The translations under genes were made by a program, and so were the position numbers. A stretch of DNA of 64,000 nucleotides from Collibacillus ludicampi (GTDB taxonomy: Bacteria; Bacillota; Bacilli; Tumebacillales; BOQE01): contig NZ_BOQE01000002.1 in NCBI RefSeq assembly GCF_023705585.1, positions 23,992-87,991 on the forward strand, read 5' to 3'. Within the stretch, counting starts at the first letter, position 1. Every line of letters starts with the position of its first letter. Positions 1 through 64,000 of the stretch are shown in pieces. A model generated the notes under the pieces. The model made no database searches and was not told where the DNA came from. It was given only the letters and a program-made list of their open reading frames with translations.

Positions 1-11
1 TCCTTCCCTTT

Positions 12-48
12 CCCCTCCATTTCGCTTATATTGGAGATAATGGAGGGG
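12..48 (+). promoter_or_regulatory. SD-sequestering hairpin in the hfq leader
   Basis: CCCCTCCAT at 12-20 is the exact reverse complement of ATGGAGGGG at 40-48, which contains the Shine-Dalgarno of the hfq gene. A 9-bp stem with a 19-base loop would hide the ribosome site. What sits upstream of position 1 is unknown, so the transcript start cannot be placed. Confidence 0.6.
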
Positions 49-53
49 AAATC

Positions 54-302
54 ATGGCGAACCAAACCGTTGAAAAAGAAACATCTAAAAAAGGAACAAA
101 GCAGCAACAGATCAACGTGCAAGATAAAATTCTGAACGATCTTCGTACTTCAAAAAAGAAGGTCAAAATTTTCATGATAAACGGCTTTCAAATGATAGGT
201 ACGATAGAGATGTTCGATAATTTCACGATCTTATTGATAAACGAAATGGGAAAACAACAACTTCTTTATAAACATGCCATCTCGACAATACAGCTCGGAT
301 AA
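54..302 (+). CDS. hfq: Hfq-family RNA chaperone (82 aa)
   Basis: Hfq forms Sm-like hexamer rings that bind small RNAs and mRNAs. The protein has a charged Lys/Thr/Gln-rich N-terminal extension of about 20 residues and then the Sm fold. [12 protein letters not shown] corresponds to the N-terminal helix, [15 protein letters not shown] to Sm1, and FDNFTILL followed by [13 protein letters not shown] to Sm2, including the hallmark YKHAIS. There is almost no C-terminal tail, as in Gram-positive Hfq. The ATG is preceded by GGAGGGG at good spacing, but that site lies in a perfect stem. Chromosomes of this group usually carry their own hfq, so this is probably an accessory copy that may alter host RNA regulation (inference). 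A perfect-stem terminator follows at 371. Confidence 0.93.
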
Positions 303-313
303 AAATAGAGGCA

Positions 314-398
314 GTGGTACCTTTTAGCGCGTGAAAAAGTACCACAGATACTCTCATGGCCCTCACGCTGAACAGAGGGGGTTCTCCCCCTCTGTTTT
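314..398 (+). terminator. Hairpin plus intrinsic terminator after hfq
   Basis: A first stem pairs GTGGTAC (314-320) with GTACCAC (339-345). A second, AACAGAGGGGG (371-381) with CCCCCTCTGTT (386-396), ends in a short T run. The second is a clear intrinsic terminator. Confidence 0.8.
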
Positions 399-447
399 CA
401 TTATGGCGAACTCTCAGAATCATAAAAAATAAATAAGAGGTGAATCA

Positions 448-690
448 ATGCAGGTTATACCATTTGGATTTCACTTTGATTTTCTTTTCAAATCTTTCCT
501 ATCTATTGTTTTGTGTATGCTTTTCATTTCATGTGTTTTGGGCCTCTTATATAGACTAACTTTCAAATGGCTACCTAATGATGTTTACGATTTCGGGTTG
601 AAAATCGTATTAGGATCGGGAGTATTGTTCGGAATTTACTTAGGATTAAAAAGCATGAAAACAAGTGAGGATGAAACAATAAAAAATTGA
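448..690 (+). CDS. Small two-helix membrane protein (80 aa)
   Basis: No family recognised. An AGAGGTG ribosome site precedes the ATG. Two hydrophobic stretches, about residues 13-35 and 48-66, predict two membrane helices with a short polar linker between them. The tail is charged. The stop at 690 overlaps the leader of the following DUF6075 gene by a few bases, so the two were probably co-transcribed. The role is unknown. Confidence 0.6.
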   Translation: MQVIPFGFHFDFLFKSFLSIVLCMLFISCVLGLLYRLTFKWLPNDVYDFGLKIVLGSGVLFGIYLGLKSMKTSEDETIKN

Positions 691-722
691 CCAGAATGAT
701 TACTATTAGAGGAGGCGATGGG

Positions 723-1132
723 ATGTTTTTCGTGAACGAGGAACATGAACGAAATTTTGATAGGTGTCTAGCAAAGTGGCCTGGATCAGAAAGAAATCCG
801 GAGTATCTTTCTGCATGTTATATAGCCGCACACCCAGAAATATTTAAATGTTTTGATCTCTCCAAACAAGAGCATGGGCCATTCGACTGGTATTTCGACT
901 ATCTTCATGATCCGGATGATTTTATCCAGCGAAGTAATAAAGGAGAGACGAGCGGTAAGGTCGCTCCATTAACGGAACTCATCGCCTGGTAGAAGCAGCA
1001 TTGAATTTATGGAATGGAAACCAACAGTTTTCGTTAGCAGATGGTCTTGCTACCTGGGGCGAGGAACACTATAAAGTCTTTTTGCAGGCACTCGAATTGA
1101 GAAGGAATCGAAATGTAATTAATATACGCTAG
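723..1132 (+). pseudogene. DUF6075-family gene with a one-base frameshift
   Basis: The ATG at 723 follows GGAGG and opens MFFVNEEHERNF, then a stretch ending in HPEIF, which resembles DUF6075 proteins of Bacillaceae. In this frame translation stops at 990 (VAPLTELIAW). The expected C-terminal half, RLVEAALNLWNGNQQF with a later TWGEEHYKVFLQALELRR segment, is in the -1 frame and ends at 1132. The switch must lie between 959 and about 989, and one lost A near 971-973 would restore PLNGTHRLVEAALNLWNG. The function of the family is unknown. Either a real inactivating indel or a sequencing error fits. Confidence 0.7.
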
Positions 1133-1150
1133 GGCGGGAATTCCCGCCCT
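1131..1150. terminator. Palindrome between convergent genes
   Basis: AGGGCGGGAATTCCCGCCCT is a perfect 20-base palindrome between the DUF6075 remnant and the convergent ku gene. It has no T run. It may block readthrough in both directions. Confidence 0.5.
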
Positions 1151-1183
1151 GCATCCTGGAATAATCCATTCAGGTGAAATAGT

Positions 1184-2080
1184 TTAAGATTCCTCATTGC
1201 TTTTCTTCCGTCTGCGTCTTGGTTTTTCTGATACAGTGTGAGACGGTTCAATAGCCGTTCCTAAATCAGTCCCCGTTGCTTCATTCACTGTTTCTGGCGT
1301 ATCAGATTGTGATTTCATTCGTTCAATACTCATTTTTAACGATTCCATGAGGTCAACAACGTTATTCGCACGGGGAGCAGCCGGTTCCTCGATCTCGATG
1401 TTCTGTATTTTGGCTTGAATCAGCTGCTTAAGAGCTTCCTCATAGTTACTTTTGTAGTCATTACGAAAGGCCTCACTAATCTGCTCAATCAACGTTTTGG
1501 CCATCTCAAGTTCATCTTCATTGACCGCTATATGATCGATCTCCGTGATCCCCGGTACTCCTTCTTCCTTCCTTACTTCGTCCGGATAATGAATCATATT
1601 CAACACAAGGCCCCGGTTGTGGAGTCGAATCACTGCCAAATGTTCACTTGTACGGAATGCTACCTTCACGACTGCTATCTTTCCCGTGGCATCCATCGCA
1701 TCATGAAGGAGTTTGTATGGCTTCGCCCCAAACTCGCCAGGCCCGATATAGTACGCTTTTTCGAAGTAGATCGGATCAATGTCATCTTTATTGGTGAAAT
1801 GCAGGATCTCGATCGTCCGCAAGGTCGGTAAAGGCAATTTTTCCAAATCATCGTCCGTAAGAACGACGTAGTTTCCCGGTGCATATTCGTATCCACGGAT
1901 GATTTCATTGTTTGAGATTTCGCGGTTACATACGGGACACCATTTCTTATATTGGATCGGACTTCGGCACTCTTCATGTAGACTGCGGAAACTTGTGAAG
2001 TGATCTTCCGTGGCTTTGTACAAACTCACAGGGATATTGACGAGCCCAAAACTAATACTTCCTTTCCACATCGATCGCAT
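1184..2080 (-). CDS. ku: Ku protein, bacterial non-homologous end joining (298 aa)
   Basis: Ku is a homodimeric ring that binds double-strand DNA ends and recruits the NHEJ ligase. The N-terminus MRSMWKGSISFGLVNIPVSLY is the family signature, and ECRSPIQYKKWCPVCNREI carries the usual Cys pair region. The central Ku core runs to about residue 235, followed by an acidic linker and a Lys/Arg-rich tail (PRRRRKKS), a DNA-binding end seen in many bacterial Ku proteins. The ATG at 2080 is preferred over upstream starts because GGGGGA precedes it and the family begins here. It is divergent from the ligase at 2231 with a 150-bp shared promoter region, so the pair forms a complete minimal NHEJ unit on a mobile replicon. 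Confidence 0.93.
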   Translation of the reverse strand: MRSMWKGSISFGLVNIPVSLYKATEDHFTSFRSLHEECRSPIQYKKWCPVCNREISNNEIIRGYEYAPGNYVVLTDDDLEKLPLPTLRTIEILHFTNKDDIDPIYFEKAYYIGPGEFGAKPYKLLHDAMDATGKIAVVKVAFRTSEHLAVIRLHNRGLVLNMIHYPDEVRKEEGVPGITEIDHIAVNEDELEMAKTLIEQISEAFRNDYKSNYEEALKQLIQAKIQNIEIEEPAAPRANNVVDLMESLKMSIERMKSQSDTPETVNEATGTDLGTAIEPSHTVSEKPRRRRKKSNEES

Positions 2081-2230
2081 AACCATCCCCCATTTCTTAT
2101 CCATAAAATTCCCAAAAAACGAAGCATAAAAACATGGGAATGGTTTAAAGTCCGTTGGTTTTCCTTCCATTCATCCCCTGTAGAATTCAATTTCTCCACA
2201 TGGGAAAATACACAAGCGAGGTGTGTGCTT

Positions 2231-3148
2231 GTGCTTTTCCAACCAATCAAACCGATGTTAGCTTCCATGCAGAAGACGTTCGATCTCAGAAACCCAGATT
2301 ACTTTTATGAACTAAAGGCAGATGGATGGAGATGCCTTCTACATAAGCAAGGTCGAAAGATCGAAGTCTTCACCCGGCATGGGAACCGGATTACAGAGAG
2401 GTTTCCGGAGTTCCAAGCAGCTGCAGATGCCATCAAGGTTAACGAAGCCATTATTGATTGTGAAGGCGTTTGTTATCGGGACGGACGAACCATCTTTGAT
2501 GACTTTAATTATCGCGGTCGCTTAACAGATCCGGCTAAAATCGCTGTTGCAAGCGAGCAAATGCCGGCGACATTAATCGCCTTTGATGTCCTCTATTCGA
2601 TTGGTACGGATCACATAAAAAATGATCTGATCTCACGAAAGCAAATTCTTCAGGAAATCATTGAGCCTAGCGATGTGATCACATCAACCCTTTTTGTCGA
2701 TGAGATCGGTGATTGGCTCTTGGAATGGACGAAACAAAACCATTGGGAAGGTATTGTAGCGAAACATAAACGATCACAGTATTTTTTGGATACACGAAGC
2801 TCAGAGTGGGTTAAAATCAAGAATTTCCGTACGATCGATGCAGTCATATTGGGATACCGTCTAAAACCGAATTTCGGACTCATTGTCGGACTTCATTTTC
2901 CAACTATCTCGTATAAGCCGGTTGCCACAGTGGAGTTTGGCTTTAAACCAGAGGAAAAGGAAGCTTTTTTAGGAGTCGCGAAGCAAATACACACATTCAG
3001 AGATCGAAATGGTGTTCAATGGGTAGAACCTTTGCTTTGTTGCGAAATTCAGTATTTGGAGCGAACAGAAAATCACAATTTACGGATCACATCTTTTAAA
3101 AGATTTCTCCCTAACAAGAACCCGGAAGATTGTAAATGGGTATCTTAA
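2231..3148 (+). CDS. ligD: ATP-dependent DNA ligase, LigD ligase-domain type (305 aa)
   Basis: It seals DNA ends held by Ku. The nucleotidyltransferase motif I is YELKADGWR, with the AMP-accepting Lys in ELKADG, a few dozen residues from the start. Motif IIIa is near LIAFDVLY, motif IV near WEGIVAKHK and motif V near SSEWVKIKNF, followed by an OB-fold C-terminal domain. No polymerase or phosphoesterase domain is present, so this is a stand-alone ligase module shorter than full LigD. The GTG at 2231 is chosen for its GAGG-like site and because the homologous region starts with FQPIKPMLAS. Longer reading upstream would run across the ku promoter. It is divergent from ku. Confidence 0.88.
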   Translation: MLFQPIKPMLASMQKTFDLRNPDYFYELKADGWRCLLHKQGRKIEVFTRHGNRITERFPEFQAAADAIKVNEAIIDCEGVCYRDGRTIFDDFNYRGRLTDPAKIAVASEQMPATLIAFDVLYSIGTDHIKNDLISRKQILQEIIEPSDVITSTLFVDEIGDWLLEWTKQNHWEGIVAKHKRSQYFLDTRSSEWVKIKNFRTIDAVILGYRLKPNFGLIVGLHFPTISYKPVATVEFGFKPEEKEAFLGVAKQIHTFRDRNGVQWVEPLLCCEIQYLERTENHNLRITSFKRFLPNKNPEDCKWVS

Positions 3149-3175
3149 ACAGAATATCTCCCTTTCATGCTCAAA

Positions 3176-3204
3176 AGCCCATATCTTAGAAACAGATATG
3201 GGCT
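3176..3204. terminator. Bidirectional terminator between ligase and 3209 gene
   Basis: AGCCCATATC (3176-3185) pairs with GATATGGGCT (3195-3204) between two convergent stops. Confidence 0.75.
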
Positions 3205-3208
3205 AGTA

Positions 3209-3409
3209 CTATACGTTTATTTTTTGTAGTCGAGATCTACCTTTTTCGGTCAAACGAATATAACAATCCTTACTCCCCTCTTCTCCTTTCCAAACGTATT
3301 CAATGAGTCCCGCTTGATGAAGCTGCGCTTCCCATTTCCTGAATTGTGTATGATGGATTTCACCATTCGCTTCACGGATTATATGCAGAAAGGCTTCACT
3401 AATTCGCAT
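3209..3409 (-). CDS. Small winged-helix-like protein (66 aa)
   Basis: No family assigned. AGGGTGAT precedes the ATG. The sequence reads as helix-turn-helix plus wing: an N-terminal helix MRISEAFLHIIREA, FRKWEAQLHQAGLIEYV as the recognition helix region, and YIRLTEKGRSRLQ as a typical winged-helix C-terminal strand and helix (compare ITEKGR in MarR/PadR-like folds). It may bind DNA near the replication region that begins just upstream of it, but its target is unknown. Confidence 0.6.
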   Translation of the reverse strand: MRISEAFLHIIREANGEIHHTQFRKWEAQLHQAGLIEYVWKGEEGSKDCYIRLTEKGRSRLQKINV

Positions 3410-3599
3410 TCAGATCACCCTTTCGACCAATCAAGAATATATTGTTATTATTATAATTCAAAATATTATGCTAATATGAGTTTTTTAACCCTATATTTCC
3501 CATCCTTATGATGAACTTTATGAATTTATGTTCTTTGAAGGCAATCCTTGATTTCCTGAAAGGAACATTTTGTCGAACTATGAAAATTCAACGTAGAGC

Positions 3600-3797
3600 G
3601 AGAAGGAATTGGCAAATTCATAGCGAATAGAAAGTATTAAAGCCACCGCTCGCCACGGTGACTTTAGATATAGCCGACACACACCGTCGGTTATTAAGTT
3701 GTATGTAGATATTTCTACATCAACTTCTGAATTCCTTCCTGACGATAAAAAAAATCAGGCAGGGCGACGGTGAACAGATCGGCGCTCTGCTTTTTAT
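3600..3797 (+). ncRNA. Candidate multi-branched structured RNA upstream of rep
   Basis: This stretch has no gene but holds nested stems. A closing stem pairs GAAGGAATT (3602-3610) with AATTCCTTC (3730-3738). Inside lie AAAGCCACCG (3639-3648) with CGGTGACTTT (3656-3665), CCGAC (3674-3678) with GTCGG (3686-3690), and ATGTAG (3703-3708) with CTACAT (3715-3720). It ends with a terminator-like stem GCAGGGCG / CGCTCTGC (from about 3760 to 3790) followed by TTTTTATTTTTT. Five ordered stems and a terminator suggest a short transcript reading toward the replication gene. A replication-control RNA is an inference. Confidence 0.45.
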
Positions 3798-3913
3798 TTT
3801 TTAAGAGATAGAGAGAAAAAAGAAAAAACCAAAAAAGATCAAGATCACAATAAAACTACTAAAAAGCTAAGAGCAAAAAAAAAAGTCCCCCATGAAAGGA
3901 GGAAAGGCTTTAA

Positions 3914-4049
3914 GCCGAAAAAGTAATAAAGAAAAAGCGCTTTGGTTGGCAGACCAGTTGAGCGCTTGTTATCAACCTTGTGGTTTCAATTAGAAGAATA
4001 CCACAGGGATTGGCTTTGTGCAATCTTTTTTCGGCAAATAAGCCACAAG
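3914..4049 (+). promoter_or_regulatory. Hairpin-rich leader of the rep gene
   Basis: A long closing stem pairs GCCGAAAAAG (3914-3923) with CTTTTTTCGGC (4024-4034). Inside are AAGCGCT / AGCGCTT (about 3935-3967) and CCTTGTGGT (3976-3984) with ACCACAGGG (4000-4008). CTTGTGG (3977-3983) can instead pair with CCACAAG (4043-4049), directly before the ATG at 4051. The start has no good Shine-Dalgarno. The alternative pairings suggest control of initiator expression. Confidence 0.45.
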
Positions 4050-4050
4050 A

Positions 4051-4935
4051 ATGGCTATAAAAAAATACCATTTTGATGGCCCTAAATTTTTCACTTTCAA
4101 TCGTCAAAAACTTCCTGCTCTTAAACTCCCCGCGAGTGCTATCGCGGTCTATGTCCTCTTACACTTCATCTGCGACGGAGATACCGGCGAATTCGCTAGG
4201 GACGATTCCGAACTGTCCCGTATGTCCAAGATCCCCAGGCAAACGATCTGGACAGGCTTTCGGTACCTAGTTGATGCCGGACTCGTCTACCACGTTGAAG
4301 GAGCTTTTTACATGATCGCGGACTATGCTCCTCTACGTGCGAAGGAAGGCTCTTATTTTCGCATCCCCAAAGAGTTTATTTCGATCTTGGCGAAGTGTGT
4401 GCGTCATCACGTAGCTGATGTCATTCTCTTCGGTTTGCAAGTGCTGGACCAACTACGCAATGAAGACGCAAAAGCACACTACAGTAAAGTTTCAATGAAG
4501 AGATACCTGGGCTCGTTCCTATGCCGTATCAAGCGTAAATTGGAACTGCTCAAGGATGTCATCACTTATGTGATTCAAGTAGGCCCCAATGGTGAGACGT
4601 TCATTTTTAAACCGATCGTGAAAGTCTTGGCCAGTGAAGAACAGGTGAAACATCGCAACACAAAAGGTAAGATCGCCAAATATCTAAAAGATTCGCTTGA
4701 AGCTACGAAGCGTACATACCGAGTCGTGCATCAAGAATCCAGGCGTTTTATCAATACCTGCATTCGCTTCATCTATGACTATTGCCAAGAAAACTGGATC
4801 GACGAGAATCAAATGATCCAGCTTTCGCGGCTGGTCGGAATTACACTGGCTCAAAAACGAGCCAACGGAGATCCGGTGCAATACCCGCGTGCTTACCTGC
4901 AAGCATCGATTGATGATCTGGTAGCACAACTCTAA
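4051..4935 (+). CDS. Putative plasmid replication initiator with helix-turn-helix (294 aa)
   Basis: No exact family is claimed. Residues 20-90 look like a replication-protein winged helix: LKLPASAIAVYVLLHFICDG, then DDSELSRMSKIPRQTIWTG with a helix-turn-helix pattern, then FRYLVDAGLVYHVEG. A second basic domain follows (SMKRYLGSFLCRIKRKLELL), like the duplicated winged helices of plasmid Rep proteins. A helical C-terminus mentions EATKRTYRVVHQESRRF. Context supports the assignment: a structured leader upstream and four iteron-like repeats just downstream (5111-5256). A transcription regulator is the main alternative. The ATG has little Shine-Dalgarno, which fits low or structure-controlled translation. 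Confidence 0.55.
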   Translation: MAIKKYHFDGPKFFTFNRQKLPALKLPASAIAVYVLLHFICDGDTGEFARDDSELSRMSKIPRQTIWTGFRYLVDAGLVYHVEGAFYMIADYAPLRAKEGSYFRIPKEFISILAKCVRHHVADVILFGLQVLDQLRNEDAKAHYSKVSMKRYLGSFLCRIKRKLELLKDVITYVIQVGPNGETFIFKPIVKVLASEEQVKHRNTKGKIAKYLKDSLEATKRTYRVVHQESRRFINTCIRFIYDYCQENWIDENQMIQLSRLVGITLAQKRANGDPVQYPRAYLQASIDDLVAQL

Positions 4936-5110
4936 TTTTAAAAAACAAATAACAAAAATTGGGTTCGAACACCATTCCACGGATGGTGTGTTTTGGCGTG
5001 CCTAAAAATCCATAGAACACATCAGAAGGAGCTACTTCCATGTGGGAGTGCTCCCTTTTTTGTGTCTTTTTCGCTTCTGAGTACCCCTTTTGTCTTTTTC
5101 TTGCATACAG

Positions 5111-5256
5111 ATTGTCATATAGCTGAATGATATTTGTCATTTTACTGAAGGCCAAAAATTAGAATGTAATTTTTGTGAAGCTCATTTGTCGTTTTTATGA
5201 AGGCAGATCGGTATGAAAAGCAAAATCTAGCAAGAGGTCTGTCGTTTTTTTGAATT
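5111..5256 (+). repeat. Four imperfect iterons, candidate replication origin
   Basis: Four about 19-bp direct repeats of the form TTTGTCGTTTTTATGAAGG begin at 5111, 5133, 5185 and 5238, giving spacings of 22, 52 and 53 bp. They lie 175 bp after the rep-like gene. Iterons next to the initiator gene are typical of theta-replicating plasmids. AT-rich sequence follows (5490-5570). Confidence 0.5.
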
Positions 5257-6010
5257 TGATAGTTTCCGGAAATCCCTTGTAGGATATGGCTTCTGAGAGG
5301 ATCTATTGAGGGTACTTAACTTTGAATTTTTACCTGTAATGATCTTTTATAGAGGAAAGACTTTAACGTAAGTCTTGCAGACTTATTCCTACTTACTCTC
5401 TACCTCATAGACATGATAAGAAATGAAACCCCCTATTTGAGAAATAGGGGCAAAATAAAGGTATTCGGGATGGCAACAATATTTTATAATTTTAAAAATA
5501 ATTTTGCAACTATTCACGTCAGATTCTATTTTTAATCCACAAATGTAAGATATAATAATACCACTGACTCCTCATTAAGGCGTGGTCATTACGACTGCGT
5601 CTTTTTTTTCATTGGTTTGTCTTCCCCCGAAGTTTCGATAAAGCGTGTTCGGGCGCAGTTATGTTTAGGATTTCTCAAAAAAGTAGTAGACCCCTACGTC
5701 TAAAAACGTAAGAGTCTATAGTAGGTACGGGAGGTTGAATGATGATGGATCAATCTTTCGTATTCTTAACCATCACTAATCACGTTTGTGCGCTGTCCTT
5801 TTCATTCCGCAAGTTCCTTTTGCTTCATACCACGCTCCTCTAGTATATTTTTACTAGTGGTTTTTGATGTGAGAATATGGGAGATCTATTCAAACGCCAG
5901 TAATCATTGTAATAAGTGAATGTGTAGTCTACATTGATTATTTATTAATAAATTATTATATCTAGCACAATCCTTATTATCACTTCATTCCGACATGGAG
6001 AATGTTTCAA
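5257..6010. other. Long AT-rich non-coding stretch after the iterons
   Basis: No gene is supported here. It holds a stem CCCCTATTT / AAATAGGGG near 5432-5453, an AT-rich run at 5480-5560 that could be an unwinding region, and one short terminator-ended transcript candidate at 5562-5612. Nothing else is seen up to the IS remnant at 6011. Confidence 0.5.
5562..5612 (+). ncRNA. Possible very short RNA ending in an intrinsic terminator
   Basis: A TATAAT box lies just before this stretch. GGCGTGGTC pairs with GACTGCGTC across ATTAC (three G-U pairs), followed by a run of eight Ts. The 5' part GACTCCTCATTAAGG is C/U-rich and could pair with purine-rich ribosome sites. No clear -35 box is present, so this is weak evidence for a small RNA. 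Confidence 0.3.
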
Positions 6011-6276
6011 GTCATAAACCACACGGCTAAAGCCGTGGGCTTGCAGTTATAGCTTACGCTACACCGCGTATGGCTGTATGATGGCAGCTCGACTTACAAT
6101 TACGCAAGCCGCATTGTGGTCGGCATGGTCAGAGGCCCGCACGACACCAATACATCGGTCAATCGGTGTTCCATCAGGAATCTCAACAACAATCACTCAA
6201 TGTAGAAAGGAGTGGAAGAAATGGCGCATTCCTCCCACGCATTTAGGCGTGGGAGGAATGCGCTGTTTTCTGTGAA
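6011..6276 (-). mobile_element. Internally deleted mini-copy of the TnpB element
   Basis: Both ends match the full element at 59463-60730. The right-end hairpin CCACACGGC-TAAA-GCCGTGG is retained, as is the left end with its GTGAA flank (TTCAC on the minus strand). The last 26 or so codons of tnpB, including the DHN catalytic Asp region, are intact, but about 1 kb is missing. In the left-end hairpin, CATTCCTCCCACGC pairs perfectly with GCGTGGGAGGAATG, whereas the full copy has mismatches. It cannot encode protein and could only move if acted on in trans. Confidence 0.85.
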
Positions 6277-6475
6277 CAGCCTGCTTCGTATTTCTTCAGT
6301 ATAGTGTTATTATTCGTGTATATCACTAGAGGATCTCCTTCTTAAATCCCTAATGATCGAGAAACCATTTTATACAGTATATCAGGCTTAACTAAATATA
6401 CATAAGATATTCAAATAACTTATACAAATAACATTATAATTTTAAATATGGTAATCTCTTCCCAACAATTTAAAA
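6277..6475. other. AT-rich spacer, no gene seen
   Basis: AT-rich non-coding DNA between the IS remnant and the riboswitch promoter. Only a TATAAT box at 6476-6481, with a poor -35, is recognised at its right end. Confidence 0.4.
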
Positions 6476-6487
6476 TATAATAGTATT

Positions 6488-6568
6488 AAGGGCAAACCAG
6501 TAGAAATGCTGGGACGCAAAGCCACGGGTCTACGGGTAAGTAAAGCCTATGACCGCCGGGTTGCCGTT
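6488..6568 (+). promoter_or_regulatory. c-di-GMP-I (GEMM) riboswitch aptamer
   Basis: The consensus is nearly complete: GGGCAAACC, a GAAA tetraloop-type P2 tip, then GGGACGCAAAGCCACGGG, a second arm, and CCGGGTTGCC closing P1. The aptamer binds cyclic di-GMP. A TATAAT box at 6476-6481 places the transcript start at its edge. It precedes a terminator (6656) and the chemoreceptor gene. Confidence 0.92.
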
Positions 6569-6655
6569 ATATAATAGCGCGAGAAACTTTTGATCCTAAA
6601 TCTGTGATTATCAATTTTTGAATCCGGTTTGGAAAAAAGTCTCTTTCTCATATAT

Positions 6656-6692
6656 ATGGCAACCTTGAAATTTTAAGAGGTTGCCATTTTAA
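6656..6692 (+). terminator. Riboswitch-linked intrinsic terminator
   Basis: ATGGCAACCT (6656-6665) pairs with AGGTTGCCAT (6678-6687), then Ts. The left arm GGCAACC can instead pair with GGTTGCC of the aptamer P1 (6559-6565). That is a plausible antiterminator switch in which c-di-GMP binding frees the terminator arm and turns the receptor gene off. Confidence 0.75.
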
Positions 6693-6790
6693 TTTCATTC
6701 ACAAATCTTATTACGAAGGTTGGTGAAACACTATGTAGCTAATAATACCAACTTCAGATTAAATAAGGTAACTGAAAGGAAGGGTTTAGG

Positions 6791-8752
6791 GTGAAGAATA
6801 AAATTCATTTTAGTATCAAAAACAAATTAATATTAATTTTTTTGGTAATCTTACTCTTTCCTAGCCTTGTAATTGGTTCTTTGTCTTATAAAACAGCAGA
6901 ATCGAAGGTGAGCGATGAGATATTACGAAGTGCGAACGAAAACGTAGCTCTTCTTAACCATAATGTTGACCTCATTATCGGTTCTAAAATGCAAGATATT
7001 GATTTACTATCTCGGCAAGTATCAGCAAACTCTATTCAAGATGATAAGATGAAAGGATTACTAGATCAATATAAGTCCCTTCATTCAGAAGTGGAAAGTA
7101 TATTCATAGGAACTTCAGATGGATCTTTTATTGATTCTCCTAAATTAAAGTTACCAAATAATTTTGATCCCAGAAAAATGTTATGGTATCAGCAGGCTAT
7201 GGATAATAAGGGGAAAGTTATAGTTACTAATCCCTTCCCAGATCCTTCTACAAATGAATTCGTCGTCACTATAGCGAGAAGTATTTATGATGGATCTGGC
7301 GTCATAGCAGTGAACCTCAAGTTGGAAACGTTGATGAATGCAGTGAAAACTGCGAATATCGGAGAAAAAGGATATGCATTTATTGTAGATCAAAATAAAA
7401 AAATTGTTGTTCATCCCACTCTGAAAACCGGATCTGCCTCATTTAAACAAATAGATCCGATGTTTCAACAGGAATCTGGAATATTCGAGTATATGGGTTC
7501 CGACGGTCTTACAAAAGAATTATTTTTCGCAACAAATAAACTAACCGGTTGGAAAATTGCGGGTACCATGTATACATATGAAGTCACTGATGCGGCAAAA
7601 CCAATCTATCATACAACATTTATAGTAGTTGCCATATCTGTAGTTCTGGGCGCAATTTTAGCTTATTATTTCATTCGCTCAATCACCCTCCGGTTGAAAA
7701 CATTAATCAACGCGTCAGAAAAAATAAGTCAGGGAGACCTAACTGAAACGATAGATATAAAATCCAACGATGAATTAGGCAAATTAAGCCATAGTTTCAA
7801 TTCTATGGTCGAATCGCTTCGGTCTATTATATTAGGGGTGTCTGATACATCTAGTCAATTGGCGGCTTCATCAGAAGAATTATCCGCAAGTGCAGAACAA
7901 ACAAGCCAAGCAACGGAGCATATTGTATATACCATACAGGAAATAGCAACAGGATCTGAGCAGCAAGCACAGCATACGGAAGAGACAGCTCAAACAGTGA
8001 ATAACTTAGTAATAGATATCCAACAAATAGCTGCAAACGCGCAAAATGTTTCTGAATCCGTATCACAGGCTCATTCAGTGGTTCAAGAAGGGCATCGAGC
8101 GATCCAAACAACGGTCAATGAAATGAATGTTATCAGTACTATTGTCGATAAGACAAATCAAGCAGTAAAACGTCTCAGTTCTCATTCTGCTGAGATTGGG
8201 AAGATTGTAGATATTATTACCAATATAGCTGATCAGACAAATCTTCTTGCATTGAATGCAGCTATTGAAGCAGCAAGAGCCGGTGAACAAGGTCGAGGTT
8301 TTGCAGTTGTTGCGAATGAAGTAAGATTATTAGCGGAGCAGTCCGCTCAATCTGCTCAACAAATTTCAGAAGTCATTCTCACAATCCAAAAGGAAATCAA
8401 CGATGTAATTCATGATAGTGAGGAAGGTGAAAAAGAGGTTATTAACGGGATTCAAAACGTACAGAAGATTGATGAATCGTTTAGTCAGATTCAACAATCT
8501 ATATCTAATGTGTTCAATCAAATTCAAGAAATATCGGCTTCCGTACAGCAAATGGCAGCAGGTTCAGAAAAGGTTGTTCAAGTAATGGAAAATATAAAAG
8601 AAATAGCAATAACATTTGCTTCAGGAACCCAAAATGTATCTGCGGCTGCTGAAGAACAATTAGCCTCAATGGAAGAAATCAGTGCTTCTGCGTCTACATT
8701 ATCCAAATTAGCAATCGAGTTATCGCAATCAGTCGAAAGGTTTAAAATGTGA
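6791..8752 (+). CDS. Methyl-accepting chemotaxis protein with dCache sensor (653 aa)
   Basis: This membrane receptor signals to CheA/CheW. Transmembrane helix 1 is at about residues 13-33, an extracellular dCache-type domain follows (WYQQAMDNKGKVIVTNPFP region and a second lobe with GYAFIVDQNKKIVVHP), and helix 2 is at about 275-297. Then comes a HAMP domain (RSITLRLKTLINASEKIS) and a full signalling domain with the hairpin tip NLLALNAAIEAARAGEQGRG. The GTG start follows GGAAGGG. Expression is under the c-di-GMP riboswitch, coupling motility receptors to the second messenger. The ligand is unknown. Codon use is AT-rich relative to neighbouring operons and the CGCTAGGG motif is absent, both hinting at separate ancestry. 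Confidence 0.93.
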   Translation: MKNKIHFSIKNKLILIFLVILLFPSLVIGSLSYKTAESKVSDEILRSANENVALLNHNVDLIIGSKMQDIDLLSRQVSANSIQDDKMKGLLDQYKSLHSEVESIFIGTSDGSFIDSPKLKLPNNFDPRKMLWYQQAMDNKGKVIVTNPFPDPSTNEFVVTIARSIYDGSGVIAVNLKLETLMNAVKTANIGEKGYAFIVDQNKKIVVHPTLKTGSASFKQIDPMFQQESGIFEYMGSDGLTKELFFATNKLTGWKIAGTMYTYEVTDAAKPIYHTTFIVVAISVVLGAILAYYFIRSITLRLKTLINASEKISQGDLTETIDIKSNDELGKLSHSFNSMVESLRSIILGVSDTSSQLAASSEELSASAEQTSQATEHIVYTIQEIATGSEQQAQHTEETAQTVNNLVIDIQQIAANAQNVSESVSQAHSVVQEGHRAIQTTVNEMNVISTIVDKTNQAVKRLSSHSAEIGKIVDIITNIADQTNLLALNAAIEAARAGEQGRGFAVVANEVRLLAEQSAQSAQQISEVILTIQKEINDVIHDSEEGEKEVINGIQNVQKIDESFSQIQQSISNVFNQIQEISASVQQMAAGSEKVVQVMENIKEIAITFASGTQNVSAAAEEQLASMEEISASASTLSKLAIELSQSVERFKM

Positions 8753-8820
8753 AATACTGCTTTTCGCATTAACTTCGACATTTTCTATCTGGTTATAAAT
8801 ACATTGTAATATTTCCTTAT

Positions 8821-8848
8821 TATGCGCCTTATGAAAGGCGCATAATTT
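8821..8848 (+). terminator. Terminator of the chemoreceptor gene
   Basis: TATGCGCCTT pairs with AAGGCGCATA across ATGA, followed by ATTTTTC. Confidence 0.85.
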
Positions 8849-8908
8849 TTCTTTTAAAAAAGAACGAGGCGTTGTTATGAAATCTTATAAGGCAATGACG
8901 ATCTTGAT

Positions 8909-10009
8909 TTAACCTTTATTAGCTTCATGAAGACTTCTCCTCTGAAACCACCACTTCAAAAAAGGGGTAATAATAAATAAAATGAAAAACAATCGAAATA
9001 GTTGATAAGCCGAGATTACGGATAAATTTGCATGAACCTCCATTGCTGTGACTCCCATTTCTGCAATACCGCCTGGTGCAGTACTCAAAAAAGCTGTTAT
9101 AAGAGAAACGGGATAAATGAAAGATATAAATTTACCGGCCAAGAATGATAAAACAATTAATCCAATACTCGATAATCCGGTGAGTAACACTAATAACCCC
9201 AAATTTTTATTAAATTTCAGATTCATCGATAGTCCCATTGTTGTACCTATAAATAATTGAGCGAGATAAGTCATCCATTTGGGGAGTTGTGGTGCTTGAA
9301 AATTTACAAGTACAAGTAAAGCAGTGACAAGCATTGAACCCAAAAGAAACGGAATTGGCAGATTAAGTTTAACCGCTCCCCAACAACCAATCACTACAAT
9401 TACGAAGTAAATTGCATAATGAATCCATGAAAGTTGTAGATTATGGATTGATATCATTGTCAAATCCATACTGTCATTCACATTTGAATGTACAAGAATT
9501 CTGTTGACTACGAGAAACGGAACGATAAAAATCACAGACATTAAACGTATGGTTTGCATAAGAGTTACAATTGCTTCATTTGTCTCTTTCAATTCATGGC
9601 TTAATGCAACCATTTGGATCAGTCCACCTGGTATCGATCCAAGGATTCCACTAAACATATGAGCTTCTGAGCATTTTGCGATCACATAACCCATGAGTAT
9701 ACTAAAAAGCACCATTGTCCCTGTAGTGAGTAACATCATTGGTAATTGTAAGACGATCTGTTGTAGGATTGGATAAGTAAAAGAAATACCAATTGAATAG
9801 CCGATAATGGCTAAGCCAATCTTATTCAAGTAAGACGGCCAATATAAGGTACGTTCTGTTAATTTACTCCATAAAATAGTTGATACTAATGGGCCGAGCA
9901 TCCAGGACAAGGGTATATGTATGAAAGTAAATATCGCTCCTCCTATAAGTGCTAACAACGTTGTACGTAAAAGCAGGAATATTTTATTTCGGACAGATCG
10001 TTCTAACAT
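8909..10009 (-). CDS. AbrB-family membrane protein (PF05145 type, 366 aa)
   Basis: It is a polytopic membrane protein with about ten helices in two repeated halves. Each half has the conserved loop motif: SILGSIPGGLIQMVALS in the first and FLSTAPGGIAEMGVTAME in the second, the PGG signature of the AbrB/ammonia monooxygenase-like duplication family. The family is annotated as regulators of AidB or as transporters, and the true substrate is unsettled. The start at 10009 is chosen for AAAGGAA upstream and because the hydrophobic family core begins shortly after. It lies 85 bp downstream of an ATP-grasp ligase on the same strand, so the two are likely an operon that makes and exports or imports a small molecule (inference). 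Confidence 0.8.
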   Translation of the reverse strand: MLERSVRNKIFLLLRTTLLALIGGAIFTFIHIPLSWMLGPLVSTILWSKLTERTLYWPSYLNKIGLAIIGYSIGISFTYPILQQIVLQLPMMLLTTGTMVLFSILMGYVIAKCSEAHMFSGILGSIPGGLIQMVALSHELKETNEAIVTLMQTIRLMSVIFIVPFLVVNRILVHSNVNDSMDLTMISIHNLQLSWIHYAIYFVIVVIGCWGAVKLNLPIPFLLGSMLVTALLVLVNFQAPQLPKWMTYLAQLFIGTTMGLSMNLKFNKNLGLLVLLTGLSSIGLIVLSFLAGKFISFIYPVSLITAFLSTAPGGIAEMGVTAMEVHANLSVISAYQLFRLFFILFIITPFLKWWFQRRSLHEANKG

Positions 10010-10094
10010 GAATAAATTCCTTTCTATAGAAAATAAATGACATACACATCTTGTGCATGTCACTATCACCATCTATGTTTCGATAAGATTAACT

Positions 10095-11264
10095 TTAAGC
10101 AGATACACCTTTATAATGATGAAATTGAAACAGATTCACTTCTTCATTGGATAATAACTTATCTATACGATCCGCTAAGATACCAGTAATTAAGTCTTTA
10201 TAATTGATCCCCATTTCCTTTAGTCCGAGACAAACGATACTGGTTATATTATCAGCGGGTCTTTTCAAATCCGGTTTCGGATTAACCTCAAGTATATTCA
10301 AGTTTCCATTTTCATCAGCTCTAATATCCAATCGAATCAGAGATGATAAATGGAATGCTTCATAAACTTTTTGTGTGATTTGAACAATATCAGATAGAAG
10401 TTTTTCTTCTTTCTTTCCATTTAACAACGTTACCCTTTTTTCACTAATTTGTTTTTGATCCATAGAAGTAAAAATCATTTCCCCTGGTTCAAACACACGT
10501 TCCGACACAGAAAAAACTTGAGGATCTGGATGTTTAAAGAATTGACCCTCTTTATACTGTACATGTCCATATACAGAGGCGCAAAATTCCCTACCCGATA
10601 AATATTTTTCAATCATGACAAGATTATGAGTTTGATTATATACTTCTTTTACTTTCACTGTTAAATCACTGAGTTTTTCAACGTAATGAACATGTAAAGA
10701 AGCTCTTCCTGATACCGGTTTAACAATAAATGGGCCGTCATATTTGGCAAAGGTATTTTGAAATTCCTCGTTGGCAGATGGTAGAAAGTCTCCTTTCGAA
10801 CCATCCCAGGTGACAAATGGAGCGGTTGGGATCCCGTAACTATGTAATAAATGTTTGAATATATGTTTATTATCTAATAAAGTTGCGTTGATTGGATTAT
10901 GTCCAACATACGGGATACCCAACATTTCTAATATTCCAGCCGTATGTGACATTGGGTTAATTCCTTGAACCCCACCAGTGTTGAGCCAAACGAATTGTAT
11001 TTGTTCTTTTTTCAGGTTATCGATAAGGGACATATCATCTGGAAAAATAGTGACCCATTGAAATCCATTTTCACGAAGAGCATTTTGAATATCATATGCT
11101 ACTGTCTTATAACTTTTCCATGATCTATAATTCCGTGTCTTATTAATGACTGCATTTTCCTCACTACTGTCCCCACCGTACACAACAGCAATTCGTAAAT
11201 GTTTACGTATCTCTTCCATAAGGTCAGGAAGCTGAAAAAAACTATAACGTCCAAATCTTGACAT
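10095..11264 (-). CDS. ATP-grasp ligase, D-Ala-D-Ala-ligase-like (389 aa)
   Basis: ATP-grasp enzymes join a carboxylate to an amine or thiol through an acyl phosphate. Visible signatures are LRIAVVYGGDSSEENAV in the N-terminal domain, LGIPYVGHNPINATLLDNKHIFKHLL as in Ddl, FIVKPVSGRAS as the ATP-binding loop, and LIRLDIRADENGNLNILEVNPKPDL as the Mg-binding D...E.N core. GGDSSEENAV replaces the usual Ddl GGxSxEHxVS. This suggests a dipeptide or amino-acid ligase with another substrate rather than the cell-wall Ddl. AGAGGGTGAT precedes the ATG. It is first in a two-gene operon with the AbrB-like transporter. Confidence 0.82.
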   Translation of the reverse strand: MSRFGRYSFFQLPDLMEEIRKHLRIAVVYGGDSSEENAVINKTRNYRSWKSYKTVAYDIQNALRENGFQWVTIFPDDMSLIDNLKKEQIQFVWLNTGGVQGINPMSHTAGILEMLGIPYVGHNPINATLLDNKHIFKHLLHSYGIPTAPFVTWDGSKGDFLPSANEEFQNTFAKYDGPFIVKPVSGRASLHVHYVEKLSDLTVKVKEVYNQTHNLVMIEKYLSGREFCASVYGHVQYKEGQFFKHPDPQVFSVSERVFEPGEMIFTSMDQKQISEKRVTLLNGKKEEKLLSDIVQITQKVYEAFHLSSLIRLDIRADENGNLNILEVNPKPDLKRPADNITSIVCLGLKEMGINYKDLITGILADRIDKLLSNEEVNLFQFHHYKGVSA

Positions 11265-11554
11265 AAAATATCACCCTCTTATCTAAATATATATTTTATT
11301 AATATTCTATTTAATAAATAGAATATCAATATCTTGTTAAATACTATGTGATTTTTTGTTAATTTTCGTTGAATATTTGTATCATTACCCAATTAATTAT
11401 AATATTAACCATTTATATATAAATTTTCCTTATGCGATAGGAATCCCTGATCATTTCCTTCTTTGCTAAAACAGGTCGTCTAGCGAAGATGGTTATAATA
11501 GAAATGTTCTCGGTTATGATGCATTGACTAGTCACACCAATTTGGTGCAAAAGA

Positions 11555-11577
11555 GATCCTCTTTGAGGGTCTTTTTT
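11555..11577 (+). terminator. Orphan terminator
   Basis: GATCCTC (11555-11561) pairs with GAGGGTC (11565-11571), then six Ts. It is just preceded by CACCAATTTGGTG. Confidence 0.6.
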
Positions 11578-11680
11578 GCATCGACATAATATGTCGAAGT
11601 TTGTCGATATATTGAAATTTTTGTCGAAGAAGCATAAAATATTGAAGTGTAAGCGAATCATCCATCTAGCATGACATCAG

Positions 11681-11708
11681 TGCGGTAAGCCATACCGCAT
11701 CTTTTTTT
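11681..11708 (+). terminator. Orphan terminator
   Basis: TGCGGTA (11681-11687) pairs with TACCGCA (11693-11699), then TCTTTTTTT. On this strand no gene ends here. Confidence 0.65.
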
Positions 11709-11740
11709 ATTCGATTTTATAATACGCACGAAAAAAAGCG

Positions 11741-12157
11741 CTAAAGAGCGGTTTCAAACGAACGATCCAATCGATTCATTTGTTTTTTGATTGTCTTTGC
11801 TATGGGGGTTGCTTCTAATTCCCCTTTTAAGTTTCGATATTCATCAAGAAATGAAGAGACATCCGGCTTTATACCTTTTTTCTTGCATTCTCGGGCCATA
11901 ACACGAAGATAGTAAAGAAACACCACTTCCGAGAATATGGTATCAGTTTTCGGATTACGGCTGAGATGTTCACCTGTTTTTATAATTCCTTTTTTTATTT
12001 GATCAACCTTACGCCGAACACTTGAAAATGGAAGCCCTAGAGACATGGAAAGTTGCCGGATCGACATGTGATGAAGATTTTCTTTTATGAAGGCAACTTC
12101 CGAATGCGTCCAACAATGATGTACCATCGAACGATTCTTGTATCTCTTCTCCCCCAT
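11741..12157 (-). CDS. Predicted HTH protein of unknown function (138 aa)
   Basis: No family is named. The middle SEVAFIKENLHHMSIRQLSMSLGLPFSSVRRKVDQIKKG reads as a SANT/Myb or sigma-region-4-like helix-turn-helix, similar to small phage and plasmid DNA-binding proteins. The C-terminal half is helical and basic. The start at 12157 is preferred because a strong hairpin (12212-12245) lies just upstream. The same AAAGC-ATG-GGGGAGAA leader occurs before the gene at 12557, so both belong to a repeated cassette arrangement. Confidence 0.6.
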   Translation of the reverse strand: MGEKRYKNRSMVHHCWTHSEVAFIKENLHHMSIRQLSMSLGLPFSSVRRKVDQIKKGIIKTGEHLSRNPKTDTIFSEVVFLYYLRVMARECKKKGIKPDVSSFLDEYRNLKGELEATPIAKTIKKQMNRLDRSFETAL

Positions 12158-12211
12158 TGCTTTACATTTCCCTCTTTCTAATTTTGATCTACTAATTGCT
12201 TTCGAAAAAGT

Positions 12212-12245
12212 AAAGAAATCCACCTTACATAAGGTGGATTTCTTT
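12212..12245. terminator. Strong hairpin upstream of the 11741 gene
   Basis: AAAGAAATCCACCTT (12212-12226) pairs perfectly with AAGGTGGATTTCTTT (12231-12245) across ACAT. The U-rich ends make it a bidirectional terminator. Confidence 0.75.
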
Positions 12246-12482
12246 ATTCCACCTCTTCGGTAACTGGCTGGCATAGTCATTGACCGTAGCCCCTCTAGCT
12301 TTGCGTCCCTGGCTTTCGCCAGGTTTGCCATTATCGGAGGTTAGATTTTAGTAGTGTAAATTTCTTCCCTTATTTTTATACAAAATATGACAAAATACAA
12401 GTCTTAGTTTTTTATGTTACAGGACCAATCCCTCGTAAACAAACGTAAACACATAGTTTTTGTAAAGTGGTGTAACAAAAAT

Positions 12483-12545
12483 TCTTGGCATTGGATTTTG
12501 TGTTGAGTCCCAATTGGGGACTGTGGAGTGATAGGTCGCTCATCG
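12483..12545 (-). repeat. Orphan copy of the 3' end of the 12975 gene
   Basis: Read on the minus strand this codes HSTVPNWDSTQNPMPRIF, matching HSIVPIWDLPQVPMPRIF at the C-terminus of the 12975-13826 protein. It has no start codon or upstream gene body. With the shared leader before 12157 and 12835 it makes the zinc-finger gene a bracketed cassette. Confidence 0.75.
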
Positions 12546-12556
12546 TTATTTCACAC

Positions 12557-12835
12557 TCAAAAATTGAAGGAATTATAGGTTATGCTCGGAGTTTCTTCTT
12601 GTATCCATCGGTTGATTCGTTTATTGAGAACACAAAATTTGACCGTAAATGAACCATATTTTTTTATAACGTCTGATTTCTTCATGCCATGTTCAGCGAG
12701 GGTATGACGATTCAAAACCACTTCTGCCACGTAATTACATCCTGGAAACGAGCAACGTTCCATTCTATATCCACCCCTAGCCCCCATGAAAAATTGATTG
12801 TTCAAAAATGAAGAGATGGAGCTTTTTTCCCCCAT
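12557..12835 (-). CDS. Small zinc-finger protein (92 aa)
   Basis: The core ERCSFPGCNYVAEVVLNRH, followed by HGMKKSDVIKKYG, carries two Cys and two His residues spaced like a C2H2 finger. The HGM...KYG tail is seen in phage and plasmid finger proteins related to MucR/Ros-type fingers (family knowledge, not proven here). It starts with MGEKSS after the same leader as the 11741 gene. The finger begins near residue 28, so an internal start at Met17 or Met25 is possible. The gene lies between two copies of a tail-plus-leader repeat, so it looks inserted. Confidence 0.5.
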   Translation of the reverse strand: MGEKSSISSFLNNQFFMGARGGYRMERCSFPGCNYVAEVVLNRHTLAEHGMKKSDVIKKYGSFTVKFCVLNKRINRWIQEETPSITYNSFNF

Positions 12836-12974
12836 TGCTTTAAATATCCCTCTCTCTAAATTTTCTATACTAAATTTATTATTTCATAATTAATTTAATG
12901 TAAAGGTAACGAAAAAGTTTATAAAACATATCACTGATCTTTTGTCGTTAGTATGACCTTTACTGTTGGTGGTG

Positions 12975-13826
12975 TTAAAGAGAGATAGGAATCTCTGTCA
13001 TAAAAATTCTTGGCATTGGAACTTGTGGTAAGTCCCATATGGGGACTATCGAGTGATTAGGTATAATCAGAGTGTCTGATGACTCATTCGTTGAAGGAAG
13101 GCTAAAGTGTCTATAGCGGTGCAAGAAATCATCCATAATTTCATCCATGCGATGGATCTTTTTATTCAAGATGTCCTCCTGTATTTGGCTGATTTCCTCA
13201 TACAGCTCCTTAAACTTCTGATTCAACGTAAACCCGTCCACCCCATCTCTCTGGATTCCCCATTCTTCAATATGATCCAGAATTCGTTGCAGATCGGCTG
13301 GAGTCCGGCATTTCCGCAGAATTTTAAGGTAGGAATCGTATTTCAAAAGGCCCGGATAATCGAGGGGATCGTCATGCGTGATCCGCTCCGAAATTTGTTT
13401 TCTCAGTTCCTCTTCCAGATTCTTTTCAAACTCGTATTCCTGCTGGTGTTTTTGACGGGCTTTTTCCCTAACGATATAGACGATCATCTTTCCGAGTCCT
13501 GAAAAAAAGCCCCCTGCCTGTAATTCCTTCGGAGAAGAAGAAAACCGTTGTGCCTCCTGCATGATCTGTTGGCCGGTCATTCCCTCCGTATTCATTCCTA
13601 GCGCATCCAATACGTCTCTTGTCGCTTGAACGACTTGTGGATCGTAAGGAGCCGCCGCATGGAGTGTCTCTGCATGGGCGATCGACGGACTTCGAAGCGC
13701 TAGGGACACGGAGATCGCCCCAAGGATGCCGAGCAGCTTGTGATGTTCGCAGGCTTTGATCTTGACGACCGTCCAGATGTGATTAGCTTTCGTTTCCCGC
13801 CGAACGTACCATACGATGAGCTTCAT
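12975..13826 (-). CDS. Predicted exported or membrane-anchored protein (283 aa)
   Basis: No family recognised. The ATG at 13826 follows GGGGGAAG and overlaps the preceding gene by 44 bases. A hydrophobic stretch (KLLGILGAISVSLALRSPSIAHA, about residues 30-52) ends with AHA-ET, a good signal-peptidase site, though the cytosolic lead is unusually long. The remainder is helical and charged, with the coiled-coil-prone run EFEKNLEEELRKQISERI and a Pro-rich tail. It is the last gene of a module with a VirD4-like ATPase and a replication-relaxation protein, so a role in DNA transfer or its envelope part is plausible. Its C-terminal tail is duplicated at 12483. Confidence 0.6.
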   Translation of the reverse strand: MKLIVWYVRRETKANHIWTVVKIKACEHHKLLGILGAISVSLALRSPSIAHAETLHAAAPYDPQVVQATRDVLDALGMNTEGMTGQQIMQEAQRFSSSPKELQAGGFFSGLGKMIVYIVREKARQKHQQEYEFEKNLEEELRKQISERITHDDPLDYPGLLKYDSYLKILRKCRTPADLQRILDHIEEWGIQRDGVDGFTLNQKFKELYEEISQIQEDILNKKIHRMDEIMDDFLHRYRHFSLPSTNESSDTLIIPNHSIVPIWDLPQVPMPRIFMTEIPISL

Positions 13827-14562
13827 GTTGGCTTCCCCCAAACAGTAAGGTTTCAAGATCGTCATCATGGGCTCCAATGATAAAGCGAATGTCTTTGTTC
13901 GATTGACTGTCCTTTATGCGTCTTTCGAGATTGAAAGCTCGTTCTTTTCCGGATGTGAGAACTACAATCGGGAAAAAGGGAGCACCCGGAAATCGTTTTT
14001 GGATGGCTCCGGATCGTTCCAATGACTCGTATTTCTCTACTTTTTCGTGAATGATGCGGCGTATGGTTTCCTCACCGGTATCCACTTCCCAAAATGTACC
14101 CATCTTTTTATCCCCCACTTGTAGAATGGACAAGGCATCCGGATGAATGCGTTCGCGGCCATAGATCCGTTCCGTGACATTGGTCTGAAAAGAGAGGAGT
14201 TGGTAGCGTGGATTTCGCAAGGATAAGTGTCTGAGATTCAAATATACGTCCACGATTTTAAGATAGTGATCAATTTTTGGATTATCTTTCCTCATAACGC
14301 GAATACTACCTTCATCGAGTCCCTTGTGACGAATGACGAGATCTGCCCCATCCCTCGTTAGATAAAAGACCTTTTGGCGATATGCGGACGGACGATGCGA
14401 GAGAATCAACCCTTCATGCTCCAATTCACGAAGCCTGCGCCTGCATACGTAATAGGATTGCTTCCCTTTATAGTTTCCGAGTTCATGAATCTGTGAGGTC
14501 TCCATGTAGCGGAAATGGGCCAGTGATCCAAGTATCAGCAGGTCTCTCTCGTTCAGTCTCAA
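13783..14562 (-). CDS. Replication-relaxation family protein (259 aa)
   Basis: The N-terminal winged helix MRLNERDLLILGSLAHFRYMETSQI with a later LRELEHEGLI segment is the typical start of the replication-relaxation (PF13814-like) family, plasmid accessory proteins thought to act in nicking or relaxation. The C-terminal domain has HPDALSILQVG and WEVDTGEETIRRIIHEKVEKYESL, a nuclease-like fold signature (D..E..K spacing) seen in this family. The start is a TTG with GGGGGGAG upstream and overlaps the VirD4-like ATPase end by 80 bases, so the two are translationally coupled. A second such pair occurs at 44646-47815. Confidence 0.72.
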   Translation of the reverse strand: MRLNERDLLILGSLAHFRYMETSQIHELGNYKGKQSYYVCRRRLRELEHEGLILSHRPSAYRQKVFYLTRDGADLVIRHKGLDEGSIRVMRKDNPKIDHYLKIVDVYLNLRHLSLRNPRYQLLSFQTNVTERIYGRERIHPDALSILQVGDKKMGTFWEVDTGEETIRRIIHEKVEKYESLERSGAIQKRFPGAPFFPIVVLTSGKERAFNLERRIKDSQSNKDIRFIIGAHDDDLETLLFGGSQHEAHRMVRSAGNES

Positions 14563-16033
14563 TTTGGGACTCCCCCTTCCCTTCTTTTACATCCACATCG
14601 ATGATCACACCATCGTAATTGGTTTTGAGATCCTTTTGAAAGACCGTTCGTAGATACTCTTTGACTTTCCACCGTTCTTCCCCGTACTGTGTGATCGACC
14701 ATTCGACGAGTTGACGGGCCTCTTCATCTGTTCGGATCGGCTTTGGGTACTCAACGGTTTGCTCTTTCATATGGCGACCTTGAGGGGTTGACCATACATG
14801 CAAGGTTCGTAATTGCGGGAATCCGGTCATCCGTGCTGCCGTATATCCTTGCTTGTTTTTCTTTTGTTCGGGGGTCACCCCCAGGTATTTCTCGATGGTT
14901 CCGCCGTCCTTTGTATCGACGGTAAAGAGGAATTTCGTGGCCGTTTGATCGACAGCGGCGCGAAGAAAAGGTTTGCCTTCTAACTGGAATAGCCCCTGGT
15001 GAATCAAAAAGATCCCGACGCGGTACTTGCGGAGCTGGGCAAGACCTTCCTCTACCGAATCCCCTAGCGCTTTCATATAGGACTGAAACTCATCGAGAAA
15101 CAGATAAAAAAACTTGTTATTCTCTCCCCCTTGTCTTTCAGGTTTACGGCTCAACCCTGCCTGAATAAAGCGGCTCGTTAGCATACCGGCTAAGAGGCGT
15201 TGATTGACGGAACCCAGTGGATTCCGGGTCAAACGGGCAATTACAATCTTCCCCTCCTCGATAGCTTTTTCGGGGATTAATCCTCCTTCGGGTTGGCAAA
15301 GAGTTTCTAGGACAAATGAAGATGCCAAGGGCTTTCTCAGCTTCCGTTTGGCGCGGTCTAATTCTTTTTGTGCTGCGTTTTCGGTGCGGTTTTTGAAGAA
15401 GTCCTCCCACATGTCACGGACGACAACATTGTCGATGTGATCCATAACGGTCCGATAGAACTGTGAATCAAGCATGAAGCGTGGAACGTCTAAGAGAGTG
15501 ACGGGGGTCTGTGTTTGTTGGCTGTATTCCAAAAGCGCTAGGGTGGCGTTCATGATATATTCTTCGATATTCTCTCCCCATCCCTTGGCTCCGTAGAGGT
15601 CTGATAAGAGATCGACGAGATCACCAGTGATGAGGGATTGAACAGCTTCGGCATCAGCACCGCTTGGCATTTGGAGAGGATTAAATCCTACGACGCGATC
15701 CGCTTGGGGATCGAACCAGATCACGTCCTGCCACCGATTTTCCGGAACCAGTTTGACCAGGTCCCAGGAAGATTCGCCGTGTGTGTCTATCCAGAGGAGT
15801 CCTGGCCGGCGCACATCGCTCAAAATCGATCGGGCAATCTCAAGGGCTTTCGTGGTCTTTCCGGAACCATTGATGCCCATGATATGAACGTGCCTTACAT
15901 ACTGTTTCAAATGATCGTAGGGCGTTTGATTCTGAAACAGTCGATACAGTGTGTACCCGATGGCTCCTGAACCGATCAAAGGCTTGGCTGCGGATACAAG
16001 GGGGCTTAGTAAACTGATCGTAAGCGGGTCCAT
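14483..16033 (-). CDS. VirD4/TraG-like P-loop ATPase (516 aa)
   Basis: Coupling ATPases pump DNA or proteins through conjugation machines. The Walker A GINGSGKTT is at residues 53-61 and Walker B is FFYLFLDEF near 330. The TraG/TraD-type C-terminal part follows (FLIHQGLFQLEGKPFLRAAVDQTATKF). Only one short N-terminal hydrophobic segment is present, so it is a compact type. The ATG at 16033 has AGGGGAGA at good spacing and is preferred over two upstream starts. It is preceded by a 34-codon gene (16048-16152) and overlaps the replication-relaxation gene. No relaxase is seen in the window, so this may move DNA by other means or work in trans. Confidence 0.82.
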   Translation of the reverse strand: MDPLTISLLSPLVSAAKPLIGSGAIGYTLYRLFQNQTPYDHLKQYVRHVHIMGINGSGKTTKALEIARSILSDVRRPGLLWIDTHGESSWDLVKLVPENRWQDVIWFDPQADRVVGFNPLQMPSGADAEAVQSLITGDLVDLLSDLYGAKGWGENIEEYIMNATLALLEYSQQTQTPVTLLDVPRFMLDSQFYRTVMDHIDNVVVRDMWEDFFKNRTENAAQKELDRAKRKLRKPLASSFVLETLCQPEGGLIPEKAIEEGKIVIARLTRNPLGSVNQRLLAGMLTSRFIQAGLSRKPERQGGENNKFFYLFLDEFQSYMKALGDSVEEGLAQLRKYRVGIFLIHQGLFQLEGKPFLRAAVDQTATKFLFTVDTKDGGTIEKYLGVTPEQKKNKQGYTAARMTGFPQLRTLHVWSTPQGRHMKEQTVEYPKPIRTDEEARQLVEWSITQYGEERWKVKEYLRTVFQKDLKTNYDGVIIDVDVKEGKGESQIETERERPADTWITGPFPLHGDLTDS

Positions 16034-16047
16034 TCTGTTCTCCCCTT

Positions 16048-16152
16048 TCATTCCTCCTCTTCCCAAAGAAGGTGAATCCATTCCCAACAGTCATCCTCGG
16101 TAACCTCCGAACCACGAACATCAATAAAAACAAAGTCTTGTGAATCGTTCAT
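16048..16152 (-). CDS. 34-codon acidic protein upstream of the ATPase
   Basis: A strong AAAGGAGG precedes the ATG at 16152. The peptide is acidic (MNDSQDFVFIDVRGSEVTED, a Trp-rich CWEWIHLLWEEEE tail) and ends 15 bases before the ATPase start. No family is known. The strong ribosome site and fixed position suggest a real small protein or a leader that sets ATPase translation. Confidence 0.5.
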   Translation of the reverse strand: MNDSQDFVFIDVRGSEVTEDDCWEWIHLLWEEEE

Positions 16153-16578
16153 TTTCACGCCTCCTTTACGGGTGAGTCGCACGTACAACCTCACTTCTCT
16201 ACCTCTACTATGCTAAGACTAAAACTAAGTATTTATCGGTCTTGTGTCGGAAATATGGGATCGCCTCAAATTTAAAGAATGGAACGGTCTTTGGAGAGAA
16301 TGTGGGAAATTTGTTAGTAGACATGGTATCGTGACAAGTACGTTGGTATCGTCTAATTGACATGTGGTAATACAGGTAACGGCTCTGTTATAGAAATATA
16401 TTGAGAGGGCTTGTCCAATTTTCCTCGACCAACAAAAAAAGCCCCGAAGGGCAGTTCTAAAGAAAATATCAGACATTCACTATACATCAACCATGATAGA
16501 ATGTCTGATGGTTTATGTATAACACATGCATAAAGAAAATCTTAAATTTTATCAGAAGTCTGATAAAGAGGCATAATA
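16153..16578. other. Non-coding stretch with TATCAGAC-type inverted repeats
   Basis: No gene is supported. ATCAGACATTC (16468-16478) and GAATGTCTGAT (16499-16509) form a perfect 11-bp inverted repeat. TTTATCAGAAGTCTGATAAA (16548-16567) repeats the half-site ATCAGA/TCTGAT. These sit between the ATPase operon and the Cro/C1-type gene and look like operators. Confidence 0.45.
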
Positions 16579-16791
16579 TCAAAGATCGTGCCATATATGA
16601 TTTACTTTTACCCCTAATACTTTAGCAATTCGACGTGCAGTTTCTATTTGTGGCTTACGACTTTTTCCCGTTCTAAGACGAGAAATTGTTTCAGGAGCCA
16701 ATCCTGTTGCATCCGCTAATTCATTTACATTTAAATCCTTTTCAGACATCAGCATCCTAAGACGTTTACCAGGATCATTCCTAGAAAACAT
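16579..16791 (-). CDS. Cro/C1-type HTH regulator (70 aa)
   Basis: This is a short XRE-family DNA-binding protein. The helix-turn-helix core is VNELADATGLAPETISRLRTG, residues about 22-42, with the recognition helix in PETISRLRTGKSRKPQ. Then comes the typical LGVKVNHIWHDL end. AGGAGG precedes the ATG. It is likely a repressor of one or more nearby promoters, and TATCAGAC-type repeats just past its stop are candidate sites. It is divergent from the SRAP gene at 16891. Confidence 0.88.
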   Translation of the reverse strand: MFSRNDPGKRLRMLMSEKDLNVNELADATGLAPETISRLRTGKSRKPQIETARRIAKVLGVKVNHIWHDL

Positions 16792-16890
16792 CCTTATCCC
16801 TCCTGCTTTCTTCTACTAGCAGGATGGACAATTCTTCTAAAGTTTAAACATAGAGAAGTAGGGTTATACTGTTCCTAGGAGTTGATTATC

Positions 16891-17559
16891 ATGTGCGGAC
16901 GATTCACGCTTACGGTTCCGGTTGAATCCTTGATCGAAAGATTTCAGGTGGACCAGGTGCCGTTTGATTACCAACCGAGATATAACATTGCGCCAGGACA
17001 ACTCATTACAGCGGTGGTTGCCCATGAGAGGAAAAAACGCATCGGTCAACTGAAATGGGGCCTGATTCCTTCGTGGGCCAAGGATGAGAAGATCGGGTAT
17101 AAAATGATCAATGCAAAAGCCGAAACAGTTCAAGAAAAGCCGGCGTTCCGGAATGCTTTTAAAAAACGGCGTTGCATCATACCGGCAGACGGTTTTTATG
17201 AGTGGAAACGGAATGAAGACGGAAGCAAACAGCCGATGAGGATTATGTTGAAGGACAAGAGTATTTTCGGTATGGCTGGCTTGTATGAAACGTGGATCGC
17301 TCCGGACGGGCAAAAGGTGCATTCCTGCACAATTATCACGACGAAGCCCAACGGCTTAATGGAACAAATACATGACCGTATGCCAGTGATTTTACGAAGA
17401 GAAGATGAAGGGATTTGGCTTGATCGGGAAAAGGCAGATCTTGAACTATTGCAATCGCTCCTGGAACCGTATCCCGAAGAAGAGATGTTTGCGTATCCGG
17501 TTCAACCTATGGTCGGGAACGTGAAGAATGATGTTCCGGAATGTATCAAGAGTTTGTAG
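16891..17559 (+). CDS. SRAP-domain (YedK/HMCES-like) DNA-protein crosslink protein (222 aa)
   Basis: SRAP proteins cap abasic sites in single-stranded DNA by a thiazolidine link through the Cys at position 2. The ATG at 16891 gives MCGRFTL, exposing Cys2 after Met removal, which is why this start is chosen. Other signatures are NIAPGQLITAV (Asn of the NxAP motif), WGLIPSWAKD, NAKAETVQEKPAF and the catalytic region IIPADGFYEWKR. The His near the end of HDRMPVIL is also present. Its last codons are copied at 21011. It fits the replicon's single-strand DNA theme (SSB, annealing protein, NHEJ). Confidence 0.93.
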   Translation: MCGRFTLTVPVESLIERFQVDQVPFDYQPRYNIAPGQLITAVVAHERKKRIGQLKWGLIPSWAKDEKIGYKMINAKAETVQEKPAFRNAFKKRRCIIPADGFYEWKRNEDGSKQPMRIMLKDKSIFGMAGLYETWIAPDGQKVHSCTIITTKPNGLMEQIHDRMPVILRREDEGIWLDREKADLELLQSLLEPYPEEEMFAYPVQPMVGNVKNDVPECIKSL

Positions 17560-17859
17560 AATTGAATTCAACGATACAGGATGATATGATATAGATGATG
17601 ATATGATATAGATAAAGATACCCTCCGATGCAATTCTAAAGATTTACTGCATAAAATAATAATGAGTCTTAGTCGCGGCAACGACTAAGACTCATAGGAC
17701 AGAAGCTGTGGTCACCCGCCACGGCGAGCGAATCTTCAAAACGGAGAAAACCCACCGAGACAGGGGCCGAACCTATCTAGCGGTGGGTTTTCTCTTGCTC
17801 CATTTTCTGCGAATCCATCGATATAGCTTCCTTCCACTGAACCACAGGCTCAATAGAGT
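17536..17859 (-). repeat. 325-bp repeat, copy 1, with a structured RNA 3' part
   Basis: It matches 21011-21335 in most positions. It contains the SRAP 3' end, a terminator-like stem GAGTCTTAGTCG (17664-17675) with CGACTAAGACTC (17682-17693) around loop CGGCAA, and a stem GAGAAAACCCACCG (17744-17757) with CGGTGGGTTTTCTC (17781-17794). Read on the minus strand this is the 3' two thirds of an RNA whose fuller copy lies at 21130-21440. 17860-18024 shows nothing else. Confidence 0.8.
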
Positions 17860-18024
17860 TCTGTTAACTTTTCGGTGTACATACAGGCGTTTATTTCAGT
17901 ATGTCGCTGATGATCCACTTCATCCTTATTAACGTTCATTTTTACTATGTCCACCCATGCGGTTACCTCTATCTTTGTAATTAACCTCATTAGGCAAATA
18001 CTCTTACGTGGTTCGTTTGTTTTT

Positions 18025-19878
18025 TTAAGGGCTAAAAGACTTGTCTCTTGTCAGAACAATATCAATTTCGCTTGCAATTTGGTTGAGATAAAATGTGCTT
18101 AGTTTAATTTGAGATACACTGTTGGTTACGTTACGTATTTTTGAGCGTAATTTTTCAAGGGCTTCTTTTTCTTCCATGAGTTCCTTCATAGAATCTAAAT
18201 GCTTATAGCGGGTAGCAATAGCTTGTTGGAACAGGTAAAGTTGATGATTTGTACAAACCATGAGTTGTTTGAAAATCGACTCCGTATCAATACGATTCAA
18301 AACAGGGTAGTTCATTATCTCGTCTTCATAGTCCGAGATCTTACGACAAAATGCTTCGAAATTATTGACCATCATTTGTTCCATTGATGTCGCTAGTTGC
18401 TTTAGAAATTTTTCCCGTAACTTCAGATTCAGTGTATTGACAAACTCTTTAAGTTCTAAATATGCCCTTTTTTCTTCTTGCGAGAGACCTTCGGCATTTA
18501 GAGTGTTACGAATCTCGACCAACTCTGATCTAAGGTACTTAGAGTGCTCGTATGCCCTACTTGCTCCGTCTAGAAACATATTCTTAAGATTGGACAAATC
18601 TGTGTTTATGAGCCCGAGACGTGTGAAATACGCCATTGTAGGAAATAGCTGTGAGTAAAAATGAACTGAATATTTCCCTTGAGTCACCTTATTTAATATT
18701 TGAGTGATAGCCGTTTCAAATTCTCTGTCAGATAGTTCCGATAATGGTGCGTACATTAATCTATCTTCAATGCTGGTATAAGCTTTTGTACCAAGTAGTG
18801 TTCGAATTTCATCATTAAGTAGTTCGGCATCTAAATATCCGTCACAAACATAACCTATAATAGCACGACTAAAAGAAAATCCTTCATAGCCGAAGTATTT
18901 ATCAACGTACATTATTATCGGATGCGTATTTTCTTCATTTCGCTGATCCTTCAACATATTATATAGGAGCTTGAACTGTTGGTTATCGTACTCTTGAAAT
19001 TTTGAAACGTCTAGTTTGCCGGACATGTGCTCATTCACTATGGAAATAGTAAAGAAAAACAAACGAAATTTGAGTTCTTCAGAGACAGAAGCTTTATCGT
19101 GTACATGGGCCCAGATTGAACCAAACATTTCGAGTGCATGCTTAATCATTCGCATGTTTAGAGCACCGACACTTCTACAATAACTACTTATACGATCTGA
19201 ATTAATCAATAAAAAATTTTGAAGATCCTGATCGTTCTTGATCGTCTCATTGATCAATTCTGGCATTATTGTCTCCGTATGCGACTGGAATTTGAGTGTA
19301 AAACGTATTACCTTCTCCTTAATCTCCAAATATCGCACCTTGTTTTCATGTTTTGCTAGAATGTCCTTTTCATTGGCTATAAATATGACCTTTAAACCGT
19401 CCCGTTCTACAAAGCCATTGACGTAACCAAATAGTTCCTCAACATTGATTTTGCTTCGTTCTAAGTCATCAAAACAGATAACTGTCTTGTCGTCGAAAAG
19501 CAAGAGTTTACTAAGGTCTATATTCAATTTTGGAATCTTAACGATTTTCCACTCTGGAGGTAAATTTAACAGGGCTGTCGAAACCAATGCAGAGCCCAGT
19601 TCAGTCGAAAACTGCCCAGACTTTGTTTTGGCGAACTTGTTAAATAACGAGGGGACCCATCTCCCCGCCAGAATTTTCTTCGAAACCTGGTCCAGGGAAG
19701 AAAGACCGTATAACGATATATATATAGACGTGTAATCTTTCTTATCATCTAACCATTTAGCAATTTGGCTTAGATAATAAGTTGTCTTTCCAATTCCCCA
19801 TTCTCCGTCTATCATAATGGCGTAGTCAGTACTTTCACGTTGAACGTATTCCTTAATTGCTGCTGTCACTTTATCCAC
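18025..19878 (-). CDS. KAP-family P-loop NTPase (617 aa)
   Basis: KAP NTPases are large STAND-like ATPases often found on mobile elements and in phage defence. The Walker A GEWGIGKTT (residues 25-33) has the KAP-type W before the loop, and Walker B TVICFDDLERS (about 132-142) ends with the typical DDLER. A long helical C-terminal region follows with no transmembrane helices, unlike animal KAP proteins. The GTG at 19878 is chosen for GGGGGTGG at 5-base spacing. It is the second gene after the SEC-C/HEPN-like gene (171-bp gap), and both lie between 325-bp direct repeats, so they look acquired as a unit. Confidence 0.82.
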   Translation of the reverse strand: MDKVTAAIKEYVQRESTDYAIMIDGEWGIGKTTYYLSQIAKWLDDKKDYTSIYISLYGLSSLDQVSKKILAGRWVPSLFNKFAKTKSGQFSTELGSALVSTALLNLPPEWKIVKIPKLNIDLSKLLLFDDKTVICFDDLERSKINVEELFGYVNGFVERDGLKVIFIANEKDILAKHENKVRYLEIKEKVIRFTLKFQSHTETIMPELINETIKNDQDLQNFLLINSDRISSYCRSVGALNMRMIKHALEMFGSIWAHVHDKASVSEELKFRLFFFTISIVNEHMSGKLDVSKFQEYDNQQFKLLYNMLKDQRNEENTHPIIMYVDKYFGYEGFSFSRAIIGYVCDGYLDAELLNDEIRTLLGTKAYTSIEDRLMYAPLSELSDREFETAITQILNKVTQGKYSVHFYSQLFPTMAYFTRLGLINTDLSNLKNMFLDGASRAYEHSKYLRSELVEIRNTLNAEGLSQEEKRAYLELKEFVNTLNLKLREKFLKQLATSMEQMMVNNFEAFCRKISDYEDEIMNYPVLNRIDTESIFKQLMVCTNHQLYLFQQAIATRYKHLDSMKELMEEKEALEKLRSKIRNVTNSVSQIKLSTFYLNQIASEIDIVLTRDKSFSP

Positions 19879-20048
19879 AAATCCACCCCCATTGTCTTGC
19901 AATTTACTTTTCTGTATCTTGTATCCATCAGATGATGGATATCTTGCAAAGTTAACTTATGAGGTCAAGATACATCATAAAAACAACGTTACATTCGCAT
20001 CAACATAGCATTGAATAGAGAGTGTATTTACAGACAATCATTTCCCCT

Positions 20049-20939
20049 CTAAAACGACGATTCATATTTCGACGTCACGGTGAGTAGAATTTCCCGCGTC
20101 ATTTGTAATAGTTCTTTCCATACCCTAAACGCAAAATGGTCAGATTTTAATTCATTGACGTAAGGCATCGAGAACAGGGTGTCTTGAAACTTCATACCGG
20201 TATATCCAAGAAAGATCGCGTCGTGAGTAATTGCATTTCGAATCCCCTTCAGGTCGCGGATCCACGAATACTTCGTGTATATCTCGTACAAAGCTGAACT
20301 GACTGGTCGATTTTTATTTTTGTGCGTTGCGAGTAAGTAACTCCATAGATCCTTATCCTGATTAAATCCTTTCCCCATGAGAGTTCCAGCGATTTTTGCA
20401 AACACGTCTAGTGTGCTAATTAACCGCAATATCATTGACTCTAATTCCAAGCGAAGCGGAACGTCATCATATGTAATCTCAACCCCTTCGCCCGGCTGAA
20501 CCATTGAGAAATCAACAGAGTATTCTATTATCAATTTTCGCAAACGAAAAAGAAAGTTCCTTTGGTGGTATCTCACCGCATGCAATACATCCCACAAGGC
20601 GTCTAAGTGTTTGAAATATTGTTCTTGGAAATCTTTAGGCTTATCCAATATTCCATGAAATTTTGCTGCGGGATATATTGCGTTTTCTATGGCCGGGTCA
20701 ATCTGCTCATACTTTCCTAGACTAGCCTGCATCTTGATGCCAAGTTGGCTCAAGTCAATGAATCCTAAATGATTGCCAGAATCGTCCACAACTTGAGCCA
20801 TGCGTTGTCTGTTTAATTTTATCCGGGTCTGAGTATTAAGTGTAATAGGTAGAACATCCGGTATACAGCATTGTTGGATTAGTAATCCACTGCCACATGG
20901 GCAGTCAATATTGTTTTTAATAATTGCCATGTTACTCAT
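20049..20939 (-). CDS. SEC-C motif protein with HEPN-like domain (296 aa)
   Basis: The N-terminus has CPCGSGLLIQQCC, residues 13-25, the zinc-binding SEC-C motif that binds partner proteins. The C-terminal helical domain contains RNAITHD at 234-240, with R and H spaced R-x4-H as in HEPN ribonucleases and their inactive relatives. No other domain is recognised in the middle (25-200). GGAGGG precedes the ATG. It is the first gene of a two-gene unit with the KAP NTPase. A sensor/effector pair in phage defence is a reasonable guess but is inference only. Confidence 0.65.
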   Translation of the reverse strand: MSNMAIIKNNIDCPCGSGLLIQQCCIPDVLPITLNTQTRIKLNRQRMAQVVDDSGNHLGFIDLSQLGIKMQASLGKYEQIDPAIENAIYPAAKFHGILDKPKDFQEQYFKHLDALWDVLHAVRYHQRNFLFRLRKLIIEYSVDFSMVQPGEGVEITYDDVPLRLELESMILRLISTLDVFAKIAGTLMGKGFNQDKDLWSYLLATHKNKNRPVSSALYEIYTKYSWIRDLKGIRNAITHDAIFLGYTGMKFQDTLFSMPYVNELKSDHFAFRVWKELLQMTREILLTVTSKYESSF

Positions 20940-21010
20940 TCGAGTCCCTCCGATCTCGATGGATCGTTTATTTCAAAAACATATAAAGTTAGGTACTCAT
21001 AATTTACATA

Positions 21011-21335
21011 TTCCGGAATGTATAGAGAGTTTGTAGGGTTATCCGTCAAAAAAATTGAATTCGGTTATACTGAATGGTATGATAAATATAAAGAAACCTC
21101 CGATGCAATTCTAGAGATTTACTGCATAATAATAAATAATGAGTCTTAGTCGTTGCCGCGACTAAGACTCATAGGACAGAAGCTGTGGTCACCCGCCACG
21201 GCGAGCATAAATCCTATTAGTGAAAATCCACCGAAGCAGGCTGCCAACCTATCTCGCGGTGGATTTTCTCTTGCTTACTTTTCTGCGAATCCATCTATAT
21301 AGCTTCCTTCCACTGAACCACAGGCTCAATAGAGT
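21011..21335 (-). repeat. 325-bp repeat, copy 2
   Basis: Direct repeat of 17536-17859. It starts with the last 20 or so bases of the SRAP gene although no SRAP gene precedes it. The loop of the first hairpin is TTGCCG here, the reverse complement of CGGCAA in copy 1. In the second hairpin the 5' arm has T for C and the 3' arm A for G, keeping the pair. Confidence 0.85.
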
Positions 21336-21440
21336 GGCTATTCCTTTGAGGATCGCGTAACTTAACGCAAGAGTAGCCAGGGCGATCACCCCCTTTGCCC
21401 AGGGCTACGCCGTGGCTACTACCACCGCACTTCTTGTCCT
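21130..21440 (-). ncRNA. Candidate structured RNA with promoter and terminator
   Basis: On the minus strand an extended -10 TGGTATAAT is followed by stems CTTGTC/GACAAG, GGGC/GCCC and GTAGCC/GGCTAC. A stem GAAAATCCACCG (minus) with CGGTGGATTTTC comes next, and then ATGAGTCTTAGTCG with CGACTAAGACTCAT, ending in TTATTTATTATT. The last stem is a terminator. The RNA would be about 310 bases. A second copy (17655-17859) keeps the 3' two thirds with compensatory changes. It matches no family I know. Confidence 0.5.
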
Positions 21441-21514
21441 TGACAAGATTATACCATATTTTTTAGTAGATTTATCCTTTTTGTTAGAGGTTTTTACATG
21501 ATTTATTCTGTTAG

Positions 21515-21622
21515 TTAATTGTTAGTTCGTATCTCTTCCAATATCCGAAGCTCTCTCTTCGTTAGGTTCAATACGTTTTCTGGCTTTGGTATGCGGTCTA
21601 TATCAATCAAAGCCAATTGCAT
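21515..21622 (-). CDS. 35-codon hypothetical protein
   Basis: GAAGG precedes the ATG, which lies right after the end of the frameshifted gene. The peptide MQLALIDIDRIPKPENVLNL plus a helical tail has no known family. It may be translationally coupled with the gene upstream. Confidence 0.4.
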   Translation of the reverse strand: MQLALIDIDRIPKPENVLNLTKRELRILEEIRTNN

Positions 21623-21629
21623 TTTACCT

Positions 21630-21949
21630 TCATTCGAACTTAATTATAAGATCGAGAAATTCTTCAACACATTTCGGATATGAATAACCCGAGCGCTCAT
21701 ATAAAAATCGAAGTCCGTCTTCTCTTTTTTTTAATTCCGGATCGTTGTCTTGTTCCATTAAGTCGAGATGTCTTTTTAAGTACGATATTATTTGATCGTG
21801 AGTTCGTTTTTTTGCGTTTCATCAACGACCAGTGGGAAGAGGATCGTTCCATCCAAGAGGAGATAAAGCACCCAATGAGCTTCGAAAAGAACGGAAGAAA
21901 CGTAGTTCCAGTATGTTTTATGATTGGATTTCGTGGTCAAGGGAATCAT
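21630..21949 (-). CDS. Small protein split at an A-AAA-AAC heptamer (53 or 106 aa)
   Basis: AGGAG precedes an ATG at 21949. The zero frame ends at 21788 after 53 codons. At 21806-21812 the minus strand reads A AAA AAC in the phase of a -1 slippery site. In the -1 frame translation continues as RTHDQIISYLKRHLDLMEQD and on to a stop at 21630, giving a plausible 106-residue protein with a first hydrophobic half (VLYLLLDGTILFPLVVDE). It may be programmed frameshifting or a one-A deletion in a homopolymer. No family is recognised. Confidence 0.5.
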
Positions 21950-21986
21950 GTATCCATTCTCCTTTCTAATATTGATTTAAGGTGTA

Positions 21987-22187
21987 TCAATTAACGCTAG
22001 GGGATTGTTGTTCCCTAGCGCATGAGTCTTCTAACGGCAATAGCTCCACCAATTTGGCCCTTTTCCCTTGTGCTTGAAGCTGTTTACACAAGTGCTGCAT
22101 CTGTTTTCGGGCAATGCATTCCGTCATGTCCAAGAGTTTCAGGGTATGGATACGTCCATTGATACGCACTTTGGCAATCCATTTCAT
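21987..22187 (-). CDS. Small basic protein of unknown function (66 aa)
   Basis: The ATG at 22187 follows AGAGGGATC. The start MKWIAKVRINGRIHTLKLLD reads as a compact beta-strand pair, followed by a helix rich in Gln and Lys. The 3' end is overlaid by an inverted repeat of the window-wide motif: CGCTAGGGG (21995-22003) with CCCTAGCG (22013-22020). No family is known. Confidence 0.55.
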   Translation of the reverse strand: MKWIAKVRINGRIHTLKLLDMTECIARKQMQHLCKQLQAQGKRAKLVELLPLEDSCAREQQSPSVN

Positions 22188-22230
22188 GATGATCCCTCTT
22201 TCCAATTCCTTGCCAACATCGTATTACGTC

Positions 22231-22304
22231 CCAAAATCGGCGTGAACAAATAAAAAAACAGAGTTTTGAAACTCTGTTCAGGAACAATGGTCATGGTCAA
22301 ATAA
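22231..22304 (-). repeat. 74-bp repeat copy A (gene end plus terminator)
   Basis: Identical at all but about one position to 24153-24226. It contains the last codons of the 24201 gene (LFDHDHCS, stop) and its terminator AACAGAGTTT / AAACTCTGTT, followed by a T run on the minus strand. Here no gene body is attached. Confidence 0.85.
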
Positions 22305-22523
22305 TCTGAACATTACTATGTATGGGAAAAAGATCGATTGGTTACAGATCGTCTACCAATCGGTACGTAGCTATTCGACTATTAACTACGCACGCGACCT
22401 CACTCCCTTTTGCTTGGCTAGGAATTTAACCGCTTCATTATGGTAAACTAGAAAAAATTGTTAATTTGTATCGCTAGGTAAAGAATAAAACATGATGGAA
22501 ACGGCGTGAAGAGAAACAAAAAA

Positions 22524-22543
22524 AAGGTACTAAAAAGTACCTT
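22524..22543 (-). terminator. Terminator of the SLH gene at 22606
   Basis: AAGGTACT (22524-22531) pairs with AGTACCTT (22536-22543), then a T run on the minus strand. Confidence 0.85.
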
Positions 22544-22605
22544 CAGATTGATGATAAACGCCGTTCGTAAGAATGGCACTTTTATTCTATGATATAGTTT
22601 CCTGT

Positions 22606-23985
22606 TTACTGCACATTGACGGTAATCGAGCCGGTAATTCCAAGTTGATCATTAGAGACCGTTACTGTTTGAGTTCCCGTTGTATTCAGTAATACGGGAA
22701 TCTGCGCGACACCATTTGTAAATGTCACAGATGTTACGAAAGACGTATTGGTCGAATCGGTCGTAGATACTTTCATTGTATAGGTTCCATAGATATCTGT
22801 ATCGACAGCCCCATTCTTGAGAACCGTGAGCGTATAAGCATAGGATTGACCATGTAATACGGAACTTGGAGCTGATAATTGCATGCTAATAGGGGTAGCC
22901 GTTAAATTATAGGAACCGGACTGACTGTTTATATAATCAATATAAACTCCGGAACTGCCTGCGGGGATCAGCACGTATGAAACCGTGTTCCCATCTTGTC
23001 TAAACGTTCCATTTCCACCGTTATCACTTAGATAATAAGTTGTTGTTGTATTGACAACAACAGGGTTTCCATTTGCATCAACCGGTTCTACAAGAAGGTG
23101 AACAGGTATGTTAGCAGATACACTTAACGAATTTGTACCTGAGATTTTAGTACCGTTCAGGTAAATCGCTGCCCCCGAAGCAGTCCCGGTTTGTGTTATT
23201 GTTGATGTTGTTGTTGTTATATTCGAGCCGGGTACTACTTCCGTTAGACCCGTTGTCCCGCTCGAAACTGGTGGAACTTCTAACTGATTTTCTATGTTGT
23301 AGAACAGTGCTGCTACTTGCGCGCGGTTTAAGTTGCTTAACGGATCAAAACGATCAGGGCTCACTCCGATCATCACACCTGATTGAATGGCAGTGGCTAC
23401 ATATGCGCGCAAATTTACAGGAATCGAACCAGCATCTTGATAACTGCTTAAAATCGTATTTGCTTGATCGTTGGATACGAGTTGAACACGGTTTTCATTT
23501 TGTAATATTCTTACCAGTGTGACGGCAGCTTCTGCCCGGTTTACTGGACGATCCGGTTGAAAATAATATTGGCCATTTGGATCAGTAAATGCTGTCATAT
23601 AATCCTTTGCAGCTTCAACATACGGGAAAAACCAATCGCTGTTCGAGACATCCTGAAAATCTTGCTGAGTGCCATTTGCTGCTTGCAGATGGAAATACCG
23701 GCTTAAAAGGGTTGCAAACTGCGCACGTGTAATCGTCCCGCCCGGTTGAAAATGATGTTTATCAATACCGCTGATAATTCCTTGGCTCGCTAATTTTGCA
23801 ATGGCTTGTCTCGCCCAACCATAGTTCCCGTCTACATCATCAAAATTAAAAGAATAAGCTTTCATATCATCATTTTCCTTGAAATGCCCTCGATGATGAC
23901 CGTGATCATCGGCAAAAGCCGGTGAACTCAAACCTGCAATCAGTGCCAATGAAGAGAGTGTAGCCGCGATTTTTCTTCCTTTCAT
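22606..23985 (-). CDS. S-layer homology (SLH) domain exported protein (459 aa)
   Basis: SLH triplets anchor proteins to pyruvylated secondary cell-wall polymer. The signal peptide is about residues 1-25 (LSSLALIAGLSSPAFA-DD). Three SLH repeats follow at about 50-105, 110-165 and 175-235. Each has the pattern of Phe/Asp entry, GI-SG, and a late ITRAQFATLL-type helix (VNRAEAAVTLVRIL and LNRAQVAALFYNIE in repeats two and three). The C-terminal half has two beta-rich Ig-like regions (Thr/Ser-rich, TLTVLKNGAVDTDIYGTYTMK). AAAGGAGG precedes the ATG. It sits between two 74-bp direct repeats (22231, 24153), so it may be an inserted cassette. Confidence 0.9.
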   Translation of the reverse strand: MKGRKIAATLSSLALIAGLSSPAFADDHGHHRGHFKENDDMKAYSFNFDDVDGNYGWARQAIAKLASQGIISGIDKHHFQPGGTITRAQFATLLSRYFHLQAANGTQQDFQDVSNSDWFFPYVEAAKDYMTAFTDPNGQYYFQPDRPVNRAEAAVTLVRILQNENRVQLVSNDQANTILSSYQDAGSIPVNLRAYVATAIQSGVMIGVSPDRFDPLSNLNRAQVAALFYNIENQLEVPPVSSGTTGLTEVVPGSNITTTTSTITQTGTASGAAIYLNGTKISGTNSLSVSANIPVHLLVEPVDANGNPVVVNTTTTYYLSDNGGNGTFRQDGNTVSYVLIPAGSSGVYIDYINSQSGSYNLTATPISMQLSAPSSVLHGQSYAYTLTVLKNGAVDTDIYGTYTMKVSTTDSTNTSFVTSVTFTNGVAQIPVLLNTTGTQTVTVSNDQLGITGSITVNVQ

Positions 23986-24152
23986 TGTCTCTACCTCCTT
24001 TATTAAATATCCTCTTTATCTAATACGTAAATTGGTAAAATTTTATGAGGGTTTCCAATTATAACTCAATAGTTTCATATGATATATAAGGAATGATCGG
24101 ATTTTACCAGCTTGCTTATGAAGCGGCTTCCCGCTGGTAACGCTCAGAGGCT

Positions 24153-24226
24153 TCCAAAATCGGCGTGAACAAATAAAAAAACAGAGTTTTGAAACTCTGT
24201 TCAGGAACATTGGTCATGGTCAAATA
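24153..24226 (-). terminator. 74-bp repeat copy B: 3' end and terminator of the 24201 gene
   Basis: This is the native position of the repeat. The stem AACAGAGTTT / AAACTCTGTT is followed by a T run on the minus strand. 23986-24152 between the SLH gene and this copy holds only its promoter region. Confidence 0.85.
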
Positions 24227-24425
24227 AACTCAACTGTTCGTAGTTATCAAAGTATTTTTTAACCGCTGATTTCGATAGCACTTGGCCGAGAAGTTTCATA
24301 CCGTTAACAGTAACTACGCGATCAAAATACACCTGAACATAACGCTTTGTGATCGCATCGATTCTTGCCTGTACACCTTCGTACACCGTACCTTGACGGC
24401 CGCTCAGCCGATTGCCGATTTCCAT
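24201..24425 (-). CDS. Small protein of unknown function (74 aa)
   Basis: The ATG at 24425 follows GAGTG at about 8 bases. The sequence MEIGNRLSGRQGTVYEGVQA, then ITKRYVQVYFDRVVTVNGMK, looks like a small beta-barrel. A helical end YFDNYEQLSLFDHD follows. No family is assigned. Its 3' end and terminator are duplicated at 22231. Confidence 0.5.
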   Translation of the reverse strand: MEIGNRLSGRQGTVYEGVQARIDAITKRYVQVYFDRVVTVNGMKLLGQVLSKSAVKKYFDNYEQLSLFDHDQCS

Positions 24426-24441
24426 AAGTATCACTCAACCT

Positions 24442-25167
24442 TTAACTATGGAAAATCGAATTTATTGGATATTGAAGTGTTTGCCGTATATCTAATGAAG
24501 AGAAACGGGCACCCGGATTTCTCTTTTTTGTATATTCATGCACCTCGGTTTTTTTTGCCTTGTTCTTTTCTATCTCGTCTTCTTTTTCTTTAATTATGTC
24601 TTCAAGAATCATTATATGTAGATTATGATAATCTTCACGTAACTTTGTATAAACATAAACTATGAGAAAAACAATAACAAGTTTTGTGGCTAAATCAAAT
24701 GAGCTAGTTGTAAAGTTAAATACACTTTTAAAAATGTTCGAAATAAAGGTGCCTGCTTGTGTTGCATTCTTTGTTATATTACCGGTTTGACCAATTATAA
24801 TGGTAGAATATGATTGAACTAGTGTGATAACAAACGTTAAAACTGTAAATACGTATTTTAAAGTATTCCCAATGAGAGAATTGAGGGCTTTCGTACTTTC
24901 CAATGAACTCTTGCGGTATATAAGTTTAGTTTTTAATTCATCAAATGATATTGCTCTATAAGATTCTTTGTATTCTTTTATTCCTTTTTCTGAATTAAAG
25001 GAATAGATGATATACATTTTAAACTTGAAAAAATTCCAGAATAAGTATTTGAATAAGTTGAAGATAAACTTGAAAAAGTTCTTGAGTAAGTACTTGAGAA
25101 GATTGATGATAAACTTGAAAAAATTCTTGAATAAGTACTTGAGAAAGTTGATGATAAACTCGATCAA
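24442..25167 (-). CDS. Membrane protein with three 15-residue N-terminal repeats (241 aa)
   Basis: The first 45 or so residues are three near-identical 15-mers (FIINFLKYLFKNFFK, FIINLLKYLLKNFFK, FIFNLFKYLFWNFFK) encoded by 45-bp DNA repeats. They are amphipathic and very hydrophobic. Later, about 95-130 and 160-180, there are hydrophobic stretches (YVFTVLTFVITLVQSY, LVIVFLIVYVYTKL). A Glu/Lys-rich tail follows. The TTG at 25167 has AAGGAAGG upstream, and Met51 is an alternative start that leaves the repeat outside the protein. Function unknown. Confidence 0.5.
   Translation of the reverse strand: MIEFIINFLKYLFKNFFKFIINLLKYLLKNFFKFIFNLFKYLFWNFFKFKMYIIYSFNSEKGIKEYKESYRAISFDELKTKLIYRKSSLESTKALNSLIGNTLKYVFTVLTFVITLVQSYSTIIIGQTGNITKNATQAGTFISNIFKSVFNFTTSSFDLATKLVIVFLIVYVYTKLREDYHNLHIMILEDIIKEKEDEIEKNKAKKTEVHEYTKKRNPGARFSSLDIRQTLQYPINSIFHS
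25021..25155. repeat. Three tandem 45-bp repeats
   Basis: AAACTTGAAAAA begins at 25021, 25066 and 25111, with a partial unit at 25156. The exact 45-bp period keeps all frames open on both strands, so the repeat can be read as an amphipathic 15-mer either way. Confidence 0.9.
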
Positions 25168-25247
25168 GATATATCATCCTTCCTTTCTTCTTTTTATAAC
25201 AATTTTATACTTGAACAATGTTTTTTGGAAAATCTTATTTAAAAATT

Positions 25248-25271
25248 CCTCCGTCTAAATTTAGACGGAGG
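25248..25271. terminator. Perfect palindromic terminator after hupB-like gene
   Basis: CCTCCGTCTAAA pairs with TTTAGACGGAGG, flanked by T runs on both strands. Confidence 0.9.
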
Positions 25272-25287
25272 TTTTTAATTTCGTTCT

Positions 25288-25566
25288 TTATGCCTTATGT
25301 ACAAGTTCTTTCAGATTTTTCCCCGCCTTAAAAGCCGGAATCGTCGTTGCTGGAATGGTAATCTCCTCGCCTGTTGCCGGATTTCTTCCGGTTCTTTCTG
25401 CCCGTTCACGCACTTCGAAAGTACCAAAGCCGGGCAATTGTACCTTCTCGCGTTCAGCCAAGGCTTCAGTGATCACTTCGAGCATACTATTGATTGCAGT
25501 TTCCGCATCTTTTTTAGTGAGTCCTGCCTTGGTCGCTGTTTTTTCAATGAGCTCCGCTTTATTCAT
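25288..25566 (-). CDS. hup: HU-type nucleoid protein (92 aa)
   Basis: HU dimers bend and coat DNA. The start MNKAELIEKTATKAGLTKKD, core PGFGTFEVRERAERTGRNP and arm region ATGEEITIPATTIPAFKAGK are canonical, and the length is normal. The ATG at 25566 is the family start. A plasmid copy of a housekeeping protein can reduce the load of a large replicon on host HU (inference). A CGGCGTGAA motif and a terminator-like stem lie just upstream at 25618-25660. Confidence 0.96.
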   Translation of the reverse strand: MNKAELIEKTATKAGLTKKDAETAINSMLEVITEALAEREKVQLPGFGTFEVRERAERTGRNPATGEEITIPATTIPAFKAGKNLKELVHKA

Positions 25567-25790
25567 GAGACTTTCCCCCTTTGCTGTTATCATGAACAGC
25601 TTAAAACAAGACTTGCGCGGCGTGAAGAGGAAAAACAAAAAGGCACAAAAAAGTGCCTCAGTTTGCTGTTTTACTATAGATAATTGCGATGATACTTATT
25701 TTATTGATTTATCAAAAAATACTTTACGTTATCATAATATAACAGGTATAATAAAATAGGAATATTTTACATAAGGTAGGGGTGACAAAT

Positions 25791-26606
25791 ATGAAAAGAA
25801 AGGTGTTAGCATTCTTATCAACTGTGACATTGACATCTTTGTTAAGTTACACAGTACCTGCTTACGCGAGAATAGATGCTGGAGGATCTAACCCATTACC
25901 AACTATGATGAACGAAGAAATTAACTTTTTATTGGACCATGCCCAAGGAGATCCTGACAAAATCACACGGGAACAAACGATTAATGCCATTGATTTCTTA
26001 AATCAGATCAATTCAAAGCATCACCATTACGAAGTAATTCGAATTAATGCTTTTATTCCTGTAAAAACAATACCAGACCCGAGACCTTTCCATAATGACT
26101 TGTTTCATGGAGATAACAGGGGATTTGATGTAAATGCTTTATCGAGTAGAACATCTCAAGAGTTTATTGTCGATCTCAACACTCATCAAGTAAAAGTAGT
26201 AGATTATGTTGGAGAAACAATTGAATACGATAAAAATGGTAAGGTATTAAAATCTGCTAGAGCAGATACTAGCGGAATGCATTTTACGGTAGATTCAAGC
26301 AATGATGTGATACATATTCATGCGTTTGAAGATGTAGGTAATCCTTTGGGAGATTTTTTTGCTTGGAAGGCACCGCCTATTGAATATGACATCGACTTTA
26401 ATATTCTTACCAATGGTTCAGCGACTGCATATGCAGGAGATACAAAACGGTTTCCTGCATATGAGGTATACGCAAGAACAGACAATCATGAGTGGAAAGT
26501 GATGGATCGGTTCTATCCTAACTTAAACTTCTGGCCTAACCCAACTGATCAGTTATTCAAAGTATGGGGTGGAATGAATTATTTTGAGTCCGTTTTGCGT
26601 TTTTAA
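25791..26606 (+). CDS. Exported DUF3238-like protein (271 aa)
   Basis: The signal peptide is about residues 1-26 (LAFLSTVTLTSLLSYTVPAYA). The middle IRINAFIPVKTIPDPRPF, followed by FHGDNRGFDVNALSSRTSQE, resembles DUF3238 of Bacillaceae (FIP, GDNR and SR motifs); the role of that family is unknown. The C-terminal part (YPNLNFWPNPTDQLFKVWGG) is aromatic. The ATG at 25791 is chosen because AGGGGTG precedes it. Terminator stems follow at 26633. Confidence 0.6.
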   Translation: MKRKVLAFLSTVTLTSLLSYTVPAYARIDAGGSNPLPTMMNEEINFLLDHAQGDPDKITREQTINAIDFLNQINSKHHHYEVIRINAFIPVKTIPDPRPFHNDLFHGDNRGFDVNALSSRTSQEFIVDLNTHQVKVVDYVGETIEYDKNGKVLKSARADTSGMHFTVDSSNDVIHIHAFEDVGNPLGDFFAWKAPPIEYDIDFNILTNGSATAYAGDTKRFPAYEVYARTDNHEWKVMDRFYPNLNFWPNPTDQLFKVWGGMNYFESVLRF

Positions 26607-26632
26607 AGTTAATCAATAATCAAAAAGAAATA

Positions 26633-26699
26633 CAGCGTGTAGACCATTTACCTGTCGGGTACTTGTCTACACGCTGAAAGGGCACTCAAAAAGTGCCTT
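26633..26699 (+). terminator. Two stems ending the DUF3238-like gene
   Basis: CAGCGTGTAGAC (26633-26644) pairs with GTCTACACGCTG (26665-26676). Next, AAGGGCACT pairs with AGTGCCTT, followed by Ts, making an intrinsic terminator that also works against the convergent operon. Confidence 0.8.
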
Positions 26700-26706
26700 T
26701 TATTCT

Positions 26707-26916
26707 TTAGATCGACGCAGCAGAAAGCTCATCAAGTCCTTTTTGGACTTCTTTCATTGCCTCTTGCCGTTGTCTTTCCTGTGCTTTTTCAAGTATCGAG
26801 CGGCATTTCTTCGCCCATGCTCTTACTTCGACAAGTGACTTTGCTGCTTGCAACTTCTCATAGCTTTCTTTGTATTCTTCGTATTCCTGTCTTGTTAGTT
26901 TGATACGTTCTGTCAT
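26707..26916 (-). CDS. Small helical protein (69 aa), end of the long operon
   Basis: It is highly charged and helical (LTRQEYEEYKESYEKLQAAK, then EKAQERQRQEAMKEVQKG), likely a coiled coil. AAAGGA precedes the ATG. An intercistronic hairpin (26956-26972) lies upstream. No family recognised. Confidence 0.6.
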   Translation of the reverse strand: MTERIKLTRQEYEEYKESYEKLQAAKSLVEVRAWAKKCRSILEKAQERQRQEAMKEVQKGLDELSAASI

Positions 26917-26998
26917 TTTCTATCTTCCTTTCCCGGATAGGCGTATAAATCTTAGCCCCTCCGTACTAGGGGATGTATTTGGGGTTGTTAAAATTTTT

Positions 26999-27502
26999 CT
27001 ATATTCCCTTTGAAGCCCATTGCAGGTACGTTGTCTTTTCTTCGATAGACTTAAATACCCACGGTTTTTTCGGATCTTCTACAAATTGAAGATGTCGATA
27101 GTCAAAGAAAAGCAGTTGACCTTCATTTTTTGTGCGATCCTCCTTGTACAGGGCAACCCCTAGTACAGTCGCATAGGGCAGCCTTCCTTCTACACGAATC
27201 TTAACCGTATAGTCCATCCTATCGCCCCAATCAAAGAAGGGCTGATACGCGATAATTTCGATGAACTCCAAAAAGGGTTCGTGGAAGATCCGTTTTCTTT
27301 TTACAATCGCTAAATGAAGGTCTCGAACCAACTCCGGATTCGGAAACCCGTCGTATTCCTCCATCGAAATTTGCCGATTGAACGACCTTTCTTTTGGATT
27401 CCAACGGGGTTTCCTCTTTTGAAGGGGTTCTTTTTCGGATTCTACGACTTCCATGTCCATGCCCAGTTCAAAGAGACTGACCTGCTGAAATATGGCTTCC
27501 AT
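26999..27502 (-). CDS. Hypothetical protein (167 aa)
   Basis: No family recognised. The first 35 residues look disordered and charged, then a mixed alpha/beta region (EDRTKNEGQLLFFDYRHLQF). AGAGGGAG precedes the ATG at 27502, and GTG at 27514 is an alternative. It is within the recombination operon. Confidence 0.5.
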   Translation of the reverse strand: MEAIFQQVSLFELGMDMEVVESEKEPLQKRKPRWNPKERSFNRQISMEEYDGFPNPELVRDLHLAIVKRKRIFHEPFLEFIEIIAYQPFFDWGDRMDYTVKIRVEGRLPYATVLGVALYKEDRTKNEGQLLFFDYRHLQFVEDPKKPWVFKSIEEKTTYLQWASKGI

Positions 27503-27593
27503 TTTCTTTAACACTCCCTCTGCTCCCTAAGTACCTAGGGAGCGTTTTTTTCAAGAAGCTCCCTGGTACTAGGGATAGAGGTTATTTGGTTGG

Positions 27594-27962
27594 TTAGTCT
27601 TCGTTAGGCATCATGAGTGTCAGAACTGGTTCACCGCGATCGCCAGGGCCGATATGTGCTTTGAGAGTCGCAAGTGTTAGCCCACCATCCCGGTCAACGA
27701 AAAACTCAAAGAGAATTTCGTTGGTGGATTGCTTGCTTTTACGAATCGTATAACGCAACTTTTGCAACGCATCCCACATACGACCATTTTCGCTTTCTCC
27801 GTGTTCGATAGCATTCTCGTCCGGTACGATGTAGGTGTTCCAAGCGGTAGCGGTAATGGCAACCGGTATGCGGAATCCCACATCCTTTGCCAGTTCTGAA
27901 ACGTCGATGAGAACCCCATCTTGAATCGCTTGTTCGCGAGTGTATGCATAGATCAAATCCAT
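27594..27962 (-). CDS. DUF6573-like protein (122 aa)
   Basis: The start MDLIYAYTREQAIQDGVLID with VSELAKDVGFRIPVAITATAW resembles the DUF6573 family found on phages and plasmids (IxDGVLVDVS...AGFxxPVALT). The role is unknown. The C-terminal FEFFVDRDGGLTLATLKAHIGPGDRGEPVLT is also like this family. AGAGGGAGA precedes the ATG. Confidence 0.55.
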   Translation of the reverse strand: MDLIYAYTREQAIQDGVLIDVSELAKDVGFRIPVAITATAWNTYIVPDENAIEHGESENGRMWDALQKLRYTIRKSKQSTNEILFEFFVDRDGGLTLATLKAHIGPGDRGEPVLTLMMPNED

Positions 27963-28075
27963 TGTCTTCTCTCCCTCTAGTCCCCCCGCCTGCGTTCGGA
28001 GGGACTTGTTTTTTGTAAAAGTCCCCCCCAACACGCAGGAGAGGGTTAAGAGGTTATGAAGTTATGGACGACCTT

Positions 28076-28237
28076 TCAGTCTCCCGAGCACGACCGATGT
28101 CCGCAATTCGGGCAGGGGAAACATACGCCCTTTGCGTCTTTCGGATAATAGATCGGGAAACCGCACTCGTCACAAGGAATCGACTTCAACTCAATGGCAC
28201 CTGTTTGTTTGCCATTGTTGTCTTTTCTTTCGCTCAT
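28076..28237 (-). CDS. Small zinc-ribbon protein (53 aa)
   Basis: The short peptide has CDECGFPIYYPKDAKG, then CFPCPNCGHRSC, giving two Cys-x2-Cys pairs plus a late Cys typical of a zinc ribbon. The ATG at 28237 is preceded by CTAGGG-AAAAAC and by a hairpin made from the CCTAGCG / CGCTAGG motif pair (28246-28265). Confidence 0.55.
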   Translation of the reverse strand: MSERKDNNGKQTGAIELKSIPCDECGFPIYYPKDAKGVCFPCPNCGHRSCSGD

Positions 28238-28285
28238 GTTTTTCCCTAGCGCATTTCCGCTAGGTTTCCTCCTTTCAACTGGCTG

Positions 28286-28525
28286 TTATTCCGTGACTTC
28301 GATCACGTAGAACGTCTCCTTTTTGGTGTATTTTCGCTTCCAGAGAGCGATCAGTTCTTCTGGAGCCACACCTTCTTCCGTTACATCTACATCCAGTTCT
28401 TTCTTTCCATTGGCGAGAATCCGTAGCTTGGCATCCATACCGAAGATAAACTTAATCGCCTCTAACATGCGATAGCTTGGATTCTTGATGCGGATAATGA
28501 TCCTTCTTTTTGTGCCTATTTTCAT
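28286..28525 (-). CDS. Hypothetical basic protein (79 aa)
   Basis: It is Lys/Arg-rich (MKIGTKRRIIIRIKNPSYRM), with a mid acidic stretch. No family is recognised. The Shine-Dalgarno is weak, but an upstream stem (28541-28570) has a G-rich arm that may present one. Confidence 0.4.
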   Translation of the reverse strand: MKIGTKRRIIIRIKNPSYRMLEAIKFIFGMDAKLRILANGKKELDVDVTEEGVAPEELIALWKRKYTKKETFYVIEVTE

Positions 28526-28600
28526 GCTTTTTGGTTCTGCAACATAGAGAGGTTGAGGCCCCTCTATGTTACAGGGACCTTTCCCCCTCTCTATATTGCG

Positions 28601-29347
28601 TTAAAACATTTGTGTCTGTTCGAACAAAGGTGTGCCGGCCGGCCTCCAGTTCCGGATGAAACGAATCGCTTCATCCAATCGGGCGCTAGGGATATCCATA
28701 TAGGAGGAGACTTGCATGTGCCCGTTTAACGCGGTATAGAGCTTCTGGAACGTGGCGATATAGCCGTTTCGTGTCAGCCATTTGATGCGTTGAGACACCT
28801 CAGCCCGAATCACAGCTTTTTCTTTTGGGCTTAGGATTGAGGGTGCAAGCGCTCTTGTATTGTCTACGATCAATCGAAGGCGCTGGATTTCTTCTTGCTG
28901 TTGTTCCTGCTTTAGTCGAAGCTCTTTGATCTGCTGAATCGCAAGAATCAATGCGTCTTCGATGTGTTCGACAATCGGTGCGGGTTTTACCGGACTCGGT
29001 ACCGGTTCCCGCGTCATATGCGCTTTTCTCCATTCAACGATGAGATTCCGAACAAAGATCCGGAACCGGGTGGCGACTTCTGTACGAGACAACATGCAAA
29101 AGCTGTAGAGTCCGAATTCGTTTAGGATCGTGACCTCCTGGACTCCGCCGGGGGTTACCACCTTGGTAACACCTTGGCAACCTTTAAACTCCTCTATATT
29201 CCTCGTCAGAATCTTGGATACCGCTACCGTAGGGTTACTATAGCCCAATACCGTTGCGATATCCTTTGCCACGAACCAAAGTTCACCTTCTCGTTCAATC
29301 GCACGAATGGATTGCCCCTGGAACTCAAATTTTAGGGTTTGTTCCAT
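28601..29347 (-). CDS. Phage-type antirepressor with Bro-N domain (248 aa)
   Basis: The N-terminal Bro-N domain is intact: FEFQGQSIRAIEREGELWFV, then AKDIATVLGYSNPTVAVSKI, then NEFGLYSFCMLSRTEVATRF. A helical linker follows (EQQQEEIQRLRLIVDN), then a C-terminal domain with IKWLTRNGYIATFQKLYTAL. The C-terminal domain resembles ORF6C-like DNA-binding regions. Such proteins antagonise phage or plasmid repressors. It may oppose a Cro/C1 repressor such as the one at 16579. Confidence 0.85.
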   Translation of the reverse strand: MEQTLKFEFQGQSIRAIEREGELWFVAKDIATVLGYSNPTVAVSKILTRNIEEFKGCQGVTKVVTPGGVQEVTILNEFGLYSFCMLSRTEVATRFRIFVRNLIVEWRKAHMTREPVPSPVKPAPIVEHIEDALILAIQQIKELRLKQEQQQEEIQRLRLIVDNTRALAPSILSPKEKAVIRAEVSQRIKWLTRNGYIATFQKLYTALNGHMQVSSYMDIPSARLDEAIRFIRNWRPAGTPLFEQTQMF

Positions 29348-29445
29348 ATCAAAAGCCCTGTCGCTAAGGATGAGGGTCGGCTCCTGCCGCCCTAGATACT
29401 TTCCCTAGAGCGACAGGGCCTTTCCCCCCTTTCGTTTATTTCCGG

Positions 29446-30402
29446 TTATGACGCTTCTTCAAAGTCGTCATCAACATGGTTTTCAAATTCAGGTTCATCC
29501 TCTTCCTCTTGTGGTGGTTCGGCCGGCTGAGAATCCAGCGGTATCATAACCTCTAACACCTCTCCGTCTTCTTCAAGCCAGAACAAACCGGGCGGGTTCT
29601 CTTCAAACCGATTCGTTTGATACTGCATGTAACGAACAAAAGTTTTCAGATTTCCCAAACTGGTTGTTTCAGCGATGAATTTTTGTAGTACGGGATGTGA
29701 GTATCCACCAAAATCAGGATAATAGCCGATAAACCATCCCTCGTTTTTGTATCCTCTCGGCGTACATTTCCAGTCACACCATCTCATTTGATATATTGCT
29801 TTCAAACGCTTTTCCCCTTTTAACGGGAAAATGTGTTTTGCAATATATTCCTGCACAAACTTTGGTGCAGGTCTCGTCCACGCATAGGTTTTTTTTGCGT
29901 CAAGAACGTCCTGTTCGGTTGTGACCGAAACGATCGCCTTCCTCCACGCTTCCGAAACATATGGGTGATACTCGTATGAGAGATACGGATACTCTTGTTT
30001 AAAAGCATGAAAGGCGTTGATACGCTCGGTATATGGAACGTTACGTAGCCTTTCAATTAGCTTTTCTACTAAATCATCTTTTCGCGGCGGTTGATAGGAG
30101 TCGTCGTGCCCGACGTAAATCCATTCGTTCAGATAGGGATTGAACTCAAAGAATTTGCCGTCCACATCAAAATAGTAATGTGTCGGACGTTCTAGATCCC
30201 TACCATCCCAAAACCCGCGAGTCACGTACCGACCCACTAAAATGTCACCGTTCCACGTCTTGACCTTGACGATATCGCCAACCACCAGCGATTCAGGAGA
30301 CTGTTTTTCTCCTGCCTTTTTTTCGTCCTCCCATTGAATGTCTTCCAACACATCGAAGAGATCCAATTGGTTTGTGGTGGTTTGTTTTTTCTGTTTCGAC
30401 AC
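29446..30402 (-). CDS. Hypothetical protein of the recombination operon (318 aa)
   Basis: No family is recognised. The GTG at 30402 follows GGGGGAAAG. The first 40 residues are disordered (QKKQTTTNQLDLFDVLEDIQ), which resembles the QLDLF-type peptide that binds sliding clamps; the local DnaN makes this a testable idea. A beta-rich region follows (VGDIVKVKTWNGDILVGRYV), and the acidic tail (EEEDEPEFENHVDDDFEEAS) is striking. The middle is aromatic and Trp-rich. Confidence 0.5.
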   Translation of the reverse strand: MSKQKKQTTTNQLDLFDVLEDIQWEDEKKAGEKQSPESLVVGDIVKVKTWNGDILVGRYVTRGFWDGRDLERPTHYYFDVDGKFFEFNPYLNEWIYVGHDDSYQPPRKDDLVEKLIERLRNVPYTERINAFHAFKQEYPYLSYEYHPYVSEAWRKAIVSVTTEQDVLDAKKTYAWTRPAPKFVQEYIAKHIFPLKGEKRLKAIYQMRWCDWKCTPRGYKNEGWFIGYYPDFGGYSHPVLQKFIAETTSLGNLKTFVRYMQYQTNRFEENPPGLFWLEEDGEVLEVMIPLDSQPAEPPQEEEDEPEFENHVDDDFEEAS

Positions 30403-30484
30403 AATTCTTTCCCCCAATCGGACTCCCCCCGCAGAGGGAGTCCTAGTTTCGTAGAACCCCCTGCGGAGGGTATATCCCATTGGG

Positions 30485-30868
30485 TTAGAGTTTTAAAAGA
30501 TCGTTAAATGAAATCACCGTATCGGGTTTCATGTTTAAGACTTGTTTTTCCACTTCTGCCCCGAGATGAAGGTTGGTTGTACAGTTTCCGCATGTACATG
30601 TCCATGCAGGAAAGTCCGTGACAGTGACCCCGTTATACAACCGTTTTGTGATAGTTGTATTTTCCATCCGTTCCCCGCATTGATAGCAAGAAGGCGTTGG
30701 AATTTCGGGATTGTACGCCTTTACCGCATCTCTGAGCAGTTGGGATACTCTATTTTTTCCACCAAAGTACATGGCCGCTTTTAAAGCCAACACTTGATAT
30801 TCTCCTTTCGTTAACCGCGCGAAAACCGAGTAACGTTGAGGGTGTTCCGTACGACGATTGATTTTCAT
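30485..30868 (-). CDS. Ribbon-helix-helix-like plus YgiT-type zinc-finger protein (127 aa)
   Basis: The C-terminal part has CYQCGERMENTTITKRLYNG and CTCGNC, two Cys pairs typical of YgiT/MqsA-type antitoxin zinc ribbons. The N-terminus (SVFARLTKGEYQVLALKAAM, then RVSQLLRDAVKAY) looks like a ribbon-helix-helix DNA-binding fold. AGGAGG precedes the ATG at 30868. It lies 51 bp after a DUF4258 gene, which is the toxin-then-antitoxin order of MqsRA-like systems. Confidence 0.65.
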   Translation of the reverse strand: MKINRRTEHPQRYSVFARLTKGEYQVLALKAAMYFGGKNRVSQLLRDAVKAYNPEIPTPSCYQCGERMENTTITKRLYNGVTVTDFPAWTCTCGNCTTNLHLGAEVEKQVLNMKPDTVISFNDLLKL

Positions 30869-30919
30869 ACCAATCATCCTCCTTTGTTCCCTCATTGTAC
30901 CGGTTTTCGACGGTCGGCG

Positions 30920-31321
30920 TTAACTATGCTTTTTGTTTAAAAAGCAGACCTTTCTTCTGTAGTCTTGGCTCCACTTCCACGCTTGCGTGCGAGGGTCATA
31001 AGCCGTGATAACAATTAACGATAGGGCGTCCAATCGAATGACCACGTGCAAAGGACGATACGTTTTTGGAGCGGTTTTCACGTATCCGAACATCAGCATC
31101 TCTCCATTCCACACGTGGATCACGTCTCCGTGTAAGATGACCTCTAAAATATCGCTATCCGATATTGACCGTTCCCGTACCCTCAATTCAGCGTGTGCGG
31201 TATGCACCACTTGAAGAAAGGCTTGAGAAGCAATCAAGCGTTGCAATTGTTTTTGCCAGAAGGAAACGTTTCTCGTCCCTTTCAGCCACGCTTTGGCTTT
31301 ATCTTTACATTGATCACACAT
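30920..31321 (-). CDS. DUF4258-type (RelE/MqsR-like) protein (133 aa)
   Basis: The core HAELRVRERSISDSDILEVI with LHGDVIHVWNGEMLMFG and the LIVITAYDP end match DUF4258, a family that shares the RelE/MqsR ribonuclease fold. Before it is a Cys-x2-Cys start (MCDQCKDKAKAWLKG) that is unusual for the family. The ATG at 31321 follows GGGGGA that overlaps a hairpin arm. It pairs with the YgiT-finger gene. It may be a toxin, but no activity is proven. Confidence 0.68.
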   Translation of the reverse strand: MCDQCKDKAKAWLKGTRNVSFWQKQLQRLIASQAFLQVVHTAHAELRVRERSISDSDILEVILHGDVIHVWNGEMLMFGYVKTAPKTYRPLHVVIRLDALSLIVITAYDPRTQAWKWSQDYRRKVCFLNKKHS

Positions 31322-31417
31322 ATTTCTTGTCCCCCATCTCCGAAAAGAGATGGGGAACCCGGGAAGGGCCTCCATCTCTTCGATGGAGGTCTCCTCCCCC
31401 TTTCTGTGTGTTTTTTT

Positions 31418-32566
31418 TTAGTTAGGTCGAATCGGCAACACCAAATAGATGTCTTCAGACTCCACTTCATCCAGCAAAAACGGTTTCAGCTCTCCATAGA
31501 AGTACAAAACCACGTTTTCGCTTTGAAGCGGACGCAAGGCATCTAAGATGTATTTGCCGTTCGCCAGCAGTTTCACATGCCCTTTACCCTGTGAAACCGG
31601 AAGCATTTCCACCATGGAGCCGACTAGGGCACATTTGCATTCGATTTTAAGTTGCCCGTCGGTCGTTTCATCATAGAGCAGGTGAACGCTGGGTAGTTTG
31701 TTTTGATCTCCAACGATGAGTGCCCGCTCGATGGCCTCCATGAAATCTTTGCGGTTCATGGTCAGGGAACCAAGGGCTTTTGTTTTCTCTCCGGGAATGA
31801 CCCGTGTCGTGTCCGGGTACGTCCCTTCGAGCATTCGGATTGTCACTTGAATGGTGTCGGTTTTGAGTATGATGGCACTGTCATTCGCGAGAATCCTGAC
31901 CGGTTCGTCGTCCGGCAAGAGAGAGACGATCCCTACCAAATCGGAAGCTGGCGGTGTCAGCGTGATGATGTTTTCGGCATTCCCCTCGACCGCTCTCACC
32001 GATTTTTTCGCGAGACGATGAGAGTCGGTCGCCACAGCCACCAGTTTCCCGTCTCGAATGTCCATCCGTATGCTTTTCAGGATCGGACGGGAATCATCGA
32101 CCGCTGCCGCGTATCCGACTGCTTTCAGCGCTGCTTTCAGTTCGTGTACCGGAATCGTCACTTCCACTTTGGGTGTAAACCGTGACATCTGCGGCAGAGG
32201 TTCACTGATCACGTTCAACTCCAATTCCGTCTTTCCGGAACGAATGGTCAGGACTTGCCCATTTTCCGATTGTCGGGTTTCCAACATCACCTTGCCGTTT
32301 GAGAGTTTTTTGGCGATGCTCAGAAGGTGCTTGGCTGAAACCAATGTGGCCCCTTCTCTATCGACTTGGGCATCACAGCTCATGATCGAAACCGGAACCC
32401 CGGCGATAATCTCCACTTCCTGATTGGTGGTCCGGAAGGTGACCCATTCGCCTTCCGCCCGGATCTCGACCGCTTCCAAAACGACAAGGGATGTGTTTTT
32501 GGGCACCGCTTTGTTGACAAGGCTCAAAACTTCGACCAATGTGTATTTTTCAAGTGTCAATTTCAT
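31418..32566 (-). CDS. dnaN: DNA polymerase III beta subunit / sliding clamp (382 aa)
   Basis: The clamp encircles DNA and holds polymerase. It has three DnaN domains of about 125 residues: the start MKLTLEKYTLVEVLSLVNKA, a middle with VGYAAAVDDSRPILKSIRM and ATDSHRLAKKSVR, and an end LDEVESEDIYLVLPIRPN. The length is normal. A plasmid copy may provide a clamp for the replicon's own polymerase or give resistance to clamp binders. GAGGAG precedes the ATG. A hairpin at 32585 precedes the start. Confidence 0.95.
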   Translation of the reverse strand: MKLTLEKYTLVEVLSLVNKAVPKNTSLVVLEAVEIRAEGEWVTFRTTNQEVEIIAGVPVSIMSCDAQVDREGATLVSAKHLLSIAKKLSNGKVMLETRQSENGQVLTIRSGKTELELNVISEPLPQMSRFTPKVEVTIPVHELKAALKAVGYAAAVDDSRPILKSIRMDIRDGKLVAVATDSHRLAKKSVRAVEGNAENIITLTPPASDLVGIVSLLPDDEPVRILANDSAIILKTDTIQVTIRMLEGTYPDTTRVIPGEKTKALGSLTMNRKDFMEAIERALIVGDQNKLPSVHLLYDETTDGQLKIECKCALVGSMVEMLPVSQGKGHVKLLANGKYILDALRPLQSENVVLYFYGELKPFLLDEVESEDIYLVLPIRPN

Positions 32567-32649
32567 ATTTTTACGCTCCTCACCGCGCCCCCGATCCCGG
32601 AGGGGCGCAAGATTTTTGCATCCCCCCGGGTGGGGTGAGTGAGAAGGTT

Positions 32650-32826
32650 TTATAAGTAGAGATCCACTTCGCGTTCATTCAGGGTTCTTTCGATACCGTC
32701 TTGGCATATAAATTTCGCCCAACGGACGCCTTCGTACTGAACCCAGTCGGTTACGCGAAAGGCGAATTTTCCTTTCAGAACATCGAACGCTTGGATCGTA
32801 TAGACTTTTCCCATGGTGAATGCCAT
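32650..32826 (-). CDS. Hypothetical 58-residue protein
   Basis: The ORF starts MAFTMGKVYTIQAFDVLKGK and continues to NEREVDLYL. No family is known. The Shine-Dalgarno is not obvious: a large stem (32828-32873) lies right at the start, so translation may be coupled to the upstream gene. Confidence 0.4.
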   Translation of the reverse strand: MAFTMGKVYTIQAFDVLKGKFAFRVTDWVQYEGVRWAKFICQDGIERTLNEREVDLYL

Positions 32827-32827
32827 A

Positions 32828-32873
32828 CAACGGATGATTGCCGGAGGGCACCCTCCGCAACAATCATCCGTTG
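32828..32873 (-). other. Large perfect intergenic hairpin
   Basis: CAACGGATGATTG (32828-32840) pairs perfectly with CAATCATCCGTTG (32861-32873), and GGAGGG with CCCTCC inside. It abuts the start of the 58-residue gene. There is no T run, so it is more likely a processing or regulatory stem than a terminator. Confidence 0.6.
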
Positions 32874-32905
32874 CAGAGGGCGTTCCCTCCTTTTCATCCG
32901 TTTTT

Positions 32906-33187
32906 TTAGATCACTTTTACGCCAGGGTGACGTTTGACATGAAAGCGAACGTTGCATTCCCATTCGTCCGCGAAGTATCCGGTCTTAATCAGCCATCCCC
33001 TCTGTACCACGATATGAACGGGACGACTTTTGTACTGTCCGCGGAATACTTGGGTTATCCAATTCCCGATCCGTTCTGTTCGAACCGGTTGCCCATACGT
33101 GGCAATCGTTTTGGCCACGTCTTTAGGAATGCCTCGTTTTTTAAGCTGATGTCCGGCGTGAGGAGAGAACTGCAGCTCTCTCTTCAT
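32906..33187 (-). CDS. Second DUF4258-like protein (93 aa)
   Basis: The N-terminus RELQFSPHAGHQLKKRGIPK, then ETI-type pattern VAKTIATYG and a late VVQRGWLIKTGYF strand, resembles the RelE/DUF4258 fold (HAxxRMxxRGI pattern). No antitoxin follows it here. AGGTGAT precedes the ATG at 33187, which overlaps the upstream nuclease gene by 47 bases. Confidence 0.55.
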   Translation of the reverse strand: MKRELQFSPHAGHQLKKRGIPKDVAKTIATYGQPVRTERIGNWITQVFRGQYKSRPVHIVVQRGWLIKTGYFADEWECNVRFHVKRHPGVKVI

Positions 33188-34256
33188 GAGGATCACCTGC
33201 CTTCATGTGGACAAAGGAATAGGTGATATACTCCTTGCCCACCGTTTTCAACTTCTCCTTGGCGTTTTCGTCTTTTTGCATGAGCGATTGAAGCGACTTG
33301 TTATCAAACGCGAGGTACTCATTGGGATCTTGACCGAGTTCCTCCAGCGCTTGTTTCGTCTCTTCCATCGGCCATGTCCAACGGCTGGATGGACGCATCG
33401 TGAACGCTTCATCGCCGACTCGTACCGCTCCTTTGGTTTGGGCGTAGGCTTTCAATTGTTCTTTGGCCATCGCCAGGATTTGCTCCAGTACGAGAATTTT
33501 CCCCGCCACTTCCTCCACCGTTTGCGCGGTAATTTCGTCCGGAAGTTCCGCGACATCCGGGCGACAATGCTTGGCAAACGGGCAGTACGTACACGCATGA
33601 CCGTGCCGAGGCGGGAACGCTTCGAGCGCATCCACGATCTCCATATCCACTTGAACGAGCTTTCCGTAAATCTCGTTCACGGTTTCATAGATCCACTGTT
33701 CCGCATACTCAAAGTCTTCTTTGGTATACGTCACAGACTTGATCGCTCGTTTGTATGCCTCGCGCAAGAACCAAAGACGCGCTTCCACGATTTCATACCC
33801 GTACTTTTTGTGAAGCAACCATGCGTAAATGAGCAATTGCATGTTGTCATTCGGTTCGTAAAACACGCGACCGGTTTTAAAGTCGGTAATCACCGGAACG
33901 ATTCCCGATTCGTCCAACAGGTCAATGTATCCCTGGAAGGCGGCCCCTCGCACATCGAGTTCCACCTGGATGTGTCCCTCGTAGCGTTGGAGTGGGGTGG
34001 TCACGTGTTTTTTCAGGTATCTTAGCGCGAGGTCTTGGATCTCTTTTTCTTTCAGTTCGACCGCCGCTTCTCTCAAAACGATGGGCATGGGATCGGATTC
34101 CCCGTGTAGAACCAGTTCGATATAGCGGTGAACCGCTTTGCCGAGTTCCGCCGCTTCGGTCGGGGGTTCCTCCATCCCCTCCACGTATTTGAGATAGAAC
34201 CGACGCGGACAGGTTTCATACAGGTTCAACCGACTGAAAGAAAAGATGTTCATCAT
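33141..34256 (-). CDS. PD-(D/E)XK nuclease, RecB/AddB-like with Cys cluster (371 aa)
   Basis: Signatures in order are FSFSRLNLYETCPRRFYLKY (residues 4-24), GKAVHRYIE, GYIDLLDESG, VITDFKTGRV as the D...D-x-K active site, and MQLLIYAWLLHKKYG. Late Cys residues (C-x2-C-x5-C in CTYCPFAKHC) with the early Cys form a likely Fe-S cluster as in AddB/Cas4. A C-terminal extension of about 100 residues is helical. AGGGGAG precedes the ATG at 34256. In this operon it probably resects DNA ends for the annealing protein (inference). Confidence 0.88.
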   Translation of the reverse strand: MMNIFSFSRLNLYETCPRRFYLKYVEGMEEPPTEAAELGKAVHRYIELVLHGESDPMPIVLREAAVELKEKEIQDLALRYLKKHVTTPLQRYEGHIQVELDVRGAAFQGYIDLLDESGIVPVITDFKTGRVFYEPNDNMQLLIYAWLLHKKYGYEIVEARLWFLREAYKRAIKSVTYTKEDFEYAEQWIYETVNEIYGKLVQVDMEIVDALEAFPPRHGHACTYCPFAKHCRPDVAELPDEITAQTVEEVAGKILVLEQILAMAKEQLKAYAQTKGAVRVGDEAFTMRPSSRWTWPMEETKQALEELGQDPNEYLAFDNKSLQSLMQKDENAKEKLKTVGKEYITYSFVHMKAGDPHEERAAVLSSRRTSA

Positions 34257-34346
34257 GTTTTTAACTCCCCTTCTTCCCCCGAGATGCATCGGGGGATAGT
34301 TTTCGTTTGAAAAATCCCTCCGTGCATCCGGAGTCAGAAAGGCGAT

Positions 34347-34610
34347 TTAGTTGTTATCGCTAGGAGCTGGTACTTTCAGGACTTGTCCAGGCCAAATGAC
34401 ATCCGAATGAAGGCCATTGGCTTCTTCGATGGCAGCCACCACCTTACCGGTATTGGCTTCTCCGCCGTTGTACTTGGTGGCGATACTCCAAACTGTATCT
34501 CCCGGTTGTACAACTACGGTGGTCTTCATCTCGACCGGCTTTTCGTGAGTCGCCCAAACAAATGCCCCTGTCAGTATCAAAACTCCTAATGCGTTTTTTA
34601 CGATCTTCAT
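34347..34610 (-). CDS. Short membrane-LysM protein, YneA-like (87 aa)
   Basis: One N-terminal helix (residues 6-21) is followed by a LysM domain (VVQPGDTVWSIATKYNGGEA, then PGQVLKVPAP). This matches the layout and size of Bacillus YneA, an SOS-induced cell-division inhibitor; the identity is inferred from architecture only. AGGGAG precedes the ATG at 34610. If correct, the operon would pause division during DNA processing. Confidence 0.65.
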   Translation of the reverse strand: MKIVKNALGVLILTGAFVWATHEKPVEMKTTVVVQPGDTVWSIATKYNGGEANTGKVVAAIEEANGLHSDVIWPGQVLKVPAPSDNN

Positions 34611-34707
34611 TGTTGACGCTCCCTTCGGTCCCCGCCCATGCGCGAGGACCAAAATTTTGATCCCCGTCATGGCGGGACGAAGAAAGGTCTTTTTTTAATC
34701 ATTCAGG

Positions 34708-35175
34708 TCAAAAAGGTAAATCGTCGTCGTTGATGTCGATGTGACCACCTTCAAATGGGTCATTGTTTCGACGTGAGTAAGGCAATTCGTCGTCATTGAT
34801 GTCGATATGACGATCATCCGCAAACGAACGCCCTTGTCCACTGTTGGTTCCGTTGGATTCTCCTCGATCCAGGAACCGCACAGAATCAGCAACGACTTCC
34901 GCGACGCGAACCCTTTTGCCTTCTCTGTTTTCATAATTGCGTATTTGCAAACGCCCTTCGACGGCGGTCAAACGGCCTTTTTTCAAATATTGTGCGGCTG
35001 TCTCCGCGAGCTTTTGCCAGACCACAATATCAATAAAGTCCGCTTCGTTTTCACCTTGGTTGGTATAAGGACGATTCACAGCCAAGGTAAAACGCGCCAC
35101 CGCCGTTCCTTGAGGCGTATATCGCAATTCGGGATCAGCCGTTAGCCGCCCGATCAGAATGATTCTGTTCAGCAT
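34708..35175 (-). CDS. ssb: Single-stranded DNA-binding protein with two acidic tips (155 aa)
   Basis: The OB fold [20 protein letters not shown] with [20 protein letters not shown] and ADSVRFL is standard SSB. The C-terminal tail carries the partner-binding acidic tip twice: [11 protein letters not shown] (about 123-133) and the true end [11 protein letters not shown]. The first lacks the terminal Phe and is internal. The stop at 34708 overlaps nothing, and the start overlaps the CHC2 gene by 41 bases. Confidence 0.95.
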
Positions 35176-35704
35176 GATGATCCTCCCCTTTGTTGAGCGG
35201 TGCGTTCAGGAAGTGCTTGAGCACGAACCTTTGCATCCGCTGCAATTCTTTGTCATAGGCTTGCTTCTCGCGCCAGATCCAGTCGGCAAGCGCCTTGGCC
35301 CGAGCCGGGTCTTTCTTTTTCAGTTCCTCCCAGTTCGGGACTTTCAGGAAACCAAGCGCTTTGATTTCCTTCGCGCTTAACCGTTCCGCCGGATGGCGAT
35401 AGACTTTTCTCTTGAATGTCGTATGTCCCCGATCTCCACCACGCAACTCTTCCTTTGCGGATTCCTCGCTGATGTTGTGGAGCAAGGCATAGAAGCGAAT
35501 CACACCGCCTTGCGCGTTGCAGCGATAGCAGTTGAATACATCCCGTTGTCCGTGGACTTGAAGATGTTTTTTCGTATCGCCGCAAAAGGGGCAGTTGGCT
35601 TCATATTGATCGGGGCGATTCCTGCGAGGGAACAGTTGAATTCCTGCTTCCCTAGCGATTCGTACAATCGACCAACGGTCATCCTGTCTTGCTCCATGAA
35701 ACAT
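35135..35704 (-). CDS. CHC2 zinc-finger protein, primase N-terminal-like (189 aa)
   Basis: The CHC2 domain has [20 protein letters not shown] followed by [10 protein letters not shown], the zinc site of DnaG-type primases, but there is no Toprim or polymerase domain. The C-terminal half is helical and basic ([20 protein letters not shown]). It may recruit replication proteins or be a short primase partner. GGAGGTGATC precedes the ATG at 35704. Confidence 0.8.
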
Positions 35705-35814
35705 CGCGATCACCTCCGCAGAAGAAATGAAAAAGCGGAACCAAGGCATACTGAGACTCAACATAAATCAAGTCCAGATTCCTTTGTTCCGCTTTGCCGT
35801 GATGAATCGGGCTT

Positions 35815-36795
35815 TTATGCGATCTGCTGGTCATGCTCTTGTACCACCTTGAAATTCAACAGCAACCAATAGTCCCTTCTCGGAATATGTTGTGCAGTCA
35901 CTTCGATCTTTGCACCTTCCGGAAGGCCCAACATATCCAATTGATCGGATAAGGGTTGCGCGGCAATCAAGGTTTTCGCTTGACCAGTCATGTCAAAAAC
36001 ATCCAATTTCGCAAGCAAGCCTTTACCTGTGGGGGATTCATCAAACTGAATGGATTTTATCGTAACAACACCCTCATAGTTTTCGGCACCCACTTTTTGG
36101 GTAGTGGAGTGTTGTTGATCGTTTTTCGGAGGTTCTTCAGCCGATGTCGGCTGTTCTTTTTGTGGAGTGTTTTGAGGAGTGCTTTGTGGCGATGATGAAG
36201 CAGGCATTTCGGGTTGAGACGAAGACTCGGGTTCCGGAACATGTTGTGATTCCAGTCTCCGCTGTTCGACGGTTGCAGCCGCGACTTCTTCATAGGTCGC
36301 GATTCCCGTCCCTAAAAGCCCATAGGCCAGGTTCCCGAGAGCACGACCAACGGCTGATGTCTCCGCGTTCTCGACTGGATTGGTGCTATCGACACCTTTC
36401 CCGCCAAAATTGACGATGGCGTGTGCCGTAGCTGTTCCGTATAGTTCCGATACGACCTTACAAGTAAAGAGCTTGGTATTCGGGTCGTAATATGTCTCAA
36501 TATCCAACCGTTTGCCCTGTTCTTTGTGTTCATCGCGCGCCATCTGAATGCGTCCATCGACGGTGAAGTATGGAAGTTCGATCGGAACAAATATCGCTCC
36601 GTCTCGTGATTGCCATACTCCCAGTCGTTTCGCTTCAGCTGGAAGCACTGCGTCTTTTGCTTCTCCTATCTTCTTGTTTTGCGCTAGGAGAACGATAAAC
36701 TCGTGGTATTGCGAGGGGATCTTCTTAAACGCCTGATCCCGTCTTTTTTGAGCGATTTCCTGCTCTTCTTTCGCTTTTTTTACGATCCAATCCAT
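35815..36795 (-). CDS. Putative ssDNA-annealing or ERF-like recombination protein (326 aa)
   Basis: The conserved NPVENAETSAVGRALGNLAY with GTGIATYEEVAAA is typical of ERF/Sak-like phage single-strand annealing proteins (AETSAxGRALxxxG...IASxEEV). The N-terminal half is basic. Residues about 190-240 are a Pro/Ser/Gln linker. The end (VEVTAQHIP-type beta region) is an extra OB-like part, which is not standard. GGAGGG precedes the ATG at 36795. It is the first gene of the operon and lies downstream of the large RNA. Confidence 0.6.
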   Translation of the reverse strand: MDWIVKKAKEEQEIAQKRRDQAFKKIPSQYHEFIVLLAQNKKIGEAKDAVLPAEAKRLGVWQSRDGAIFVPIELPYFTVDGRIQMARDEHKEQGKRLDIETYYDPNTKLFTCKVVSELYGTATAHAIVNFGGKGVDSTNPVENAETSAVGRALGNLAYGLLGTGIATYEEVAAATVEQRRLESQHVPEPESSSQPEMPASSSPQSTPQNTPQKEQPTSAEEPPKNDQQHSTTQKVGAENYEGVVTIKSIQFDESPTGKGLLAKLDVFDMTGQAKTLIAAQPLSDQLDMLGLPEGAKIEVTAQHIPRRDYWLLLNFKVVQEHDQQIA

Positions 36796-36899
36796 GTTTT
36801 TACCCTCCAGTCTCGGCCCCCTCCTACCTGCGTCGGGGGCCAAAAATTTTTTAGCGCCCCTGCAGATGGGGTAACCGATCCGAAGGCGGATCGTCTATT

Positions 36900-37874
36900 C
36901 GTTTTCCGTCTAGTGTTTTCGCGTAACCACTAGAACTTTTTTGCGATAAGCGTATGGACGCTCATCTCCCTGAAGTGATGGCGATTCCATTGTCTTTCAC
37001 AGTGAATCACGCCGATATGCCCACGGGCTCTATGCAGTAATCCCCTGTTACTCAACAACGTCCCTTTCCACCACACCTCAGTTCGTTACAAGTTTGCTTT
37101 GCCGGGATGCCTGTAGGGTGCTCATTCCTACTCGCAAACTCGCCCCCTCTGTTCTACTCCGCCAATCATCGCCACTTTGAGCAAAAGTGACTATGGCTGA
37201 ACGCCGGGTGCTTCCTCATCGGTCATTGCCGCGCGAATCGGCTCACTTGGGAAGTTGGTGTAAAGTGTTGATTGTGCGTGCCTGTTCGGATCGTTTCGAG
37301 TTCCATACAACCGAAGGTATGTCTGTTTGTGCTAAGATCTCGAATTAGCCGATATGCCCATGGGCTCTAGCATAATCCGGTCGTCACACAGGACGTCCCT
37401 TCAAGAGCAGGTGCCCCATGCTCCTTACAGACACCAGGTGATAGGATGCTCAGCCTATCGGGGTGCCCCTCACAGACGGTCCATTGCTTGGAGCAGAAAC
37501 AAGCAACTACGAAACAGTGAGGTTGTAGGTTGCTCGGCCTACGGCATAGTACACTCACTGGCAGTCCATTACTTGGAGCAGACAAGTAACTATGCAACAG
37601 TGAGGTTGTTTCTTCTCTGGTGGGCTCGCTTCCTCCACCAGATCGATGTCGGCCCCAACGGTTACTTTTCTCAGTCCCTTTTCACCGTTCCGTCCACATC
37701 GAAACACGTTTGCTTGCTGGGATGCGTGCACGTTGCTCATGCGTGCACATGGCAAACGTGCCCCCATGTTTTTGCCCTTCCATCGCTTTTGAGCAAAAAA
37801 CGACTCGGACAAATGGAGTCTTTTCCAAATTTTCACGCCTTGCGAATGGCTCCATTTGGAAAAGATTATCTTAT
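36900..37874 (-). ncRNA. Large tandem structured RNA with complementary hairpin loops
   Basis: No convincing gene; overlapping short ORFs have no ribosome sites. Two homologous copies are visible: 37010-37190 and 37340-37800, each ending with AGCCC-x-TGGGCATATCGGC on the minus strand. Plus-strand stem-loops fall in two types. TGCTC loops: 37113-37131, 37440-37459, 37525-37542 and 37726-37748. GAGCA loops: 37173-37189, 37484-37506, 37569-37589 and 37787-37799. Loops of the two types are complementary over 5 bases. A consensus promoter (37882-37910) starts it on the minus strand. A 5' stem CTTTTCCAAAT/ATTTGGAAAAG opens the RNA. It may end near 36900 or run into the recombination operon. Confidence 0.65.
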
Positions 37875-37881
37875 GAAATAA

Positions 37882-37910
37882 ATTATAAGTATCTAAAAAT
37901 TGATTTTCAA
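37882..37910 (-). promoter_or_regulatory. Consensus sigma-A promoter of the large RNA
   Basis: On the minus strand TTGAAA (37905-37910) and TATAAT (37882-37887) are 17 bases apart. The predicted start is near 37874. Confidence 0.8.
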
Positions 37911-38095
37911 GACGTAGAATCTATAGACATTTATATTTCTAGACGAACAAGAATCTGCCTCCCCTAAAGAGAAAATTACAGTTTCTTAAAGAAAATTACA
38001 CAAAAATGACGCGAAACAATTTCATATTCTATGAAATAATTTCATTAAATGTTTTATTATACTTGTGAAATAAAAATTAAAAGAGGTGATGTGTT

Positions 38096-39103
38096 GTGAA
38101 AAAAACAATGGCTACTTTATCCATGATTTCCGCCCTTTCATTAAGTGCGGTTCCTGCTTTTGCAAAAGGAGGAAACGGAAACATTCAAATTATAGGGAAC
38201 GGTCATGCTCGACAAAACATTCATATTACGAATACAACCAATGTTGTCGATAATACAGTCGTTTTCGGTGATGTAAAAGGACATTGGGCAAAAAAATACA
38301 TAATGGATCTTGTGAAAAAAGGGATACTCTCCGGTAAAAGTAAACAGAAATTTGATCCAGATGCTCAGGTGACACGCGCAGAATTCGCTACAATGGTTAC
38401 GCGGTATTTTCAATTAAAAAATGATTCGACTCAACAAGACTTTGAAGATGTTCCTCCTACTTCTTGGGAGTATAAATATGTAGAAGCCGCTAAAGATTAC
38501 TTTGATGCATATCGTACTTTAGATGGCGGTCTTCTGTTCAAGCCCTTTGAAGGTGATAAGCGCGAAGACGTAGCAGTCACTTTGATAAAAATCTTACTCA
38601 AGCAAAATCCGGATATGCAATTGTTAGATGCCGATACTGCAACACAATTATTACAAGAAAAATTCCCGAAAGATTATACGAAGATTCCACAAGCTCTTCA
38701 ACCTTATGTAGCTACGGCAGTTAAATATGATTTGATGCACGGGTATGGTGATGGTTCTTTTAGACCTGATCGTGTTGTTACACGCGCGGAAGCTGCCACA
38801 TTACTTGATCGCTTGCAAGATAGTACAGTCGTTGTAATGGGAGATCAATCGAATACGGGTGCTACAACTACAACTACTACATCTTCTGGCACGGAAACCA
38901 CTGTTTCTCAACAATCTGCAGGAACTTCTGCAGCGAGTGGGTCTACAACATCAAATACAACAGCTTCCAACCAAAATTCCGTAGGTAGTTCAACTTCTGG
39001 AAGCCAATCAACTCAAACGACAACATCGAGTAACACCAACGGTTCTTCATCTACAGAGACAGTAGCATCAAACGTATATGGCACTACAACAAATAATCAA
39101 TAA
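38096..39103 (+). CDS. SLH-domain exported protein with Ser/Thr tail (335 aa)
   Basis: The signal peptide is about residues 1-22 (MISALSLSAVPAFA). SLH units are DVKGHWAKKYIMDLVKKGIL with VTRAEFATMVTRYF, then a second diverged unit (SWEYKYVEAAKDYF), and a third with GYGDGSFRPDRVVTRAEAATLL. The last 95 residues are low-complexity Ser/Thr/Gln, a possible wall-spanning stalk. The start is GTG with AAGAGGTG upstream. 37911-38095 is AT-rich and probably promoter sequence. Confidence 0.88.
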   Translation: MKKTMATLSMISALSLSAVPAFAKGGNGNIQIIGNGHARQNIHITNTTNVVDNTVVFGDVKGHWAKKYIMDLVKKGILSGKSKQKFDPDAQVTRAEFATMVTRYFQLKNDSTQQDFEDVPPTSWEYKYVEAAKDYFDAYRTLDGGLLFKPFEGDKREDVAVTLIKILLKQNPDMQLLDADTATQLLQEKFPKDYTKIPQALQPYVATAVKYDLMHGYGDGSFRPDRVVTRAEAATLLDRLQDSTVVVMGDQSNTGATTTTTTSSGTETTVSQQSAGTSAASGSTTSNTTASNQNSVGSSTSGSQSTQTTTSSNTNGSSSTETVASNVYGTTTNNQ

Positions 39104-39200
39104 GACATATAATCGAGAGGAAGGGGGCCCTAGCTCTCGACCTCTCATACAAGTGAACGTATTTGAAACGAGCATGACAAAACTTTCGACAATGCTTACG

Positions 39201-39247
39201 AGCCTTCGCTCTTGCCGATAGGTAAGGTCGAGGGCTTTTTTTAGTAA
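39201..39247 (+). terminator. Terminator of the 38096 gene
   Basis: AGCCTTCG pairs with CGAGGGCT, then seven Ts. A CGAGAG / CTCTCG stem lies just upstream (near 39112-39140). Confidence 0.75.
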
Positions 39248-39411
39248 TTGGTGGATTCCCTTATCTTTAAGGTAAGAGCTTCTTCTTCATTTGGGACTTC
39301 TACTTAGAGATAACGTCTATTCCGGGAGCACTCATATGACTTTAAAATCAGCTTGAAATGGGATTTTAATGAAACATACACTTTATTAGATACTATTTAA
39401 AGCTCTATATA

Positions 39412-39654
39412 AGATTCTCATTTAGTTACTGTTGGATAAACCTATATATTAAAACAAAATTACATAGTTTCTCATATAGTTACTAAACGATAAAAAATAT
39501 GCTTTATGACTTTAAATTTGGCAGTTCAAAGATTGAAATTTTGTCTAAAGAAGCAATGATATTCTTTTATCCGAGAAAAGAAAGGCTCAAATTATCTCGG
39601 ATATTATAATAGTTTCTTATTCATAAACCTAAATAGAAACTATATAAGAAACTA
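39412..39654. repeat. Candidate tubC centromere repeats
   Basis: The motif TAGTTTCTCATATAGTTACT occurs at 39465-39484, as AGATTCTCATTTAGTTACT at 39412-39430, inverted as AGAAACTATATAAGAAACTA at 39635-39654, and in half at 39610-39620. The whole 39250-39790 stretch is very AT-rich and lies just upstream of tubR, where TubR-binding iterons are placed in TubRZ plasmids. Confidence 0.6.
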
Positions 39655-39790
39655 TTAGAAAAACTTGATTCTATCGGTAATTTTCTCCTTGCTTTTGTTT
39701 TCCAGTGAGCGTAATATCATACTTAGATACTACTATGGATTCATATGTAGATGTTAATATAGTCACCATTCTGTCATTGGGGGTGAAATT

Positions 39791-40204
39791 GTGGAATTTG
39801 AGTTGGCGAAAAAATATGAAGATGTTCGGTTAACGCCGGAATTACGGTCGATGTTTACCGATATTGTCATGGGTGATGAAGCCACGCTCAAGACATTTCT
39901 TGCAATCGCCAAACATACAACGAATGAAAGTATCGGGATCACAATCAAGCAGATCATTGAGCTGGTGAAGATCGATCGAAGAGGAAAACGAGGCCACACA
40001 TTTGAGACGATCCATTCCAACATTGACCGGAAACACGCTGAACGTGTAGTCGACAAATTACTTAGTATGGGTCTTTGTTATTACCACGCGATCCCCCCTT
40101 CCAAACTTCTTAAACTTACCATCCGTGGTCTTGAGGTTGCGGGAGAAATCAAAGTGCGGCTCGAAAAAGCAAAAAAAGGAGCGGATTCCCTTGTTCAAGC
40201 ATAA
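39791..40204 (+). CDS. tubR: TubR-like winged-helix partition adaptor (137 aa)
   Basis: TubR dimers bind centromere repeats and link them to TubZ filaments. The protein is small, basic and helical with a winged-helix pattern (ESIGITIKQIIELVKIDRRG, then KHAERVVDKLLSMGLCYYH and LKLTIRGLEVAGEI). Gene order and the 14-base overlap with tubZ match type III partition loci. The start is GTG at 39791 after GGGGGTG. Assignment rests mainly on context and fold pattern. Confidence 0.75.
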   Translation: MEFELAKKYEDVRLTPELRSMFTDIVMGDEATLKTFLAIAKHTTNESIGITIKQIIELVKIDRRGKRGHTFETIHSNIDRKHAERVVDKLLSMGLCYYHAIPPSKLLKLTIRGLEVAGEIKVRLEKAKKGADSLVQA

Positions 40205-41624
40205 TGCCCCTTCTATCAACATGACGCTTGTCGGTTTCGGTCAAGCTGGTACTCGAATGGTTGATAAGTTTGCGTCACTCAAAACGAAAGATGGTAAGCC
40301 CGTCTACAATACACTTGCGCTGAATTCCAATGATGGAGATCTCAAAGAATTGAAGCATGTTCCCGTAGAGAATCAGGTTTCATTGAAACTTGGAGGACTT
40401 GGGAAAAACCCTGAAAAAGCGATGGCGATCCTCGAAGAGAATCGGGAAGCCAGTGAAAAACTGAAAGAGTTCATCACCGAGCGTGTACGTCCGAGTGACG
40501 AATTGGTTTTGTTCTTCGCGGGACTTGGCGGTGGTACCGGTACTTCTACCCTGGTTAAAGCGATTGATGAGTTCTACGACTACCACAACAAACCGAAGAT
40601 AGTCGAAGAGCTGAAAAAAATTCAGGCAAGCACGTCGCCGGAAGATTTCAAAACGAATCTTCAGAAATACAAGGTATTGGCGTTTAAGAAGGCACAAGAA
40701 AAGTTCGTGAAGATTGGTGTAGTCGTAACTCTTCCTGTTCGCAGTGATGGACCGGACGTTCTGCGTCAGGTGAACGAGTTTGCTACACAGATCTGGACGA
40801 CAGCGAAAAACCCGGCTAAAGGAATCGCATTCGTTATATTCGCGGATAACCAACACTTCTACGATGAATGGAACCGTTTAGGAGCGAATGCTGGTGCTGA
40901 AAACTACCGGGATTACGCCAATAATCAAATCTTTAACGTGATCCATGAGATCAACACCGCGACGAACGGTGGCGGAACATCGGTTACCTTCGACCCGCGT
41001 GATTTTCGACGCATTATCCTTGAAGGAACGGGAAGCCTTGTCATCGGCAAAGTAGAGCGTAGCATTGACGAAATCACTAACAACCATGACCTGACTGAGA
41101 TGTTCATGGAGTCGATACAATCTAGTGTCCTTCACTCCTCCATAGCGATTGAGGAGAGGGACGAAAATGGAAATGTAACTTACGCTAAAGTTCATCATGT
41201 CGGGATGTTAGCGGTCATTGATAAAGCCCTCGAAAAAACCGGAAGTGCGTTCTTGGATGAAGCTAAAAATGAGATTGTAGAGAAACTGCTCCTTACAGGT
41301 ACGGTGTTTACAGGTTATCTGGAAGATCGCAATGATTTTAAAGCTTCGGTCTACACCTTCTATAAAGCGGAAGCCCTTCCTTCCCGCCTTTCAAAAGGGC
41401 TTGTGAAAGAATACGAAGAGTTTATGGCAAAACACAAACACGCTAGCTTCCGTCAGGAAACAATCCAACAAATCGCAGCAACTGAGGAAGATTTGGATAT
41501 TGATCTCGACTTGAGTGAACTAGGGATTGAATTGGCCGAAGATAACGCTAGGGCCGATTCTAATGAGCATGAAATTGATGTTGAGAATCTGGATTTGTCA
41601 GACATTGACCTGAGTAAGCTATAA
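40191..41624 (+). CDS. tubZ: TubZ, tubulin/FtsZ-like partition GTPase (477 aa)
   Basis: TubZ forms treadmilling filaments that move plasmid DNA. Signatures are MTLVGFGQAGTRMVDKFASL at the N-terminus, the tubulin signature loop FAGLGGGTGTSTLVKAIDEF, and NQIFNVIHEINTATNGGGTS in the second half. It ends with an acidic tail (DLDLSELGIELAEDNARADS, then DLSDIDLSKL), as in other TubZ proteins, which often have a C-terminal binding tail. The TTG at 40191 is preferred because of the AGGAG 8 bases before and the coupled overlap with tubR. A stable terminator follows. Confidence 0.92.
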   Translation: MFKHNAPSINMTLVGFGQAGTRMVDKFASLKTKDGKPVYNTLALNSNDGDLKELKHVPVENQVSLKLGGLGKNPEKAMAILEENREASEKLKEFITERVRPSDELVLFFAGLGGGTGTSTLVKAIDEFYDYHNKPKIVEELKKIQASTSPEDFKTNLQKYKVLAFKKAQEKFVKIGVVVTLPVRSDGPDVLRQVNEFATQIWTTAKNPAKGIAFVIFADNQHFYDEWNRLGANAGAENYRDYANNQIFNVIHEINTATNGGGTSVTFDPRDFRRIILEGTGSLVIGKVERSIDEITNNHDLTEMFMESIQSSVLHSSIAIEERDENGNVTYAKVHHVGMLAVIDKALEKTGSAFLDEAKNEIVEKLLLTGTVFTGYLEDRNDFKASVYTFYKAEALPSRLSKGLVKEYEEFMAKHKHASFRQETIQQIAATEEDLDIDLDLSELGIELAEDNARADSNEHEIDVENLDLSDIDLSKL

Positions 41625-41625
41625 G

Positions 41626-41650
41626 AGACTGCTTCGGCAGTCTTTTTTTA
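41626..41650 (+). terminator. Terminator of tubRZ
   Basis: AGACTGC pairs with GCAGTCT across TTCG (41626-41643), then seven Ts. Confidence 0.92.
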
Positions 41651-41933
41651 TACCCTCACAACAGTATTTGTAGGCTGGTTATAAATAATTTATAGGCAGA
41701 TGGATAAAATTAATTCATTTTTAAGGGTTATAAATGATTTGTAACCCCCTTATAAATGAAAAGAATAGTCTACAAATGAAATATAACCCCTATAAAAAAT
41801 TTTTTATAGGATCTTACAAATTATATTTTAGATATCTAAAACAAATATTTTAGGGGTTCAAAGATGCTATTATAGGGTATATTAAAAGTTCTCTTGAACA
41901 GGGGTTCTAAATCGTTTGTAGGAGGAGGGAAGA
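41651..41933 (+). promoter_or_regulatory. AT-rich tubY leader with TATAAA-type repeats
   Basis: No gene. GGTTATAAAT, CCTTATAAATG and CCCCTATAAA-like words recur in both directions (41670-41880), as expected for operators of a MerR-like protein. GGAGGAGGG lies just before the tubY ATG. Confidence 0.4.
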
Positions 41934-42719
41934 ATGGAACGGATCTTTACGATCTCACAAGTTGCCGAGGAACTAGATGTTTCGGCAGGGACAATTCGCA
42001 ACTGGGAAAAGGAATTTTCGGATTTTCTTGTGGTCAGGCGTGACGAACAGGGAAATCGATATTACACCTTAGCAGATATAGAGAAGTTTCGACGGATTGC
42101 TGAATTAAGGGAAGAAGGGTTTTCTTTAGGGGCTATACGGAAGGTATTTGAAAAGTTTACAAGTGGGTCTGTAGAGGTTGAAAATTCGGTTACAAGGGAA
42201 GAAAACAGCCTCGTACCCTTAAATCAAGCGATGATTAAAACCGTCATTTCTGAACAAGTGCAAGCTGCTATGCAACAAGTGTTACTAGGCATAAAAGAAC
42301 ATATTGATCAACGTTTTTCTCAGTTCGAACAGTCTTATTCGCATTTACATGGCGAAGTTTCTTTGTTAAAGCAAGAAATTGATTCGGTTGTTAATCAGCT
42401 ACCGGAACAGACCGAAGCTATTAAAAAATCTTTCGAACAAATGTATAAGGATCTACCAGATGAGGTAAAACTAATAAAAAGCGATATAAATAGACTGCTA
42501 GAGTTACGACAAATAGAGGCCCAGAAGGACCGCATTGAAAGAACTGATGAGATACTCAAAGAACTTAGAGTTGAAAAAGAACTTCGTCGTCAGGCTTTAA
42601 AAGAATGGGCCAAATTGGGTTTTTTCGGTCGCATTGGTAAAGATAAAGATGAGTACATTGAGAGATATGTTGAAGAACATTTCGAAGAATACATGAGAAA
42701 GAAAGAAGAGGATGTGTAG
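41934..42719 (+). CDS. tubY: TubY-like MerR-family coiled-coil protein (261 aa)
   Basis: The N-terminal MerR-type helix-turn-helix starts RIFTISQVAEELDVSAGTIR and contains NRYYTLADIEKFRRIAELRE. Then a long coiled coil covers about residues 85-210 (VQAAMQQVLLGIKEHIDQRF region), ending in a basic/acidic C-terminus. The position downstream of tubZ and this layout match TubY, the third partner in some TubRZ systems. GGAGGAGGG precedes the ATG. Confidence 0.72.
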   Translation: MERIFTISQVAEELDVSAGTIRNWEKEFSDFLVVRRDEQGNRYYTLADIEKFRRIAELREEGFSLGAIRKVFEKFTSGSVEVENSVTREENSLVPLNQAMIKTVISEQVQAAMQQVLLGIKEHIDQRFSQFEQSYSHLHGEVSLLKQEIDSVVNQLPEQTEAIKKSFEQMYKDLPDEVKLIKSDINRLLELRQIEAQKDRIERTDEILKELRVEKELRRQALKEWAKLGFFGRIGKDKDEYIERYVEEHFEEYMRKKEEDV

Positions 42720-42832
42720 AAACACACCCTCAGACGAACAGAATTGGGTCTATGAGCAGTTTTTTCAAGAGATTATAGGAAATATACTAGGGATTTAAAA
42801 AAACGCTTATAGAGGAATTTTAATGCATTATT

Positions 42833-42858
42833 ACGGGGGCGGGAATGCATGCCCCCGT
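42833..42858. terminator. Convergent terminator
   Basis: ACGGGGGC (42833-42840) pairs with GCCCCCGT (42851-42858) between tubY and the S1-domain gene. Confidence 0.75.
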
Positions 42859-42863
42859 TCATT

Positions 42864-43682
42864 TCAGATGTTATCAATGACTCTAACCACTTCGCAATTG
42901 ATTCTTTTCCTTTCTTGTTCGATGGATTGGATGTGTACGACGACTCGTGTTCCAGTGGGAAGGGGACGTGGATAGTAAGCCATTCCTGTTATTCCATCGA
43001 AGATTTTCAAGAATAAACCCCTTCTTTTGTTTGTTCCTGTAACCTGAGCGACATACGGATGCTCAAGTTTTATACGTTCCGTAACCATTTGCCAGGGATC
43101 ACGTTCCAAGTCTTTTTTGGAGACATAGATTTTCCCTGTTTGTTCATCAATGTTTGTGATTTTTACTCGAATTTCTTGGCCAACGCTTAACACTCTGCGT
43201 GGATTTCCTATATACACGTTGGAAATGTCTTCTCGGTTCAGAATCCCCTCGATACCCCCGAGATCCACAACTGCGTGCGTATTCCGAACCTGTTGAACGA
43301 TCCCCCTTAGAACCCGGTTAACCTGGATGTTTTGTTGAGTTTCTTTCGCTAAAACCTCTTTTCCTTTGGTCATCGAGAGGTACAGAACTTCCGCATTCCG
43401 ATCAACTTCTGTGATCAGTACCGGAACGCGACTGCCAAGCATCCGAAGCATCTGATTTGGATTTTCAAGACCGGTTTGTGAGAAGGGAATAAGCCCCTTG
43501 ATCAGTCCGATCCAAACAAGAAACGCTTTTTCATTCTCCATGCTTTCAATACCGCTGATCTCTGCCTGTAAGACTTCTTTCCTACGAAAAACCCCCAGCA
43601 ACAAAGGCCAGGGGTTGGTGTCAAATACATCGATGGTTTTGTATTGGTTCCGTCCAGTTAAAATCATTGCACTTGAGTTCAT
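42864..43682 (-). CDS. S1-domain RNA-binding protein (272 aa)
   Basis: Two or three S1-type OB domains are visible. One is VNRVLRGIVQQVRNTHAVVD with LGGIEGILNREDISN and VGQEIRVKITNIDEQTGKIY (about 120-195), the most complete. A first diverged unit (LQAEISGIESMENEKAFLVW, VPVLITEVDRNAEVLYLS) and a third partial (YVAQVTGTNKRRGLFLKIF) flank it. It may bind mRNA or the large plasmid RNA, an inference worth testing. AAGGAG precedes the ATG. Confidence 0.8.
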   Translation of the reverse strand: MNSSAMILTGRNQYKTIDVFDTNPWPLLLGVFRRKEVLQAEISGIESMENEKAFLVWIGLIKGLIPFSQTGLENPNQMLRMLGSRVPVLITEVDRNAEVLYLSMTKGKEVLAKETQQNIQVNRVLRGIVQQVRNTHAVVDLGGIEGILNREDISNVYIGNPRRVLSVGQEIRVKITNIDEQTGKIYVSKKDLERDPWQMVTERIKLEHPYVAQVTGTNKRRGLFLKIFDGITGMAYYPRPLPTGTRVVVHIQSIEQERKRINCEVVRVIDNI

Positions 43683-43704
43683 ATTTGATTCTCCTTTCTT
43701 GAAA

Positions 43705-44340
43705 TTAGAAGATCTTTTGCAGATGTTGCACTTGAGAAAGCGCTAGGCGCACGAAATCGTTGAAATGGAGGATTAACCCTCCAACAATTGCGAGAGAGGC
43801 AACCAACTGTATTCCTTTTTCAATCATTCGCGTGAAAAACCGACCGGTATGAAGTCCAGTCGGAATGTGAAAATCAAACTTCCACGGCCACAGAAGCGGC
43901 ACACCGCCATCCGTCAGCATATCGGCAACAAGGTGAGACAGATAAGCTGCCGCAAAAACCGTCCAAAGTGGCCCAAGCCATCCCATCAACCCGTATGTGG
44001 CAAACAAAAGACCGATCAGACTATGCGTAATCCCTCGGTGCGGGGAGAGGGCCGCGATCAACGCCCATAGAGCGATCATCCCGACCTGATGCCAAGGTAA
44101 CCATCCGTCCCATGCTAGTTTGATCACCCCTAGCGCAATGAGAGCCAGTGAGATCTTCCGGCTCCCAAGTGATATCGGCGCCACCTTGCGTGTCAGCGTA
44201 CTGTTTGGATGGTCGAGATCGGGCATTAGACCTGCGATAGCCCCGATAGCCGCTCCTTCCAACATTCCTAATCCGGGCGCATTGGCTGTCATCACCACCC
44301 CCACCAATGCGCCCAGCATCATATGTGTGCGTCCTAACAT
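43705..44340 (-). CDS. YdjM-like membrane metal-dependent hydrolase (211 aa)
   Basis: It belongs to the YdjM/LexA-associated (PF04307) family. Signatures are GRTHMMLGALVGVV, MPDLDHPNSTLTRKVAPISL, PHRGITHSLIGLL and YLSHLVADMLTDGGV, with the His/Asp residues needed to bind metal, plus four or five membrane helices. The family's substrate is not clear. GAGGAGTGG precedes the ATG at 44340. Confidence 0.88.
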   Translation of the reverse strand: MLGRTHMMLGALVGVVMTANAPGLGMLEGAAIGAIAGLMPDLDHPNSTLTRKVAPISLGSRKISLALIALGVIKLAWDGWLPWHQVGMIALWALIAALSPHRGITHSLIGLLFATYGLMGWLGPLWTVFAAAYLSHLVADMLTDGGVPLLWPWKFDFHIPTGLHTGRFFTRMIEKGIQLVASLAIVGGLILHFNDFVRLALSQVQHLQKIF

Positions 44341-44356
44341 CTGTCTCCACTCCTCA

Positions 44357-44572
44357 TCAATGAACATAACGATCAAAGAATTGTTCCTGCGCATCGTGGT
44401 ATTCCGCTTGCAATTCGTTGATGGCCGCTTCTAAGTGAGATGCCTGCACATCAAAGTAAAATTAGGAAGGCTCTCCGTCTTCGACTGTCAGCAGGAGCAA
44501 TTCGTCTCCTTCGAACGTCTCTACTTGATTCGTTTCGTTATCGATGACTTTGATCGTATATCGTTTTTTCAT
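44357..44572 (-). pseudogene. Small protein gene with an internal TAA stop
   Basis: GGAGG precedes an ATG at 44572 giving MKKRYTIKVIDNETNQVETF, then DGEPS and a TAA at 44462-44464. The same frame continues FYFDVQASHLEAAINELQAE to a stop at 44357 in a 71-codon frame. One base change (CAA to TAA) would explain the stop. Alternatively the first 36 residues are a complete peptide and a GTG shortly after the stop begins a second small ORF. Confidence 0.5.
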
Positions 44573-44645
44573 GATCATTTCCTCCACCCTTGTAGTTGTT
44601 TCTGCTATTACCGTACAGGGTGGAAGAGGCGGCGTGAAGTGTTTT

Positions 44646-46691
44646 TTACCACAGTTCATCCATGGTCATCTGAGCCTGTTGGGACGCTGAGTTTTGACTC
44701 GATTGGTTTGTTTTTTGGTTTGACGAGGAGCTGTCAATTTGAATCACCCTCTCAGAGCTTGTAATTTTCCTTCTGAGAGGGATTTTTCTTTGAGTAATAG
44801 TATGAGTGCCACTCGCAATTTCGGACGCTCTGATGGCCGTTTCCGTTTGTCTGAGTGGCACTTCGTTTTGATAGGTTGATAGATTTTCTTTGGAATCAGG
44901 TATCAGATGCTGTGCATCCCTGATCTTTTTCCCTTTAAATGATCTTTGGATCTGCTCGATGCGTTTACGCTTCGGGTAATCAACGATCCCGACCTTGGGT
45001 TCCAACGTTTGCTTGTTGGAGATGATCTTATACACGATCTGATTCCAAGGCATGAACATGAGATAGTTAGCGGAAAAACGGGCTTTTTCTCTCGTCGTTT
45101 CGCTGATGCGTTCTCCATCTCGGGAAAAAAGCCCTTCGGAATACGACGTGGTGGTCATCGTCTCTTCTTTGGTTCCCATCATACGTTCGGCTTCCAATGC
45201 GTCATCATACTCAAGCCCTGACAAAATGATTTTGTTCCGCGCGTTGGTTTTCACCCGCCTTTTGTATTGCGGGTAGCTTGAAAGTTCCAAGTCGCCAAAG
45301 GACTGGAACGCAAACGAAAGGGCGACACGATACTTCCGTCCTTGCTTCAGAATTTCATCAAAGCGCTCCGAGACATACCGCGAAAATTCGTCCACGTACA
45401 GGAAGACGGGGGTTCGCGTTTTGGCTTTCCCCGGTCGATCCAGAGCCGCGAACTGCATCGCCATGAGCAAGAACTTCCCGAACATGTCTCCTGCCGGTGT
45501 ATTGCCCGTGTTAATGAGCAGCACTCCAGGGGTTTCGTAGAGATCACTGAAGCGAAAACTGGACGGACCATCCAAGATGCGTCGAACGTTGGGGTTCCCG
45601 ATCAAGTTTTCGAGTTTTTGACGAAGCCCCATACAGACTTTCTGGAAGTGCTCGGCCTGCATCTCATTTGCGATCTCATTCTCCAAGGAAGCCAGTACGT
45701 TTTCTGCCATGTAGCGATCATCTTTGGACAGCTTGCTTTTTTTCTTTCGCAACTCCTTCATCAGCGCTTTGAGCTTGTCCACGGAGCGTAGAGCATTCGA
45801 ATAATCCAAAACAGTGAGATTATCTCCATGAATCAACTTCAAAAGCAGGGCGACGTTCCGGGATGTCGCTTCGTTGACGTTATCGAAGAACTCTTGCTTG
45901 CTGCCGCTGCTTTTCAAGATGGATGTGATGGATTCCGCCACGTCTGCCGGTTTCCCTTCAAAGGGGTTCCAATGAAAATCACCGGGATTCGTCGCGTCAA
46001 TGCGCAAATAGGGTACGCCCAATTCCTCGCAATACTCGGCAAGATCCTCGGTAAATTCCCCGTCCGGTTCGACGACGATCACGCGCGCATGGCCGCCTTT
46101 GGCGACATACTCGATGTCCTGATAAACGAACGGCCCGAGGGTCAACGCCGTTTTCCCTGATCCGGTCGGACCCGCCACCAGAAGGTGCAGGAATCGGTCT
46201 TCGCCGTTCAGGTAGATGTCTTGCCCGGTCTCCGCGTCCTTGCAGATCCGAATGCTTGGGTACATCGGATTTTCCTTGGATGATGGTGAGAAAGACCAGT
46301 CGAAAAATAGGGACTTGAAACTGACCTTGCTGGCTTTCACCGCCAATACAAGCGCTAGGCAGAGCAAAAGGAACGGAAACAGGCTGAACATAAACGCCGC
46401 CATGTGCGGTACCAGCATCATGTGGGACAGAACGGCGTCTTTCTTGGCAAACGAAAGTATCCCACGGTGTATCCAGCCGGACAGTTCCCACATCCCGAGC
46501 AATCCAAGGCTCAACAACGCCCATCCGACGAGCTTCCATGCTCGTTTCCAAATGCCAAGCGCAATCTGAGCGAGAGCGAGAATGCCGAAGATCAAAAGCA
46601 CGGTTAGGCTTGTGAAACCGCTGAGGGTGCCCACCAGGTATAAACAAAGAGTCCCGGCCATCAAGAGCCAGGCGCCTATGGTCCAGATCAC
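44646..46691 (-). CDS. VirD4/TraG-like coupling ATPase with four membrane helices (681 aa)
   Basis: Four hydrophobic helices (about 5-25, 28-46, 55-70, 92-117) precede a P-loop domain: Walker A GPTGSGKT (174-181), Walker B FLYVDEFSRYVS (near 425), and the TraM-binding-type motif SFAFQSFGDLELSSYPQ. The C-terminal 100 residues are disordered and Ser/Gln-rich. The GTG at 46691 overlaps the previous gene's TGA by 4 bases (GTGA), with GGAGGTG upstream, so this start is well supported and implies coupling. Confidence 0.88.
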   Translation of the reverse strand: MIWTIGAWLLMAGTLCLYLVGTLSGFTSLTVLLIFGILALAQIALGIWKRAWKLVGWALLSLGLLGMWELSGWIHRGILSFAKKDAVLSHMMLVPHMAAFMFSLFPFLLLCLALVLAVKASKVSFKSLFFDWSFSPSSKENPMYPSIRICKDAETGQDIYLNGEDRFLHLLVAGPTGSGKTALTLGPFVYQDIEYVAKGGHARVIVVEPDGEFTEDLAEYCEELGVPYLRIDATNPGDFHWNPFEGKPADVAESITSILKSSGSKQEFFDNVNEATSRNVALLLKLIHGDNLTVLDYSNALRSVDKLKALMKELRKKKSKLSKDDRYMAENVLASLENEIANEMQAEHFQKVCMGLRQKLENLIGNPNVRRILDGPSSFRFSDLYETPGVLLINTGNTPAGDMFGKFLLMAMQFAALDRPGKAKTRTPVFLYVDEFSRYVSERFDEILKQGRKYRVALSFAFQSFGDLELSSYPQYKRRVKTNARNKIILSGLEYDDALEAERMMGTKEETMTTTSYSEGLFSRDGERISETTREKARFSANYLMFMPWNQIVYKIISNKQTLEPKVGIVDYPKRKRIEQIQRSFKGKKIRDAQHLIPDSKENLSTYQNEVPLRQTETAIRASEIASGTHTITQRKIPLRRKITSSERVIQIDSSSSNQKTNQSSQNSASQQAQMTMDELW

Positions 46692-47815
46692 TTTGTCAAC
46701 ACCTCCGTCATTGGTCGCAAATGTGTCCAGGTACCGTTCTCGCAGCCGATCCATCCGTATGCCTTTCGGAAGGTTACACGGACGTGACGGTGGTCGCTGA
46801 GATACGGTTTGATACTTTGGAATTGGTCATGATCCCGCAGCAAAACCCAAATCCCTCGCATGCTTCCGTTAAATTGGGCATCCCTCCTTTCGGCCTGTTC
46901 ATCGTGACGGATCAGGGTATAAAGAGCGTTGAGATTTCCCGTTGAAAGATCAACGAGATACGCAAAACGACCGGGCCGATGTTCCACCATGTTCTTAAAG
47001 TCGGATGGAAATCGTCCGGTCGCTGGCAAGATCAGCAAAGGATGTCCATGAAAGGTTTCAAGGCGTTGGCGTAACACGTCGATATACCCTTCTCCAAAAA
47101 GAAAAGGGAGATCTTCCTGTGCTTGTTCGTAAGTCATCACATGAAGATCCCCTTCGAGATATTTCCCCAAGTAGTAGTCTATGGCCATGTCCACGGTTTG
47201 ATTCGAGGGACACATGAGGAGCAGTTTTATAACAATGCTCGGCAGTCCTTTCATGTTGTTCGCGATAAAACTGAAGGCTTTCAGGGATGGATTGGCGACG
47301 ACCCCGAAAACAAGAGCAATCTTTTGGTCTTTTTCCACTCCGGCTAGGCACGGAATCGTAAAGTCATTCACACCGATTCGTTGACGAAGAGAAAAATAAG
47401 GAATCCATCGTACTTTCTCTTTATTTTTCATGAAGACCTCAGCCGTTTGTAGATAGCGACTGACCGAAGTGACGGGAACCTTTATGCGTTCAGACGGGCG
47501 ATGATCTTGGCTAATGATCGTCTCTCCGATCAATCGTTCGGCTTCTCTCACACCTGCATCGGTCAATTCATAGATCAAGCTACCGGCTTTAAAAGGAAAG
47601 CTCTTTGTTTGATCATGCAATGTGGGAGTGTAGCTCTTACTATGGATCAACCCACGGTCTTTCAGTGTTTTGATTCGTGTTTTTGCGTAGCGTGAAATTG
47701 ATCCAAAGGCACTGATTTGTAGCTGTTCGCCTGTCATACAACGGGTGTAATAAAGATCGAGTAAAACTCTTTGGTCGCGTTCGGTCAGTGTGGGTTTAGG
47801 CCCTCGTTTCCCCAT
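46688..47815 (-). CDS. Replication-relaxation-like winged-helix protein (375 aa)
   Basis: The start MGKRGPKPTLTERDQRVLLD, then LYYTRCMTGEQLQISAFGSI with LKDRGLIHSKSY, has the winged-helix start shared by the replication-relaxation family. The C-terminal half is alpha/beta but has no clear active-site motif. It pairs with a coupling ATPase as the 13783 gene does. AGGAGGTGG precedes the ATG at 47815; a GTG at 47827 is possible but too near the ribosome site. Confidence 0.55.
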   Translation of the reverse strand: MGKRGPKPTLTERDQRVLLDLYYTRCMTGEQLQISAFGSISRYAKTRIKTLKDRGLIHSKSYTPTLHDQTKSFPFKAGSLIYELTDAGVREAERLIGETIISQDHRPSERIKVPVTSVSRYLQTAEVFMKNKEKVRWIPYFSLRQRIGVNDFTIPCLAGVEKDQKIALVFGVVANPSLKAFSFIANNMKGLPSIVIKLLLMCPSNQTVDMAIDYYLGKYLEGDLHVMTYEQAQEDLPFLFGEGYIDVLRQRLETFHGHPLLILPATGRFPSDFKNMVEHRPGRFAYLVDLSTGNLNALYTLIRHDEQAERRDAQFNGSMRGIWVLLRDHDQFQSIKPYLSDHRHVRVTFRKAYGWIGCENGTWTHLRPMTEVLTK

Positions 47816-47830
47816 GTGAACCACCACCTC

Positions 47831-48841
47831 CTATGATTCTGCGCTAGGGGCGACCAATAGGCGGGAATCTGGGTACAAACGATTCGTAAGATCACACTCG
47901 ATTTTTCTCAAACTCTCTAACAACGTTTCCAGCGTGTTTTTGGTTTCATCCTCCAATTCATCGATTTCAGCGAGCAAATGAATGTCTTCCATGAAGGCAT
48001 TCAATCGTTTTTGGAAGTAACTGGCCCGTTTATTGAAAATCCGTTGTTTGACGATCTTGGATGCCTGTTCCGGCAAAACGGGTGCTACTGCTTCAATCGT
48101 TTGAAGGCGATCCGCGGTTGCGTTTTCTTCTGTTCCTTCCTCGTCACCTTCGGACGACTGTTCTTTGTCTCTTGGGACAATCGACGCTAATGTAACACGG
48201 TCGAACTTGTCCAGTTCTTCACGAATGGCCTGTACTTCATCCAATCGTACCTTTGTTACGCCTTTTGATCGAATGGATTCGTACATGGCTTTTTGGTCTT
48301 CCGGTGAGAGGGAAGCCAGTTCGTGCCCCGCCTGTTGCCCGATCACTCCCTGAGAGACGAGTTCTTGCAGTTCCGGGATTAAAGAATTGAGTTTGAGTAG
48401 CCGATAGAAAGCACTTCGACTACCGGCCATCTTCACAAGTCCGGCCTGTTCGAGAGTCCCAATTTGGGACTGATGGTTCATCCAGTATTCATGTAGGACT
48501 TTGAGTTTCCTCGCTTTCTTCATGAGATCCTTTTCATCCCCGCGCCGGGTTTCATTGGCGGAGATCAGAAGGTACAAAATATCGGTCTCTGTTGCGTCTT
48601 CAATGATACGAACGGGTACTTCCTCCATCCCCAATTCTTTTGCGATCCTCCATCGGGTTTCTCCCGAGACGATGACATCATCGGGGGTGATCCAAAGAGG
48701 TTCCTGGATTCCGTCCGCCTCAATGCTTCGTTTCAACAAAGCATAGGTATCTTCGTCGTGTTCTGAATGAAATTCATGGTTTCGGGGATGCGGTTCCAGA
48801 TCGTCCACAAACCGGTACTCAATGCGCTCGTTGATTCTCAA
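47831..48841 (-). CDS. ParB-like nuclease/partition protein (336 aa)
   Basis: ParB-family N-terminal domain: RFVDDLEPHPRNHEFHSEHD, LLKRSIEADGIQEPLWITPD, VSGETRWRIAKELGMEEVPV and a helix-turn-helix-like stretch about 150-200 (SRSAFYRLLKLNSLIPELQE). The C-terminus is helical. The TTG at 48841 overlaps the upstream helicase stop by 4 bases (TTGA) with GGAAGTGG before it, so it is chosen over an upstream ATG without ribosome site. No ParA is present in the window, so it is more likely a regulator or nuclease than a ParABS partner, as TubRZ already provides partition. Confidence 0.82.
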   Translation of the reverse strand: MRINERIEYRFVDDLEPHPRNHEFHSEHDEDTYALLKRSIEADGIQEPLWITPDDVIVSGETRWRIAKELGMEEVPVRIIEDATETDILYLLISANETRRGDEKDLMKKARKLKVLHEYWMNHQSQIGTLEQAGLVKMAGSRSAFYRLLKLNSLIPELQELVSQGVIGQQAGHELASLSPEDQKAMYESIRSKGVTKVRLDEVQAIREELDKFDRVTLASIVPRDKEQSSEGDEEGTEENATADRLQTIEAVAPVLPEQASKIVKQRIFNKRASYFQKRLNAFMEDIHLLAEIDELEDETKNTLETLLESLRKIECDLTNRLYPDSRLLVAPSAES

Positions 48842-50583
48842 AAGACCACTTCCTTGCATAGATGTCGAATCTGCTGAATGTATCGGGATTCAAAGGTTTC
48901 CGTACTCCCTAAAAACCGTGGAATCATCAGGTACAAACGATCTTTTGCCCGTGTCATCGCGACGTAGCAGAGTCGCGTCTCTTCTTCGACGTTCCCTTCT
49001 GCCACCGCCTTTTTGAAGGGAAGGTACTCTTCCACCATGTCAACGAGAAAAACCGAATGAAACTCCAAGCCTTTTGAGCGGTGGAAGGTCATCAGTTTTA
49101 CGGCATCCTGTTTTTGTTCTCGCGATTGTTTGGTCATACGATCCACGGTCAATAAAAAATCGGATGCCGACGGGTATCGGGAAGCCGATCGTTTCAAGGA
49201 TTCCAGCCAGAGAATCGGCTCGCTATTTTCCTCAGTCTCCTTTTTCCCCTTCGGAGTGTAAGCGAAAATCGCGTCGATCAAGGCATCGGGTTCCTCCATT
49301 GTAAGCCATGCCCTTAGAATTTGCGCTAGGGGCTCAAAAATAGGTTCTTGGAAGAGCAACGAAAGACCTTCCGTTTGTATCCGCTTGATGATTTCGTAGT
49401 CCTTCAAGAACAAGCGGAGCAGTTCCGTGACATCGCCCATGTCCGGGTTGCCGGCTTTCCACCCCTCAAGCGCGCGCAGGCAAGCGAGAATTTGTTTAAC
49501 ATAGGGCAGTTCGTAAAAGTGCGTATCCCCGTACACGTGATACGGGATTTCGTGTTCCGCCAGCATTTCTTCAAAAGGATGTGACTGCTGATTGATCCTG
49601 TACAGGATGGCAAACTGCGAATACGGTAGTTCAGGGTTGTTCCTTTTCGTTTCGAGGATCATTTGAACGATCTTTTTTGCCTCGTCTTCCTCGTTGTTGA
49701 CCCGGATGATTTCGACAGGATCGCCGCCTTGCCTGTGGGCGATCACCTCTTTCTGTATCTGTTTGCGGTTGAGTTTAATGACGATATCGGCTACATCCAG
49801 AATGGTTTGTCTGCTTCGGTAATTGGTACCCATGATGACACGCCGGACATTTGGATATTCGTCCTCGAAGCGCATCATAATCTCGGGTTTTGCGCCGTTG
49901 AAGGAATAAATGGATTGATAATCGTCCCCGCATAGCCAAATATTCCTGTGTCTTTGAACCAGAAGCCGAATGAGTTCCCACTGGGCCTTGCTCATGTCCT
50001 GACATTCGTCCACCATGACGAAATCCCACTTGGTTTGCCATGTTCGACGGTACGCTTTATCGGTTTTGATTTTCTCGATGGCGCGAATCAGCAAATCCCC
50101 GAAGTCCATGATCTTCATGCTTTTCTTCAAGGACTCATAGGTTTGATACACAGACCGGATCGGTACATTTCCGAGTGTATCCGGCGTTTGTAACTCGCTT
50201 TGCAACAACGCAATGGACGCTTGGATTTCATCGACATCCAGATTCATCCCACTGTCCCGGATCGCACGTTCTATAAGCCAAGCGGTATCAGTTTTTAACG
50301 TCCATTCTTCCCATTCGTCGTTTAACATCCGGTAGGCCAACGCATGTATGGTGGTTACATCGACCTTTTTTCCGGTGCGTTTACGGATACGTTGAGACAT
50401 TTCCTTGGCCGCATCTTTTGTGAACGTGCAACAGAGGATTCGATGATTCGGTACTCCTTCTTTCAGCAGATTCAACACACGAGCCGTTAGAACCGTTGTT
50501 TTCCCACTTCCCGCCGCCGCTATGACCAAACATGGCCCTTCAATATGTGAAGCGGCTTCTCTTTGTGCTTCGTTCAGCCCCAT
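48838..50583 (-). CDS. UvrD/PcrA-family helicase (581 aa)
   Basis: Superfamily 1A helicase motifs: I AAAGSGKTTVL, II DFVMVDECQDMSKAQWELI, III WLCGDDYQSIYSFNGA, IV MGTNYRSRQTIL, V LMTFHRSKGLEFHSVFLV, VI CYVAMTRAKDRLYL. The length is shorter than host PcrA (about 740 residues) because the C-terminal Tudor-like part is missing. AGGAGGTGAC precedes the ATG at 50583. A plasmid PcrA-like helicase is expected in rolling-circle or conjugative transfer. Confidence 0.94.
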   Translation of the reverse strand: MGLNEAQREAASHIEGPCLVIAAAGSGKTTVLTARVLNLLKEGVPNHRILCCTFTKDAAKEMSQRIRKRTGKKVDVTTIHALAYRMLNDEWEEWTLKTDTAWLIERAIRDSGMNLDVDEIQASIALLQSELQTPDTLGNVPIRSVYQTYESLKKSMKIMDFGDLLIRAIEKIKTDKAYRRTWQTKWDFVMVDECQDMSKAQWELIRLLVQRHRNIWLCGDDYQSIYSFNGAKPEIMMRFEDEYPNVRRVIMGTNYRSRQTILDVADIVIKLNRKQIQKEVIAHRQGGDPVEIIRVNNEEDEAKKIVQMILETKRNNPELPYSQFAILYRINQQSHPFEEMLAEHEIPYHVYGDTHFYELPYVKQILACLRALEGWKAGNPDMGDVTELLRLFLKDYEIIKRIQTEGLSLLFQEPIFEPLAQILRAWLTMEEPDALIDAIFAYTPKGKKETEENSEPILWLESLKRSASRYPSASDFLLTVDRMTKQSREQKQDAVKLMTFHRSKGLEFHSVFLVDMVEEYLPFKKAVAEGNVEEETRLCYVAMTRAKDRLYLMIPRFLGSTETFESRYIQQIRHLCKEVVF

Positions 50584-50632
50584 AAGAGTCACCTCCTTTC
50601 GTCGCATATGATTCTAGGAATTCATCATCGGT

Positions 50633-50863
50633 TCATTTCTGCAGCCAAAATAAGAAGTCGAGAAACATGTACATGACTGTCTGAATGGAGTCCCGAAAGA
50701 AATAACCGTATAAAATCATAAAAAATACCGCAGGCAGGGTTCCTATTGGTACCCCGCCATTCGGCGATTCGGTGACGGGAAATTTTTTATCTAACCATGT
50801 AGCCACTATACCTGTTGAAACGGATGTTAGTAATAACCAAAGAAAAATCTTCACCCATAACAT
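50633..50863 (-). CDS. Small membrane protein (76 aa)
   Basis: Two predicted membrane helices, about residues 3-22 and 40-62 (LPAVFFMILYGYFFRDS). There is no known family. A structured leader precedes it. It is the first gene of the helicase-ParB-ATPase operon. Confidence 0.5.
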   Translation of the reverse strand: MLWVKIFLWLLLTSVSTGIVATWLDKKFPVTESPNGGVPIGTLPAVFFMILYGYFFRDSIQTVMYMFLDFLFWLQK

Positions 50864-51228
50864 AACTTACTGCCCCTCCTCTACGGCGACTTGACGACCA
50901 CGCTGTTCGGACTTACGTCCTCACTGCTTTGGTCGGCGTCGCCGCAGTTGAATGTGTATTGGAACCTAGCACCTATAGATCCAATCGATTTCATCATTTT
51001 CGATAGAACACAAGTTCATTTATCCTAACCAAACTGGAATCAATATTACCGACATCTTTCCTTACCCAAGACCATCCTCTTCCCCATCGAAAAACTATAT
51101 TCAAACCTTGTTGTTCAAACCTCCGATTTTATAAAGTTAATCGTGATCTTTATGAATCATAAAAACTACGAGCAAATATGTTTTGATAGGTATGAATATG
51201 GTTTTTCTTAAAGGTTTGCATATAGTTT
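50864..51228 (-). other. Non-coding leader with a GGCGAC/GTCGCC stem
   Basis: No gene. CGGCGAC (about 50885) pairs with GTCGCCG (about 50939), and neighbouring ACGACC/GGTCGGC arms add to it, making a long hairpin upstream of the membrane-protein operon. 51000-51228 is AT-rich with no clear feature. Confidence 0.4.
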
Positions 51229-51927
51229 TTATCCAAAATGGTATGAGTGTACTCCTACGAAAAAGGTCTCCATCATTCTATGAGAATCTGAAAAATAAAG
51301 CTCCAATCCTGACCAATTCGGGTTATGTACTCCCCCCACAGCATACATAAAATTTTGGTAACTATCGTTTTGAAATACACCTGAAATTTTGGCGGCATCC
51401 ACTAAGACTTTCACCATTTGGTTATCAGGGTCTCGCATGTGTCTGTCTGAAAAATGAAAGAGAAAACCTGCATAGCAAAATGCGAAAGGCTTAAAATCGT
51501 TCAGGTTTCCCCGTTCCCTTTCTCTTGTAAGCAATCGCTGAAAAAGTTTCGTGTAAAAGACCTTTACCCGGGTTGCATTTCTGAATCGCAGGATGTCTTT
51601 GATGTAGATGCTAGGCCGGGTATGAACACGTTCCCATGTATCGGGTATAGAGATTTTCAAAATCCTTTCGCTAGGGTTCCATTTCACCTCACAGTCATAG
51701 GGATGAGCGCCATGACGGAACGGCGCTTCCTGCATATCTTTTTCTTGCATATCGTAGAGCTTCAATTGCACGCCTACGAGCTGCGCCTGCACGTGGTCAA
51801 TCTCATTCCCTAGCGCTTCATACTCAATACCTTCTAATGACGCCTGGTGAATCATCGCTTCAACGATGTGCAAGTGATGTTGCGCCTTGGCGATCTCATC
51901 CTGAATGTCTTTTGTATGAGCATTCAT
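51229..51927 (-). CDS. Coiled-coil plus RusA-like protein (232 aa)
   Basis: The N-terminal 60 residues are a coiled coil (IQDEIAKAQHHLHIVEAMIH). The C-terminal part ends in FHFSDRHMRDPDNQMVKVLV with DAAKISGVFQNDS, which matches the RusA Holliday-junction nuclease motif (D-x-DN-x2K-x3DA...DD), though the final acidic pair reads QND. It may resolve branched DNA. AAAGGAG precedes the ATG at 51927. Confidence 0.5.
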   Translation of the reverse strand: MNAHTKDIQDEIAKAQHHLHIVEAMIHQASLEGIEYEALGNEIDHVQAQLVGVQLKLYDMQEKDMQEAPFRHGAHPYDCEVKWNPSERILKISIPDTWERVHTRPSIYIKDILRFRNATRVKVFYTKLFQRLLTRERERGNLNDFKPFAFCYAGFLFHFSDRHMRDPDNQMVKVLVDAAKISGVFQNDSYQNFMYAVGGVHNPNWSGLELYFSDSHRMMETFFVGVHSYHFG

Positions 51928-52010
51928 TATGGCTCTCCTTTCTTTTTTTGAAATGAACAAAGGGATACCCTGGATGTAATGCATCCAAAGTACCCCTTCG
52001 GTCCATTTCC

Positions 52011-52724
52011 TCATTTCGTGTTGACCATTCGTTTTTCGGAAACCTCAAACGGATACCCAAAATAGAACCCCTGCCCATACTGAATTCCCAACTCTCTCAG
52101 AATGTCCGCTTGCTCTTCTCTTTCGATTCCCTCTGCGATCAAGATCGTCTTTGTTTTCTCGGCAAAGAGAACCATCCCTTCGATCACACGGCATGCCTGT
52201 TGGGTTTGATCCACGTGCGCGGTGAGTATCTTGTCCAGCTTCACAAAATGGGGCTCCAGGGCTTCGATGAGCCAGAAGTTTGAGAATCCGGCCCCGAAAT
52301 CATCCAAAGCGATCTTCATGCCTCGCTTCCGAAGATCTTTCAGGACACCTTGGATGTGGTGGATGTCGTCGATTCTCGTTTGTTCCGTAATCTCCAAGAC
52401 AATACGATCGGTGAATCGGTAATTCTCTATAGCCTCAAAAACATGGCCTTCTTTCAACGATTCGCCGTGGCAATTCAGAAAAAGCAGCTTATGATCGGGC
52501 AATCCCTCTGCTTTTTGCATAGCTATTTGCCGGGCATAGCGATCCAGTTTGCTTATCTCATCGTCTTCTTCAGCCCATGCAAAGAGCTTTGCAGGAGAAA
52601 TGATTCTTCCGTTCCATGCTCTTCCGCGAATCGTGTCTTCGTAGCCAAAAACGTTTTGAGGATATTCAAAGTGAACGATTGGCTGATACATCGGAAACAG
52701 TTCAATATCGTTCCATCTGTTCAT
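52011..52724 (-). CDS. EAL-domain c-di-GMP phosphodiesterase (237 aa)
   Basis: Cytosolic stand-alone EAL domain. The EAL position reads YEDTIRGR, so Ala-Leu are replaced though Glu and Arg remain. The other catalytic parts are present: LLFLNCHG (Asn), RIVLEITEQ (Glu), KIALDDFGAGFSN (Asp-Asp), HFVKLDKI (Lys), ILIAEGIE (Glu) and QGFYFGYP (Gln). It probably hydrolyses c-di-GMP. AGGAGG precedes the ATG. Together with the riboswitch at 6488 it shows that the element engages this signal. Confidence 0.9.
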   Translation of the reverse strand: MNRWNDIELFPMYQPIVHFEYPQNVFGYEDTIRGRAWNGRIISPAKLFAWAEEDDEISKLDRYARQIAMQKAEGLPDHKLLFLNCHGESLKEGHVFEAIENYRFTDRIVLEITEQTRIDDIHHIQGVLKDLRKRGMKIALDDFGAGFSNFWLIEALEPHFVKLDKILTAHVDQTQQACRVIEGMVLFAEKTKTILIAEGIEREEQADILRELGIQYGQGFYFGYPFEVSEKRMVNTK

Positions 52725-52733
52725 GGGAACCTC

Positions 52734-53195
52734 CTAGTGAGCGATGATCGTGACGATCTGTTTGTCCCCGTCCCATTTGACGTCACAACCGAACGCTTTT
52801 GCAATATAGCTGATCGGAAGCATCGTGCGTCCGTTCGTAATTTCAGCCGGTGCGTCGAGTGTTATCGTTTGATCGCCTACCTGCATGGTGTTCGAGCCAA
52901 TCGTCACGATGATGATTTTGTCTCCCTTTTGGAGATAGACCTTTTGGTTGGCACCGTCCCAGTAAATGTTGTTATCTCCTATCCCACAGGCATATGCCGC
53001 AAAGCGCAACGGGAGATAGGTACGATCGTTTTTGATGTATGGAGCGACGTCTTTAAACGTGTAGCCGTTCACCGAGTAATTCCCGTTTCCGATTTTGAAC
53101 GCGGCCACCTGCACAGGTGTTTGTGTATCAGCATGGGCGACTGATGAGACGAAACATGAAAGTCCTATCATCAAAGCAGTTAAAGTCTTCTTCAA
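52734..53195 (-). CDS. Exported copper-amine-oxidase-N-type protein (153 aa)
   Basis: The signal peptide is about residues 1-22 (LMIGLSCFVSSVAHA-DT). The remainder is a stand-alone copper amine oxidase N-terminal-like domain: VNGYTFKDVAPYIKNDRTYL with PLRFAAYACGIGDNNI, and later ITNGRTMLPISYIAKAFGCD. The domain is common in exported Firmicute proteins and probably binds wall or other proteins. The TTG start has GGGGGA before it. Confidence 0.82.
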   Translation of the reverse strand: MKKTLTALMIGLSCFVSSVAHADTQTPVQVAAFKIGNGNYSVNGYTFKDVAPYIKNDRTYLPLRFAAYACGIGDNNIYWDGANQKVYLQKGDKIIIVTIGSNTMQVGDQTITLDAPAEITNGRTMLPISYIAKAFGCDVKWDGDKQIVTIIAH

Positions 53196-53221
53196 AGCGA
53201 TTCCCCCTTAGAAAAGTGAAA

Positions 53222-53246
53222 CCCCCTCACGTTTTTGCGAGGGGGC
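53222..53246 (-). terminator. Terminator of the 53256 gene
   Basis: On the minus strand CCCCCTCGC pairs with GTGAGGGGG, followed by TTTCACTTTT. Confidence 0.8.
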
Positions 53247-53255
53247 CACTCGATA

Positions 53256-54419
53256 TTAGAGTTTAAATGCGGTCATCGAAGCGCTGTCTGTTGGTGCATT
53301 CGCTCCGTTACCGTTTCGAATTTGAACCGTGATGGTATGCGCTCCTGGTGAACTTAAAGGAACGGTAATGTAACCGGTCGAACTGTATCCCGCTAGGGAC
53401 GTCCAAGCAGACCAGTTTCCATCCACCGCGTATCTGTAATCCGTCGCGTTCGAGTAGTCCAACACCACACGGATCGAACTTCCGGAAGTCGCCGTTGCGC
53501 CGTTATAGCCCGAAACCTTTTTCAGATTCGGGGTGAGATACTGTGCAAGGTTGTTGAAGTTATTGGTAACGGCGGTTTGCAGGCTGTTCAATTGGTTCGT
53601 AAGAGCGTTTTGATTGGCATCGATTTTACTGCTCAAATTGGATAGTGAATTCTGTGCGTTTTGAATGCCTGTCACCGCATTTTGGGCAGCCGCTTGTGCG
53701 GCCCGGGCGGCGGTTAAGACGGTTCCCGATGAATCTTGAACCACCCCAGCTGAAGTTGATAGATAAGAGTTAATAATCGTGTTCGTGTTGTTTAGCGCGT
53801 TTTGTGAAGCTGTCTGAGCGGCTTGTGCTGCACTTTGAGCGTTTTGCGCGGCAGATTGAGCCGCTTGTGCAGCGGTTTGCGCTCCTTGAGCGGCAGATGC
53901 CGCATTTTGTACGGTTTGTTCATCAGCTCCAACTCCGTACACTTTTATTGTTGCGGTTCCGGAAGCAGATGCAGAATAGTTATACATACCTTCAATAACA
54001 AATCGTATTTGTTGCCATTGACTGTTAAACACAAACGTATATGGGCCGCCTCCGTATGGTTGTGACCCTAAAGAGATTGAGCCGATATTTGTCCAATTCG
54101 TTCCATCATTTGATCCATCAATAAAAAATGCACCATAAGAATTATAAGGTAGATTAGAGAAGTCAATTTCTCCCGAATATGCTATCCCGGAATTACCCAG
54201 GAATGACGAAGTTCCAATGACTTTATAGTCCATATAACTTCCATAAGCAGGGACAAACGTTCGCCAGTCATAACTTGATGTACTAGCTGTTCCATTGTAT
54301 GAGACGTTAACTGAATACATATATAGAGGTATCCCGCTTGCAAAGACTTTTGAGTTGCCGAATACCATTACCAATGGCAAGAGAAATGCCAGTAAGATCT
54401 TTGCCATCCGTTTCATCAT
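53256..54419 (-). CDS. Exported protein with Ala/Gln-rich coiled-coil stalk (387 aa)
   Basis: Signal peptide (LLAFLLPLVMVFGNSKVFA). The N-terminal 160 residues are beta-rich (aromatic, YGGGPYTFVFNSQWQQIRFV). Residues about 165-300 are a coiled coil with repeated AAQAAQ/AAQNAQ units, then Ig-like beta strands to the end. A tail-fibre-like or adhesin shape is suggested, but the function is unknown. The duplicate ATG-ATG start follows GGGAGAG. Confidence 0.7.
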   Translation of the reverse strand: MMKRMAKILLAFLLPLVMVFGNSKVFASGIPLYMYSVNVSYNGTASTSSYDWRTFVPAYGSYMDYKVIGTSSFLGNSGIAYSGEIDFSNLPYNSYGAFFIDGSNDGTNWTNIGSISLGSQPYGGGPYTFVFNSQWQQIRFVIEGMYNYSASASGTATIKVYGVGADEQTVQNAASAAQGAQTAAQAAQSAAQNAQSAAQAAQTASQNALNNTNTIINSYLSTSAGVVQDSSGTVLTAARAAQAAAQNAVTGIQNAQNSLSNLSSKIDANQNALTNQLNSLQTAVTNNFNNLAQYLTPNLKKVSGYNGATATSGSSIRVVLDYSNATDYRYAVDGNWSAWTSLAGYSSTGYITVPLSSPGAHTITVQIRNGNGANAPTDSASMTAFKL

Positions 54420-54445
54420 GAATGATCTCTCCCTTCATTCAAAGT

Positions 54446-54475
54446 AAAAGCCCCCTTTTTCTAGGGGGCTTAAAA
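54446..54475 (-). terminator. Terminator upstream of the 53256 gene
   Basis: AAGCCCCCT pairs with AGGGGGCTT on the minus strand, then TTTACTTT. It ends transcription from the 54605 gene. Confidence 0.8.
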
Positions 54476-54477
54476 AG

Positions 54478-54545
54478 TTTATTGAACCAAATGAACCGAC
54501 CCAGGAATCGGATTTTTCATCGTTGCGGTATCAGCCGCATGCTCT
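54478..54545 (-). repeat. Orphan 3' end related to the 54605 gene
   Basis: On the minus strand it codes DTATMKNPIPGSVHLVQ and stop, matching DSAKLVNPIPGSTHLTQ at the end of the 54605 gene. There is no start or upstream body. It is a relic of a lost paralogue. Confidence 0.7.
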
Positions 54546-54604
54546 GAATATAATCTATCTTACTAGTATTTAGAAACGGCTCTAAGGGCTTTTTAGAAGG
54601 ATTT

Positions 54605-55936
54605 TTATTGTGTCAAATGAGTTGAACCAGGAATCGGATTGACTAATTTTGCAGAGTCATTCTCTGGATCATCATCCTTCAAAGGTGGCGGAGGATTTTG
54701 TTCATCTGATGACGGCGGCGTATACGGTTCGATCGTGGCGTTAAATATCATGTGATAGCCAAGCTGAAAGTCCCCCTGCCATTTCTTCTTAACCGTGTAT
54801 TGGATCGGAATGGAGACTTCACTGTTTGCATCTATGGGTGCGATACCTTCCAGATGGATCGGCGGTGTCATAGAGTTGTCTGCATATCCATCAATCGAAT
54901 ACTTGATGTAGCCACTGTACGAATTTGTGTTTGTTAGCACACAATCAACGGTTCCGATGTCACCGTCTTTTGGAAGGTGATTAAATAAGTGGTTTCTGAA
55001 ACGGACCGCTATATCGCCATCTCCACTCGGTGTATTGGATGTAGTGCCACCGCTAGGGTTTCCTCCTGGTGGGAGGGATGTTGGTGTGGTACCACCGCTG
55101 TTACCTCCGGAGGAACCTGATCCTCCTCCAGAGCCACCTGATCCACCGGAGCCTCCTGAACCACCAGTGCCGCCGCCACCGCCACCGGTGCTACCGCCTC
55201 CACCGTTTGGATTCGGATTTGGTTGCTGATTCGGGAACAACTTAAACGTCGGCTTAGCAATGGTCTGATCAGCGGCCACGTACATCCCGTTCATGGGGTC
55301 CCCGATGTTATTGGCGTCGGTTCCGTTGTCAAACGCGAGCGTCCAGCCGCAGAGTTTGGCGAGTTGGCCGAGGTGGACGACGTGCCATTGGCTTAATCCA
55401 TCGTCCATGTAACTACTGGCGTCGAGTGTTCCGTTGGCCATATCCTGTTGAATTGTATTGAGATCCCCGCCTAACATCTGCACCCAAGCGGGAACGTCGT
55501 CCACGGAAATCAGGCCATACCCGTTGTTGGAGCTGAGTGTGTCGATATTGTACAAATAGAAATTCCCGGTACGTCCGGTACCATCCTCCAGTGAAACCGT
55601 TGCGAGGCCGAAGGAGACGATACTTCTGCCTCCTGAAGCAGAAGGGTCGTTCACCCAACTGGAGTTCGGGTGATACCACCTCACTTCCTTTCTTACAGCA
55701 TTCGAGTCCGTATAGGGATTGCTCTGGTAGAAACCTTGTATGTTCAACGTGCTCGTTAGACTCCCGACCGTATACGGTGCTTTTGTAGGATCAAGATAGG
55801 CTTGTCCCGGAGCATCTAACTGACCATCTTGAGGAATGGTCGGTGTATTTGTATCCGCGAAAGCATTAGAAAAAGAGAGCATTGATGTTAACATCAATGC
55901 TCCCGAAAACGATGAGAGGATTTTTATGCGCCCCAT
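54605..55936 (-). CDS. Exported protein with Gly-rich linker (443 aa)
   Basis: The signal peptide is about 1-25 (LTSMLSFSNAFA-DT). The N-terminal domain (YHPNSSWVNDPSASGGRSIV) has conserved aromatic residues. A Gly/Ser linker of about 45 residues (near 245-290) is followed by a beta domain, with KKKWQGDFQLGYHMIFNATI near its end. The Met at 55936 is the likely start with AAAGGGTG before it. It may be a wall or pilus-associated adhesin. No family recognised. Confidence 0.65.
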   Translation of the reverse strand: MGRIKILSSFSGALMLTSMLSFSNAFADTNTPTIPQDGQLDAPGQAYLDPTKAPYTVGSLTSTLNIQGFYQSNPYTDSNAVRKEVRWYHPNSSWVNDPSASGGRSIVSFGLATVSLEDGTGRTGNFYLYNIDTLSSNNGYGLISVDDVPAWVQMLGGDLNTIQQDMANGTLDASSYMDDGLSQWHVVHLGQLAKLCGWTLAFDNGTDANNIGDPMNGMYVAADQTIAKPTFKLFPNQQPNPNPNGGGGSTGGGGGGTGGSGGSGGSGGSGGGSGSSGGNSGGTTPTSLPPGGNPSGGTTSNTPSGDGDIAVRFRNHLFNHLPKDGDIGTVDCVLTNTNSYSGYIKYSIDGYADNSMTPPIHLEGIAPIDANSEVSIPIQYTVKKKWQGDFQLGYHMIFNATIEPYTPPSSDEQNPPPPLKDDDPENDSAKLVNPIPGSTHLTQ

Positions 55937-55954
55937 GATCTTGTTCACCCTTTC

Positions 55955-57046
55955 TTAACGGTATTGCAGAGTCCATTGACCGTTGGTGTTTTTGAAGGTT
56001 GCGGTCAAATACACCCCAGAACCCACGTTGTAAGGTTGTTGGAGTACAATAACCACAGCAATTTCATTGTTAAACGTCAGAGTAGTACCTTTCGAGCTTT
56101 CATACGGTTTGCTTGCTTTTGTTGAATTCACATACCACGTCACCTTGCTGTTATTCGTATCCGGCAGCGTAACCGTCACGCTCGATCCATCCACCTTAAA
56201 CTTCACTTGTGCCATCAGATTCTTGATTTCATCTTGTGAAGCGATTTTGAATATCGGATCGTTCGCATAGAGTGCCGGAATCGTAACATTCGCCGGACTG
56301 AGCGTACCGTCGCTGTTGGGCTTCAAATTATCCGCAGAAGCGGGCAACATCCCCGGCGAACCGGATGATGAACTTGTTCCAGACGACGATTCAGATGAAA
56401 CGGGTGGAAGCGGTGCAGGTTTCGATTTTTGAGACAAAACCTGCATAGCCAAGTCGATCAACGCCGCCGCTTCCTGACGGTTCATCGTGTCTTGGGACTT
56501 GTAATCGTTCGCGTCCGTCACTTCCGGGCCGGCCAGCTTATGGCTGATGACGTTAAACACCGCATTCTTTGCCCAAGGGTCTGTGTTTACCAGACCGTTT
56601 GAATCACCGTTGGATGCCGTCACTCCATGTTTGCTCAGGAAGTTCCAGACCATTTGGGCCGCTTCCTCGCGTTTCACAGGTGCATCCGGACTAAAAGTTG
56701 TAGCCGATGTTCCAGCGACGATTCCGGCTTCCGATGCCGTTTGGATGTAGGCGGCTGCCCAATGGCCTTTAGCATCCCCGAACTTCACTGGATTACTCGA
56801 TTGTTGTAAGCCAAACGCGCGCACCAGGAGCGTTGCGAATTCGGCGCGGGTAAGTTCCTTCGTCGGTGCGAATTGTCCGTTGCCCACACCGCTGATTACA
56901 TGCTTGTTACTCAGATCGTTAATGTACGTGACATAGGCGCTAGTGTCTGGTACGTCGCTGAACAAGGAGCTTTCAGCTTGAGCACTTACAGATACCGCTA
57001 GGAGACTTGCCATAGAAAGCCCTACAATTGCCCATTTTTTCTTCAT
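55955..57046 (-). CDS. SLH-domain exported protein (363 aa)
   Basis: Signal peptide (IVGLSMASLLAVSVSAQA). Three SLH units: LSNKHVISGVGNGQFAPTKE with LTRAEFATLLVRAF; AAYIQTASEAGIVAGTSATT with VKREEAAQMVWNFL; and a diverged third (LAGPEVTDANDYKS, MNRQEAAALIDLAM). A Pro/Ser linker leads to a beta domain (ITLPDTNNSK-type strands). GGAGGAGTG precedes the ATG. It is the first gene of an exported-protein operon with 54605. Confidence 0.88.
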   Translation of the reverse strand: MKKKWAIVGLSMASLLAVSVSAQAESSLFSDVPDTSAYVTYINDLSNKHVISGVGNGQFAPTKELTRAEFATLLVRAFGLQQSSNPVKFGDAKGHWAAAYIQTASEAGIVAGTSATTFSPDAPVKREEAAQMVWNFLSKHGVTASNGDSNGLVNTDPWAKNAVFNVISHKLAGPEVTDANDYKSQDTMNRQEAAALIDLAMQVLSQKSKPAPLPPVSSESSSGTSSSSGSPGMLPASADNLKPNSDGTLSPANVTIPALYANDPIFKIASQDEIKNLMAQVKFKVDGSSVTVTLPDTNNSKVTWYVNSTKASKPYESSKGTTLTFNNEIAVVIVLQQPYNVGSGVYLTATFKNTNGQWTLQYR

Positions 57047-57134
57047 GCGAATCACTCCTCCAAATTTCCTTTAATTGCATTTTGAATGAAAAAAATTCCG
57101 GCGTGAAGTCCCACCCCCTTAAAAGAAAGGAATA

Positions 57135-57168
57135 AAAAAATGCCTCAGTGGACCTGAGACACTTTTTT
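57135..57168 (-). terminator. Terminator of the Fic gene
   Basis: On the minus strand TGTCTCAG pairs with CTGAGGCA, then TTTTTTT. The reverse orientation also has a T run. Confidence 0.85.
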
Positions 57169-57200
57169 ATTCCTCTCGATTATTTAATACTTCTCAAGAG

Positions 57201-58247
57201 CTAAACCTTTCTCCACCGGGCATTTCTGCCCCGTTCAATACACTCAATGACCCCTTCTTTCCCCATTTCATTCAAAACCTTTGTGATCGTCGGTCTGCTT
57301 ATTCCCGGACAACGTTCTTCCACATCGGAGACCGTGAAATCCGCAATCATATGCTCAACAACAGTTCTGACTCTTTCTTGTTTCCAACCGCGTTTATCCG
57401 ATGTGACTATACCGGCTCGTTCCTCAAATCGTTTGTAGGCGTTTAAAATCATCATAAGGAAGTAATCCAACCATGGCTTTATGTTGTGTTTTCCTTCATG
57501 CCAACCTTGCGAAGAGATTTCCAGGGTTTCGTAATACTGTTCTTTTGTGTCTTCAATCACTTTTTCCAAACTTATATATCGTCCTATAATATACCCCGCC
57601 TGATAAAGCAGTAATAACGTAAGAAGTCTCGCCATCCGACCGTTACCATCGGAGAACGGATGGATACAAAGAAAATCTAATACGAATGCAGCGATCAAAA
57701 TGAGATCATCAACTTCCCCGCGATCCCTTTCGATGTTGTATTGCCTGCAAAGCTCTTCTACAGCTTCGGCGGTTTTCCAAGCAGGTACAGGCGTGAAACG
57801 TATGCGTTCCTGACCATTCGGTAACTTTTCCCGAATGTCATTATCAGTTAACTTCCATCTCCCTCCCGCTCCAGTTGCCAATTCCATGAGATCCCGATGA
57901 AGTTGCAGGATGACGTTGGGAGTTAAACGGATATGTTCGTAACTGGAATGAATCGTATCTAAAACCTCACGGTATCCTGCAATTTCTGCTTCGGATCGGT
58001 TTTCAGGTGCAAGTCTTTCCTTCAGCAAACGCTCTAAACGATTCGTTGAGATGGTGATTCCTTCGATTCGGTTGGAGGATTCCGTACTCTGTATGATCGC
58101 CACTTGACGCAATGCCTCCAACACTTCGGGTTTTTGGCGTTGGAAGAGGGCTTCCTTTCCCTTATACTCGTGGATTCTTGCGATCAGTTTTACGGTTGAG
58201 CCGGTATAGGATAGATTTTGTAAGTATTGATTACGAAAAGACATCAT
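57201..58247 (-). CDS. Fic-domain protein (348 aa)
   Basis: Fic enzymes AMPylate or otherwise modify proteins. The catalytic HPFSDGNGRMAR (HPFxDGNGR) is near residue 200. The N-terminal inhibitory helix motif SSNRIEG (S-x3-E-G) shows a self-inhibited class II type. It starts with the Fic_N region (FRNQYLQNLSYTGSTVKLI), and the C-terminus is a winged helix (SDVEERCPGISRPTITKVLN) that may bind DNA. It is likely autoregulatory. AAGGAG precedes the ATG. Confidence 0.92.
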   Translation of the reverse strand: MMSFRNQYLQNLSYTGSTVKLIARIHEYKGKEALFQRQKPEVLEALRQVAIIQSTESSNRIEGITISTNRLERLLKERLAPENRSEAEIAGYREVLDTIHSSYEHIRLTPNVILQLHRDLMELATGAGGRWKLTDNDIREKLPNGQERIRFTPVPAWKTAEAVEELCRQYNIERDRGEVDDLILIAAFVLDFLCIHPFSDGNGRMARLLTLLLLYQAGYIIGRYISLEKVIEDTKEQYYETLEISSQGWHEGKHNIKPWLDYFLMMILNAYKRFEERAGIVTSDKRGWKQERVRTVVEHMIADFTVSDVEERCPGISRPTITKVLNEMGKEGVIECIERGRNARWRKV

Positions 58248-58386
58248 TTGTACCACTCCTTATATATATAATTTAACCAAAAAATTATATATATAAAAGG
58301 AGCGGAAAATAAAAAAGGAAGCATAAAATCTATGCCCCCTTGGTTTTTATCTCCGTTAGTGCCATAGCATCGAACTTACGATATGC

Positions 58387-59283
58387 TCATTCTTTATCTG
58401 CAATTATTAAGTTATTGCTACCTATCTTAAATAAAAGATAATCTATTAGTAGAATTGAGCATAAAGAATTTATTTCTGTTCCATAATCGACATCATAACC
58501 GTGCAATATTGCGTGCCTACTCATTTGTGAATTAATGGGTTCTCCATGTTTAAAATCATCTAATACAATATCTAAATAAAAATATAGTACCGTACTATCC
58601 ATAGAGAAAGTGTCTTCATCTTGCAATAGATTACTAATATACTCCTTTAATGTATTTTGCTTCAAGAAACCGGTATGCTTAAAATAGTCAGCAATAATTC
58701 CTTCAAATTGTGGAATTAGAGTGGAAACGGATAAAAAGTACTTACCAGAAATATGAGCTTCTACGGCTTCATTTAATAATCGCAACCGAGGAGAAATCCA
58801 CTTAATCTCTTTCCATCTTTGAACTATTCTATCTACTTTATTATTATCATAAAATTTAATAAGGAATTCCTTCACAAAATTTTTTGTTTCTTCTAATGTG
58901 CGTTCTTTGTAAAAACGTACAATTTTCCGGGCAGTAATAATAGGAATTTCATAATGTGCAGGATACCCTATTTTGAGCATTATTAACTTGAACTTTTCAA
59001 TGTCATCTGTAGTTTCTTGAATTGCTTTTTTAATATTTTCATTATTAAATAATCCGGCTGCTTTTTCCAACGCTCCACTAATTGGTTTAAATACATCAGA
59101 AACATGCCTAGTCTGCTTGGCAACTTGCGCGAGTCGGCTTTGTAAATTTCGCCCAAACAACTCTTGATGTCTTAAAACCGGTTGCATAACTCTAGCGATT
59201 GTTTCACTGTTTTTAAGGACAGGTTCAATCATCTTTCTCCATCTTTCACTCGCTTCAAAAAGTCCCTTAAATCTCTCATCCAT
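58387..59283 (-). CDS. HEPN-like helical protein, possible abortive-infection effector (298 aa)
   Basis: It is all-helical and AT-rich. Near the end, SRHAILHG (255-262) has R-x4-H spacing as in HEPN ribonucleases, followed by GTEINSLCSILLIDYLLF, typical of the last helix of such proteins. The first 100 residues are a long coiled coil. AT-content and lack of the CGCTAGGG motif suggest recent arrival. GGGTGG precedes the ATG at 59283. It neighbours the Fic gene, so a small defence or toxin patch is possible. Confidence 0.5.
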   Translation of the reverse strand: MDERFKGLFEASERWRKMIEPVLKNSETIARVMQPVLRHQELFGRNLQSRLAQVAKQTRHVSDVFKPISGALEKAAGLFNNENIKKAIQETTDDIEKFKLIMLKIGYPAHYEIPIITARKIVRFYKERTLEETKNFVKEFLIKFYDNNKVDRIVQRWKEIKWISPRLRLLNEAVEAHISGKYFLSVSTLIPQFEGIIADYFKHTGFLKQNTLKEYISNLLQDEDTFSMDSTVLYFYLDIVLDDFKHGEPINSQMSRHAILHGYDVDYGTEINSLCSILLIDYLLFKIGSNNLIIADKE

Positions 59284-59462
59284 AATTTTCCACCCACTCA
59301 ATATTATATTGTGGCTAATAATAATCTACCAATAGCCTGTAGAACAACAAGGTTATTTGGTAAGCTTACGCAAGCACGAATTTTAAAGTTTGCAGCCTGC
59401 AAACTCAGGATTGGGTTGCAACTCTCAATGCAACATAAATTTTATACTATTAAAAATTCGAC

Positions 59463-59560
59463 GTCATAGACCACACGGCTAAAGCCGTGGGCTTGCAGTT
59501 ATAGCTTACACTACACCGCGTATGGCTGTATGACGGCAGCCCGGCTTGCAATTACGCAAG
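59463..59560 (-). ncRNA. Probable omega (guide) RNA region at the IS right end
   Basis: In TnpB elements the omega RNA overlaps the 3' end of tnpB and ends at the right end. This stretch holds conserved stems (CCACACGGC/GCCGTGG, CGGCTTGC-type arms) shared with the mini-copy. No guide can be read because it would lie outside the element. Confidence 0.5.
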
Positions 59561-60602
59561 CCGCATTGTGGTCGGCGTGGTCAGCGTGTCCGCACGACAC
59601 ACAAACAAATTCTGATTGCGTTTTACGGTTCTCTTTCGCTACATGACCGCAAGCAAAACAAGTTTGACTCGTATGTCTCGGATCAACGAATACAAGAGGC
59701 ACACCAAATTTTTGTGCTTTATATACAATGAATTGGCGAAGTTGATAGAACGACCAATTCGATAGTTGAGAACGCTGAGACTTATTAACCGTCTTTCCGT
59801 TCTTTTTTGTCTTGAGCTTAGAGATCCCTTTCAGGTCCTCTAAAGCAATAACAGAACGGTGCCTTAAAGCCTTCTCAACTATCTTTTTGCTGATGCAATG
59901 ATTGATGTCACGCGCCATTCGTTTTTCTTTCTTAGAACGCTTTTTGAGTAAGCGCTTGGCAGATTTTGTACCTTTCGATTGAAGCCTTGCACGGATACGA
60001 GCGTAGCGTTTTCGGAGATTTATGATTTTCTTCCCAGAAAACACTTCTCCTAAGCTATCCGTTGCAAGGTTTACAATCCCCAAATCGATGCCAATTACAT
60101 CGGTAGTCTCAATCGGTGTTCCATCAGGAATCTCAACAACAAGGAGGAGGTAGAAAGTGTTGTCGATAAGAACTAAGTCAGCCTGCCCACGTACACGTTT
60201 CCCTTCCAGCACTCCGCGATGGTAGGAGCTGATCTGCATCGGAACATCTATGCGCCCATCGAGGGTGAGAGTGGAAGCAAACTCAAGTCCTTTAAAAGAA
60301 AGAATGCGCTCATCATAAATCATTGCACCCGTAGGACGAAATGTATGAACAACCTTCTTGTCTACCTTGTAGCTTTCAGCTACCTTGGCAATCGCACGAA
60401 TGACCATTTGAGCCGAAAGTCCAAATTGCTCACGAATCTCGTAGTAACACTCTTTTTGAATTTTTACTTTACTAAATACTTTCTTCTCAAACGCGATCTC
60501 ACTGATACGATTGCATGCTTCGTTGAAACGCTTCATGGTAGAAAGAAGTTGCTCATATTGCTGATCGTTCGGCAAGAGCTTGATCTTCGTAGTTATCAGC
60601 AT
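59511..60602 (-). CDS. tnpB: TnpB RNA-guided nuclease (363 aa)
   Basis: TnpB is a single-protein RuvC nuclease guided by omega RNA. RuvC parts: DVIGIDLGIVNLA (first Asp), VIALEDLKGIS (Glu) and HADHADHNAACVIA (last Asp). The zinc ribbon is CFACGHVAKENRK...CVSCGH. The length is normal for the family. A ribosome site with AGGAGG is 3 bases upstream of the ATG region. It protects the element by cutting donor sites after excision. Confidence 0.95.
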   Translation of the reverse strand: MLITTKIKLLPNDQQYEQLLSTMKRFNEACNRISEIAFEKKVFSKVKIQKECYYEIREQFGLSAQMVIRAIAKVAESYKVDKKVVHTFRPTGAMIYDERILSFKGLEFASTLTLDGRIDVPMQISSYHRGVLEGKRVRGQADLVLIDNTFYLLLVVEIPDGTPIETTDVIGIDLGIVNLATDSLGEVFSGKKIINLRKRYARIRARLQSKGTKSAKRLLKKRSKKEKRMARDINHCISKKIVEKALRHRSVIALEDLKGISKLKTKKNGKTVNKSQRSQLSNWSFYQLRQFIVYKAQKFGVPLVFVDPRHTSQTCFACGHVAKENRKTQSEFVCVSCGHADHADHNAACVIASRAAVIQPYAV

Positions 60603-60694
60603 AGCTTTTCACCTCCTTCAATTACGATTAAACACCAATTGAAGAAATCAATCAATTAAGAAAGGAGGGCAGAAATGGCGCATTCCTCCCACGC

Positions 60695-61123
60695 CTAAAG
60701 GCATGGGCTTCCTGCGCTGTTTTCTGTGAATATCCAAAGCATCGCACCAATAAATAAAAAAGGAGCCAAGGGAACGTAGTTTGGCGATCTTTTTATTATT
60801 TTTAAAATTAAATAACAGATAACCATGGATACGAAAGCGTTGAACAGTATACACCATACTTTTTCACCTAATCCCGCACCGAACCACACCATCATTTTTA
60901 AATCGCCTGCTCCACTTTGACCAAGAAAGAAAAATACAAGGAAGAAAAGACTTAGTAAGCAAGAAATGATCAAACGTTCTTTCCACGTTAAAGGTTCAAT
61001 TAACAATATCCCAAGCCAAACTGAAAATGTGGCTATAACTTGTAACCGATTCGGAATCCGCATGGTTCGAGCGTCAAACCATGCGGCCACGGCCAAGAAG
61101 ACCAACACGAGCCACTGTATCAT
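60695..61123 (-). CDS. Prepilin peptidase, A24/CpaA type, tail replaced by IS (142 aa)
   Basis: It processes pilins and pseudopilins. The first catalytic Asp is in WFDARTMRIPNRL (residue 17) and the second is in GAGDLKMM (GxGD, about 72). Membrane helices fill the rest. The last ten codons (TENSAGSPCL) derive from the IS left end, so the native C-terminus is lost after about MLWIF, but the active site is intact. The ATG overlaps the upstream gene stop by 4 bases. Confidence 0.88.
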   Translation of the reverse strand: MIQWLVLVFLAVAAWFDARTMRIPNRLQVIATFSVWLGILLIEPLTWKERLIISCLLSLFFLVFFFLGQSGAGDLKMMVWFGAGLGEKVWCILFNAFVSMVICYLILKIIKRSPNYVPLAPFLFIGAMLWIFTENSAGSPCL

Positions 61124-62862
61124 TCCGTCAAATGCACCCCCAACAGCTGCTTAACAGAATTTTTGACAACAAGTAACGGATCTTGAGAAATCGTGACACT
61201 TTTCCATGGATTTTTCCCTGTGATCTGCACCCCAATCGAAAAGTCGCTCGGAGCATTGAGATCGACTTTGTACCACCCGACCCATGTGTTTGTTTCGTTT
61301 GACGTTGGCTGTTGCGGAACCATGTCCATACTCGTACCATCCGAAAATTGAACCGTTACTTTTTGCATAAATCCCGTTGAATCAACCATGAATTCCACTT
61401 GTCCTCCCGCCCGCACAAAAACCGGAAAATTCGTAGTCGGGACCGGATTCGTTTGTTCGGGGGCCGGGAAGAAAATTTGTGTGGCCCGAAGATTTTTCAA
61501 AGATACATACGTTCCTTCCAAAACCACGTGCTTAATTCGCGGTGTTCCCGTTCCGTCCGCCGACATCTCTGTTGCACGTAAAACAATGTTTGAGCCCGGT
61601 GTCACCGATGCCCAACTTCCCGGTGTGATCGCTTGCCAGGTGCTCCCTCCGTCCGTCGAAACTTCGTACTGGATGGATGTGTTCGGATCGTTTTGTTCTT
61701 GTGTTGTGAGTCTGACCAGCTCAATCGAGTCTTGTGTCGTGATTTTCACGGACTGATAGATTGAGCTTGGCGCATACAAGCGCGGTACTATGCCACCTGT
61801 AACGTCGAATGACGGAACGTCTTTATAGTTGAAACCTGGATTCGCGCTGTCCATCGCAAAAAGGTGAATCGAGCCGTCCGGAAACAGCATCGCCATCTGA
61901 CTCCCATTTGTGCCTTGCACCAACGAAACCGACACCGCGTTCCCTAGCGCTTGGTCAAAGGTAGCAGGCACTTGCTGATATGAACTCGAAGCATCATCTT
62001 TCATGTACACGGCTCCCGGTTGAGTCGCGTTATTCAAAAGCAATACGCCTGTATCCGCGCTCAACGAGTTGGACTCTACCTGTTTGGCGTTGGCGTCCGT
62101 AATTGTCATCGCTGGATTTTGCGTATAGGTTCCGCTCGCATCATCGAAGACATAAAAATACACACCTGATTTCGTCTTTACGACAACATCCGGTGTGTTA
62201 GGAATCAGACTAATGGATAACGGATCAGCAAGCCCGGTATCAAATGACCGCATCGGAACTTGTACAAGCTGACCCGTATTGGCATCCTCCATGTACGTGG
62301 TAATGACGCCGGTTCCATTTGAAGAACGACTTAACGTTACCACTTCATTTGAATTTGGTTGGGCGGTGATAGAAAGAACGTTTTGCAACCCCGTGACGGT
62401 TAAATACGGGTTCTCAGCCATATGACCTGCTCCATCATCATAATCATATCGCTCAATGGATTGTTGGCCCCCGCCGTTATCGACAAGCGCCCAGATGGAC
62501 GGAGAGTCCTGCCTTACCGCTACCCCTAGCGCTGTCACTCCCGAGACCGAATAGGAAGCTACGGGTTTCATAGACTGACTAGACGAATCATAACTCAACC
62601 AAGTGATTCCCGTAGTTGTAGGAACCACATATTGCGGAAGATTGCTTCCGACGGTGGTGGTAGCCAGGCTGTTCGATAACCCCGGCAAGCGCACTTCCTG
62701 CTTTTGTGTATCCACTACCGATGTGGTCGCTTTCGTGTCTATTTGCGACAAGTCTTGAAAGGAATCATCCAGCAAAACGGCGGCATTAGCAGTTTTACTA
62801 AAAAACCAGAAAAACGCTAGGAACAGCACACTTAGAGCGATTCGAGCGAAGCGATTTTCCAT
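61120..62862 (-). CDS. Exported beta-rich protein of the pilus-like operon (580 aa)
   Basis: Signal peptide ARIALSVLFLAFFWFFSKTANA. The remainder has repeated beta units of about 55 residues, such as AVRQDSPSIWALVDNGGGQQ, then TAQPNSNEVVTLSRSSNGTG and SLIPNTPDVVVKTKSGVYFY, consistent with a beta-propeller. A C-terminal Ig-like domain follows (FPVFVRAGGQVEFMVDSTGF). AAGGTGG precedes the ATG at 62862. It may be a surface sensor or adhesin for the Tad-like pilus. Confidence 0.7.
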   Translation of the reverse strand: MENRFARIALSVLFLAFFWFFSKTANAAVLLDDSFQDLSQIDTKATTSVVDTQKQEVRLPGLSNSLATTTVGSNLPQYVVPTTTGITWLSYDSSSQSMKPVASYSVSGVTALGVAVRQDSPSIWALVDNGGGQQSIERYDYDDGAGHMAENPYLTVTGLQNVLSITAQPNSNEVVTLSRSSNGTGVITTYMEDANTGQLVQVPMRSFDTGLADPLSISLIPNTPDVVVKTKSGVYFYVFDDASGTYTQNPAMTITDANAKQVESNSLSADTGVLLLNNATQPGAVYMKDDASSSYQQVPATFDQALGNAVSVSLVQGTNGSQMAMLFPDGSIHLFAMDSANPGFNYKDVPSFDVTGGIVPRLYAPSSIYQSVKITTQDSIELVRLTTQEQNDPNTSIQYEVSTDGGSTWQAITPGSWASVTPGSNIVLRATEMSADGTGTPRIKHVVLEGTYVSLKNLRATQIFFPAPEQTNPVPTTNFPVFVRAGGQVEFMVDSTGFMQKVTVQFSDGTSMDMVPQQPTSNETNTWVGWYKVDLNAPSDFSIGVQITGKNPWKSVTISQDPLLVVKNSVKQLLGVHLTE

Positions 62863-63581
62863 ACTGTGCCCACCTTCTCCATTCTCGCCAACAAATCCAC
62901 GCACTTTCCTTTCATTTCTTTTGGAACTTGCTCACCGCCCAGGGTGTATGATACTCGTACTATCAGTTCACCAAAGAGCTTCCTTCCAATCGGTTGTATT
63001 TCAAGATTTTCCGGTTTCATTGGGGTCATTTTGACCGGGGATGCTGTTACGGCAGCCGTATACGCCAGTCCAGTGAGTTCCATTTTTGCCTCTGGTTTTC
63101 CGGCGAGTTGATCGGTGAGATATTTCGTGATTGTTTCTTGTACGCCATCCGTACCAAAGGCAGGTAGATAAAAGCCCCCTTCCTCCAACGGGGATAAATT
63201 CTCCACCCGCGCGATCTTCCAAGAGCCGTCCTGTTTGGACAACTCATATACCTGATGTTCCCGATCCGTCGTACCATCCGGCAATGCAACGGTGACATCA
63301 CTTTCGACCGTGGCGAATTGGAGCTTCCAGTCAAACGACTTTAAGTGATAGCTTTCTCTGAGTACGTCCCCCTTTTGTTTTAAGAGCCCTTTTTGATTGG
63401 CAATATTTTTCTTGGCCTGTCCGATCACCATCGACAAAGCATCATCCAATCGATTTTCCACGACGCTATGGATATAGGTCTTTGTCGTGGTCACAGGCTG
63501 TTTTCCGATGAAATATTGACCGACGATACATGCAATTATAACTCCTACATAGGCGATCCCCCACTTTTGCCACTTTTTCAA
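62832..63581 (-). CDS. Membrane-anchored protein of the pilus-like operon (249 aa)
   Basis: A single N-terminal helix (WGIAYVGVIIACIVGQYFIG). The exterior part is mixed alpha/beta with two related halves. No family is recognised. The TTG start has GGAGGAATG upstream. It overlaps the following gene and follows the TadE/TadG-like gene. Confidence 0.6.
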   Translation of the reverse strand: MKKWQKWGIAYVGVIIACIVGQYFIGKQPVTTTKTYIHSVVENRLDDALSMVIGQAKKNIANQKGLLKQKGDVLRESYHLKSFDWKLQFATVESDVTVALPDGTTDREHQVYELSKQDGSWKIARVENLSPLEEGGFYLPAFGTDGVQETITKYLTDQLAGKPEAKMELTGLAYTAAVTASPVKMTPMKPENLEIQPIGRKLFGELIVRVSYTLGGEQVPKEMKGKCVDLLARMEKVGTVWKIASLESL

Positions 63582-63596
63582 AAGAACATTCCTCCT

Positions 63597-64000
63597 TTAA
63601 GATCCTACAGGTTGCACAACTGTCGCGGTCGCATGGACTTTCATCGTGGGTTTGTACGGATGATTCTGATCGAGAAACAGATTGACCGCCCGTTCAAGGT
63701 TTTGCAATTCAAACGTCACGGTCGCTTCCACATCGACGTGTTCGTCATCTGGAAAGGTAATCTTGTAATCCACGAGTTGAATGTTTTTGTCTTTCAACGT
63801 CTGCATATTTTGAAATAACGTCTCCTGCGCGTGAACGATTGCTTGATCTTGGTTAACCGTAAATCTCCAAGCAATGGCTTCCCCATATTGATTGTACTGA
63901 GTAGCAACCTGATCGTATTGTTGTGCCCCCGCAAGACTGGCGGCGTCACAAGCGGTATACGTCGCACTTCGTACAAAACGGGCGCTGGATACGTCCATCC
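63597..64000 (-). CDS. TadE/TadG-like pseudopilin protein, N-terminus outside the window
   Basis: Only the C-terminal 133 residues are seen. RFVRSATYTACDAASLAGAQ resembles the TadE/TadG region just after the N-terminal helix (DxSxxxxxxxxLQxAADAAALAGA). The hydrophobic helix would lie to the right of 64000. It supports a Tad-type pilus or secretion cluster. Confidence 0.6.
   Translation of the reverse strand, partial: MDVSSARFVRSATYTACDAASLAGAQQYDQVATQYNQYGEAIAWRFTVNQDQAIVHAQETLFQNMQTLKDKNIQLVDYKITFPDDEHVDVEATVTFELQNLERAVNLFLDQNHPYKPTMKVHATATVVQPVGS

What the first reader, a model, noticed from the sequence alone, without database searches (positions are those of the whole stretch)
36900..37880. 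Large tandem RNA with complementary kissing-loop hairpins
The region has no convincing gene, but on the plus strand I can draw at least eight stem-loops: four with TGCTC in the loop and four with GAGCA, exactly complementary. Stems covary: TTGCTTG/CAAGCAA (37484-37506) and TTACTTG/CAAGTAA (37569-37589) share the loop GAGCAGA but differ by one compensated pair. GATAGG/CCTATC and GTAGG/CCTAC frame similar TGCTC loops. Two homologous copies lie head-to-tail, each with one hairpin of each type, and copy A adds two more of each. A TTGAAA-N17-TATAAT promoter reads into it on the minus strand. Large ornate phage and plasmid RNAs (GOLLD, ROOL) use loop-loop contacts for higher-order assembly. Whether this is one of those or a new class I cannot say. 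This is the leading candidate for an undescribed system.
Basis: partly seen in the sequence, partly recalled or inferred. Interest (0 to 1): 0.93.

Follow-up and report, generated by a model that had tools for sequence, protein, structure and literature searches.

The report
Plasmid RNA with repeated matching loops
A stretch of about 1,000 bases on plasmid-like bacterial DNA, with no recognisable protein gene, likely makes a folded RNA whose four repeated parts each carry two predicted hairpins with exactly complementary loops that would hook together, much as in the giant self-assembling RNAs of some plasmids and phages, though it matches no catalogued RNA family.

Summary
Read on the minus strand (37875 to about 36870) there are eight hairpins in strict alternation, UGCUC then GAGCA, four times: unit A, two 85-nt tandem repeats, unit B. 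Counting distinct loops, reciprocity is 4; none of 2000 dinucleotide shuffles exceeded 2. Stems differ between copies with compensated pairs while the loop cores stay identical. A TTGAAA-17-TATAAT promoter reads in. Folding is stronger on minus (z -4.4) than plus (-2.9). No ORF there has a credible relative. No Rfam family matches, GOLLD and ROOL included. No sequence homologue was found in the collections searched, so loop pairing could not be tested by covariation. New context: the region precedes a CHC2/SSB DNA-processing operon of plasmid-like DNA, and in Alicyclobacillus and Brevibacillus plasmids the same slot holds other structured RNAs (about 400-750 nt), mostly ending in a terminator, differing in sequence between lineages. 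The window and several Alicyclobacillus plasmids also share a small double-hairpin leader with complementary loops. Best reading: a new family of large plasmid RNA, probably folding or oligomerising through repeated kissing loops and serving plasmid maintenance; pairing, transcription and function are inferred.

The parts
37882..37910 (-). sigma-70-type promoter TTGAAA-17-TATAAT reading into the RNA (predicted start about 37875)
   Evidence: 11 of 12 matches; sequence
37811..37865 (-). 5' domain: 12-bp hairpin UCUUUUCCAAAU/AUUUGGAAAAGA competing with, or joined as an H-type pseudoknot to, AAAUGGAG/CUCCAUUU
   Evidence: inverted repeats I2 and I5; fold; the pseudoknot is my drawing, untested
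37783..37802 (-). unit A, UGCUC-loop hairpin
37702..37767 (-). unit A, stem ACGUUUGC/GCAAACGU holding the GAGCA-loop hairpin 37726-37748 and the conserved side AUCCCRGCAA
37523..37609 (-). middle repeat m1: outer stem CUCACUG/CAGUGAG, UGCUC hairpin 37569-37589, GAGCA hairpin 37525-37542
37438..37526 (-). middle repeat m2: UGCUC hairpin 37484-37506, GAGCA hairpin 37440-37459
37403..37425 (-). stem AGGAGCA/UGCUCUU: the fifth GAGCA and UGCUC paired with each other
37345..37408 (-). 3' end of the A half: AAGGGACGU hairpin and UAGAGCCCAUGGGCAUAUCGGC (contains palindromic CCAUGG)
37172..37190 (-). unit B, UGCUC-loop hairpin
37085..37150 (-). unit B, homologue of the unit A stem, with GAGCA-loop hairpin 37113-37131
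37008..37075 (-). 3' end of the B half: AAGGGACGU hairpin and UAGAGCCCGUGGGCAUAUCGGC
36876..36893 (-). hairpin CGAUCCGCCUUCGGAUCG near the RNA's 3' end; no intrinsic terminator was found on the minus strand at this end
36817..36871 (-). double-hairpin leader CCCC-AUCUGCA-GGGG / CCCC-GACGCAGGUAGGAG-GGGG with complementary loops, just before the ribosome-binding site
   Evidence: also before the first gene in L046, L050, L051, L053/L023 and, by eye and in a CCC form, in L045
35815..36843 (-). first gene of the operon; listed from TTG (342 aa), more likely from ATG at 36795 behind GGAGGG (326 aa); partial relatives on Bacillaceae and Paenibacillaceae plasmids
   Evidence: start codon judged from the sequence
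35135..35764 (-). CHC2 zinc-finger (primase-type) protein, the marker used to find related plasmids

Best explanation
The minus strand from 37875 to about 36870 likely makes a large noncoding RNA of four repeated units, each with a predicted UGCUC-loop hairpin followed by a predicted GAGCA-loop hairpin, and these loops are predicted to pair (kiss) with each other, tying the units together within one RNA or between RNA copies. Shown here: the eight hairpins and their alternation, the internal duplication with compensated stems and unchanged loop cores, the excess folding on the minus strand, the near-consensus promoter, the lack of a recognisable coding frame, and the location before a CHC2/SSB/nuclease/clamp operon on plasmid-like DNA. 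Also shown: related plasmids carry other structured RNA-like regions in the same slot. Inferred: that the RNA is transcribed, that the loops pair, and that it forms an RNA-only assembly as ROOL and GOLLD do. Inferred more weakly: that it serves plasmid maintenance or establishment, by analogy with the megaplasmid-borne lncRNA of Lactobacillus salivarius, whose deletion lowered megaplasmid copy number (PMC5643018).
For: Reciprocal loops beyond shuffles and their strict alternation with 5-7 complementary bases. Stems diverged but loop cores identical in all four units. MFE z -4.4 on minus, -2.9 on plus. Promoter. Four ORFs have no Pfam match at E 0.1 or better except one far below its cut-off at E 0.09, and the 175-aa ORF has no homologue. 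Plasmid-type genes: TubZ, ParB, TraG-type coupling protein, UvrD, Replic_Relax. Same slot occupied in Alicyclobacillus and Brevibacillus plasmids. Of 16 such regions folded, 14 have sense z of -2.3 or lower and 13 are lower in sense than antisense. One of those RNA lineages shows covariation: 5 of 17 pairs changed on both sides, score 0.273 against 0.138 +/- 0.021 in shuffles. An S1-like protein family is encoded upstream of the slot in several plasmids: HHalign probability 99, E 9e-18.
Against: The UGCUC and GAGCA cores never vary, so they give no covariation for or against kissing. Only two copies per alignment exist and no homologue. No minus-strand terminator was found at the 3' end, so the RNA could be a long 5' leader of the operon rather than a separate RNA. 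None of 13 other slot RNAs scanned shows a comparable 4+4 reciprocity (L029 was left empty by an indexing slip). The covariance model of the Alicyclobacillus RNA does not hit the window (best 6.8 bits), so only the position, not the RNA, is shown to be shared. Two of 16 slot RNAs do not fold better than shuffles (L054 z -0.7, L101 z +0.5), and four coding controls gave z -2.03, -2.56, -1.54 and -0.20, so a mild z alone is not proof. The terminator and promoter script had no shuffle control. 15 of 20 further CHC2 loci gave no evidence of such an RNA; 11 of these were not read. The plus strand also has reciprocity 3, since hairpins are nearly symmetric between strands. No transcript data exist here.
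Confidence: 0.45

Rival explanations
1. It is a very long structured 5' leader of the CHC2/SSB operon: the RNA is made only as part of the operon mRNA and controls its expression, together with the double-hairpin leader.
For: No terminator between RNA and first gene. The double hairpin and the ribosome-binding site follow directly. A possible early attenuator lies at 37802-37820: GACUC/GAGUC hairpin then G and six T (sequence).
Against: In 17 of 20 slot sequences scanned a terminator-like hairpin lies at the RNA's 3' end (no shuffle control), so there it is likely a separate transcript. One kilobase with four repeated units is far larger than known leaders (recalled).
Confidence: 0.25
2. The repeated loops are binding sites for a protein, for example the S1-domain protein encoded nearby (42864-43682), and their complementarity is incidental.
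For: S1-like protein family upstream of the slot in Alicyclobacillus and Brevibacillus plasmids and about 5 kb from it in the window. Another slot region (L109) repeats one loop, CUGACGGA, in several hairpins.
Against: Two loop types that are exact reverse complements and alternate four times are hard to get by chance. By Pfam alone only 1 of 10 upstream proteins showed S1, weakly and below its cut-off.
Confidence: 0.15
3. It is an origin or primer region of the plasmid (RNAII-like), its structure serving replication.
For: It lies before CHC2, SSB and clamp genes; lncRNA deletion lowers copy number in another plasmid (PMC5643018).
Against: GC skew changes sign near 38 kb only together with gene direction; I recognised no initiator gene beside it.
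Confidence: 0.1
4. Chance hairpins in decayed sequence, with duplications producing the repeats.
For: No homologue found.
Against: The shuffles, compensated stems with unchanged loop cores, and structured RNA-like regions in the same slot elsewhere.
Confidence: 0.05

Closest known systems
ROOL RNA (including, by my recall, the 520-nt megaplasmid lncRNA of Lactobacillus salivarius)
   Same: Large, structured, noncoding; ROOL assembles through intermolecular kissing loops (PMC12286853 passages); the L. salivarius RNA is megaplasmid-borne.
   Different: No Rfam match; four repeated units with one reciprocal loop pair each; different gene context from the L. salivarius locus.
GOLLD RNA
   Same: Large ornate RNA; kissing loops are among the contacts that hold a 14-mer cage.
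   Different: No Rfam match; no tRNA genes in the window; plasmid-type genes around it.
Alicyclobacillus plasmid RNA described here (model R2)
   Same: Same place before the CHC2 operon, multi-domain; in 11 of 41 genomes of that family.
   Different: Unrelated sequence by blastn and covariance model; built on repeated GGAGUA/GAAGAA internal loops; mostly ends in a terminator.
ColE1-type RNAI/RNAII kissing hairpins (recalled)
   Same: Plasmid RNAs with complementary loops.
   Different: There the loops are on opposite-strand RNAs; here both loop types are on one strand, four times each.

Membership tests
ROOL | match to the Rfam covariance model | tested here: not met
   Searches (gathering, whole window; E up to 10, 36700-38200): no ROOL match; that Rfam holds ROOL, GOLLD and OLE models is stated in PMC12286853
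ROOL | homo-oligomeric cage by kissing loops | not testable with these tools
   needs cryo-EM or native gels; only complementary loops are seen here
GOLLD | match to the Rfam covariance model | tested here: not met
GOLLD | phage context, often beside tRNA genes (recalled) | tested here: not met
   no tRNA in the window; neighbours are mainly plasmid-type genes, with some phage-type replication genes
OLE / HEARO | match to the Rfam covariance models (HEARO's presence in Rfam is recalled) | tested here: not met
Alicyclobacillus plasmid slot RNA (R2 family, this report) | match to model R2 | tested here: not met
   no window match; best 6.8 bits with filters off, while nine members (eight of them the model's own sequences) score 69.9-145
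Alicyclobacillus plasmid slot RNA (R2 family, this report) | position before the CHC2 operon of a TraG-type plasmid, with a promoter | tested here: met
   in the window one more gene stands between RNA and CHC2, and TubZ, MerR and SLH genes between S1 and RNA
large ornate plasmid RNA in the broad sense | own transcript with conserved structure | tested here: inconclusive
   promoter and fold present, transcript untested, no homologue for covariation

The most novel reading that the evidence does not exclude
The window shows a new class of self-assembling plasmid RNA: four tandem plug-and-socket units that close or polymerise the RNA through identical UGCUC-GAGCA kisses. It is one occupant of a fixed slot before the DNA-processing operon of Bacilli conjugative-type plasmids, in which large structured RNAs are required but their sequence is exchanged or rewritten from lineage to lineage.
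Probability: 0.3. Interest if true: 0.88.

Novelty: new variant of a known kind. Interest (0 to 1): 0.7.

Why it matters
Why plasmids and phages keep giant folded RNAs is an open question. Here the assembly rule would be readable in sequence: two five-base loops, four times each. And a fixed genomic slot holding unrelated large RNAs beside SSB, clamp and CHC2 genes would tie such RNAs to plasmid DNA handling, which can be tested directly by deletion and copy-number or transfer assays.

Tried and rejected
Rfam at gathering (whole window) gave two c-di-GMP riboswitches elsewhere; at E 10 around the finding only chance matches, such as rli60 at 27.4 bits against a cut-off of 60. blastn: no match in phages, one 3% match in plasmids. 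blastn in 101 genomes: 13 other genomes gave short matches at E 0.01-0.1, taken as chance. The first gene's protein found no relative in IMG/VR or in 13 other genomes of its order. IMG/VR pattern scans: 4 and 2 stretches, all six inside ORFs. Pattern in 398 phylum genomes with one mismatch: 14 other genomes (the reversed control pattern: 3 genomes); five of the fetched loci were checked and all five lie in ORFs, two fetched ones were not checked; R3 does not match those five or the two IMG/VR loci. Model R3 from copies A and B: of 398 class genomes only the own one plus an AT-rich 24-bit match in G372 that I take for chance; of 44 sources only the own copies, next best E 2.5. Model R1 was built with a structure off by one column and was not used. 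A first pair count on A3 was also mis-registered and was redone. The first reciprocity count was redone with distinct positions. The H-type pseudoknot drawn in m1 (GCAUAG/CUAUGC) is broken in m2, so I do not claim it. GC skew showed no origin signal. The 15 IMG/VR loci and the 19 loci that are not Alicyclobacillus were not examined further.

Full report
WHAT IS THERE. The window lies on an 87,991-base contig (C2) of a 4.09-Mb genome. The finding reads best on the minus strand. A promoter with 11 of 12 consensus bases (37910-37882) points to a start near 37875. The next kilobase folds with z -4.4 on the minus strand and -2.9 on the plus strand (40 shuffles each). Numbered from 37875, TGCTC occurs at 81, 296, 381, 467 and 693, and GAGCA at 138, 341, 425, 453 and 753. 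Positions 453 and 467 pair with each other in one stem. The other four of each lie in hairpin loops and alternate strictly. The loops share 5 to 7 complementary bases: the UGCUC loops of A and B reach 6-7 with any GAGCA loop, those of the middle units 5.

CHANCE. A first script found reciprocity 4 (1 of 1000 shuffles reached 4 and one more 3), but it counted one UGCUC position twice and excluded the copy-A hairpin. Counting distinct positions, reciprocity is 4 with up to two G-U pairs per stem and 3 with one; in 2000 shuffles the best was 2 in both settings (48 and 14 shuffles). Shuffling ignores the internal duplication. As my own arithmetic, given two loop families with one conserved 5-mer each, the chance that they are exact reverse complements is about 1 in 1000, or somewhat more if the register is free.

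INTERNAL COPIES. Copies A and B align with compensated changes at 3 of 18 pairs, and m1 and m2 at 2 of 20. Shuffle controls on two sequences are weak (71 of 500 and 135 of 500 reach them); the slid controls give 0 pairs changed on both sides at every offset. Both halves end in TAGAGCCCRTGGGCATATCGGC, 21 of 22 identical. The stems around the UGCUC and GAGCA loops differ between units while the loop cores do not, which suggests selection on the loops. It does not by itself show that they pair.

NOT CODING. Of four ORFs across the region none has a credible Pfam match (one hit at E 0.09, far below its cut-off), and the longest (175 aa, plus strand) has no homologue at E 0.001 among 15 candidates.

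CONTEXT. Downstream on the same strand follow a protein with partial relatives on 13 plasmid records, a CHC2 zinc-finger protein, SSB, LysM, a PD-(D/E)XK exonuclease, a beta clamp and an antirepressor. The rest of the window holds TubZ, ParB, a TraG-type coupling protein, an S1-domain protein and UvrD, and Replic_Relax and a KAP NTPase. The CHC2 protein finds Alicyclobacillus and Brevibacillus plasmids (6 records) and 15 Alicyclobacillus loci among 34 in genome contigs. Of 21 loci compared, four end at a contig edge just upstream (L048, L049, L052, L055). In the other 17 I take a stretch before the CHC2 operon to be noncoding: I read 13 and judged four by 91-99.6% identity to a read one (L023, L050, L057, L058). 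No gene is annotated there in L021, L022, L023, L027, L028 and L029. ORF listings cover L046, L047, L050, L051, L053 and L022 (sense strand) and L056, L059, L051 (L051 has minus-strand ORFs of 143 and 133 aa there). None was made for L045 and L054. In the two Brevibacillus plasmids two genes lie between the stretch and CHC2.

THE OTHER SLOT RNAS. Sixteen stretches of 327-730 nt were folded (30 shuffles each): z of -2.3 or lower in 14 of 16, sense lower than antisense in 13 of 16; exceptions L054 (-0.7) and L101 (+0.5); four coding controls gave -2.03, -2.56, -1.54 and -0.20. In one search, which had no shuffle control, 17 of 20 sequences show a terminator-like hairpin at the RNA's 3' end; the others are L101 (the fetched stretch ends first), L109 and the window. 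A promoter with at most one mismatch in TTGACA lies near the 5' end in 11 of 20, the window included; L028, L029, L045 and L109 have weaker ones; L050, L051, L053, L101 and L114 have none near by this rule. One family (model R2, eight sequences) has 5 of 17 pairs changed on both sides, covariation score 0.273 against 0.138 +/- 0.021, 0 of 500 shuffles as high (the tool warns that related sequences can exceed shuffles without structure). R2 occurs at 16 places in 11 of 41 genomes of the Alicyclobacillus-holding family (unnamed handles; placed there because L123 equals L022), up to four in one. It is rich in GGAGUA/GAAGAA internal loops, which look to me like sarcin-ricin (bulged-G) motifs; that label is recalled. 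R2 has no significant score at the finding. So position is shared, sequence is not. None of 13 of these RNAs scanned has a comparable 4+4 reciprocity (the L029 entry was empty by an indexing slip). Rfam matched only group II intron pieces in six plasmid loci at E 0.5 and nothing at gathering in eight genome-contig loci.

LIMITS OF THE SLOT. In a class-wide draw, 32 of 398 genomes, the own one included, have a CHC2 match at E 1e-8. I fetched 26 upstream stretches; six repeat earlier loci. Of the other 20, five show such an RNA: L101 and L114 and L109 by reading (L101 despite its z), L107 by 92.6% identity to L109, and L104 by blastn to L100 and an R2 match. Four read ones do not obviously (L108, L110, L113, L122), and 11 were not read. 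A gap before CHC2 in Lysinibacillus pSSII-1 (L026) is AT-rich and did not look like such an RNA to me. The RNA slot is thus not universal.

UPSTREAM PROTEIN. Seven proteins encoded just upstream of the slot (L022, L021, L100, L099, L104, L102, L109) match the S1-domain proteins of the window, L028 and L029 by profile comparison (probability 99, E 9e-18, 251 columns). By Pfam alone only one of ten upstream proteins tested showed S1, at E 0.0037 and below its cut-off. In L028 and L029 one or two genes lie between S1 and the slot; in the window about 5 kb.

A SECOND ELEMENT. Between the RNA and the first gene is a double hairpin, CCCC-loop-GGGG twice, with complementary loops, and in several cases, by eye, an outer stem that includes the ribosome-binding site. 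The window has it at 36817-36871 and again at 32588-32635 before the clamp gene. The scan gives three window hits on two places (one is the opposite-strand reading of the second) against a shuffle mean of 0.07 and maximum of 2 (60 shuffles). Before the first gene it also occurs in L046, L050, L051 and L053/L023 and, by eye and in a CCC form, in L045. Elsewhere it is flagged at L046 15788-15838, L045 1567-1614 and, with four complementary bases, L053 10755-10798. The loops differ in sequence yet stay complementary (GCCGC/GCGGC, GTCGC/GCGAC, CTGTGC/GCACAG). The R2 plasmids did not show it in that scan. This supports the view that the window's leader corresponds to theirs.

MECHANISM. I commit to a promoter-driven RNA whose units are tied by UGCUC-GAGCA kisses, within a molecule or between copies. 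ROOL and GOLLD form RNA-only cages in which kissing loops take part (PMC12286853: passages and the Main section seen), and ARRPOF and OLE form dimers (PMC12641628: passages). For function, the nearest hint is the L. salivarius megaplasmid lncRNA: its deletion lowered megaplasmid copy number and its authors suggest it might help maintain megaplasmids, while saying it cannot be essential, since some strains with megaplasmids lack it (PMC5643018: abstract, section 17 and discussion read). That it is a ROOL RNA is my recall.

IN PRINT. I found no description of this RNA or of the slot in searches (listings seen; papers seen as stated), nor a match in Rfam 15. The library lacks most subscription papers and says it holds no bioRxiv preprints.

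Noticed in passing
window 32588-32635 (-) and 36817-36871 (-); L046 7811-7855 and 15788-15838; L051 7674-7720; L053 7652-7698; L045 1567-1614: Recurrent leader of two C/G-block hairpins with complementary loops that vary in sequence, mostly just before start codons; the middle blocks can also pair (GGGG with CCCC), so it looks like a two-state translational switch.
   Followed up: partly
window 37802-37820 (-): GACUC/GAGUC hairpin followed by G and six T near the RNA's 5' end, overlapping an alternative pairing CAAAUGGAG/CUCCAUUUG: a possible early attenuator.
   Followed up: no
   Followed up: no
L021 5268-5780, L022 5304-5745, L027 3210-3610, L047: Serial GGAGUA/GAAGAA internal loops (bulged-G-like, recalled label) in nested stems of the Alicyclobacillus plasmid RNA.
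   Followed up: partly
window 42864-43682 (-); L021 4275-5054; L029 179-1186; L028 2097-3203: S1-like RNA-binding protein family encoded between the coupling protein gene and the RNA slot in several plasmids.
   Followed up: partly
window 6481-6568 (+) and 12256-12339 (-): Two c-di-GMP-I riboswitches.
   Followed up: no
window 38096-39103 (+) and 22606-23985 (-): Two SLH-domain (S-layer type) proteins on the plasmid-like contig, one divergent from the RNA promoter.
   Followed up: no
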